Virus record (IMG/VR): IMGVR_UViG_3300035698_006258
Span: 1 to 28,258 of that record
From: a virus
Direction: 5' to 3' (one strand)
Length of the DNA stretch: 28,258 nt
Each line of letters starts with the position of its first letter. The first letter of the stretch is position 1. The notes beneath the pieces are model-generated. The model made no database searches, was not told the origin of the DNA, and worked only from the letters and a program-made list of their open reading frames with translations. Positions 1-28,258 of this stretch are shown piece after piece. The position numbers were made by a program, and so were the translations under genes.

Positions 1-3000
1 TCAAGTAGTTCAGAAGGTTTAAGTTCCTCTAGTAGTTCGTCTAGTTCTACATCTAGTTCATCTTCGTCTAGTTCCTCAAGTAGTTCAGAAGGTTTGAGTT
101 CCTCAAGTAGTTCGGAAGGTTTGAGTTCATCAAGCAGTTCGAGTTCATCGAGTAATTCAAGTAGTTCAAGTAGTTCAAGTAGTTCAAGTAGTTCAAGTAG
201 TTCAAGTAGTTCTTTTAGTTCAAGTAGTTCGAGTATTGACAGTAGCTCATCAAGTTCGTCTAGTAGTATGGCTATTGTTTCTTCTTCGAGTTCAAGTAGC
301 AGTTCAAGTTCGAGTTCTGAGAAATATTCAAGTTCTTCAAGTTCAAGCAGCTCTTCAAGTTCAGAGAAGTATAGTAGCAGTAGTTCAAGCTCTTCTACTT
401 CTTCTTCAAGTTCTTCATCATCCTCATTTGACAACAGGGCAAACTTTGAGATTACAACTACTGGTGCTGACCAAATAGGTATCAGTTATGAGGATGCTGT
501 CAATCTTAGAATCAATTGGGGTGATGGAAACGAGGATATTGTAAGTGGGGCGGGCGAAGCCCTTCATACTTATGCTGGTGCAGGAACTTGGGATTTAAAT
601 ATAAGCGGAGAATGTTCTGTATTTAGATTTAAAACTAACCCCGGCAAGCTTACAGAAATCCTATCACCTATTCAGGGTATTAATGGGCTTACTAGCTTTT
701 ATGAAACATTTAGAGATTGTGTAGGTTTAACTTCAATACCTGACGGACTGTTTGATGAAGTAACTGACGTAACAACTTTCCAAGGATGTTTTCACGTTAG
801 TAATATTACAGCAATCCCCGACAATCTATTTGATTACAATGTTAATGTAATTAGCTTTAAAGAATGCTTCCATACGGCTGTAGTAATAAAATCCATACCT
901 TCAGGCTTGTTTGATAACTGCCCACTTGTAGAAGATTTTGGCTTTTGCTTCCAACAGTGTGTTAATTTAGAATCTATTCCTGCCAATTTATTTGATTTGA
1001 ATACAGCCGCTCTAGATTTTAGATATCTTTTTTATGGTTGCACCGATCCTTTATTAACAACTGTCCCTGCAAATTTGTTCGCTAATAATATTTTAGTAAA
1101 TGATTTTCAAAGATGCTTTTATGGTTGCACAAAGTTAACAACTGTAGGTTCTGGACTGTTTGATAACTGTAGTGACGTAACTACTTTCAGGGACTCATTT
1201 GCCGCTTGCACATCATTAACGGCAATTCCATCAGGCTTGTTTGACGATTGCACATCTGCCGAAGTGTTTTTAAACACTTTCAGTGGTTGCACATCATTAA
1301 CAGCAATACCAAGTGGTTTGTTTGATAATAATGTTAATGTAACTCTTTTTATGAATTGTTTTAAAAATTGCGGAGTTAATTTAGTCGGTCCGTCTAGAGA
1401 ATTATGGATTAGTCATTCAGGCGCTAGTGGAACCGATTGTTATCTTAATGATGTTAACTTGACAGACTATGATAATATTCCTGAAAGTTGGGGTGGTCCA
1501 TTAGTAAGTTCTAGTTCTTCTTCAAGTTCTATAGATAGTAGTAGCTCTTCAAGTTCCTCTAGTAGTTCTGAAAAATATAGTTCAAGCTCAAGTAGTTCAA
1601 GTTCTTCTACATCAAGCTCATCTTCAAGTTCATTAGAGCAGAACAGATATATAAGATATTGTGCAGATGGTTCTCAACACGGACTTCCCTCTAATTCTAT
1701 TGTTTATACTTTAGTGGAAGGGAATATTAAGTATCACTGTTGGACAAGAATGTTTGATGTATCTTCTTCTTCAAGTGAATCTGTTGGAAATACATCTTCA
1801 AGTGAATCTTCTGCATCTAGCTTAAGTTCTGAAAGTAGCAGTTCACAGAGTTCTGATAGTTCTTCTAGTTACATACAATTATGGAGTTCATCTTCTAGTT
1901 CTTCTTCTAGTTTAAGCAGTCCTTCGAGTAGTTCACAGAGTTCTTCTAGTTCTTCTTCTTCAAGTTCAAATTCTTCAAGTTCACAGAGTTCTTCTAGTAA
2001 TTCTTCAAGTTCTAGTTCTTCGAGCAGTTCTTCGAGCAGTTCTGAAGAATACAGTTCTTCTAGTTCTTCCAGTTCTTCTGTTGATAGTTCTTCTTCGAGT
2101 AGTAGTTCACAGTCAAGTCAATCGTCCTCAAGTAGTTCTTCTAGTTCTCTTGAGCATAGTTCTTCAAGTTCTTCAGGTGACAATATTTGCGTAGACGGTA
2201 ACATTACGCCTACTGAAGCAAAAGATACTTATAAGCCATACGGAACACATAATAGCAAAACCAGTTATATACAGGAGAATCCAACAGGACTTTACACTTA
2301 CTATATTTGGTATCAGGACAATGAGGTTTCATGGCCGGTAAATTCTAGAAACAGATGGATTATGTCAAGAGCGGTCGGTTCTAGTATATTGTATCACTGG
2401 TATTCTTTAGCCGATTCCGCAACCGTTTACTTTGGCGAATACTATAATTATGGATGGACAACAGGCACAGCATTTGTTCAAGAAGAGTGTTTCATGTCGA
2501 GTTCTTCAAGCTCTATAGATAGTAGTAGTTCTTCTAGTTCAACTTCTAATAGCTCTTCTTCGAGTAGTAGTTCCGAATTACACAGTTCTTCTTCAAGCAG
2601 TAATTCAAGTTCTTCTCAGTCAAATTCGAGTAGTTCTAATTCAAGTTCTTCTGAAGGAAATAGTTCTTCTTCGAGTAGTAATTCTTCTTCGAGTTATAGT
2701 TCTTCGAGTAGTTCTGAGGGAAACAGCAGTAGTTCTTCTTCTAGTTCTAGTTCATCTAGCTCTGAAGATTATAGTTCAAGCAGTTCTTCGAGTTCTGAAT
2801 TACACAGTTCTTCTAGTTCTACATCGCAAAGTTCATTAAGTTCTGAATCTGTTGGAAATGTAAGTTCTTCAAGCAGTTCTTCGAGTAGTTCTTATTCAAG
2901 TTCTTCTAGTTCAAGTCTATTTGAGATAGATTATGATGCGGTTTGCACAGCTGATTGCCCACCTTCTCCTAACGATGTTCAAGGCGAATATGTAAGAATA

Positions 3001-3990
3001 GGTGAAGCGTATGGTTATTCTCTATATTCTGGTCCTGATGGCAACGATACATATAGGTTGTTCAGAGTTGCAAATGACCAAGCGATTGTAGATACGGCTG
3101 GATTTATTAGTGGCGCTCCTACATACAGATGGTTGAAAACTAATGATAATGATTTTGAAGGTGACTATCTTCCTGACTTAGGTGTAACGGGAACAATTAC
3201 AATAGGACCATGGTTACAGAAATCAAGCTCTAGTTCTTCTTCGAGCAGTTCCAGTAGTTCTTCTTCTGTAGATAGTTCAAGTAGTTCTTCGAGTAGTAGT
3301 TCAAGTTCATTCGCCAATAGTTCTTCAAGTTCTTCTGGTGACAATCTTTACCTTTGCGGTGATGGACTTACACCTTCTGCAACAGTTGGAACATATGCTG
3401 ATGATGGATTACATTCATTAATGCCATCTTATAAACACATATCTGAAACATATTACCTTTGGTTCTTAGATTCAGGTATTGGCAATGGTTTCTGGATGTG
3501 TTCTGCTCAAAAGGGTGTTTACGCACCCGGCTATTTTAATCGTCCTCATGGAACAAAGATAGGCTCTAGTCCAATAGGTGATGACTGGACAGCAAATAAC
3601 GGTTGGGTTGGGTATCCTTCGGTTGAAGATTCTCCTTGTAACCATAGTTCTAGTTCTTCTAGTTCTAGTTCATTAGATTCATCTTCAAGCAGTAACTCTA
3701 GCTCTTCTCAGTCAAGTTCGAGTAGCTCTTCAAGTTCAGAATTATATAGCAGTTCTTCAAGCAGTTCTTCTAGTTCATCTTCAAGCAGTTCTTCTAGTTC
3801 ATCTTCTAGCAGTTCTGAAGAATACAGTTCGAGTAGCTCTTCGAGTTCTTCATCAAGCTCATCTGAAGAATACAGTTCGAGTAGCTCTTCAAGCTCTTCC
3901 TCAAGCAGTTCAGATTTAGGTGCAAAGGTTATTGAAGAAGATGGAACACCAATATTAACAGAAGCGGGAGCGTATTTAACAGTAGAATAA
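1..3990 (+). CDS. Giant modular poly-serine tail/fibre protein (5' partial)
   Basis: The frame is open from base 1 and no credible start is visible, so the N-terminus lies outside the window; 1329 residues remain. Long poly-Ser tracts, punctuated by short recurring motifs (EKY, ELH, EGN, EEY, IDS), separate folded blocks. Block 1 (bases about 427-1503) starts with a PKD-like stretch (INWGDGNEDI) and continues as BspA-type leucine-rich repeats of the form F-x-x-C-x-x-L-x-x-IP-x-GLFD. Block 2 (about 1630-1764) is short and Cys-containing. Blocks 3-5 (about 2176-2493, 2917-3222, 3337-3645) are roughly 100-residue Trp/Tyr-rich domains; blocks 3 and 5 share YY[IL]W[YF] followed by W-x-[MC]. The C-terminus reads KVIEEDGTPILTEAGAYLTVE-like, a short Glu/Leu module. 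The gene next to it is a beta-helix fibre. I infer a surface or receptor-interaction structural protein; the exact position in the virion is unknown. Confidence 0.8.
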   Translation, partial: SSSSEGLSSSSSSSSSTSSSSSSSSSSSSEGLSSSSSSEGLSSSSSSSSSSNSSSSSSSSSSSSSSSSSSSFSSSSSSIDSSSSSSSSSMAIVSSSSSSSSSSSSSEKYSSSSSSSSSSSSEKYSSSSSSSSTSSSSSSSSSFDNRANFEITTTGADQIGISYEDAVNLRINWGDGNEDIVSGAGEALHTYAGAGTWDLNISGECSVFRFKTNPGKLTEILSPIQGINGLTSFYETFRDCVGLTSIPDGLFDEVTDVTTFQGCFHVSNITAIPDNLFDYNVNVISFKECFHTAVVIKSIPSGLFDNCPLVEDFGFCFQQCVNLESIPANLFDLNTAALDFRYLFYGCTDPLLTTVPANLFANNILVNDFQRCFYGCTKLTTVGSGLFDNCSDVTTFRDSFAACTSLTAIPSGLFDDCTSAEVFLNTFSGCTSLTAIPSGLFDNNVNVTLFMNCFKNCGVNLVGPSRELWISHSGASGTDCYLNDVNLTDYDNIPESWGGPLVSSSSSSSSIDSSSSSSSSSSSEKYSSSSSSSSSSTSSSSSSSLEQNRYIRYCADGSQHGLPSNSIVYTLVEGNIKYHCWTRMFDVSSSSSESVGNTSSSESSASSLSSESSSSQSSDSSSSYIQLWSSSSSSSSSLSSPSSSSQSSSSSSSSSSNSSSSQSSSSNSSSSSSSSSSSSSSEEYSSSSSSSSSVDSSSSSSSSQSSQSSSSSSSSSLEHSSSSSSGDNICVDGNITPTEAKDTYKPYGTHNSKTSYIQENPTGLYTYYIWYQDNEVSWPVNSRNRWIMSRAVGSSILYHWYSLADSATVYFGEYYNYGWTTGTAFVQEECFMSSSSSSIDSSSSSSSTSNSSSSSSSSELHSSSSSSNSSSSQSNSSSSNSSSSEGNSSSSSSNSSSSYSSSSSSEGNSSSSSSSSSSSSSEDYSSSSSSSSELHSSSSSTSQSSLSSESVGNVSSSSSSSSSSYSSSSSSSLFEIDYDAVCTADCPPSPNDVQGEYVRIGEAYGYSLYSGPDGNDTYRLFRVANDQAIVDTAGFISGAPTYRWLKTNDNDFEGDYLPDLGVTGTITIGPWLQKSSSSSSSSSSSSSSSVDSSSSSSSSSSSSFANSSSSSSGDNLYLCGDGLTPSATVGTYADDGLHSLMPSYKHISETYYLWFLDSGIGNGFWMCSAQKGVYAPGYFNRPHGTKIGSSPIGDDWTANNGWVGYPSVEDSPCNHSSSSSSSSSLDSSSSSNSSSSQSSSSSSSSSELYSSSSSSSSSSSSSSSSSSSSSSSEEYSSSSSSSSSSSSSEEYSSSSSSSSSSSSSDLGAKVIEEDGTPILTEAGAYLTVE
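163..212 (+). repeat. 9-bp tandem repeat in poly-Ser coding sequence
   Basis: Five perfect head-to-tail copies of AGTTCAAGT (163-207) plus a partial sixth lie inside the poly-serine frame, each encoding Ser-Ser-Ser. The unit length is a multiple of three, so copy-number change would lengthen or shorten the linker without a frameshift. The rest of the poly-Ser sequence uses mixed AGY and TCN codons and is less regular. Confidence 0.85.
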
Positions 3991-4012
3991 TAAATAAAAG
4001 AGGTAATATAAA

Positions 4013-5515
4013 ATGAGTAAAATATCAGATATCACGAGGGCAAGCAATGTCGCAAGCTCTGATTTAATGCTGATAACTGGTAACGTCGCTTCAACGGCAA
4101 CCAGTTACGCAGTAGAATGGAAAGATAGTAATGACTATTATCAGCAAACAGTTAGTGTTGCTGTAGATGGTGGACAATATTCATCTGTGCAGGATGCTAT
4201 TGATTCCATATCAGACGCTTCTAATAGCAAGAAGTATGTTGTTGAAGTTTATCCTGGTAATTACACTGAAAATGTTGTGATGAAATCTTATATTTCATTA
4301 AGAGGTATGGGTGGTATACGTGGTTTGGCGAATATTACTGCATCTTCTGGTGATGTTATTACTATACCTACGGATGGACCTTGCGGTTTGAAAGATATGA
4401 AACTATCTGCAACTGGAACAGCCTGTGCTATAGCCTTAACAACTGGTTCAACACAAACGTATCAGTTAGATGGTTGCGGAATTACATATGTTCAAGCATC
4501 TGGTTACACAGATTTAATACATATTGAATCTGGAACGTTTATTATAAATAACTGTGTAATAACTTATACATCTACTGGAGCTACTGCTGGGGCAAATTAC
4601 CATAGGGTTCTATACGTTGATGGAACAGCATCGTATAATATGAGTGCAACAATCATAACAGCTAGTATTGCCGATACGAATGATATCCTTGACATAGTAG
4701 AAGAAGCTTCTGCATCTGGAAGCGAATCGCTTATTATTGGATGTGCATTTGAAGCAACTGGTGAGGCTGATGTAAGAGGGTTTGATGTAGAAACTGCGGG
4801 AACACAAAGAGCTTTCCAAGCAAACCATTTCCACCTTTTGGGCAATTCCGCTGGCGTAGGAACAATGTATAAAATGAATAATGTTGCTTCTGAAATCCAC
4901 TCAACTGGTAATAGAATTTTAGTTGAAGATTTTACAAGTAATTACTACTCTGATACTGGAGCTTTAGCTGAACTCGTTTCTCATATGGATGATATTGTAG
5001 CCGAAGATGGTGAAACAGGTGATGGAGATGTTACATTAGCTTCATCTACTTTTGATGGACATATCTCAATGACGAACTACGCTATTCAAGTTGAGGATAC
5101 TGCTGGTGGGGTTGACTGTAATACAAATCTTGGACTTGCTATAGTTTGGAATGCAGAAACAATTAAGGACTCAATGTATACGCACTCTAATGCAACTAAT
5201 GCTTCAAGGATTCAAGTTGATAGAGGGGGACTATACAGAGTTACTTATAACGTCACATGGACAGCGGGAGCAAACAATACTGACGTATCTTGTTACATGT
5301 GGGTTAATGGTGATACAGAAAAAACACCTTCGAGGGCTGACCAAGGACAATCAAGGTCTGGAACTCAAGGCTCTAACAAGGCTACATATGTTGTTGAGCT
5401 TGCCGATACAGATTACTTTGAAATATTTGCAGAAAGAGGTGGTAACACTACAACGACAGCTAACTCTACTGCAAATAGAAGTTGGGTTCTAGTGGAGCTT
5501 ATCAGAGGCATCTAA
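4013..5515 (+). CDS. Beta-helix tail fibre/spike-like protein with C1q/TNF-like C-terminus
   Basis: 500 residues, started at an ATG with AAGAGGT about 8 bases upstream. After a short N-terminal segment, residues about 40-300 resemble right-handed parallel beta-helix proteins of the pectinesterase/pectate-lyase type: VAVDGGQYSSVQDAID, then EVYPGNYTENV and repeated short strands with Gly turns. Residues about 360-500 look like a C1q/TNF-like jelly roll (GLAIVWNAETI, GLYRVTYNVTW, NGDTEKTP, ending WVLVELI), a fold often used as a trimeric C-terminal head in phage fibres. It follows the poly-serine protein by 22 bases in the same operon. A tail spike or receptor-binding role is inferred. No glycosidase active site can be assigned from the sequence, so enzymatic activity is open. 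Confidence 0.7.
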   Translation: MSKISDITRASNVASSDLMLITGNVASTATSYAVEWKDSNDYYQQTVSVAVDGGQYSSVQDAIDSISDASNSKKYVVEVYPGNYTENVVMKSYISLRGMGGIRGLANITASSGDVITIPTDGPCGLKDMKLSATGTACAIALTTGSTQTYQLDGCGITYVQASGYTDLIHIESGTFIINNCVITYTSTGATAGANYHRVLYVDGTASYNMSATIITASIADTNDILDIVEEASASGSESLIIGCAFEATGEADVRGFDVETAGTQRAFQANHFHLLGNSAGVGTMYKMNNVASEIHSTGNRILVEDFTSNYYSDTGALAELVSHMDDIVAEDGETGDGDVTLASSTFDGHISMTNYAIQVEDTAGGVDCNTNLGLAIVWNAETIKDSMYTHSNATNASRIQVDRGGLYRVTYNVTWTAGANNTDVSCYMWVNGDTEKTPSRADQGQSRSGTQGSNKATYVVELADTDYFEIFAERGGNTTTTANSTANRSWVLVELIRGI

Positions 5516-5517
5516 AA

Positions 5518-5913
5518 ATGAACATCTTAAATGAACACAGAGAAAACAGGATTGATACCTTCGTTGAGGATGCTCTTGAAGATAAAATGAGTAAATACAT
5601 TCTATCGTTTGAGGTATTAGGTCACCATAAATATAAACTTAAAAAAGAGATTGCTTATTATTCTGTTCGTTATAGAAAATGGGTAGTTGTTCCTGAAGGG
5701 TTTATTAGTGACGGTGCTACTTGTGCTATGGATATAACAACTAGAGCATGGTGGATTCATGACGTTCTCTGTGTAACATATAAGTATGCAGATGGTAGCC
5801 CTTGTAGCAGATGGCAAAGTTCAAGGATTCTTTGTGATTGCTTGTGGGAAGATGGCTACTGGATAAGAGCATATCTGTGGTTTCTTCCAACAGTAATAGC
5901 GGGATTGTTTTAA
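5518..5913 (+). CDS. DUF1353-like phage protein
   Basis: 131 residues from the ATG two bases after the preceding stop, with AGAGG about 9 bases upstream; a TTG at 5482 and an ATG at 5587 are less likely starts. The central part, VVPEGFISDGATCAMDI, then AWWIHDVLC and RILCDCLW, matches the general pattern of DUF1353 proteins (a GF-x-[ST]DGAS-like stretch followed by a conserved HD). The last 20 residues are hydrophobic (YLWFLPTVIAGLF). DUF1353 proteins occur in phage late regions near tail and lysis genes but have no settled function. Position between fibre genes and a small membrane protein suggests a lysis- or tail-associated role, which is inference only. Confidence 0.6.
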   Translation: MNILNEHRENRIDTFVEDALEDKMSKYILSFEVLGHHKYKLKKEIAYYSVRYRKWVVVPEGFISDGATCAMDITTRAWWIHDVLCVTYKYADGSPCSRWQSSRILCDCLWEDGYWIRAYLWFLPTVIAGLF

Positions 5914-5935
5914 AATGAAGGAGGGTAGAAGGGAC

Positions 5936-6238
5936 ATGAATCAGCAACAGCAACAGGAACAAGAGATGGAGAGGCTAAAGGACAATCTTCTTTATGAACA
6001 GCGTGACAAATGGGATAAAATATGTCAACAAGTAGACGATATTCATAAAGAATTAATACCAAAAGTTAATGCAAACACTTTAAAAATTAACACAAATTCT
6101 TTGAAAATTACATGGATGACTATTATTTTTGTGATTGTTTTTACGGCAGCTGTTGGAACATATTTTAAAGATTGTAATAAAAAACATTCTCCGTTACAAC
6201 AGCCTAAACCTCCTGTTACCATAGTTACTCAAAAATAA
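5936..6238 (+). CDS. Small coiled-coil membrane protein (XhlA/holin-associated-like)
   Basis: 100 residues. The second in-frame ATG is chosen because AAGGAGGG lies about 10 bases upstream; the ATG at 5915 would place this ribosome site inside the gene. Residues 1-60 are Gln/Glu/Lys-rich and likely helical or coiled-coil (MNQQQQQEQEMERLKD). One transmembrane segment follows at about 61-80 (TWMTIIFVIVFTAAVGTYF), then a short polar, Pro-containing tail. This layout resembles XhlA-type haemolysin/holin accessory proteins and other small phage lysis membrane proteins, but no diagnostic residues exist, so the lysis role is a guess from size, topology and late-operon position. Confidence 0.5.
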   Translation: MNQQQQQEQEMERLKDNLLYEQRDKWDKICQQVDDIHKELIPKVNANTLKINTNSLKITWMTIIFVIVFTAAVGTYFKDCNKKHSPLQQPKPPVTIVTQK

Positions 6239-6291
6239 ATATAATAAATTACACTAATTATTCGTTATAATGTGTTAAGGGAGTTATACCT

Positions 6292-6486
6292 ATGGAGTAT
6301 CTCAGACATTACGAAACTAAGATATGGGACGAGTGGCTTCTAAAAAGGAAGGAAGATGTTCAATACAAAGTAATTGAAGATTTGAAACATCTTCAATCCT
6401 TACAAAATGGAGTAACTGAAAGGAATGGAGAAAAAAGAGATAAGATACAAGTTAGACCCTCAAGAAATATCAATCCAAAATATTAA
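6292..6486 (+). CDS. Small helical protein of unknown function
   Basis: 64 residues, ATG start with AAGGGAG about 7 bases upstream. The protein is charged and predicted helical in its first 45 residues (YETKIWDEWLLKRKEDVQY), then basic. It overlaps the following sigma-factor gene by 62 bases in a different frame, so the two are probably translationally coupled. A TATAAT box at 6266-6271 lies just upstream, but I see no convincing -35 element. Not recognised as a known family; a partner or modulator of the sigma factor would fit the coupling but is unproven. Confidence 0.55.
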   Translation: MEYLRHYETKIWDEWLLKRKEDVQYKVIEDLKHLQSLQNGVTERNGEKRDKIQVRPSRNINPKY

Positions 6487-7114
6487 AGAATACATATCCA
6501 CTAAAATTAAGCTATCATACGAAGAGCAATTGTGGATATTCCGTAAGCACCCAACGAGAAGAACTGACGATGACACCAAAAAACTCATTGATTCTAATCT
6601 GGCGATGGTATTCAAGTTAGCTTCTGTGTTTCATTTGAAACACAGAAGTATGTCAAACAACAACAAGAATTCCACTGACGTAGATTTTATGGATTTGTTT
6701 CAAGCTGGCGTTGTGGGATTGAATAGAGCTATTGTAAAATTCGATTCAACACTCAAAATGAAATTCTCAACTTATGCCTATCACTGGATATCCGTCCACA
6801 TAAGTAGGGAAATAAAGGGAACAGTCTATCCACTCAAAACCCAACAGTATGCTGCCATAAATGTAGTGCCAATGGATGATACGCCACATTCCACATCAAC
6901 CTATGACGACATGTATGGGAAAATTGAATATAACGAAATTGTTGAATATGCTAAACAGAATTTGAGTTTTCTTGATTTTACTATTTTTAAGCTATATTTC
7001 ATTGACGAACATCCCGTTAAGTATATTGTCCCCGCCGTTAGAAGGAATGAATTTGTCATACGCAATCATTTACGAAAGATACGGGGGATAATAGGGGAAG
7101 AATATGCCCTGTAG
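6425..7114 (+). CDS. Phage-encoded sigma-70-family RNA polymerase sigma factor
   Basis: 229 residues. Residues about 52-130 form a recognisable sigma region 2: KKLIDSNLAMVFKLA (2.1), DFMDLFQAGVVGLNRAIVKFD (2.2) and FSTYAYHWI followed by SREI (2.3/2.4). The C-terminal 45 residues (LDFTIFKLYFIDEHPVKYIV, then RNEFVIRNHLRKIRG) look like a degenerate region 4 helix-turn-helix. Regions 1 and 3 are reduced, as in small alternative sigma factors. It should bind host core RNA polymerase and redirect it to phage promoters. It lies at the end of the late operon, just before a terminator-like hairpin, so it may be made late or carried over. The ATG at 6425 is preceded by TGGAGT at about 11 bases. Confidence 0.85.
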   Translation: MEKKEIRYKLDPQEISIQNIKEYISTKIKLSYEEQLWIFRKHPTRRTDDDTKKLIDSNLAMVFKLASVFHLKHRSMSNNNKNSTDVDFMDLFQAGVVGLNRAIVKFDSTLKMKFSTYAYHWISVHISREIKGTVYPLKTQQYAAINVVPMDDTPHSTSTYDDMYGKIEYNEIVEYAKQNLSFLDFTIFKLYFIDEHPVKYIVPAVRRNEFVIRNHLRKIRGIIGEEYAL

Positions 7115-7419
7115 TAGTTTATATAAAAAATCTAAGATAGACGCCTAATTATGCCAAAATCATATTCAAGTCATTTATATAGCATCCTAGAGCGTTTAAT
7201 GGCTATGTCAGCATGAAACTGGCGGGGCTACTGGTATTTTCAGAACAACCCGCATTTACAATAGCATCCGTTTGGTATCCGTTTGGTATCCTTTTTGATA
7301 TTCTTCTTGGTATTCTTAACTGCTCTTGAAAGAAAAAGAAATAGACTTTGCACCTTCAAAAGTCCTGTATTCAGGGTTTTGGAGTTCGTAGCGTAGCGGA
7401 GAAAATTAGGTAACGAAGT

Positions 7420-7450
7420 ATCATATCCCGGATACAGGATATGATTTTTC
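7420..7450 (+). terminator. Hairpin terminator after the late operon
   Basis: A perfect 9-base stem, ATCATATCC (7420-7428) and GGATATGAT (7437-7445), with an 8-base loop, runs directly into TTTTT. The stem is AT-rich, so efficiency may be modest. It lies about 300 bases after the sigma-factor gene and before the early promoter, where insulation of the two units would be expected. Confidence 0.6.
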
Positions 7451-7552
7451 ATTATTCTGTAAATCAGGTATACGTTTTTATTCCAGTTCAATACTAACAG
7501 TTTCAGGAGGTTCAAAACAAAAGTATATAGTATTAAATAATAGTAATAGTCT

Positions 7553-7643
7553 AGTGGGTCAGATTATAGCCCTCTGTTGAACATTACTAGGTTTAGATTA
7601 TAGCCCTAGAAAGTCACACAGTGGGTCAGATTATAGCCCTAGA
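7553..7643 (+). repeat. Three copies of AGATTATAGCCCT upstream of the early promoter
   Basis: Copies lie at 7553-7573, 7595-7610 and 7620-7643. Copies 1 and 3 share 21 bases beginning AGTGGGTCAGATTATAGCCC; copies 2 and 3 share AGATTATAGCCCTAGA. They end about 30 bases before the -35 box, a position suited to regulator binding sites. Confidence 0.75.
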
Positions 7644-7674
7644 GAATTATTATGAAGATAATTCAAAATATCCC

Positions 7675-7702
7675 TTGACATAATTGGTTATTTAGGTATA
7701 CT
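7675..7702 (+). promoter_or_regulatory. Sigma-70-type early promoter
   Basis: A perfect -35 TTGACA (7675-7680) is separated by 16 bases from the -10 TATACT (7697-7702). The inferred transcript starts near 7709 and leads into a strong AAAGGAGG ribosome site before the first winged-helix gene. This is the best candidate for the promoter of the early operon read by host polymerase. Confidence 0.75.
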
Positions 7703-7710
7703 ATAACCAA
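7684..7710. promoter_or_regulatory. Palindromic operator overlapping the early promoter
   Basis: TTGGTTAT (7684-7691) and ATAACCAA (7703-7710) form a perfect 8-base inverted repeat with an 11-base centre that contains the whole -10 box. Geometry suits a dimeric helix-turn-helix repressor blocking polymerase. The repressor could be the winged-helix protein encoded just downstream (autoregulation), which is inference. Confidence 0.65.
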
Positions 7711-7744
7711 AGATTACACCATAAACCAATTAAAGGAGGCAGAA

Positions 7745-8194
7745 ATGGCAATAAAAACGACTACCTATGACAGCATCATATTACTAAAGGACACAGATTT
7801 GACAGTACCAGAGAAGATGTTGTATCTTTACATATGTGATATTTGCAGTTGGAAGAAGGCAAGGTTTACACGCAAATACGATAACATTCAAGAAGATTTA
7901 GCCATGCCGAAGTCAACTCTTAAGAAGTATTTGAAAACGTTGGTTGATAAGGGTTTTATTTATAAGGTTGTTCACCACATGAATTATGGTGGCTCTACAC
8001 CTTACAAGTCTGCATTCATCTATCCTCTTAAATTCCACAAAGAATTATTCGAACAGAAGAAGATTGACCAAATTACAGACAACACAATAGCAGAACTTCA
8101 AGGCATCCAAGATACAACAAAGAACGGAACACAGAAAATGATTGACACGTTGTTGAAAATAAAAGAAGATAACAAAGTGAAAGAGGTTGCGTAA
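7745..8194 (+). CDS. Winged-helix DNA-binding protein, first of a tandem pair
   Basis: 149 residues with AAAGGAGG about 5 bases before the ATG. Residues about 18-80 look like a winged helix-turn-helix: a hydrophobic helix (LTVPEKMLYLYICDICSW), then NIQEDLAMPKSTLKKYLKTL with KGFIYKVV as the wing. The C-terminal half is Gln/Lys-rich and probably helical. The pattern resembles helix-turn-helix domains at the N-terminus of phage replication initiators and of MarR-like regulators. First gene behind the early promoter and its operator, so either an autoregulator or a replication-initiation protein. Its stop overlaps the start of the next gene (TAATG), and that gene has a similar fold. Confidence 0.65.
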   Translation: MAIKTTTYDSIILLKDTDLTVPEKMLYLYICDICSWKKARFTRKYDNIQEDLAMPKSTLKKYLKTLVDKGFIYKVVHHMNYGGSTPYKSAFIYPLKFHKELFEQKKIDQITDNTIAELQGIQDTTKNGTQKMIDTLLKIKEDNKVKEVA

Positions 8195-8490
8195 TGTCAT
8201 TTGAAAGTATTATCACAATACCAAATATGCTCTTAAGGGGCGACAAGTTTAACGGGACACATATTAAAGTATATGCATATGTTCTTGAACAAGCATATCT
8301 TGAACAAAACGAATATGCTTCTTTTAGTAATTCACAAATAGGCGAACACATTAATCGCAAACCAAAAACCGTAAGTAACGCAATTAATCACCTTGTTAAA
8401 AAAGGTGTATTCGGCTACAAAAGAAAACACGATGGCGATAGAGTTTTATATATAAAAAGTATGGTCGCTGTAGGTGAAGTTTTTGGTTAA
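8194..8490 (+). CDS. Winged-helix DNA-binding protein, second of a tandem pair
   Basis: 98 residues, ATG overlapping the previous stop by one base, so translation is coupled; AGAGG lies just upstream. The fold pattern mirrors its neighbour: FNGTHIKVYAYVLEQAYLEQ (helix 1), FSNSQIGEHINRKPKTVSNA (helix-turn-helix), INHLVKKGVFGYKRK (recognition end and wing). It lacks the long C-terminal tail of the first protein. The pair probably arose by duplication and could act as a heterodimer or as two regulators with different targets. No specific family can be named; transcriptional regulation or replication initiation are the leading options. Confidence 0.65.
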   Translation: MSFESIITIPNMLLRGDKFNGTHIKVYAYVLEQAYLEQNEYASFSNSQIGEHINRKPKTVSNAINHLVKKGVFGYKRKHDGDRVLYIKSMVAVGEVFG

Positions 8491-8544
8491 ATAATTTAAA
8501 AGGCGCTGATGGCTACATACATAAGAAAAACCTGGAAAATCACT

Positions 8545-8602
8545 GAAGATGGGGCGAATACCTAGCGGGTCACCGTATACCAGAAGAGCCTGCCCCATCT
8601 TC
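8545..8602 (+). other. Long-range inverted repeat, possible structured RNA
   Basis: GAAGATGGGGC (8545-8555) and GCCCCATCTTC (8592-8602) are perfectly complementary over 11 bases, with possible G-U pairs at both ends and a 36-base loop. No U-tract follows, so it is not a standard terminator. It is the main feature of the roughly 280-base gap between the winged-helix genes and the MORN-like cluster. Confidence 0.55.
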
Positions 8603-8769
8603 GCTTCTCATTCTTAAGAAAATAATTCACAACTTCTAAAATCTAAGAATAAAAATCCCGACCAATGACACATAAACATAGAAAATCAAAGTGAATGTTC
8701 GATAGGGATAGTTGGCATGGTAAACGCTATATAAAGGGTATGAACGCAAACAAAATAGGAGAAGATAAA

Positions 8770-9042
8770 ATGAGCGTTGAAGTAACAAAAATAGTAAAGC
8801 ATTATGGCGACGATAATGAACTACACAGAAAAGGAGGGAGCGCTTTACAAGAGTATGTGAATGATATCTTGTCTAAAGAGGAGTGGTATACACACGGAAG
8901 GCTCTGTAAACGAAAAATTTACAATGGCGAAGGAAAGCTACGGCATATGTCGATACACTTTAAAGAACGTAGGAACGATACGGGACTTGATGCCCAAGGA
9001 TACATGGTTTACACATACTACAAATCAAAGTCTTTCAAATAA
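8770..9042 (+). CDS. MORN-like repeat protein, divergent
   Basis: 90 residues from the third in-frame ATG, chosen because AGGAGA lies 7 bases upstream; an ATG at 8695 would add 25 residues without a ribosome site. Two degenerate copies of the cluster motif are visible, DNELHRKGGSALQ and EWYTHGRL, with the rest basic and aromatic (GYMVYTYYKSKSFK). Compared with its two downstream relatives the HR-x-DGPA core is worn (HRKGGSA). Function unknown; membership of the cluster is inferred from the motif and adjacency. Confidence 0.55.
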   Translation: MSVEVTKIVKHYGDDNELHRKGGSALQEYVNDILSKEEWYTHGRLCKRKIYNGEGKLRHMSIHFKERRNDTGLDAQGYMVYTYYKSKSFK

Positions 9043-9052
9043 GGAGAATCTA

Positions 9053-9265
9053 ATGGATACCAACGCAAACAAAAAATGGTTCAAAGATGGATTACGACAC
9101 AGAGATGGTGGATACCCTGCATGCATATATGGTAACGGCGATAAATATTGGTATGTAGATGGACTGTTACATAGAGAAGATGGTCCAGCTATTGAACTTG
9201 ATAACGGTTATAAAGAATGGCGTTTGAATGGCGTTCTTCAAAAGGCAACAAAGGGAGATGAGTAA
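9053..9265 (+). CDS. MORN-like W-x-x-DG-x-x-HR-x-DGPA repeat protein
   Basis: 70 residues, ATG with AAGGAGA about 6 bases upstream, 10 bases after the previous stop. Three repeat units are visible: KKWFKDGLRHRDGGYPA, KYWYVDGLLHREDGPAIE and KEWRLNGVLQ. The pattern resembles MORN-2-type repeats seen in many small phage and bacterial proteins, usually forming beta-hairpins. No catalytic residues are evident, so a binding or scaffold role is more likely than enzymatic. Larger annotated spans of this frame that start at 8861 would run through the previous gene and are not supported. Confidence 0.65.
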   Translation: MDTNANKKWFKDGLRHRDGGYPACIYGNGDKYWYVDGLLHREDGPAIELDNGYKEWRLNGVLQKATKGDE

Positions 9266-9266
9266 G

Positions 9267-9410
9267 ATGAGCGATACAGGAACATCACTAATAACTACAT
9301 GGTTGTTTTGGATTAGTATGTTATTGATATGGAATAGTTACATACTAGAAAAGAAACTTGATAAGATTATAGAAAACACTACACCAACCCAAATAACACA
9401 GGAGAAGTAG
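9267..9410 (+). CDS. Small single-pass membrane protein
   Basis: 47 residues. The ATG at 9267 is chosen because AAGGGAG lies about 9 bases upstream; the ATG at 9258 is too close to that site. Residues about 8-24 form a transmembrane helix (ITTWLFWISMLLIWNSYIL), followed by a short charged amphipathic tail (EKKLDKIIEN). The start is directly behind the preceding stop, so it is co-translated with the MORN-like gene. Not recognised; small membrane proteins in early phage regions can be superinfection-exclusion or lysis-control factors, but nothing here decides that. Confidence 0.6.
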   Translation: MSDTGTSLITTWLFWISMLLIWNSYILEKKLDKIIENTTPTQITQEK

Positions 9411-9411
9411 A

Positions 9412-9501
9412 ATGTATATTAGCGAACAGGCTGTGGGTTTTATTATGCACAGGTTAAACAGATGTTCGATTACTACACTGTGTCAGAAGCGTTGGGGCTA
9501 G
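9412..9501 (+). CDS. Putative 29-residue peptide
   Basis: An ATG with GGAGAAG about 5 bases upstream opens a frame that begins MYISEQAVGFIMHRLN and ends in a tag stop ten bases before the next gene start. The peptide is short and partly basic. It has a proper ribosome site and fits between genes without overlap, which is why it is listed; it could also be a leader that couples translation to the next gene. No family recognised. Confidence 0.35.
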   Translation: MYISEQAVGFIMHRLNRCSITTLCQKRWG

Positions 9502-9511
9502 AGGAGGATGT

Positions 9512-10144
9512 ATGTTAAGCGTGTTAGAATATATTAAGGGTAGATTTAGGTATTGGTTTAAGATGAATGGGTGTAGGATATTATCTAACGGAACTAGAAA
9601 ATGGTATTTTAACGGCAACGCACACAGAGAAGATGGACCGGCTAAAGAATTTATAGATGGCGCAAAAGAATGGTATATAAATGGACAATTACATAGATTA
9701 GATGGCCCGGCCAGAATACAATCGTCCGGCGTCATAGAATGGTGGATAAGTGACAGATCATTTGAATCACAAGAAGGACACAGACAAGAGATGCAACGTA
9801 GGCGACGAACTGATTCACCAAACTTCGATACAAGTAATCTATGGACGAGTGAAGTAGACCATAGTGAACTAACGGGTTTAGACTTTAGAGATAGTGATCC
9901 CAGATATTTATCCAATCCACGCCAGCCTAATAGAAGCCGAAATGACGAATATGGTGATACAATACAAACAAGAGAATTCACATTTGCGTGTAATCATTGC
10001 GGTAGAGCTACAGTAGTTACAGTTCCTAATATCCCACCACCTAATTGCAAAGTATCAGACGGGCATATAGAAGAGATGAAAGAATTAAACAAAGAGTTAC
10101 CACCATATAACGCTGACAATAGTATAGCTGAGCTAGAGTTGTAA
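9512..10144 (+). CDS. MORN-like repeat protein with C-terminal zinc-binding motif
   Basis: 210 residues with GAGGAGG just upstream of the ATG. Residues about 28-85 hold three repeats of the cluster motif: RKWYFNGNAHREDGPAKE, KEWYINGQLHRLDGPARI and IEWWISD. The middle (about 90-150) is Ser/Asp/Arg-rich and likely disordered. Near residues 160-185 a Cys cluster, CNHCGRATVVTVPNIPPPNC, could bind one zinc. The final residues NSIAELEL resemble the C-terminus NSIDELEL of the unrelated small protein at 13755-14009. The zinc knuckle may allow nucleic-acid or protein binding. Function unknown. Confidence 0.65.
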   Translation: MLSVLEYIKGRFRYWFKMNGCRILSNGTRKWYFNGNAHREDGPAKEFIDGAKEWYINGQLHRLDGPARIQSSGVIEWWISDRSFESQEGHRQEMQRRRRTDSPNFDTSNLWTSEVDHSELTGLDFRDSDPRYLSNPRQPNRSRNDEYGDTIQTREFTFACNHCGRATVVTVPNIPPPNCKVSDGHIEEMKELNKELPPYNADNSIAELEL

Positions 10145-10162
10145 AATAAATAAAGAAAACAC

Positions 10163-10191
10163 TTGACAGTTAAGTAACTATGTGCTATGAT
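10163..10191 (+). promoter_or_regulatory. Consensus sigma-70 promoter with ideal spacing
   Basis: TTGACA (10163-10168) and TATGAT (10186-10191) are separated by exactly 17 bases. The predicted start point, about 7 bases after the -10 box, coincides with the ATG at 10198. It sits in the gap after the zinc-finger MORN-like gene and probably drives the second half of the accessory operon. Confidence 0.8.
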
Positions 10192-10197
10192 AGGTGT

Positions 10198-10383
10198 ATG
10201 AAGATTAAGAAACAATTGAATATAAGTTGTCCCAAATGCGGAGAAGATTTGAGCGAATGTTTTATAACCTCCGTTGCGGCACAGATTTGGAGAAGGAAGT
10301 CTAAAGGCAGAACGTTATCACCTGAAGATGCAAGAGCTATGCAAGAGAAGAGTGCAGAATCTAGGCGTAAAAATAAGGAGTAG
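10198..10383 (+). CDS. Small zinc-finger-like protein, probably leaderless
   Basis: 61 residues, MKIKKQLNISCPKCGEDLSE at the N-terminus with a CPKC pair and a further Cys; the C-terminal half is Lys/Arg-rich and helical (SPEDARAMQEKSAESRRKNK). One zinc-ribbon-like half-site plus a basic tail suggests a DNA- or RNA-binding accessory protein. The ATG falls where the strong promoter should begin its transcript, and no ribosome site precedes it, so translation may be from a leaderless mRNA. An upstream ATG at 10180 lies within the promoter and would be untranscribed. Confidence 0.6.
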   Translation: MKIKKQLNISCPKCGEDLSECFITSVAAQIWRRKSKGRTLSPEDARAMQEKSAESRRKNKE

Positions 10384-10580
10384 AAATATTGCGTTGTATA
10401 TGTTATCCTTAGCAACAACGTTATGACGAAGTGGGAACGACATGTGTTATATTCATGTCGGAGGAAAAGCGTCATATGCCGTAATGGATGGCAATTAATC
10501 AGAAGGAGTGATAAAGTTTGAATTCAGCAATCAAACCAATTTTTATACTTGGACTACAAATCAAACTGTTCGCTTAAAAT
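10384..10580 (+). other. 197-base gap with two small hairpins
   Basis: CGACATG (10438-10444) pairs with CATGTCG (10454-10460) around a 9-base loop, and CGTTGT (10392-10397) can pair with ACAACG (10415-10420). An AAGGAG ribosome site near 10503 precedes a TTG-started 19-codon frame (10518-10577). I do not see a credible protein here; an untranslated leader or small RNA is possible. Confidence 0.4.
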
Positions 10581-10721
10581 ATGGATACTATAGCAAAACT
10601 TAAAAAACACAAAAAAGAGTTGGAAGCTCTTATTGTAACAGATACACCAAAAAGATATAATAGGATGACACTGTGGCAAATAGAACGTTTAGAATCAATC
10701 ATCAAAGAAATGGAGAAATAA
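10581..10721 (+). CDS. Short helical protein of unknown function
   Basis: 46 residues, ATG start, no clear ribosome site. The sequence is one long charged helix in two parts (IAKLKKHKKELEALIV and MTLWQIERLESIIKEMEK), consistent with a helical hairpin or coiled coil. The gene ends two bases before the GTG of the next gene, whose ribosome site (GGAG) lies in its last codons, so the two are probably coupled. Not recognised. Confidence 0.5.
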   Translation: MDTIAKLKKHKKELEALIVTDTPKRYNRMTLWQIERLESIIKEMEK

Positions 10722-10722
10722 A

Positions 10723-11046
10723 GTGCATTTAGAATTACTAAAAACCAAAGATAACTGCTACAAGATAATTAGTCAGCATAACGGTCGGCATCCTGCATTG
10801 AAACACCTTGCTACTCTGTTGTCTGAAAGTAATAAGTTCGCAGATGTAAAGATTGGAATCTATAGTATTCCACCTAATTCATTTCAGGCTTTTAAGAGTG
10901 TATATTCATATATTTCAAACAGAGTTGAGAAAATGGGAAAAGTTAAGTTTTATAAATTTATCAAAGGACAGAAACAATTAGCTCCACAGAAGAAGGTTGA
11001 GTGGAATTCTGCTGATGATGAGTTGAAGGATTTGTTCGAAGAATAA
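10723..11046 (+). CDS. Hypothetical protein
   Basis: 107 residues starting at GTG, with GGAG about 7 bases upstream. Mixed alpha/beta character: an N-terminal region with DNCYKIISQHNGRHPALKHL, a helix with FQAFKSVYSYISNRVEKMG, and an acidic end (NSADDELKDLFEE). The acidic C-terminal tail resembles protein-interaction tails of phage recombination or replication accessory proteins, but there is no motif to confirm this. It directly precedes an HNH nuclease with one base between stop and start, so the pair may act together. Confidence 0.55.
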   Translation: MHLELLKTKDNCYKIISQHNGRHPALKHLATLLSESNKFADVKIGIYSIPPNSFQAFKSVYSYISNRVEKMGKVKFYKFIKGQKQLAPQKKVEWNSADDELKDLFEE

Positions 11047-11047
11047 T

Positions 11048-11371
11048 ATGCCAACAGAAGCTAAACAGAAATTGATAGATTGGACGACCGCTGTTAAAGA
11101 ACGTGACGGTTACAAATGCCAAATCTGCGGAGAAACCAAACAACCAAACGCTCACCACGTAGTAGATAAGAAATTCAAAGAATTTAAGTTCGATATTGTT
11201 AATGGAATTACACTCTGCGCCGGGCACCATAAGTTCAAATTCCTTTCAGCCCACCTCAATCCCCTATGGTTTATGCTTTGGTATGAGGCTACCTATACTA
11301 AACGATATGCCTATTTACAGTATAAAATCATGGACAAAATGAAGGAAATACAGTTGGCTAAAAATAAGTGA
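11048..11371 (+). CDS. HNH endonuclease-like protein
   Basis: 107 residues. The HNH core is clear: RDGYKCQICG (zinc Cys pair, residues 24 and 27), NAHHVV (catalytic-type His pair at 36-37), VNGITLCAGHHK (Asn 52, Cys 57, His 60-61). Structural zinc would be held by the CxxC and the CxxH ends. The last 40 residues are aromatic and basic (WFMLWYEATYTKRYAYLQYK). It cleaves or nicks DNA in other family members, acting in recombination, packaging or as a homing nuclease. Here it lies in the early operon away from the terminase, so a packaging role is less likely. Start at the first ATG after the previous stop. Confidence 0.8.
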   Translation: MPTEAKQKLIDWTTAVKERDGYKCQICGETKQPNAHHVVDKKFKEFKFDIVNGITLCAGHHKFKFLSAHLNPLWFMLWYEATYTKRYAYLQYKIMDKMKEIQLAKNK

Positions 11372-11400
11372 AAATAAAAGAAGGAGATTTGAAAGTTTTG

Positions 11401-11450
11401 TTGAATAATATAAACATGAAAACGAAAACGAAAACGAAAACATTATTCAA
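11401..11450 (+). repeat. Hairpin enclosing four GAAAAC repeats
   Basis: TTGAATAAT (11401-11409) and ATTATTCAA (11442-11450) form a perfect 9-base inverted repeat. Its loop contains GAAAAC four times in tandem (11418-11441). It lies in the gap before the gene at 11473, whose GGAGG ribosome site begins 11 bases after the stem. An in-frame reading would give a Lys-Thr repeat peptide, but I see no matching ribosome site. Confidence 0.7.
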
Positions 11451-11472
11451 TAACAAAACAGGAGGAAGGAAA

Positions 11473-11670
11473 ATGAGTGAGTTCAAAGAGTATGAAGGTA
11501 ACAGTGAAGAAACAGCAAAAGAGTGGAATGATAGATGGGATTTAAACTTCTCAAAATTCGCAGATAAATGGAGCGAAACATCTCTTGAGAAGAAACAAGA
11601 GATTATGCTAAAGATTGGTAAGAAGCTTAAAAAAGAAGATAAGCTTAAGTCATTATTCAACAGGAGTTAA
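11473..11670 (+). CDS. Small acidic/basic helical protein
   Basis: 65 residues from the ATG preceded by GGAGG at 7 bases; an upstream GTG-started frame would run through the repeat hairpin and is not favoured. The N-terminal part is acidic (MSEFKEYEGNSEETAKEWND), the C-terminal part Lys-rich and helical (LEKKQEIMLKIGKKLKKEDK). Not recognised. It precedes the PD-(D/E)XK nuclease by 4 bases, with that gene's ribosome site overlapping its end. Confidence 0.6.
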   Translation: MSEFKEYEGNSEETAKEWNDRWDLNFSKFADKWSETSLEKKQEIMLKIGKKLKKEDKLKSLFNRS

Positions 11671-11674
11671 GATA

Positions 11675-12172
11675 ATGGACTTTAAAGAATTAAAAACTAC
11701 AAAGAAAGGGGACGTAGGAGAATACATCGTAAAAGAATTCCTGTTGTCTAAAGAGTATGCTATATATAAATCAGAAGAGGAAGATTCAGGTCACCTAATT
11801 GACTTCATCGCTGTAAAAGATTCTAAAGCATTTGCCATTGATGTAAAAACAAAGCCTAAAAGAGAAAAGTATGAGGACACAGGCTTTGACCTAGCTGACT
11901 TTAAGAAATATCAGAAGCTAAACGAATCAATCCAAGTAATATTGGTGTTCGTAGATGAAAAGAAGAAAGAAGTATATGGTAATTCACTTGATAAATTAAC
12001 AGTAGGTATTCAGGTAGCAGGGAAAGTGTATCCGTCAATAGAAGATGCTACCAAGGTGTCGGTTATATACTTCCCACTTGAACGCATGACAGTATACAAG
12101 AAGCTAACCGACGAAGAGTGTAAGAATATGTCTGAGTTGAGTGGTAGAAACGAAATATACGATAAGGAATAA
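11675..12172 (+). CDS. PD-(D/E)XK nuclease-like protein
   Basis: 165 residues, ATG with AGGAG 8 bases upstream. The restriction-endonuclease fold signature is visible: an N-terminal helix with Glu 16 (GDVGEYIVKEFLLSK), Asp 43 in LIDFIAV, and Asp 56-Val-Lys 58 in AIDVKTK, followed by a typical helix (FDLADFKKYQKL). This matches Holliday-junction resolvase-like and phage exonuclease-like members of the superfamily; a role in recombination or DNA processing is most likely, although a restriction partner for the methyltransferase 2.3 kb away cannot be ruled out. The C-terminal 40 residues are extra (DEECKNMSEL) and of unknown role. Confidence 0.7.
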   Translation: MDFKELKTTKKGDVGEYIVKEFLLSKEYAIYKSEEEDSGHLIDFIAVKDSKAFAIDVKTKPKREKYEDTGFDLADFKKYQKLNESIQVILVFVDEKKKEVYGNSLDKLTVGIQVAGKVYPSIEDATKVSVIYFPLERMTVYKKLTDEECKNMSELSGRNEIYDKE

Positions 12173-12174
12173 CC

Positions 12175-12258
12175 ATGAAAAAGCCATTGAAGCAAAAGAA
12201 AAATTGGGAAAAGATTTGGTCGCCAGAAGAAATAGATAGGAGAATAAATGAAAGATAA
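12175..12258 (+). CDS. Putative 27-residue basic peptide
   Basis: ATG two bases after the preceding stop with AAGGA about 6 bases upstream. The peptide begins MKKPLKQKKNWEKIWSPEE and ends basic. It overlaps the next start by 11 bases and its coding sequence holds the next gene's AGGAGA site, so it may serve mainly for translational coupling. No family recognised. Confidence 0.4.
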   Translation: MKKPLKQKKNWEKIWSPEEIDRRINER

Positions 12259-12517
12259 ATTACACGTAAAGGTTCCGAAAGAAGTATCGGTGGTGGATGA
12301 CCTGATGTTGCTGGACTGGATGACACGTAAGGTTGCGAAAGCCCTAGAACCGGCATACTATAAGTGGAGCTACAAAATGGACATGCTTATTCTTTATGGT
12401 GATGATAATGGACATAAGAAAAAAAAGCTAGATGAACTGCTAGAACGTGATATAAAAAAGATTCTGGAAAAAAGTAAGGAAGAGAATGAACGCACAGCAC
12501 CAAACAAAAACGATTGA
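12248..12517 (+). CDS. Hypothetical helical protein
   Basis: 89 residues, ATG with AGGAGA about 4 bases upstream. N-terminal KLHVKVPKEVSVVDDLMLLD suggests a short strand then helices; the centre holds aromatic residues (AYYKWSYKMDMLILYGDD) and the C-terminus is Lys/Glu-rich coiled-coil-like (KKLDELLERDIKKILEKSK). The gene overlaps the next by 32 bases. No motif allows a functional call. Confidence 0.55.
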   Translation: MKDKLHVKVPKEVSVVDDLMLLDWMTRKVAKALEPAYYKWSYKMDMLILYGDDNGHKKKKLDELLERDIKKILEKSKEENERTAPNKND

Positions 12518-12803
12518 ACTAAACGGTGAAGAAGTGGAAATCGATATGAACATGATTCCACTGATAACCGTTCTTAATCGCTATGGTATCAAAACATTAA
12601 ACTGCTGTCAAGGAACGGGTAGAGGATACATTGCTATAGACCTTGATAATGTAGATGTATGGTCAGGCTTAGTTAATAAAAAACATAGTCTATCATTCAA
12701 TCTCAGGTTCCCTACCAAAAAGGCTATTGAAGCAGGCGGTGTTTTAGATGAGGATTGGAAGTGGAAAGAAGTAGATGGTAAATGGATTAAGGAGAAAATA
12801 TGA
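12486..12803 (+). CDS. Conserved-looking phage hypothetical protein
   Basis: 105 residues, ATG with AAGGAAGAG just upstream. An N-terminal strand pair (TIELNGEEVEIDMNMIPLI), then ITVLNRYGIKTLNCCQG, then GYIAIDLDN. The pattern of a short helix followed by G-[IF]-KT-x-x-SCQG-like residues is familiar from small phage proteins of unknown function; the Cys-Cys pair replaces the more usual Ser-Cys. It overlaps genes on both sides, by 32 bases and by 4 bases (ATGA). Function unknown. Confidence 0.55.
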   Translation: MNAQHQTKTIELNGEEVEIDMNMIPLITVLNRYGIKTLNCCQGTGRGYIAIDLDNVDVWSGLVNKKHSLSFNLRFPTKKAIEAGGVLDEDWKWKEVDGKWIKEKI

Positions 12804-12970
12804 GTAAGAAAAAGATATGGATAAAGTTAAGGTTTGACACAGAGTTTTCAATTTTTATGGGGTTTGGTTTTAACACTAAGATTAAGGCTGGAGCTATATT
12901 ACGAGTGAAAGAAAAAAGAGGTAATGGGTTAATTGAAAGTGGAGTGGCTTCCTTATTCCGCATAAATTAG
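12800..12970 (+). CDS. Small basic protein
   Basis: 56 residues; the ATG overlaps the previous stop as ATGA, with GGAG 5-8 bases upstream. Begins MSKKKIWIKLRFDTEFSIFM and continues with Gly-rich and Lys/Arg-rich strands (FNTKIKAGAILRVKEKRG), suggesting a small beta-barrel-like fold. Not recognised. The tight coupling and ribosome site make it a likely gene although it is short. Confidence 0.55.
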   Translation: MSKKKIWIKLRFDTEFSIFMGFGFNTKIKAGAILRVKEKRGNGLIESGVASLFRIN

Positions 12971-12992
12971 TATTACCAGATAAGGAGAAGAA

Positions 12993-13184
12993 ATGAGCCT
13001 TGCCTTAATAGAAGCACTTGAAGAATTAGATAAAGTAAAGCATAAATATAAAGTATGCAGGGAAGAGCTTCAAAAGAACATTGAGTGGTTTGATTCGCAT
13101 CCTACAGGAACAGCACCAAAGAAGGTAGCGAAGATAATCAAGCAGAGGTTAAAGGAATTAGATGAAGAAGAAACAAATAACTAA
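12993..13184 (+). CDS. Small helical protein
   Basis: 63 residues with AAGGAGAAG before the ATG. Mostly helical and charged: LIEALEELDKVKHKYKVCRE then a linker with HPTGTAPKK and a second helix (VAKIIKQRLKELDEEE). Looks like a helical hairpin. Its last 23 bases overlap the next small gene. Not recognised. Confidence 0.55.
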   Translation: MSLALIEALEELDKVKHKYKVCREELQKNIEWFDSHPTGTAPKKVAKIIKQRLKELDEEETNN

Positions 13185-13284
13185 ACCTAAAAAACAAGCC
13201 GGTAAAGGAGATAAACCTAGAAAAGTAAACAAAAATAAATGGGATAACAATTACGATTCAATTAAATGGAGATCCAAGAAATGA
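13162..13284 (+). CDS. Very basic 40-residue protein
   Basis: ATG with AAGGA 5 bases upstream. More than a third of residues are Lys or Arg (MKKKQITKPKKQAGKGDKPR), with a C-terminal WDNNYDSIKW segment. Such composition suggests nucleic-acid contact. It overlaps genes on both sides (23 bases upstream, 4 bases downstream), as do others in this array. Not recognised. Confidence 0.45.
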   Translation: MKKKQITKPKKQAGKGDKPRKVNKNKWDNNYDSIKWRSKK

Positions 13285-13496
13285 GTGAAACAGGTATAGA
13301 TAGTGTCACACCAGGAGAAAAGGGCGCAGTTCAAAAATTACAAAAACTAATCAAGAAATATAAACGAATACGAGATAGACTTGGTCCTAACGATAGACTA
13401 TCAGATGGAGCAACAACATATGAAATCATGAACATCAAAATTAAAGGACTAGAACAAGATTTACAAGCAGAATTAAGAAGAGGCACAATACTTTAA
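13281..13496 (+). CDS. Small helical protein of the junction-repeat array, first member
   Basis: 71 residues. The ATG at 13281 is preferred to the one at 13266 because GGAG lies about 9 bases before it and because later genes in the array have the same layout. Sequence: short N-terminus (MSETGIDSVTPGEKGAVQKL) then a long charged helix (QKLIKKYKRIRDRLG) and a second helix. It ends in LRRGTIL; the DNA coding this end (AAGAGGCACAATAC) recurs exactly at the end of the next gene. Function unknown. Confidence 0.55.
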   Translation: MSETGIDSVTPGEKGAVQKLQKLIKKYKRIRDRLGPNDRLSDGATTYEIMNIKIKGLEQDLQAELRRGTIL

Positions 13497-13517
13497 AATG
13501 ATATGGGGGAATAAGAA

Positions 13518-13736
13518 ATGAGCGAAATACAGAACATACAGGATACCATAGATGAACTGTATATCAGCTTAACGAAGCCAAATAAGGACTATCCAAATAA
13601 CACATACTTTAGAGAATATAAAGAGTTCGATAATACAGAAGATTCTATAAAAGCAATAATCACTAAAGTAAAAGATACACATATAGCAATTAGCCACTAC
13701 ATAAGCTTTAGTAAAATAAGAGGCACAATACGATAA
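13518..13736 (+). CDS. Small protein of the junction-repeat array, second member
   Basis: 72 residues with a GGGGGAA ribosome site about 10 bases upstream. Sequence starts MSEIQNIQDTIDELYISL and ends SKIRGTIR, the last residues coded by the same 14 bases as the end of the preceding gene. Central part is acidic and aromatic (YFREYKEFDNTEDSIKAI). Apart from the ends I see no convincing similarity to its neighbour. Function unknown. Confidence 0.55.
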   Translation: MSEIQNIQDTIDELYISLTKPNKDYPNNTYFREYKEFDNTEDSIKAIITKVKDTHIAISHYISFSKIRGTIR

Positions 13737-13754
13737 CATTAAATGGGGGAAGAA

Positions 13755-14009
13755 ATGATGAAGAACATAAGAGTTAAAGCTAGTTATTATTCAGAAGAAC
13801 AAAAGATTCGTGACTGTGTATCTTTTGAGTGCGAATCTATCACAATCGCAAATGTATTAGCATCTGCGTTAAAGGGTGTTCATAGATATCAAGCACAAGA
13901 AGGCGGTGAACGTATAGTATATGACTTGATAACACTACGAATTATAGGCGATGGCAAAAATACAGTAGTGTATGATGTTGTTAATAGCATAGATGAACTT
14001 GAGCTGTAA
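13755..14009 (+). CDS. Small alpha/beta protein of the junction-repeat array
   Basis: 84 residues. The ATG at 13755 (or 13758) is preferred because the GGGGGA ribosome site would otherwise lie inside the gene that starts at 13743. Alternating strands and a helix: IRVKASYYSEEQKIRDCVSF, then ITIANVLASALKGVHRY, then IVYDLITLRIIGDG. The C-terminus NSIDELEL nearly repeats that of the MORN-like protein ending at 10144. Function unknown. Confidence 0.55.
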   Translation: MMKNIRVKASYYSEEQKIRDCVSFECESITIANVLASALKGVHRYQAQEGGERIVYDLITLRIIGDGKNTVVYDVVNSIDELEL

Positions 14010-14036
14010 AGATTCAATTAAATGGGGGAAGAAGTA

Positions 14037-14273
14037 ATGACATCATTTATTCATGTAACACCAAGAATCACAAAACATACAAATAAAGAAGATGAGTTCG
14101 ACATAGACAGAGAATGCTTCACAAAAGAAGAGTTTAGCTCAAAAATGAAACAATTCAAATATTGTATGATAGAAGGCGATGATTATGAAATTTCCGTAAT
14201 TACTCAACCACATATAAATCTATCTAATCTTCAATATCCAAAGATTACGAAAAGGACTTCGATTGGCTTATAA
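14037..14273 (+). CDS. Small acidic protein, last of the plus-strand early operon
   Basis: 78 residues; ATG with GGGGGAAG about 8 bases upstream. The leader GATTCAATTAAATGG before it also occurs exactly at 13255-13269, before the first array member. Composition is mixed, with Asp/Glu clusters (NKEDEFDIDRECFTKEEF) and a basic end (YPKITKRTSIGL). Function unknown. It faces the minus-strand methyltransferase genes across a 150-base gap. Confidence 0.55.
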   Translation: MTSFIHVTPRITKHTNKEDEFDIDRECFTKEEFSSKMKQFKYCMIEGDDYEISVITQPHINLSNLQYPKITKRTSIGL

Positions 14274-14402
14274 AAGATAATTGAAGCACATATGTATATA
14301 TCATAACACCTTAGCTGGTAGATGGCATATACTATATTATCATCTCCTACATACCATAGAACTCATCCTCGAAGCTCTCATAGGATATAAAGATAATTGA
14401 AG
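14273..14402. repeat. 14-bp direct repeat in convergent gap
   Basis: AAAGATAATTGAAG occurs at 14273-14286 and 14389-14402, flanking most of the gap between the converging early operon and methyltransferase genes. A direct repeat bordering this position could mark an insertion boundary; no strong terminator hairpin is evident. Confidence 0.55.
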
Positions 14403-14423
14403 AAAAAGATAAAAAGATAAAAA

Positions 14424-14975
14424 TTAAAGTACTTCGAAGAGGGTAAAATCATTGTCGCCTTCTGATACTTCTGCCTTGGCGTTATCAGCGGTTGTGTCAT
14501 CTAGCCATCCTTCTTCATTGATTCCTTTTACCCATGGCTCAATGTTTTTAGCTGATGCTTTATTGGGGAATTTGAATTCATAGTCTAATGAACCATTTTT
14601 GTATTTTTTTAGAGATGTCCATACAATTTGATTGAATACTGTTTTGATTATGTCTCCTGTTATTTCCACTCCAGAATCTTTGACAATCTTGAGCAATCTA
14701 AGGCGACATTCTCTGATATTGTCTTGCATGATGTCAGTGCCGTAGATGGTTTGGAGTGCTTTTATGGGGGCGTGACCTAGAGAGATTTTCCGTTTGAGAA
14801 CTTCAATGAGCATATTCCCATTACCGCAAGCAGGGTCAAGGAACGTCTTACCCTCTTCAAATGCCTCTGGACCGTATTGTGAGAGCTTGTCGAGCATTTC
14901 ATTGACAAGGGAGGCGGGGGTAAAGTCTTCGGCTGTGGTCTTTTTTCTCTTTAGGCGTTTGTCGTTATTGCACAT
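14424..14975 (-). CDS. DNA adenine methyltransferase, SAM-binding (motif I) subunit
   Basis: 183 residues from ATG 14975 (GGTGAT upstream); a GTG at 14984 would add three. The Eco57I/N6-adenine MTase motif I is clear, TFLDPACGNGNMLIEVL, with an upstream helix (EDFTPASLVNEMLDKL) and the following acidic-loop stretch TIYGTDIMQDNIRECRLRLL that holds the ribose of S-adenosylmethionine in the family. There is no NPPY catalytic motif in this protein; the C-terminal part (LDYEFKFPNKASAKNIEPWV) is family-typical then becomes acidic. The catalytic motif is on the gene transcribed just before it, with about 10 bases of overlap. The two proteins should combine into one active enzyme that methylates adenine, protecting phage DNA from restriction. 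Confidence 0.8.
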   Translation of the reverse strand: MCNNDKRLKRKKTTAEDFTPASLVNEMLDKLSQYGPEAFEEGKTFLDPACGNGNMLIEVLKRKISLGHAPIKALQTIYGTDIMQDNIRECRLRLLKIVKDSGVEITGDIIKTVFNQIVWTSLKKYKNGSLDYEFKFPNKASAKNIEPWVKGINEEGWLDDTTADNAKAEVSEGDNDFTLFEVL

Positions 14976-16176
14976 GGCTATCACCGGTTATCGCTTCAAT
15001 ATAATCAATTTCTTTATTTGTTAGTTTAAAATATTGATAAAGTTTTTTATCGTTCCAATTTTTAGATATATCAATTTTAGGTATGTGTTTTATTACCTGA
15101 GTATTAAGAACACCATGATGAGTACGTTGTTGAGCAATTAAAAACTGAATAGGTTTTGATTTGATATAAGATAATATTTTCAATGCTTCCATTTTATTTT
15201 TTACAAGATAAAAAACGCCTCTGTTTGCAGGAGCACTGGTAGGAGCATAAATAGGATAATTTTGAGTAGTTTGATTAGGAAAGATTAATTTTGGTTTTAA
15301 TTGATATGCATGAGGTTTATCCGACCATTTCTCTGTTCCCATTGAATATCTAACGCTATAAATTTGATGTTTTGTTTTGACGTTAGATATATTTCCAATA
15401 GTACCGCTCGAGGACAAGTAACTAAACATTTCTCTGTCAAGCATTTTTCGTAATATATTCATTGTTGTCAAGTTAAAATCTTTAGGGATAAAAGTAATAT
15501 CACTTAACTTTGTTTCAAATTTATCGCTAGTAGTAACAATAGAGCATTTCTTGTGTTGATTTTGTTTGTCAAGTAAATAATAAGAAAAAGATGAGCCAAT
15601 ATTGGGAAAATACTTTGAGCATTCATCAATATTAACGTCTCTTGCATATTTTTTAATCAAATTAAAAACCTTACTAGAATTATTTTCTTTTGTAACTTGA
15701 TTCCCCCATGTTTTTGGTGTAATCATAATAACATAACGAGCAGAAATGCTAAACGATTTATGAACAAAATCAGCCCAAAGATTAGTAAAAGAACTATCAT
15801 CGTTTGCTTTCTGATAAGGTGGATTTCCAATGACTACATCGAATTTCATTTCCATATCCTCTTTCAAAAACGTTCCCATTTCTTTGAGAACAACATTAAC
15901 ATCATTATACCGATCAGTCAAACAAAATTTCACCTTTTCTTTGCAGTCAGTAACAAACCATATCTTCTTCAATTCAATACCGAAATCATAACATAGTATC
16001 TCAGCAAATTCAAGGTTAAAGATGCAGTAGAAAAAGCAAGAAAAAGTAGAAAGGCTAAAGAAATTGCAGAAAAGGAAAGAAAAGAAAATCAAAATGTTCA
16101 AAGTAATGTTCAAAGTGCGGAACCTGATAAATAGACAATAGAGGACAATAGAGGACAATAGGTAAAAATATAACAT
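14965..16176 (-). CDS. DNA adenine methyltransferase, catalytic NPPY and target-recognition subunit
   Basis: 403 residues if started at 16176 (AGGAGG two bases before). The catalytic motif IV is MKFDVVIGNPPYQ; a helix with RYVIMITPKTWG follows, and the C-terminal 200 residues resemble an Eco57I-type target-recognition region. Residues about 57-110 (FNLEFAEILCYDFGIELKKI, IWFVTDCKEK) look like genuine protein. The first 56 residues are hydrophobic and low-complexity and are antisense to a Lys/Glu-rich plus-strand reading, so they are probably not native. Other starts are 15879, 15855 or 15849 (AGAGG 8 bases upstream of the last). Transcribed before the motif I gene, giving order IV-TRD-I, a permuted arrangement. 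The role is host-restriction evasion, inferred. Confidence 0.75.
   Translation of the reverse strand: MLYFYLLSSIVLYCLFIRFRTLNITLNILIFFSFLFCNFFSLSTFSCFFYCIFNLEFAEILCYDFGIELKKIWFVTDCKEKVKFCLTDRYNDVNVVLKEMGTFLKEDMEMKFDVVIGNPPYQKANDDSSFTNLWADFVHKSFSISARYVIMITPKTWGNQVTKENNSSKVFNLIKKYARDVNIDECSKYFPNIGSSFSYYLLDKQNQHKKCSIVTTSDKFETKLSDITFIPKDFNLTTMNILRKMLDREMFSYLSSSGTIGNISNVKTKHQIYSVRYSMGTEKWSDKPHAYQLKPKLIFPNQTTQNYPIYAPTSAPANRGVFYLVKNKMEALKILSYIKSKPIQFLIAQQRTHHGVLNTQVIKHIPKIDISKNWNDKKLYQYFKLTNKEIDYIEAITGDSHVQ
15997..16134 (+). pseudogene. Orphan C-terminal fragment of a plus-strand gene
   Basis: Plus-strand reading gives KFKVKDAVEKARKSRKAKE, continuing Lys/Glu-rich and ending NVQSNVQSAEPDK before a stop at 16132. 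It has no in-frame ATG, GTG or TTG start and is closed upstream by a stop at 15994. The composition is that of a normal phage helical C-terminus, whereas the antisense reading is an implausible hydrophobic run. I read it as the 3' remnant of a gene whose 5' part was displaced when the methyltransferase genes arrived, or as a rearrangement junction at about 16000-16030. Confidence 0.5.
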
Positions 16177-16194
16177 TCCCTCCTGTTTGTTATA

Positions 16195-16269
16195 TGGAGA
16201 TGGTGTATATGCTTGTTAATTAAGTTAAGTTAAGTCATTGGTCAGTATTCAGAGCTTGCACCATCTCCA
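16195..16269. repeat. 11-bp inverted repeat with 53-base loop
   Basis: TGGAGATGGTG (16195-16205) is the exact reverse complement of CACCATCTCCA (16259-16269). The loop includes three tandem TAAGT units. Could form a large hairpin or a two-site operator at the left border of the repeat region. Confidence 0.7.
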
Positions 16270-16322
16270 CCTACTCCTACAGGGCTATTCAATTGGGCTA
16301 ACTACATAACTCCCTAACTCCC

Positions 16323-16417
16323 TAAACCAGTAACCATTACCTTTTCAGGGGGCATATTAACGGGCATATTTCCTCCCTAAACCAACATTAACCTACATAA
16401 ACCAGTAACTATTACCT
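16323..16417 (+). repeat. 20-bp direct repeat pair
   Basis: TAAACCAGTAACCATTACCT (16323-16342) recurs at 16398-16417 with one difference, 75 bases apart. Both lie between the inverted repeat and the phased ACGAACA array. Confidence 0.75.
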
Positions 16418-16476
16418 ATTGAAGAGTATATAGCGCCTTGTAATTGCCACATATGAATGATTGATTATGATTGAAA

Positions 16477-16524
16477 ACGAACAGATACGAACATCAAACG
16501 AACATAAACGAACATAAACGAACA
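16477..16524 (+). repeat. Five phased ACGAACA iterons
   Basis: ACGAACA begins at 16477, 16487, 16498, 16508 and 16518, that is every 10-11 bases, one helical turn. All copies face the same way and lie on the same side of the helix, the geometry of initiator-binding iterons. The sequence following is AT-rich. The initiator is unknown; the winged-helix proteins at 7745-8490 are candidates. Confidence 0.75.
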
Positions 16525-16876
16525 TTGGCAAGTAGAGTGGTAAAGCAAGAATAAGCGAAAACATTAAGGAATATGAGTTTTATAATGGAATATAGTGGAT
16601 GTATAGCACCCTCACACATTCACTATATCGCCCATATTTACACCAATCTGCGCCCACTCCTTCGCCCACTAATAGCCCCATAAACATTACACTATATGTA
16701 TTAATGAGTGGCTCTTCCTTCATTCGCTTCGCTCATTACGTTATCGCTTAGTGTTCCTTAACTGCGCCCCTCTTCTATGCCCCATTAAAGTGTTCATATG
16801 ATGTAACTTACTGCCCATTTAACTGCCCTGCTTCTATGCCCTATTAAGATGCCCTATTACTATGCCCGATTAAGAG

Positions 16877-16903
16877 GTAACATAAGTAACATAAGTAGCA
16901 TAG
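16877..16903 (+). repeat. 9-bp tandem repeat GTAACATAA
   Basis: Two perfect copies (16877-16885, 16886-16894) and one variant GTAGCATAG (16895-16903) in tandem. One of several short arrays in the gene-free region. Confidence 0.65.
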
Positions 16904-17010
16904 AGGGCGATACTTACAATAGTCAACGTTAATAGGGGTAAATCAGGAGTGGCTAAGAGGGGGCAATCAATGGGGCATACAAGGGGGGACTATGCAATTT
17001 CAACCATCGC

Positions 17011-17070
17011 TCATAAGTAATCAATATCAATCATAAGTAATCATAAGTAATCATAAGTAATCAATAGTAA
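17011..17070 (+). repeat. 10-bp tandem array TCATAAGTAA
   Basis: Six consecutive 10-base units: four perfect TCATAAGTAA (17011, 17031, 17041, 17051) and two variants, TCAATATCAA (17021) and TCAATAGTAA (17061). Period equals one helical turn. It is AT-rich and so could ease duplex opening. Confidence 0.8.
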
Positions 17071-17156
17071 TCATTCAGAGTATTCGTTAAATATATAACA
17101 GATGTAGAGGGGTCGATACATTTATAAGTCGTGAATATAGAGTAAGCCCGTCTACC

Positions 17157-17258
17157 TGCCCTATGAATTGCCCTATGAATTGCCCTATTGATTGCCATTG
17201 AGTTGCCCTTGAGTTGCCATTGAGTTGCCCTTGAGTTGCCATTGAGTTGCCATTGAGT
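17157..17258 (+). repeat. Nine-unit TGCC array of 12- and 11-bp repeats
   Basis: Three 12-base units (TGCCCTATGAAT twice, TGCCCTATTGAT once) grade into six 11-base units alternating TGCCATTGAGT and TGCCCTTGAGT. Units lie head to tail without spacers, so it is not a CRISPR array. An antisense open frame over this array is a product of the repeat. Confidence 0.85.
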
Positions 17259-17626
17259 GTATGAGATGGGCGTATAAGAAACATGAGATGCCCTATTAAT
17301 ATGCCCCGCTTGCCCTATACACTGATAAGAAAGTTGAGAACACTAATAATTAAGTAGTGGGCGTATAAGATGGCGCATTAGTGTTATAAGTGGGCGCATA
17401 TGGTGTAAGAGTGAAAATAAAAGCGCAGATGGAAGAGTAGTGAAAGGGGCGTTATACCTCACAGAAATTTGCCCGATTTTCGCCTATAATTGCCATATTG
17501 TTAGTATTTAAAGCGTTTATGTAGTTCGCCCGCATATATTAGAAGGATTTAGTAAGATTACGCCCCTTGAATGTCCCATGTTGAAAGATTTGATACAATG
17601 TTGAATATATTAACCCAAATCAGCAT

Positions 17627-17649
17627 AAAGTTATTAATATTGTGGTGTA
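17627..17649 (+). promoter_or_regulatory. Repeated 18-bp element upstream of terminase genes
   Basis: AAAGTTATTAATATTGTG (17627-17644) followed by GTGTA is repeated exactly at 23063-23080 upstream of the first capsid gene. It is 60-80 bases before the small terminase start. Candidate late or middle promoter for the phage sigma factor; a -10-like AATATT is included. Confidence 0.5.
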
Positions 17650-17709
17650 TGCGTTGGTATGCGAATATTTATAGGGCAATCTAGTAGGGCATTTCATAAG
17701 GAGTAATTC

Positions 17710-18225
17710 ATGGCAGTTCTAAGCAATTCTAATAAAGAGTCATTTTGTTTATCCTATATTGAATATGGTTGTGATAGGAAGAAGTGGAAAGAGATATTGG
17801 AAGATGTTGGCTATAGGGAGAATAGGGGATATTTCAATAGGCTTTTAAATGAACCGCTTGTGCAAGGTAGGCTTTTAGAAATACAGGAATTAGCCGCAGA
17901 TAAGGCAGTAATGAATCTCAGGGAACGTTTAGAGATGTTCAGTAAGATTGCAAGAGATGAAGAAGCCCCTGTATCTCAACGAATATCTGCGGCTAACGCT
18001 TTACATAAACAATCAGGTGATGAAGTAGCAACAGTTTCTTCTGATTCTGCAAATGATGGTAATACGACCAATGTTCTACGCATGGTTGATTTAAAACTTC
18101 CCGCTAAAATACATAATAAGAAAAAGAAAGAAGCTAGTGGTGGAGAAGGTATTGCTGAAGAGTTGAATAAACTTGATAATATGTATAAAGCTGATACAGA
18201 AGAATCCCAAAAGAAGATATCCTAA
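17710..18225 (+). CDS. terS: Terminase small subunit
   Basis: 171 residues, ATG with AAGGAG 6 bases upstream. N-terminal FCLSYIEYGCDRKKWKEIL, a Gly-Tyr turn and YFNRLLNEPLVQGRLLEIQE match the DNA-binding half of small terminases that recognise the packaging site; the middle (LRERLEMFSKIARDEEAPVS, then ISAANALHKQSG) forms the oligomerisation helices; the C-terminus is polar and Lys/Glu-rich. It forms a ring that recruits the large subunit. The adjacent large terminase supports the call. It is the first gene after the repeat region, where a packaging site might lie. Confidence 0.85.
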   Translation: MAVLSNSNKESFCLSYIEYGCDRKKWKEILEDVGYRENRGYFNRLLNEPLVQGRLLEIQELAADKAVMNLRERLEMFSKIARDEEAPVSQRISAANALHKQSGDEVATVSSDSANDGNTTNVLRMVDLKLPAKIHNKKKKEASGGEGIAEELNKLDNMYKADTEESQKKIS

Positions 18226-18226
18226 A

Positions 18227-19966
18227 ATGGCTGGTAAGAAACCTAAAATATCCCAAATCAAGAAGGTAGTGAAAACTGAACCTATTGTATTAAAGCCTCA
18301 AGTTGGTCCGCAGGAGGATTTCTTAACAACGGAGGCAGATATTTGTTTATATGGTGGTTCTGCTGGTTCGGGTAAAACATATGCTGAATTATTGGAAACC
18401 TGTAGGAATTTAAATACACCGGGATTCAGAGCGACCATATTTAGAAGGACTACCCCAATGATTCGTTCTCAGGGGGCATTATGGGATGAATCGTTAAACA
18501 TATTCCCTTTACTTAATGGCAAGCCTAATGAATCTCGTTTATATTGGCGTTTTCCTAGTGGTTCAGAGGTTAGTTTTAGAACATTGGAATATGAGAAAGA
18601 TAAGCTTGGATATATGGGTTCTCAGATTGCATTGATATGTTTTGATGAATTGACGCATTTTAGTGCTGAAACCTTTTTCTATATGCTTTCTCGTAATAGA
18701 AGTATATGTGGAATTAAACCGTATGTAAGAGCGACATGTAACCCTGATTCAGAAAGTTGGTTAAGAGATTTCATTGATTGGTGGATTGGGGAAGATGGTT
18801 TACCTATAAAAGAGCGTTCTGGTGTTATTCGTTATTTTGTTAGACGGAATGACAATATTATTTGGTCAGATAGTAAAAACGAGTTATTGAAGAGTGATGT
18901 AGATTTTGTAAGTGAATATGAAGAAACGAAGAAAGAGTATGCTAATCGTAAGCGTTCTTTAAAGAGGAAAGATGATATACGTAAAGGTAAAGTAACTGAA
19001 TCTGTATTGAACGAGCATTTTGAAGTAACTGATGAACTTGGTGATTTAAGTTATAGAGAAGCGATGCGTAAATTGAAGAAAGAGTATACTACAAGGCTTT
19101 ATCATCTTAAACGTAGGGCATCTGATGATATTAAATCGTTTACCTTTATAAGTGCATCTATTCAAGATAATCAGATATTGCTTAAGAATAATCCTGGCTA
19201 TTTAGGAAACTTGAAATCATTACCTTTAGTGGAACGTCAGCAGTTATTGGAAGGTAATTGGAATATTAAGAGTGAAGCTGGTAAATTCTTTAATAGAAGT
19301 TGGTTTGAGGTTGTTTCTGCTGAAAGTATTCCTAAGAAGGGAAAGGAGTGTAGGTTTTTTGATTTTGCGGCAACTAAAGCATCTTCTAAGAATCGTGACC
19401 CTGATTGGACTGTAGGAATCAAGATACGTAAATGTGATGGTATTTATTATGTAGTGGACGTTGTTAAGTTAAGAGATAATCCAGCTAAGGTTCAGGATTT
19501 GTTTCTTAAAACGGTGCAATCTGATAAACGTGTAGCTGATGATTTAGGCAATGAATATTTAATACGTTGGGAAGAAGAACCAGGTGCATCAGGTAAAAGT
19601 GAATCTTATCGGTTACAGACAATGTTAGCGGGCTATAATTGTCGTGGTGTTTCTACAGGTGGTAAGAATAAAGAGATACGTGCAAGGTCGATGGCTATTC
19701 AGGCAGAGATAGGAAACATTAAGGTAGCAGAAGGCGATTGGAACGACGAGCTTTTAAATGTATTACATAACTTTACTGATATAGGGCAGAAGCATGACGA
19801 TGAAGTTGATGGCTGTTCAGGGGCATTTAACGAGCTTACAAGCGTATTCATACATCCTACTTGTCCTGAAGATGAATCTGAAATTGAAGTAGATGAGAAG
19901 GAAGCAGAGAAACAACGTATAGAGGCGTATGAAGCGTTAGAAGAAGAATTTTTAATGGGTGACTAA
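18227..19966 (+). CDS. terL: Terminase large subunit (ATPase-nuclease)
   Basis: 579 residues; the ATG lies two bases after the small-subunit stop, and an earlier in-frame ATG (18173) falls inside that gene. Walker A is YGGSAGSGKTYAE (residues 43-51), Walker B IALICFDELTHF (about 132-142), with ATCNPDSESW as the coupling motif. The RNase-H-type nuclease has FFDFAATK (about 377), an Asp-containing EEPGASGKSESYR stretch and HDDEVDGC (about 522). This motor translocates DNA into proheads through the portal and cuts concatemers. Between the ATPase and nuclease (about residues 225-300) there is a Lys/Arg/Glu-rich helical insertion (ETKKEYANRKRSLKRKDD) not usual in compact homologues. Confidence 0.95.
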   Translation: MAGKKPKISQIKKVVKTEPIVLKPQVGPQEDFLTTEADICLYGGSAGSGKTYAELLETCRNLNTPGFRATIFRRTTPMIRSQGALWDESLNIFPLLNGKPNESRLYWRFPSGSEVSFRTLEYEKDKLGYMGSQIALICFDELTHFSAETFFYMLSRNRSICGIKPYVRATCNPDSESWLRDFIDWWIGEDGLPIKERSGVIRYFVRRNDNIIWSDSKNELLKSDVDFVSEYEETKKEYANRKRSLKRKDDIRKGKVTESVLNEHFEVTDELGDLSYREAMRKLKKEYTTRLYHLKRRASDDIKSFTFISASIQDNQILLKNNPGYLGNLKSLPLVERQQLLEGNWNIKSEAGKFFNRSWFEVVSAESIPKKGKECRFFDFAATKASSKNRDPDWTVGIKIRKCDGIYYVVDVVKLRDNPAKVQDLFLKTVQSDKRVADDLGNEYLIRWEEEPGASGKSESYRLQTMLAGYNCRGVSTGGKNKEIRARSMAIQAEIGNIKVAEGDWNDELLNVLHNFTDIGQKHDDEVDGCSGAFNELTSVFIHPTCPEDESEIEVDEKEAEKQRIEAYEALEEEFLMGD

Positions 19967-19979
19967 ATAAGGAGGAGAG

Positions 19980-20342
19980 ATGCCAGAATTAGAAAGCATA
20001 AAAGCAGATTTAGAGAATGTAGAATCGAAAATAGATTATCATGTGTTATCAGAGAAGCCGCACGAAGATACTATTTATATGACTATTCCTTATGCAAAGG
20101 TAACTGACGCAATGGTTAAGAGTGCGTGTGAAACCTCAAGGGATACATTACGTCATACAGTAGAAGGTACAGACTTAGTTGTATTGAAATGGGCAGAAGG
20201 TGCATGGAAGTATATGCAGAAGATTCCTGTTGCTTTAGATAATGTTAAGTCAGATGCAGAGTTTAAAATATTTACTTATGAGCAGATTTTGGTGGAATTA
20301 CAGAAACCAGAATGGCAATCAGATATAGAAGATATTATTTAA
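19980..20342 (+). CDS. Hypothetical protein between terminase and portal
   Basis: 120 residues with GGAGGAGAG before the ATG. N-terminal helix (MPELESIKADLENVESKI), then short strands and helices with DTIYMTIPYAKVTDAMVKSA, and an acidic end (WQSDIEDII). No known motif. Its place between terminase and portal is typical for small head-assembly or packaging accessory proteins, but a specific function cannot be stated. Confidence 0.6.
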   Translation: MPELESIKADLENVESKIDYHVLSEKPHEDTIYMTIPYAKVTDAMVKSACETSRDTLRHTVEGTDLVVLKWAEGAWKYMQKIPVALDNVKSDAEFKIFTYEQILVELQKPEWQSDIEDII

Positions 20343-20366
20343 TAACAAGCGAATAAGGAGGCTATA

Positions 20367-21824
20367 ATGGCTAAGGGCAGAAAACAATATCAGCATGACT
20401 ATTATCTTAAGAGGAAGGCTGAAAAACAGGCGATTGGGAATGCAGACCTTTCTCAGATACAGGATATATTGGAAACAAAGCGTAAGCCTATTTTTAGTGG
20501 TAATGGTGGTGGTTTTATGTCATTCGCTGGACCTCCTAAAGCAAGCGATGGTGTTTCAGACCAAACAGTATTAAATCAATTCAGTTCTTGGACATATACT
20601 TGCGCTTCCTATAATGGTGCATCTGTAGCTTCTGCAAACTTGAGATTGTATGTGGTATCTGATGAGAATGATTCTAAAGAGTTTCTACATAAAACTATTG
20701 AGAAGGGTTCACAGTTCTTAAATTACGTAAAGAACGAGTCGAGTGTTAAAACGTTGGCTAAGATAAGAAGCGCTGTTAATCTTAAAGAGATTGTTGACCA
20801 TCCTCTATTAGATTTATTGCAGAACATCAATCCAAATAACAACAACTTCGAAACCTTTGAGGAAACTTCAATCTTCTTGGATATGGTTGGAAACAGTTTT
20901 TGGTATATAGCTAAGAATGCAATGGGTGTTCCTGTTGAGATATGGTTACTTAAATCTCAACATATGCACATAATTCCCGGTAAAACAGCAAGTAGTTTTA
21001 TTAAAGGATATGTATTAAAGCAATCTAGTGGAAAGGAAGTATTCTTTAAGCCTGATGAGATTATTCATTTCAAAACACCGAATCCTAACAGTAATTATTA
21101 TGGTAAGGGGTGCGCTCAAGCTGCTATATCTGCCATTAATCGTTTCAATATGATGGATGCTTCTGAAGGTGCAAGATTGAAGAATATGGGTAGACCTGAT
21201 TTTGCTGTTAAATATAAGAACGGTAAGATTGACAGTTCTGAGATTAAGAAGGTTGAGAAGATGTGGAATTCTGCATTTGGTGGACCTAACAAGGCTGGCA
21301 AGATTAAAGTATTCGATGAAGATTGGGATTTGGAAACTTTAGGATTCACGCCAAAAGAGATGGATTATCTCAAATCTAGAGTATGGAGTCTAAAAGAGAT
21401 TGCAGCTGCATTTGGTATCCCTTATCCTATTCTAGATGCTACTGATGTTAAGAAAGCTACTTCAGAGTTAAGTGAATATTGGTATGCTAAGAATGCTGTA
21501 TTGCCAAGGATTACACGTATTGAAGAGAAGTTGAATGAAAAGCTAGTTCCTATGTATGACCCGACTGGAAGGATGTTCTTGTTATATGACAATCCTGTTC
21601 CAAGAGATAAAGCACAGTTAACAATAGAGCATAATGCTTATATTACTTCTGGTGTATTGTCTATTAATGAGGTTAGGCGTTCATTACAATTGCCTGCATA
21701 TGAGGATGAGAAGTTTGACATGCCTTTTGCTAGTGGTTCTAATAGTTCTAAATCAACTGAAACAGTGGAAACAGTGGAAGAGCCTGTAGTTCCTGTAAAA
21801 GAGGATGATACTGATGAAGAATAA
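20367..21824 (+). CDS. HK97-family portal protein
   Basis: 485 residues, ATG with AAGGAGG upstream. The family pattern is clear: an N-terminal wing (FSSWTYTCASYNGASVASAN), HPLLDLLQNINPN, the stem-and-crown region (FLDMVGNSFWYIAKN, GVPVEIWLL), HFKTPNPNSNYYGKGCAQAA, then LGFTPKEMDYL, FGIPYPILDA and the clip-to-end segment. It makes the dodecameric ring at one vertex through which DNA is packaged and to which the connector binds. The last 40 residues are Ser/Thr/Val/Glu-rich and unstructured (STETVETVEEPVVPVKEDD). It overlaps the next small gene by 11 bases. Confidence 0.95.
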   Translation: MAKGRKQYQHDYYLKRKAEKQAIGNADLSQIQDILETKRKPIFSGNGGGFMSFAGPPKASDGVSDQTVLNQFSSWTYTCASYNGASVASANLRLYVVSDENDSKEFLHKTIEKGSQFLNYVKNESSVKTLAKIRSAVNLKEIVDHPLLDLLQNINPNNNNFETFEETSIFLDMVGNSFWYIAKNAMGVPVEIWLLKSQHMHIIPGKTASSFIKGYVLKQSSGKEVFFKPDEIIHFKTPNPNSNYYGKGCAQAAISAINRFNMMDASEGARLKNMGRPDFAVKYKNGKIDSSEIKKVEKMWNSAFGGPNKAGKIKVFDEDWDLETLGFTPKEMDYLKSRVWSLKEIAAAFGIPYPILDATDVKKATSELSEYWYAKNAVLPRITRIEEKLNEKLVPMYDPTGRMFLLYDNPVPRDKAQLTIEHNAYITSGVLSINEVRRSLQLPAYEDEKFDMPFASGSNSSKSTETVETVEEPVVPVKEDDTDEE

Positions 21825-22002
21825 GATGGATTGTTATAATCACCCTGAACGATATGAAGATGATGAAGATGGTGATTCAAGTATGGGTTCGGATGCTGAG
21901 GTAGAAGAAGAGTTATGGATACAGATTCGGAAGGCTATAATGGATTATGTTAATTTTAAAGTAGCAATAAAAGAAGGAGATAAGTATGAAAAAGGTAGTT
22001 AA
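21814..22002 (+). CDS. Small acidic protein between portal and protease
   Basis: 62 residues; ATG 21814 has AGAGG about 9 bases upstream, whereas ATG 21805 is too close to it. Strongly acidic in the middle (YEDDEDGDSSMGSDAEVEEE), then a helix with LWIQIRKAIMDYVNFKVAIK. It overlaps the portal end by 11 bases and the protease start by 17 bases, indicating coupled translation. A head-assembly accessory role is suggested by position only. Confidence 0.55.
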   Translation: MKNKMDCYNHPERYEDDEDGDSSMGSDAEVEEELWIQIRKAIMDYVNFKVAIKEGDKYEKGS

Positions 22003-23041
22003 ATTAAGTAATATATTGAACAAATTAGATGACGGTTATGCTAATGAACTAAAACAGGCGGTTAAATCCGAGAATCTTGATATAGACGATTTAGAGGTCT
22101 ATCGTAAGGATTATGCCGTAGAAACAAAAGCTAGTTTAGAAGAGGGTTCTAGAACTGTTATTAAATACGTTTCTACAAGAACAGTTGACCAAGTTGGTGA
22201 TGTTGTTATGCCTAAAGGACTTTCTTTTAAGCAGTTCAAGAAAACTGGAATGCCTGTATTTTATAATCATAATTACTCTATGCCACAAATTGGTAGGGAC
22301 GAATGGGTAAAAGCCGACGAGTATGGTGTAAAAGTAAAGATGAAATATGCCGACTTAGGTGAAGGAACTTTAGCTGATATCCTTTGGAAACTAACTTCTC
22401 AAGATATGAATAAACAGAGTTCGATAGGGTTAATTCCTTTAGAGGTCATTAGAGAAACGGATGACGAATTCAAAAGTGCGGTTAGAACATTGGCAAAAGA
22501 ATGGCCGGAGTTCAGAGCTACACAGAAGGCTTGTAGGCGAATTATAACAAAGGCTATCTGTTTCGAACATTCTGATTGCTCAATGGCGTGTAACACAGAT
22601 ACGGACGTTATAGCTGTTTCAAAGGCTTTTCAAGAGGCTGGTGCTGATGAGAAGATACTTAAACAGTTGGGTATGCCTATTCCTGTAACGGATGCGGATT
22701 TGTCGTATACTGTTGACGCCGAAGAGGTTGTAGTTGTTGAAACCAAGGAAGCAGAGCATAATGACCTTGATTTTGGTGAAGATGCTGATACCGAAGAGGT
22801 CGTAGAAGCTGTAGAAGCTGTAGAGGAAGTTAAAGAAGAGGAAGTTAAGGTAGAAGAGGTAGAAGAGGTAGAAGCAGTTGTAGAGGAAGAGGTTATAGAG
22901 GAAAAGGTAGAGAAAAAGAAGGTGACGATGGTTAAACAGCCTCGTATTGTTAAGTTAATTCAAGGACCATCTGTTTCAAAGGAGGAGTTTAACGATATGG
23001 TTCAAAAGGAATTAAGAAGGAAGATGGGAAGATTATTGTAA
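21986..23041 (+). CDS. Prohead protease (S78-like) fused to an acidic scaffold-like tail
   Basis: 351 residues, ATG with AAGGAG 7 bases upstream. Residues about 40-200 show the HK97-type prohead protease pattern: STRTVDQVGDVVMPKGL, VFYNHNYSMPQIGR with the probable catalytic His 95, and NKQSSIGLIPLEV with the nucleophile Ser 145 or 146, about 50 residues later as in HK97. Residues about 235-310 are a long Glu/Val-rich acidic region (EEVVEAVEAVEEVKEEEVKV), followed by a basic helix (VSKEEFNDMVQKELRRKMG). This resembles a scaffolding domain with a capsid-binding end, so one polypeptide may both scaffold and mature the head. No separate scaffold gene is seen. Confidence 0.85.
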   Translation: MKKVVKLSNILNKLDDGYANELKQAVKSENLDIDDLEVYRKDYAVETKASLEEGSRTVIKYVSTRTVDQVGDVVMPKGLSFKQFKKTGMPVFYNHNYSMPQIGRDEWVKADEYGVKVKMKYADLGEGTLADILWKLTSQDMNKQSSIGLIPLEVIRETDDEFKSAVRTLAKEWPEFRATQKACRRIITKAICFEHSDCSMACNTDTDVIAVSKAFQEAGADEKILKQLGMPIPVTDADLSYTVDAEEVVVVETKEAEHNDLDFGEDADTEEVVEAVEAVEEVKEEEVKVEEVEEVEAVVEEEVIEEKVEKKKVTMVKQPRIVKLIQGPSVSKEEFNDMVQKELRRKMGRLL

Positions 23042-23062
23042 TATTAATAATGATTTAGTGTA

Positions 23063-23080
23063 AAAGTTATTAATATTGTG
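23063..23080 (+). promoter_or_regulatory. Second copy of the 18-bp upstream element
   Basis: AAAGTTATTAATATTGTG is identical to 17627-17644 and is followed by the similar TTGTAGG. It lies in the 131-base gap before the first capsid gene, about 90 bases from its ATG. Candidate promoter that boosts capsid expression. Confidence 0.5.
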
Positions 23081-23172
23081 TTGTAGGTGAAGCTATAAGT
23101 TAGAGCTGGAGCTGTTAAAAGCAGGTTAACTAACGGAAAAGCAACCATAGTAAATCAAATGAGGAATATAAA

Positions 23173-24423
23173 ATGAAGTTTATTAAGTTAATTAAGAAAT
23201 ATATGGACGAAGATGACGCTGTTTATGAAGTCGGCTCCGTTCTTGAAGTTAGTGATGATGTTGCAGATGAGCTTATTAAAGGTGAAAGAGCCGAAGCGCA
23301 TTCTGGTATCGTTACTGAAGTAAAGGCTGAAGATGTAGTTGGTGCAGTTCAAAAGGCAGTAGCAGAAGCAATGGAAACTAAAGCAGTTGAAACAAAGGCT
23401 GTTGAAGTTGAAGTTATTGAAGATGCTCCTCTTTGGAAGGATAGTTCTGAGTTTATTGATGCCGTTATGAAAGCTGGTACGGGACAATCTCCTGATGAAA
23501 GGCTTTATAAATCCACAGGTCAGAACGAAACGACTGACGCTGATGGTGGCTTCCTTGTCGAACACAGAATTGGTAATGAAATCTATGCGGCTGCTGCTCA
23601 AGCCTCTATTCTGTTGCCTAAATGCGACGTAATGGAGATTGGTCCTAACGCTAACGGAATGAAGATAAATCAGTCTAACGAATCCGAAAGAAGTGCAACA
23701 ACTTTGTTCGGAGGAGTAAGAGTGTATAGTCCTGCCGAGGGGGTGGCGAAAACAGTTTTTAAGAAAGCCTTCGCCCAGGTAGACATCAGTTTGGGTAAAA
23801 CTTTCGCAGTTTTTGCCGCTACTGATGAACTGTTGTCTGATAGAGTTGGCTTGCTTTCTCGTATGAAAAGTGAAGTTGGAGCTGCGCTGGCATGGATTGC
23901 AGATGACGATATTCTACACGGAACAACTAATACCGACATGATTGAGATTGAAGGTCATGCCGCTACGGTGGCTGTTGCAGTTGCTGGGGCAAATCCTACA
24001 GCCGCAGAGCTGACCAATATGTATACGGCTATGCTTCCTGGCTCATTGCCTAGAGCTGAGTGGTATATGTCCTTAAGTCAGTATGCCGCTTGTATGCAGT
24101 TGGAAGATGCATCTGGTAGAAAATTGATTCAGCCTTCGTTCGAGCTTGCTGCCTACGGCACTTTGTTCAACAAGAAAATCAATATTCTTGAACAGTGCGA
24201 TGTTGATGCTCAACCTACGAGCATATGCTTTCTTGACTTGAGCCAGTATCTTGTCATTAAGCGTGGCGGAATTTCTGAAGCCTCGTCTATCCATGTTAAG
24301 TTTTTGGAAGATGAGCAACTTTTCAGATTCGGAACACGCACAGGCGGGTCGCCTAAGTTGGCTTCTACCATTACATTGCCTGATACAAGCATTGTAAGTC
24401 CGTTTGTTACAAGAGCTGTATAA
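23173..24423 (+). CDS. Major capsid protein-like, first of two (HK97 fold)
   Basis: 416 residues, ATG with TGAGGA 7 bases upstream. Residues 1-110 form a helical, acidic leader (EVGSVLEVSDDVADELIKGE, then AVQKAVAEAMETKAVETKAV) resembling an N-terminal delta/scaffold segment. The HK97 core follows: STGQNETTDADGGFLVEH, ANGMKINQS, FKKAFAQVDISLGKTFAVFA, ALAWIADDDILHG, then LDLSQYLVIKRGG and LEDEQLFRFGTRTGG near the end. It shares STGQNE, SQY[LV] and the [LV]EDE region with the next gene, so the two are paralogues. It lacks the poly-serine extension found there. It could be the main shell subunit or a partner with a distinct lattice position. Confidence 0.85.
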   Translation: MKFIKLIKKYMDEDDAVYEVGSVLEVSDDVADELIKGERAEAHSGIVTEVKAEDVVGAVQKAVAEAMETKAVETKAVEVEVIEDAPLWKDSSEFIDAVMKAGTGQSPDERLYKSTGQNETTDADGGFLVEHRIGNEIYAAAAQASILLPKCDVMEIGPNANGMKINQSNESERSATTLFGGVRVYSPAEGVAKTVFKKAFAQVDISLGKTFAVFAATDELLSDRVGLLSRMKSEVGAALAWIADDDILHGTTNTDMIEIEGHAATVAVAVAGANPTAAELTNMYTAMLPGSLPRAEWYMSLSQYAACMQLEDASGRKLIQPSFELAAYGTLFNKKINILEQCDVDAQPTSICFLDLSQYLVIKRGGISEASSIHVKFLEDEQLFRFGTRTGGSPKLASTITLPDTSIVSPFVTRAV

Positions 24424-24436
24424 ATAGTTAGATTTG

Positions 24437-24468
24437 AGGGATGGTCGGAGATAAAACCGACCATCCCT
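24437..24468 (+). terminator. Strong hairpin between the two capsid genes
   Basis: A 12-base perfect stem, AGGGATGGTCGG and CCGACCATCCCT, with an 8-base loop, 14 bases after the first capsid gene. Only three T residues (two beyond the paired one) follow, so it may be a partial terminator or an mRNA-stabilising hairpin that sets the ratio of the two capsid proteins. Confidence 0.6.
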
Positions 24469-24512
24469 TTCATCGCTTGCCCACTACTGGGTTAAACGAA
24501 GGAGATGAGAAG

Positions 24513-25970
24513 ATGAAGAAAGATAAGAGAATAGAGCTTGGCAAGGCGCTTCAAAAAATTGTCAAATCCACAGGACAGAACGAGGCAGTAGCCCTAGAAG
24601 GCGGAAACCTTGTCAATCATAATATCATACCTGAAATTCTTTCACCTAACTTTATGGCTGGAACGCTATATGAAAGGTGTAAGATTTTTAACGTCGGTGA
24701 TAATACCTCTGGGATTAAATTGCCTATCGCTGATGAAGCAACCCGTAATACTTCTGGTATCAAGGGTGGAGTTCTTGCATATGTCGTAGGCGAAGGCGAT
24801 GCTAAAACCCCTTCTGATGCTAAATTCAGTATTCTTGATTTAGGTTTTAATAAGATAGCTGTTGTTATTCCTTTAACTGATGAGATTAAGCAGGATTCAG
24901 AATTGCTTGTTCAGTATGTAAGTGATGCGGCTAAAGAAGCTATTCAATGGATGGTTGACAGAAACATTATTTATGGTAATGCTCTTAATGGAATTGTTGC
25001 AAGTGCCGCTACTGGTGATTCTGCAATCTCCTCACCTATAACTGCCGCTGAATTGAAAGATATCTATGATATGTATTATGGTGGTAAAGAGGGTGTATGG
25101 GTAATGGGACAGGATTTATGGGTTGAAGTTGGTGATCTATGGAATTCTATTGCAACTCAGGCTCCTGGCATTCCACTTACATTTGAGGGTGGAGATGCAT
25201 ACCTTTGGGGACATAAGGTAATAGTTTCTGATGTAGTTACTGATAGGCAAATCATGATTGGCGATTTTAGTCAATATGTGATTGTTCAGAAAGAGATTAC
25301 AGAAGCTATTAATGAATCGCTTAAGTTTGTTGAGGACGAAAGTTATCTTAGATTTGTTCTTCGAATTAATGGTGATGTCACTTGGGTTTCAGGTTTAACT
25401 ACTACGGATGGTTCAAAGGTTTATCCTTTTGTTGTTAATACTGCGGCTGAAGGTAGTTCTTCTAGTTCTAGTTCGTCTAGTTCTGTTGATTCTAGTTCTT
25501 CTAGTTCTCAATCAAATAGTTCGAATAGTTCTTCAAGCCAGTCAACGTCATCTAGTTCATCTAGTTCTGTTGATTCTAGTTCTTCTGAAAGTTCTGAAGA
25601 TACTGCAAGCACCACTAGTTCTTCTAGTTCATTGGAAGGATGTTGCGCTACTTATGCAGGAACAGCCTTTACTACGACTGCCTTGAATGGTGATTGGGCT
25701 TATGATGGCGACTATCCTCCAGTTCCTCCGGCAGCTACTGGATATCCAAGTTATGTTAATCAGACTGGGACTTACTACTTATGGTATGAGTCTGTTACGG
25801 GCTATTGGGCTATGAGTGCCGATAAGGGTGATCCTCAAGTATCTTGGGTGTCTACTACGGATACGCAAGTTTCATGTCCTGATGGGGATGTATGGGTTAA
25901 CGAGTCTGGAATCATTACTTGCACTGAAATGAGTTCAAGTTCGAGTTCTGAATCGACTGTCGGTCAATAA
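24513..25970 (+). CDS. Major capsid protein-like, second of two, with poly-Ser tether and display domain
   Basis: 485 residues. Start 24513 has AAGGAG 8 bases upstream; an in-frame ATG at 24441 lies within the hairpin. Residues 1-310 are an HK97-fold core: STGQNEAVALEGGNLVNH, SGIKLPIADE, DLGFNKIAVVIPLTDE, AIQWMVDRNIIYGNA, YLWGHKVIVSDVV, GDFSQYVIVQKE and FVEDESYLRFVLR. Residues about 315-375 are poly-Ser with VD, QS and SES interruptions. Residues about 376-470 form a domain beginning GCCATYAG with YYLWYESVTGYWAMSADKG, of the type repeated in the poly-Ser tail protein. A final short Ser tract ends it. The tethered domain should project from the capsid surface, perhaps for adhesion. Confidence 0.85.
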   Translation: MKKDKRIELGKALQKIVKSTGQNEAVALEGGNLVNHNIIPEILSPNFMAGTLYERCKIFNVGDNTSGIKLPIADEATRNTSGIKGGVLAYVVGEGDAKTPSDAKFSILDLGFNKIAVVIPLTDEIKQDSELLVQYVSDAAKEAIQWMVDRNIIYGNALNGIVASAATGDSAISSPITAAELKDIYDMYYGGKEGVWVMGQDLWVEVGDLWNSIATQAPGIPLTFEGGDAYLWGHKVIVSDVVTDRQIMIGDFSQYVIVQKEITEAINESLKFVEDESYLRFVLRINGDVTWVSGLTTTDGSKVYPFVVNTAAEGSSSSSSSSSSVDSSSSSSQSNSSNSSSSQSTSSSSSSSVDSSSSESSEDTASTTSSSSSLEGCCATYAGTAFTTTALNGDWAYDGDYPPVPPAATGYPSYVNQTGTYYLWYESVTGYWAMSADKGDPQVSWVSTTDTQVSCPDGDVWVNESGIITCTEMSSSSSSESTVGQ

Positions 25971-25979
25971 GAATTAAAG

Positions 25980-26011
25980 TGAGTGGGTTGGGTTTAATCC
26001 TGACCCACTCA
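25980..26011 (+). terminator. Hairpin after the second capsid gene
   Basis: TGAGTGGGT pairs with ACCCACTCA, extended inward by two G-U and two G-C pairs to a 6-base loop. It begins 10 bases after the capsid stop and ends 15 bases before the next start. No U-tract follows, so it may stabilise the upstream mRNA rather than stop transcription fully. Confidence 0.5.
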
Positions 26012-26025
26012 TAAATGGAGGCTAT

Positions 26026-26931
26026 ATGTCTACTGCCACAACAGGAATAACAAACCTCTATCTTTATTCTAAGTATGTGAACGATGTAAATGATGACCCT
26101 ACCGCTGACTCTTCTGCTCAAGAAACACTTAAATATGTTATTGACCAAACGAATGAATTGATAGGTCAGAAATGCGCTCGTAATTTTGGTTCTGCTGAAT
26201 ATAAAGAGTGGGTTGATACTAAGGGCGAATCTTACGTTGTTTTAAATAACTATCCTATTACAAAGGTTAAACTCGTTGCTCCTAATGCAGATGATTATTT
26301 AACTGTAGAGGGAACAGGATTTTCATTGGCTACGGTTTCAAGTAATAATGCTTCAATGATATTAACTTCTATTGCAACTGATGGCGCTACTGAAACAGAG
26401 AATGTGTTAAATTATTCTTCTTATTCAAACGTTGCTTCATTGGTAACTGCTATTGATTTAGTTAGTGGATGGGATGCTGAAACTCTCGGAACAAATGAAA
26501 GTAAAATAACTGAACTTCTTCGTCCTATTGAAAGTGGATGGGCGTTAGATGAGAAAGTATATTTAAGTGGACCATATCTTGGAAGTAGTGCAAGGGTTTC
26601 TTGTGACTCTGATGCTATACTTGATTTAGGTTCTGATTATTGGGGTGAAGGTTATTCTTGTAGTTCGTCTATATTTGTATGGTATGTTGCTGGATATACG
26701 TTGCCTGTATGCGATGCTTCTGGTGGAACTTTAACGACTGTTGGTAATGTTCCTGAAGCGCTCACATACCTAGCGAACGTTATTGTTAAAGATTATCTTG
26801 ATTCTAAAGATGAAGATAGGAACATGAAGTCTGAGAAAGATGGTGATTACAGTTATACAAGAGATGGAATAAGCTCGGCAATTGACAGGCATTGGAGCGA
26901 CTTAAATCAATATGCAAGGAAATCGGTGTAA
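26026..26931 (+). CDS. Head-tail connector (gp6-like) with inserted domain
   Basis: 301 residues, ATG with GGAGG 6 bases upstream. The ends match HK97-gp6-like adaptors: an N-terminal helix with ETLKYVIDQTNELIGQKCAR, then YKEWVDTKGESYVVLNNYPI with ITKVKLV, and a C-terminal part with VPEALTYLANVIVKDYLD, GDYSYTRDG and LNQYARKSV. Typical members have about 100-200 residues. The excess lies in the middle (about 100-235), a Ser/Thr/Gly-rich insertion with aromatic residues (VYLSGPYLGSSARVSC, IFVWYVAGYTLP). It binds beneath the portal as a ring. Its last base overlaps the next gene (TAATG). Confidence 0.75.
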   Translation: MSTATTGITNLYLYSKYVNDVNDDPTADSSAQETLKYVIDQTNELIGQKCARNFGSAEYKEWVDTKGESYVVLNNYPITKVKLVAPNADDYLTVEGTGFSLATVSSNNASMILTSIATDGATETENVLNYSSYSNVASLVTAIDLVSGWDAETLGTNESKITELLRPIESGWALDEKVYLSGPYLGSSARVSCDSDAILDLGSDYWGEGYSCSSSIFVWYVAGYTLPVCDASGGTLTTVGNVPEALTYLANVIVKDYLDSKDEDRNMKSEKDGDYSYTRDGISSAIDRHWSDLNQYARKSV

Positions 26932-27248
26932 TGAGTAGGAAAACTTCCAGAAACAGCGTTATGAGTGTTAAGCGGTTGAAACTTAACGCTCAGGATGCCG
27001 TAGGTGGGATTACACAATTAAAAACAACTGTATTCAAGGCTTCCTGTAGGGTTAGGCAGTTGAATGCTGATGAGCGGGCAGTAGGGGGTAAGAATGGTGT
27101 TGTATCTACTCATAGGGTGTATTGTAATCTCCTTGATGTTAGAAATGGTGACGAGGTTATTATCAAGAAAAAGGTGTATGACGTTAATACGATAAATGCA
27201 TTAAGTCATGATAGAAGTTTAGAGGTTGATGTAACATTAAGGAATTGA
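26931..27248 (+). CDS. Head-closure / head-tail joining protein
   Basis: 105 residues; the ATG overlaps the previous stop by one base, and a proposed start at 26892 would lie inside the connector gene. The core CRVRQLNADERAVGGKNG, then STHRVYCNLL, IIKKKVYDVNTINALS and LEVDVTLRN fits the small beta-barrel of head-closure or stopper proteins (Phage_H_T_join type). It would sit below the connector ring and retain the DNA until the tail docks. Flanking genes support the call. Confidence 0.7.
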   Translation: MSRKTSRNSVMSVKRLKLNAQDAVGGITQLKTTVFKASCRVRQLNADERAVGGKNGVVSTHRVYCNLLDVRNGDEVIIKKKVYDVNTINALSHDRSLEVDVTLRN

Positions 27249-27255
27249 GGGCATA

Positions 27256-27561
27256 ATGGGAATTAGAATTAAATGGCATCCACAAAACTTCAACAATAGG
27301 TTAGAAAAGGATGTGGATAAGAGAACGGGTAGAAGTGCTAAAGAGTTTGTTGAATTTTCTAAACGTTATGCCCCTGTTGAGTCTGGCGAATTAAAGGCTT
27401 CAATTAATTATAAGAAGAAACACAAGATGGAATATATTGTTGGTTCGAGTGTTCCTTATGCGAAGTATGTTGAATATGGAACTTCTAAGAGAGCGCCTAA
27501 TCCGTTTTTCAGAAGAGCGTTAGCCGCATTTAGGCGTAAAATACAAGGGAACTTTAAATAA
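27256..27561 (+). CDS. HK97 gp10-like neck/tail-completion protein
   Basis: 101 residues with GAGGG about 6 bases upstream. The hallmark of the family is visible: YAPVESGELKASINYKK, YIVGSSVPYAKYVEYGTSKR, then PNPFFRRALAAF. These proteins join the head-closure ring to the tail tube end. The gene order connector, closure, gp10-like and terminator is conserved in siphoviruses. Its stop overlaps the start of the next gene (TAATG). Confidence 0.85.
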   Translation: MGIRIKWHPQNFNNRLEKDVDKRTGRSAKEFVEFSKRYAPVESGELKASINYKKKHKMEYIVGSSVPYAKYVEYGTSKRAPNPFFRRALAAFRRKIQGNFK

Positions 27562-27794
27562 TGGCTTGCAGAGGGTGTAGAAAAAGTAAAAAGGAGTTTA
27601 AAAAAATCATGAGTGAAGAGAAATCAAAAAGAAAAACATTTCAAGAGAAGCAGTTGGAACATTTTATGAAGGTATGTCCTCATGGCGTTCCTGCTACGTA
27701 TTTATGTAGAACTTGCGACAAGATAATTGAGATACCTGCTGATGCTGTTATAAAGCCTGAAGGGTATATTAATGACAATAAAAAGGAAGAGTAA
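27561..27794 (+). CDS. Small Cys-rich, zinc-binding-like protein
   Basis: 77 residues. Begins MACRGCRKSKKEFKK, a CxxC-like pair, and later CPHGVPATYLCRTCDKIIEI, a Cys/His set suited to one zinc. The remainder is Lys/Glu-rich. It is inserted between two conserved neck genes and overlaps both by one base. Not part of the canonical neck set, so it may be an accessory with nucleic-acid or protein-binding ability. Function unknown. Confidence 0.6.
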   Translation: MACRGCRKSKKEFKKIMSEEKSKRKTFQEKQLEHFMKVCPHGVPATYLCRTCDKIIEIPADAVIKPEGYINDNKKEE

Positions 27795-28258
27795 TGATTT
27801 ACGAACTTTCCAAATCTATAATGGATAGATTTAATTCTGCTGATGGCGCTTCGATAAGAGGTGACGTTCAGGGATTATGGGAAGATCTTGCACCTTCAGA
27901 TATAGTATTAGCTACACAGACAGGGGAAGAATTACAACAGAGTGTAAAGCCTTTCATTGTATATACGTTTATAACAACATCGCTTGAACAGAACTTTTGT
28001 GCGGATATGTATAGTCCAATCGTTCAGTTTACCATATTTGGCGATGGAAACAATAAAAGTTCTATTAGTTTGACCCAAATAGGTGTTAAATTATTAAACT
28101 TGTATGTGGGGAAGGTGTATAGCATGGATAATGACTATACGATGATAAGAAATAATGTTATTGACCAAAGCAAGTTTTTGGACGATGACAAAATGTGGAA
28201 TGTTATCTATCAGTTTGAATATATGGTTCAGAAAGATATAACAAGAGAAGAAACATAA
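27794..28258 (+). CDS. Tail-terminator-like / minor tail completion protein
   Basis: 154 residues, complete; its stop is the last three bases of the window. AAGGAAGAG precedes the ATG. The N-terminal helix (MIYELSKSIMDRFNS), a segment with GLWEDLAPSD, then KPFIVYTFITTSLEQNFCAD and PIVQFTIFGD, and the late YQFEYMVQ resemble DUF3168/tail-terminator proteins: short helix, then a four-stranded sheet. It follows the gp10-like gene, where the tail terminator is expected, before the major tail protein. Confidence 0.6.
   Translation: MIYELSKSIMDRFNSADGASIRGDVQGLWEDLAPSDIVLATQTGEELQQSVKPFIVYTFITTSLEQNFCADMYSPIVQFTIFGDGNNKSSISLTQIGVKLLNLYVGKVYSMDNDYTMIRNNVIDQSKFLDDDKMWNVIYQFEYMVQKDITREET

Follow-up and report, generated by a model that had tools for sequence, protein, structure and literature searches.

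Most well-studied tailed phages build the hexamers and pentamers of their head from one capsid protein, T4 being the textbook exception. The DNA analysed here, a 28,258-base virus fragment from IMG/VR (the window), carries two capsid genes in tandem, referred to here as MCP1 and MCP2, which raises the question of whether two such proteins divide the work of one head between them, and how.

Two capsid genes in a head gene cluster

The right-hand end of the window is a head gene cluster (Table 1), in which the terminase, portal, protease, capsid and connector genes by which HK97-fold tailed phages are recognised were all found. Both MCP1 (2.3e-28, 99.8 bits) and MCP2 (3.6e-23, 82.8 bits) matched PF05065 (Phage_capsid) above its curated cut-off of 24.2 bits, and both matched the PHROG major head protein. 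Aligned with each other by BLASTP, they shared 98 of 309 residues (32%, E=1e-34). The original prediction of two tandem, paralogous genes of the HK97 fold at this place was thereby confirmed, with a correction to the second gene: the ATG at 24441 of its reading frame sits within a hairpin and the extension from there is absent in relatives, so that the start was placed, as the probable one, at 24513, eight bases after AAGGAG. The shared motifs named in that prediction, STGQNE, SQY and [FL][LV]EDE..[LF]RF, were each recovered in both proteins, SQY occurring twice in MCP1.

Upstream of the pair, the head maturation protease was assigned with moderate confidence, since its match is weak but its position is the expected one; relatives, too, have the gene directly before the pair. 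Its product (21986-23041) has a long acidic, Glu-rich C-terminal half and is possibly a protease-scaffold fusion existing alongside the MCP1 leader.

Table 1. Features of the window discussed in the text; a slash marks a predicted cut
Feature	Position	Strand	Evidence
Ser-rich protein, 1329 residues, 5′ end cut by contig edge	1..3990	+	repeats, module-like domains between Ser runs
Small terminase			window head cluster; weak PHROG match
Large terminase			window head cluster; Terminase_6 match
Portal			window head cluster; 6.7e-50
Head maturation protease, probably with acidic scaffold-like C-terminal half	21986..23041	+	PHROG 9.2e-5, residues 48-88
MCP1, HK97-fold major capsid protein, ~113-residue N-terminal delta-domain-like leader, without Ser arm	23173..24423	+	PF05065
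MCP1 K113/STGQNE, predicted maturation cleavage site	23509..23529	+	structural register to HK97; inference
Terminator-like hairpin after MCP1, 11-13 bp, weak T tract	24438..24467	+	dG -25.5; equivalent in 13/13 genomes
Small hairpin GCCC-ACTACT-GGGT upstream of MCP2 ribosome site	24479..24492	+	stem letters vary, pairing kept
Shine-Dalgarno AAGGAG of MCP2	24499..24504	+	read in sequence
MCP2, HK97-fold capsid paralog, short leader, Ser-rich C-terminal arm	24513..25970	+	PF05065
MCP2 K18/STGQNE, predicted maturation cleavage site	24564..24584	+	structural register to HK97; inference
Ser-rich arm of MCP2	25440..25640	+	sequence; pLDDT <50 at residues 314-376
Terminal display module of MCP2 (putative), ~97 aa, cysteine-containing	25641..25931	+	profile E 2e-47
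Terminator-like hairpin after MCP2	25979..26012	+	dG -23.2; counterparts in L003, L005, L006, L013, L019
Head-tail adaptor, head-closure-like protein, HK97-gp10-like neck protein			after MCP2 in cluster order

AlphaFold2 models made from family alignments reached a mean pLDDT of 76.5 for MCP1 and 68.7 for MCP2, the latter lowered by its disordered arm, and both resembled HK97-type capsids. Against HK97 and its relatives they gave Z scores of about 15-19 over roughly 205-258 residues (MCP1, 18.8 to the GTA capsid and 16.9 to HK97 prohead I; MCP2 residues 46-311, 18.0 to the cf-PICI capsid and 17.9 to the GTA capsid), with similar scores coming from many HK97-fold chains, and such a common fold says nothing on position in the shell. 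Divergence of the A domain, at the capsomer centre, was considered as a signature of pentamers; this domain was the least similar one in MCP2, but it was likewise so in comparisons of MCP1 with single capsid proteins, and domain-by-domain divergence gave no pentamer signature in the MCP2 sequence.

The models also provided a structural register to HK97, in which residue 128 of MCP1 corresponds to HK97 residue 119 and residue 37 of MCP2 to HK97 residue 122. The HK97 cut between K103 and S104 then falls at K113-S114 of MCP1, or at most one residue from it, and at K18-S19 of MCP2. As STGQNE lies at the position of the HK97 cut, MCP1 and MCP2 probably share it as their maturation site, each mature chain then beginning with this motif. 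Chain lengths show that HK97 loses 103 residues in this way (282 of 385 remain), while the mature arm of D3 starts at residue 114 (PMC12749128). With regard to scaffold removal of the HK97 subtype, MCP1 has both a leader and the aligned lysine-serine site, and cleavage is a prediction for both proteins. A leader had been claimed for the first gene only. The long leader is indeed specific to MCP1, but MCP2 has a short one of 18 residues, MKKDKRIELGKALQKIVK, before the same motif.

Elsewhere in the window, two overlapping minus-strand ORFs at 14424-16176 carry motifs like those of DNA methyltransferases (NPPY in one, DPACGNGN in the other) and are candidates for a split or permuted adenine methylase, or for a frameshift. 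A phage-encoded RNA polymerase sigma factor was found at 6425-7114 (PHROG 351, 2e-17), a possible late-gene regulator, and neighbouring ORFs at 8695-10144 contain HREDGPA...W(Y/R)(I/L)NG repeats like those of MORN/YwqK-type repeat proteins.

Descent of the pair and signals around MCP2

The tandem pair was identified in the window and in 12 non-redundant viral contigs (L003, L004, L005, L006, L009, L011, L013, L019, L024, L042 with its near-copies, L044 and L052), and the gene order was always the same. Contigs L007, L008, L010, L020 and L023 stop in or just past MCP1, and a single capsid gene was seen in the available stretch of L012, L025-L033, L045, L047-L050 and Streptomyces phage Dagobah. 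A maximum-likelihood tree built from 40 cores separated MCP1s, MCP2s and single capsid proteins into three groups, each bounded by a branch present in 100% of the bootstrap trees examined (starred in the tree); the exact position of L024 is unsure owing to its long branches. Because the three groups are clean, the simplest history would be one old duplication before the whole paired lineage, followed by joint inheritance as a pair.

A search of genome contigs for bacterial hosts or prophages returned none. With the MCP2 profile, the only match in bacterial genomes was one of 25% at a Bradyrhizobium locus, where a second capsid gene was not recognised by eye. Among phage isolates the only match was a partial one (33.6%) to Streptomyces phage Dagobah, which has one capsid gene. 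A description of this tandem pair was not found in the literature searched, which included few subscription papers.

The two proteins differ in the same manner throughout the family. Ahead of the N-arm motif, MCP1s have 104-123 residues and MCP2s 14-37. In nine close genomes the mean identity was 67% for MCP1 vs 53% for MCP2, with MCP1 higher in 34 of the 36 pairs of genomes, and no other head protein in the comparison was as conserved as MCP1. The division of labour between the paralogs that had been proposed from the window is supported by this, since the asymmetry of leader and arm is conserved across the family. Coevolution of MCP1 and MCP2 was also considered. A strong signal over 12 genomes (N-arm, E-loop and LEDE strand) was gone in the nine close genomes, where no segment fell below p=0.05; the signal thus reflects deep clade structure, and direct contact between MCP1 and MCP2 is not supported by it.

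The spacer between the two genes, and the region after the second, contain several hairpins. The terminator-like hairpin after MCP1 is a strong one, with a dG of about -20 to -29 across the nine genomes in which it was measured singly; the T tract behind it is good in L004, L005, L006, L024 and L042 and weak in the window, L009, L011 and L013. No comparable hairpin was detected ahead of MCP1, and the one after MCP2 was present in most genomes tested. In T7 a terminator follows the capsid gene. A promoter and terminator scan gave nothing above shuffled sequences, its rule calling for more T residues than the hairpin of the window offers.

The small hairpin, located downstream of the first one and ahead of the MCP2 ribosome site, in most cases has a 4-bp stem and an A-rich loop. 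Its stems read GCCC/GGGC, AGCC/GGCT, AACC/GGTT, CGCC/GGCG or GTCC/GGAC across the genomes, with pairing kept as the letters differ; in the alignment used, MAFFT shifts the element by about one base in some rows. In its strict pattern it was found at MCP2 and at none of about 120 other gene starts, a descriptive result as the pattern was derived from the same sequences. Rfam gave no gathering-level match, and a hit to PtaRNA1 (E 0.29, other strand) was judged to be chance. We consider this small hairpin a candidate regulatory RNA element, and, as far as sequence can tell, the hairpins likely mean a lower or separately controlled output of MCP2.

The serine-rich arm and its terminal module

A poly-Ser C-terminal arm had been attributed to the second gene only. 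Its restriction held throughout the family, as a Ser-rich arm was found in 12 of the 13 MCP2s (it is absent in L044) and in none of the 13 MCP1s. The description as poly-Ser was incomplete, since the arm of the window leads into a module that is followed by a second short Ser tail. Such a module, of roughly 80-97 residues, ends the arm in seven MCP2s (window, L006, L009, L011, L013, L019 and L052), while the arms of L003, L004, L005, L024 and L042 lack it; both arm length and module content vary strongly among relatives. The module matched no Pfam family at cut-off.

Related modules on Ser tethers were identified in other proteins. In the window, the Ser-rich protein at the left-hand edge (1-3987) matched the module profile at 5.9e-5 for the best domain and 5.8e-6 for the whole protein, and it is probably a tail or surface fibre; its repeat block matches PHROG 9915 (2.1e-51) and looks BspA-like by eye. 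The head-completion protein of L042 (Phage_HCP, 1.1e-8) continues, past a Ser run, into a module of weak similarity (domain E 1.4). A Ser-rich protein of L011 with a related module starts like a head-completion protein, at an E of 0.018 that is below cut-off. Two contigs with P22-type coat proteins, L067 (5.4e-19) and L070 (8.1e-23), encode the module on a Ser tether in a gene of its own that lies between those for portal and coat. The small Ser-tethered proteins concerned (L067 2407-3378 and L070 2302-3147) are homologous, with N-terminal parts 36% identical, and are candidates for a new head decoration family. In L052, two adjacent, similar connector-like genes with Ser-rich C termini (9024-9488 and 9488-10738) make up a second tandem duplication with tethers.

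These sequences are good circumstantial evidence for a cassette that is mounted on virions as a decoration and passes from protein to protein and from phage to phage; its presence on a head-region protein of the P22-coat phages, which are unrelated, fits display on virions. Bacterial carbohydrases have polyserine linkers between their functional domains (PMC2386152), and by analogy a role at surfaces or in glycan binding is suggested for the module, and no more than suggested.

Roles of MCP1 and MCP2 and their known counterparts

The reading that we prefer, to which we give about an even chance of being right, is that MCP1 forms the main lattice and MCP2 is a minor, display-bearing subunit of the same particle, most likely located at the vertices as gp24 is in T4. 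An HK97-type capsid gene would have been duplicated in tandem long ago, yielding two specialised shell proteins. MCP1 would have kept the long N-terminal scaffold (delta) domain, evolved slowly and come to form most of the lattice as hexamers, while MCP2, with its short leader, would most likely fill the 5-fold vertices. This placement is the least secure step of the model. The disordered Ser-rich arm, in many members with its small end module, would be shown outside the head. One phage protease would probably trim both proteins at their common site of the K/STGQNE type, the hairpin after MCP1 and that before the MCP2 ribosome site would probably hold MCP2 below MCP1, and packaging would proceed as in HK97.

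Another arrangement, the blended lattice of the original prediction and rather unlikely in our judgement, is that MCP1 and MCP2 are mixed within hexamers, so that the MCP2 content sets the number of Ser arms on the head. Neither A-domain divergence nor coevolution told this arrangement apart from the preferred one. Both proteins have complete HK97 folds with common N-arm, E-loop and P-domain motifs, and the two-component encapsulins set a precedent within this fold (PMC12407261). The encapsulin partners, however, are highly similar, whereas MCP1 and MCP2 are far less alike and form separate groups family-wide, and MCP2 is without the long scaffold domain; the asymmetry in leaders, common site, rate of MCP1 evolution and hairpin is fitted at least as well by gp23 and gp24 of T4.

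It is also conceivable, and we think clearly unlikely, that MCP2 is chiefly a display subunit whose position (vertex, portal surround or elsewhere) is secondary, the pair being kept to limit the number of arms. The strong differences in arms between relatives speak for this, as does the occurrence of the tether with a module-like domain on the head-completion protein of L042, the connector-like protein of L011 and the head-region proteins of the P22-coat phages. On the other hand, the armless pair of L044 is a counterpoint to any role based on the arm, and with the five relatives whose arms have no module it means that module display cannot be the sole reason for the pair. That the two proteins build alternative shells, of different sizes or stages, rather than one mixed particle is very improbable: a hairpin after each gene could uncouple their expression, but the cluster has one portal, one protease and one terminase, order and tight linkage are the same in all relatives, and MCP2 lacks its own long scaffold domain.

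The family may also represent an undescribed lineage of tailed phages in which a minor HK97-fold paralog serves as a built-in display site, dosed by terminator-like and 5′ UTR hairpins and carrying an exchangeable Ser-tethered module, with the same cassette moving among capsid, neck and tail proteins and unrelated phages. We put this forward tentatively, as a proposal somewhat more likely wrong than right. A conserved pair in a compact HK97-type lineage would offer a second, simpler system for asking why a phage splits the capsid job; the free C terminus of MCP2 would show how ornaments are put on a shell in controlled numbers, and the moving Ser-tether cassette helps in recognising display proteins when uncultured phages are annotated.

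Among known systems, T4 is the closest in layout. Its protease cuts 65 residues off gp23, which forms the hexamers, and 10 off gp24 at the vertices; gp24, ~20% identical to gp23, is probably the product of a duplication (PMC9958956). Both phages have two HK97-fold paralogs, with a long leader on the main protein and a short one on the second. The leaders of MCP1 and MCP2 precede a common site, and the trimming of both by one protease, known in T4, is predicted here. The comparison with T4 covers fold and layout, and the vertex position, known for gp24, is predicted for MCP2. Unlike T4, the pair here lies within a compact HK97-type head cluster with the scaffold-like domain inside MCP1, and PMC9958956 describes no Ser-rich display arm on gp24. 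HK97 gp5 and the D3 capsid protein share the architecture and fold of MCP1 and the upstream protease, but in each a single protein makes all capsomers. Family 2B two-component encapsulins also have two HK97-fold shell proteins encoded together (PMC12407261); they are, however, cellular compartments of highly similar partners, without a phage protease or Ser-tethered module. Ser runs between functional modules are found in Saccharophagus carbohydrases (PMC2386152), and Hoc shows domains on the T4 head (PMC9958956), whereas the tether here is the C terminus of the capsid subunit itself. Split HK97-fold capsids are already known, and what is unusual here is the display arm.

Follow-up and report, generated by a model that had tools for sequence, protein, structure and literature searches.

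A poly-serine-tethered domain at the end of a second phage capsid protein and its copies on other virion proteins

The head module and its second capsid protein

The DNA analysed here over its whole length (the window) is a linear, probably incomplete virus record of 28,258 bases. Its head module at 17.7-28.3 kb encodes a terminase (PF03237), a portal protein (PF04860), a protease-like protein, the two capsid paralogues MCP1 and MCP2, an adaptor-like protein, a head completion protein and an HK97-gp10-like protein (for coordinates of the features discussed, see Table 1). The position of MCP2, after the portal and the head protease and before the head-tail connectors, fits that of an HK97-type major capsid protein. 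Elsewhere the window encodes two small proteins with MORN-like repeats (HREDGPA, WYxNGxxHR) at 8861-10144 and, on the minus strand, an adenine-methyltransferase-like gene (14424-16176) that is split over two overlapping frames, with NPPY in one and DPACGNG in the other. The stretch from 16475 to 17258 is gene-poor and contains several tandem-repeat arrays of 10-13 bases (AAACGAACAT, TCATAAGTAA, TGCCCTTGAGT); it is possibly an origin or a regulatory region.

Table 1. Features of the window, with their positions, strand and the evidence for them.
Feature	Position	Strand	Evidence
Large virion protein rich in Ser, probably tail-associated; 5' end cut off	1..3990	+	Translation
PKD-like start and BspA-type leucine-rich repeats	445..1485	+	PHROG 9915, E=3e-53; LRR_5 weak
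Display-domain copy 1	2176..2490	+	hhalign against copies from other phages 44.7; BLASTP against copy 3, E=4e-6
Display-domain copy 2, divergent, missed by the sequence-only reading	2932..3213	+	hhalign 28.4 against copies from other phages, 23.2 against combined profile
Display-domain copy 3	3337..3642	+	BLASTP against capsid domain, E=2e-6; hhalign E=1e-7 against capsid-type profile
MCP1, capsid paralogue; N-terminal region of about 110 residues before KSTGQNE motif; no C-terminal extension	23173..24423	+	PF05065, E=2e-28
Strong hairpin in the MCP1-MCP2 spacer, resembling a terminator in several relatives	24436..24469	+	-36.3 kcal/mol for the folded spacer
MCP2, the second capsid paralogue, extended at its C-terminus	24513..25970	+	PF05065, E=3e-23; PHROG major head protein; nine relatives in IMG/VR and more distant ones
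HK97-type capsid core, residues 30-290	24600..25382	+	Pfam match
Poly-serine tether of MCP2	25455..25631	+	Sequence; found in 11/11 MCP2 proteins (linker of 44-146 aa with 52-76% Ser)
C-terminal display domain, modelled by AlphaFold2 as all-beta	25641..25931	+	A5 alignment; in 8/11 MCP2 proteins
Short Ser-rich C-terminal tail SSSSSSESTVGQ	25932..25967	+	Translation; similar tails in L007, L049, L053
Hairpin between MCP2 and head-tail adaptor gene	25979..26012	+	-24.2 kcal/mol

MCP2 has 485 residues counted from the start at 24513, which is preceded by the Shine-Dalgarno sequence GGAGATG; similar ones are found in relatives. The PF05065 core (83 bits against a curated Pfam cut-off of 24.2) is followed by a Ser tract of about 60 residues, a domain of about 97 residues and a short Ser-rich end; in a wider definition of 69 residues the linker is 62% Ser. 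An earlier, sequence-only reading of this DNA had described a second HK97-like capsid protein that ends in about 60 nearly pure serines and then a domain. Translation and the PF05065 match bear this description out, and its coordinates are correct to a few bases. The translation contains no frameshift and the extension is in frame, which rules out a programmed frameshift as its source. The serine codons of the tract (TCT 44%, AGT 33%, TCA 14%) are mixed and close to those of the other genes in the window (TCT 41%, AGT 26%, TCA 17%), so that the tract does not resemble a DNA microsatellite artefact, and this origin was rejected.

MCP1 and MCP2 are 31% identical and have the motif KSTGQNE in common. 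MCP2 begins shortly before this motif and thus lacks the long N-terminal region of MCP1, and MCP1 ends where the capsid core ends. The two genes are retained in tandem in every complete locus, as a pair of the T4 gp23/gp24 type, and in the phylogenetic tree one branch with 100/100 support parts the MCP1 group from the MCP2 group, which indicates that both paralogues were kept through the radiation of the phage group.

Hairpins flank the MCP2 gene on both sides. The one between MCP1 and MCP2 is kept in position and differs in sequence in all ten phages compared, and in several relatives a U-run follows it; the one 3' of MCP2 has its stem in nine of the ten, again with kept position and changing sequence. 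The two hairpins may set the ratio of MCP1 to MCP2 to connector. If they are partial terminators, less MCP2 than MCP1 would be made, which would fit a minority or vertex subunit such as T4 gp24. MCP2 may be such a subunit, and its copies may number about 55-60, as for a vertex subunit, or more, so that the head need not bear the hundreds of arms expected in the sequence-only reading. The stricter proposal, that MCP2 takes the vertex (penton) positions as gp24 does in T4 and that the head bears only about 55-60 arms clustered at the vertices, is one we take seriously but do not quite favor. For it speak the tandem paralogues with the single branch between them, the presence in nearly all phages of hairpins before and after MCP2 that would step expression down along the operon, and the precedent of gp23/gp24 in T4 (PMC3012670). 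Against it, the strong Shine-Dalgarno sequence of MCP2 argues against a low output, and the hairpins could be processing sites instead of terminators. The proposal concerns copy number and is compatible with the adhesive function discussed below.

Recurrence of the tether and the domain in related phages

Queried with MCP2, the domain and MCP1, IMG/VR yielded ten further MCP2 genes, 11 with that of the window, all relatives being uncultured contigs. Every one of the 11 proteins ends with a Ser-rich tract, and in eight of them the display domain follows, so that the Ser-rich stretch parts two folded domains as polyserine linkers do. In the MCP2 of L008, L011 and L012 the tract (44-59 residues) forms the terminus alone, without the domain. 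Tract and domain are absent from all 14 complete MCP1 paralogues, and the Ser tract is absent from the distant single-capsid relatives L059-L071.

Since three of the 11 proteins carry only the tract, the tract may matter on its own. The function could then lie in the serines, as a hydrated brush or as sites of O-glycosylation that mask the heads or prevent them from aggregating, and the domain would be an optional cap; T4 Hoc, which affects the clustering and dispersal of virions (PMC10385173), would be a parallel. We consider this unlikely, because in eight of the 11 MCP2 proteins the tract is tipped by a folded, well-conserved domain, which is joined to tethers on other proteins as well (see below). 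Also, an unsystematic inspection of the window showed no obvious glycosyltransferase.

Between the window and L007 the domain is 89% identical and the core 65%, and synonymous change amounts to 31% in the domain versus 51% in the core (p=0.004, for one of 28 pairs and uncorrected). This is only suggestive of a recent exchange of the domain between the two. GIY-YIG-like endonuclease genes adjoin the capsid genes in L012 (7190-7921) and L014 (6542-7108); homing endonuclease genes often sit beside capsid genes.

Two scans of 84,980 bacterial and archaeal species genomes with the MCP2 core revealed no relative, and consequently no host or prophage was found. Among 50,697 phage records MCP2 and the domains had no relative and MCP1 had one weak match.

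Copies of the domain on other virion proteins

The large protein at the start of the window consists to about half of Ser-rich stretches. Its PKD-like and leucine-rich repeat region resembles stretches in proteins of Klebsiella, Escherichia and Synechococcus phages, some of which are annotated as tail protein, and downstream of its gene lie an uncharacterised gene (4013-5515) and a putative holin-like gene. From this position and from the likeness of its leucine-rich repeats to annotated tail proteins it is probably a tail protein; the comparable proteins of phages G005 and G011 lie near head-neck genes instead.

The coat protein of phage G010 is of the P22 type (PF11651). In G010 and the related G012 the same domain and tether are found on a separate protein, whose N-terminal part has no assigned family and whose gene lies between those of the portal and the scaffold/coat. 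The module has therefore crossed between head lineages, a transfer that rests on these phages, at least one of them with a P22-type coat, and not on the comparison of the window with L007. In G005 and G011 head-completion proteins have long Ser tracts that end in the display domain, and G010 and G011 contain further copies in large Ser-rich proteins, together with leucine-rich repeat arrays and other segments; one tethered segment in G005 matches PHROG 10356, a virion structural protein. The domain thus occurs on head and tail proteins alike, the tail identity of the large proteins being deduced in part. In neck-region proteins of L036 (5411-7453, 7910-8860) and of L031/L032 (G011) the Ser tracts reach several hundred residues, and some of them end in the domain.

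This distribution bears on whether the extension of MCP2 serves assembly, as a spacer or scaffold in the prohead or in the control of incorporation, and is then removed by the prohead protease. The missing N-terminal region of MCP2, which MCP1 possesses, and the upstream gene for a head maturation protease (a weak PHROG match) would suit such a role. We regard it as improbable, since the domain also sits on proteins of the tail and the neck and, where the coat is of another type, on a separate protein, and in such places a function inside the shell is hard to imagine.

The copies of the domain are only 24-35% identical in pairs. BLASTP aligned the capsid domain with 3331-3648 of the large protein (31% over 89 aa, E=2e-6) and with 2176-2502 over just seven residues; the latter two blocks matched each other with E=4e-6. 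A single tail block used as query found no relative. Profiles were made, with the Ser tracts excluded, from two shallow alignments of eight sequences each that have no sequence in common: A5 contains the copies from capsid and separate head proteins, A7 those from large Ser-rich and neck proteins. The hhalign score of A5 against A7 was 69.1 (E=5.5e-13), the best of 100 column shuffles 18.6. Scored against the copies from other phages, copy 1 of the large protein reached 44.7 and copy 2 28.4, the best of 60 shuffles with the combined profile being 20.4 and 15.8, respectively; copy 3 reached 29.9, its shuffles with the combined profile at most 16.6. The score of copy 2 above its shuffles indicates that the large protein has a third, divergent copy, which gave no match with the capsid-type profile alone.

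AlphaFold2 predicted from A5 a small all-beta structure of eight strands (pLDDT 84, pTM 0.77) and from A7, for copy 3, a structure (pLDDT 82, pTM 0.75) that was confident in the best of five models only. Compared by strand order, the two models agree in the succession of all eight strands, and both have a short turn behind the first. Both comparisons that the sequence-only reading had proposed, of profiles and of predicted folds, thus came out in its favor: judged by sequence, the homology of the capsid domain with the blocks of the large protein is confirmed, and BLASTP, hhalign scores against shuffles and strand order agree that the capsid protein and the large Ser-rich protein have a display module and a type of tether in common. 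Convergence of aromatic-rich beta domains joined to a common low-complexity linker, which the low pairwise identities and the seven-residue BLASTP match of 2176-2490 might suggest, is already disfavoured and, given the profile score and the identical predicted strand order, hardly credible.

The domain had no match to a binding fold in Pfam or PHROG, among them no Ig match in Pfam, and none to a described family of carbohydrate-binding modules. Sequence searches of the PDB with both profiles gave nothing significant. Foldseek found no significant match in PDB and BFVD and hence no Ig-like fold; the best viral match, a Tetraselmis virus protein (E=0.14), is not trusted.

Proposed function and relation to known display systems

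We propose that the arms of MCP2 are outward-directed, flexible and multivalent adhesins whose domain is a cassette moving among genes and phage lineages, and give this proposal a probability of about 0.6. MCP2 would co-assemble with MCP1 as a structural paralogue, and its extension, presumably present in the virion, would project from the outside of the shell as a poly-Ser tether, long, uncharged and presumably disordered, that in most of these phages ends in the small all-beta domain. In encapsulins, which have the HK97 fold, the C-terminus is exposed outside (PMC8229669), and by analogy the extension of MCP2 most likely points outward. Owing to the flexible tether several domains could reach ligands at once, in a low-affinity, multivalent adhesion that would keep the head close to particles or to the surface or extracellular polymers of the host, and the related tethered domains on the tail would act nearer the receptor. 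Copies of the cassette would pass among the genes for capsid, neck and tail and from one phage lineage to another.

The domain on the tether probably has a binding partner on cells, polymers or particles, and this is in line with two groups of known proteins. Polyserine linkers separate the functional domains of secreted carbohydrate-degrading enzymes, many of which have carbohydrate-binding modules (PMC2386152), and Ig-like arms on phage heads, Hoc among them, have a part in adhesion or in the dispersal of virions (PMC7602432, PMC10385173). Mucus, which the sequence-only reading had named among possible targets, finds no backing in the habitat: six related records come from one assembly, 3300035698, of an Antarctic lake (PMC8542988), a source that lends mucus no specific support.

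Four known systems are related in part. The polyserine-linker enzymes of Saccharophagus degradans and Cellvibrio japonicus likewise have long Ser-rich spacers between folded modules; here, however, the proteins are structural proteins of phages, and no known carbohydrate-binding module resembles the domain that they display. T4 gp23/gp24 are also two HK97-fold paralogues kept together in one phage, but MCP2 carries a tethered domain and is without the long N-terminal region. As in gene 10A/10B of T7 and K1F, a minority or second capsid form has a C-terminal extension on the head, but 10B arises by programmed frameshift, whereas MCP2 is a separate gene with the extension in frame.

The fourth are the Ig-like display domains, which reportedly, in the account of Fraser and colleagues of 2007, are found on phage heads and tails and include T4 Hoc, the BIG2 insertion in the phi29 coat, T5 pb10 and N4 gp17. 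The MCP2 domain resembles them as a small, presumably exposed beta domain on head, decoration and tail proteins, in its transfer from gene to gene and in its proposed adhesive or dispersing role; it differs in having no Ig match by Pfam or Foldseek, in its poly-Ser tether of 44-146 residues and in that only one of a pair of capsid paralogues bears it.

The sequence-only reading knew of no description of such an architecture. Head and tail are already known to share a display module in the case of Ig-like domains (PMC7602432), and Ig-like adhesins displayed on capsids are under active study (PMC13370021), so that this part is not new. What stands as new, as far as these tools show, is a domain family without family or fold match, the poly-Ser tether, its fixed site on one of two capsid paralogues and the movement to phages with other coats; a literature search on serine linkers in phage virion proteins found nothing relevant. 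A broader view, to which we give slightly less than an even chance, is that of a mobile poly-Ser-tethered display platform on every part of the virion: a dedicated capsid paralogue that in one group of phages always ends in the Ser tether, and a previously undescribed family of beta domains whose members change places between proteins of the capsid, the neck and the tail and separate head proteins, in phages with unrelated coat families.

The finding adds a non-Ig display module of head and tail with a tether of its own, mainly from environmental and not from gut data, and broadens the idea of adhesive arms on phage heads. It supplies a naturally occurring case of a capsid paralogue given over to display, and a small domain family without known fold match whose ligand is directly testable with purified protein.
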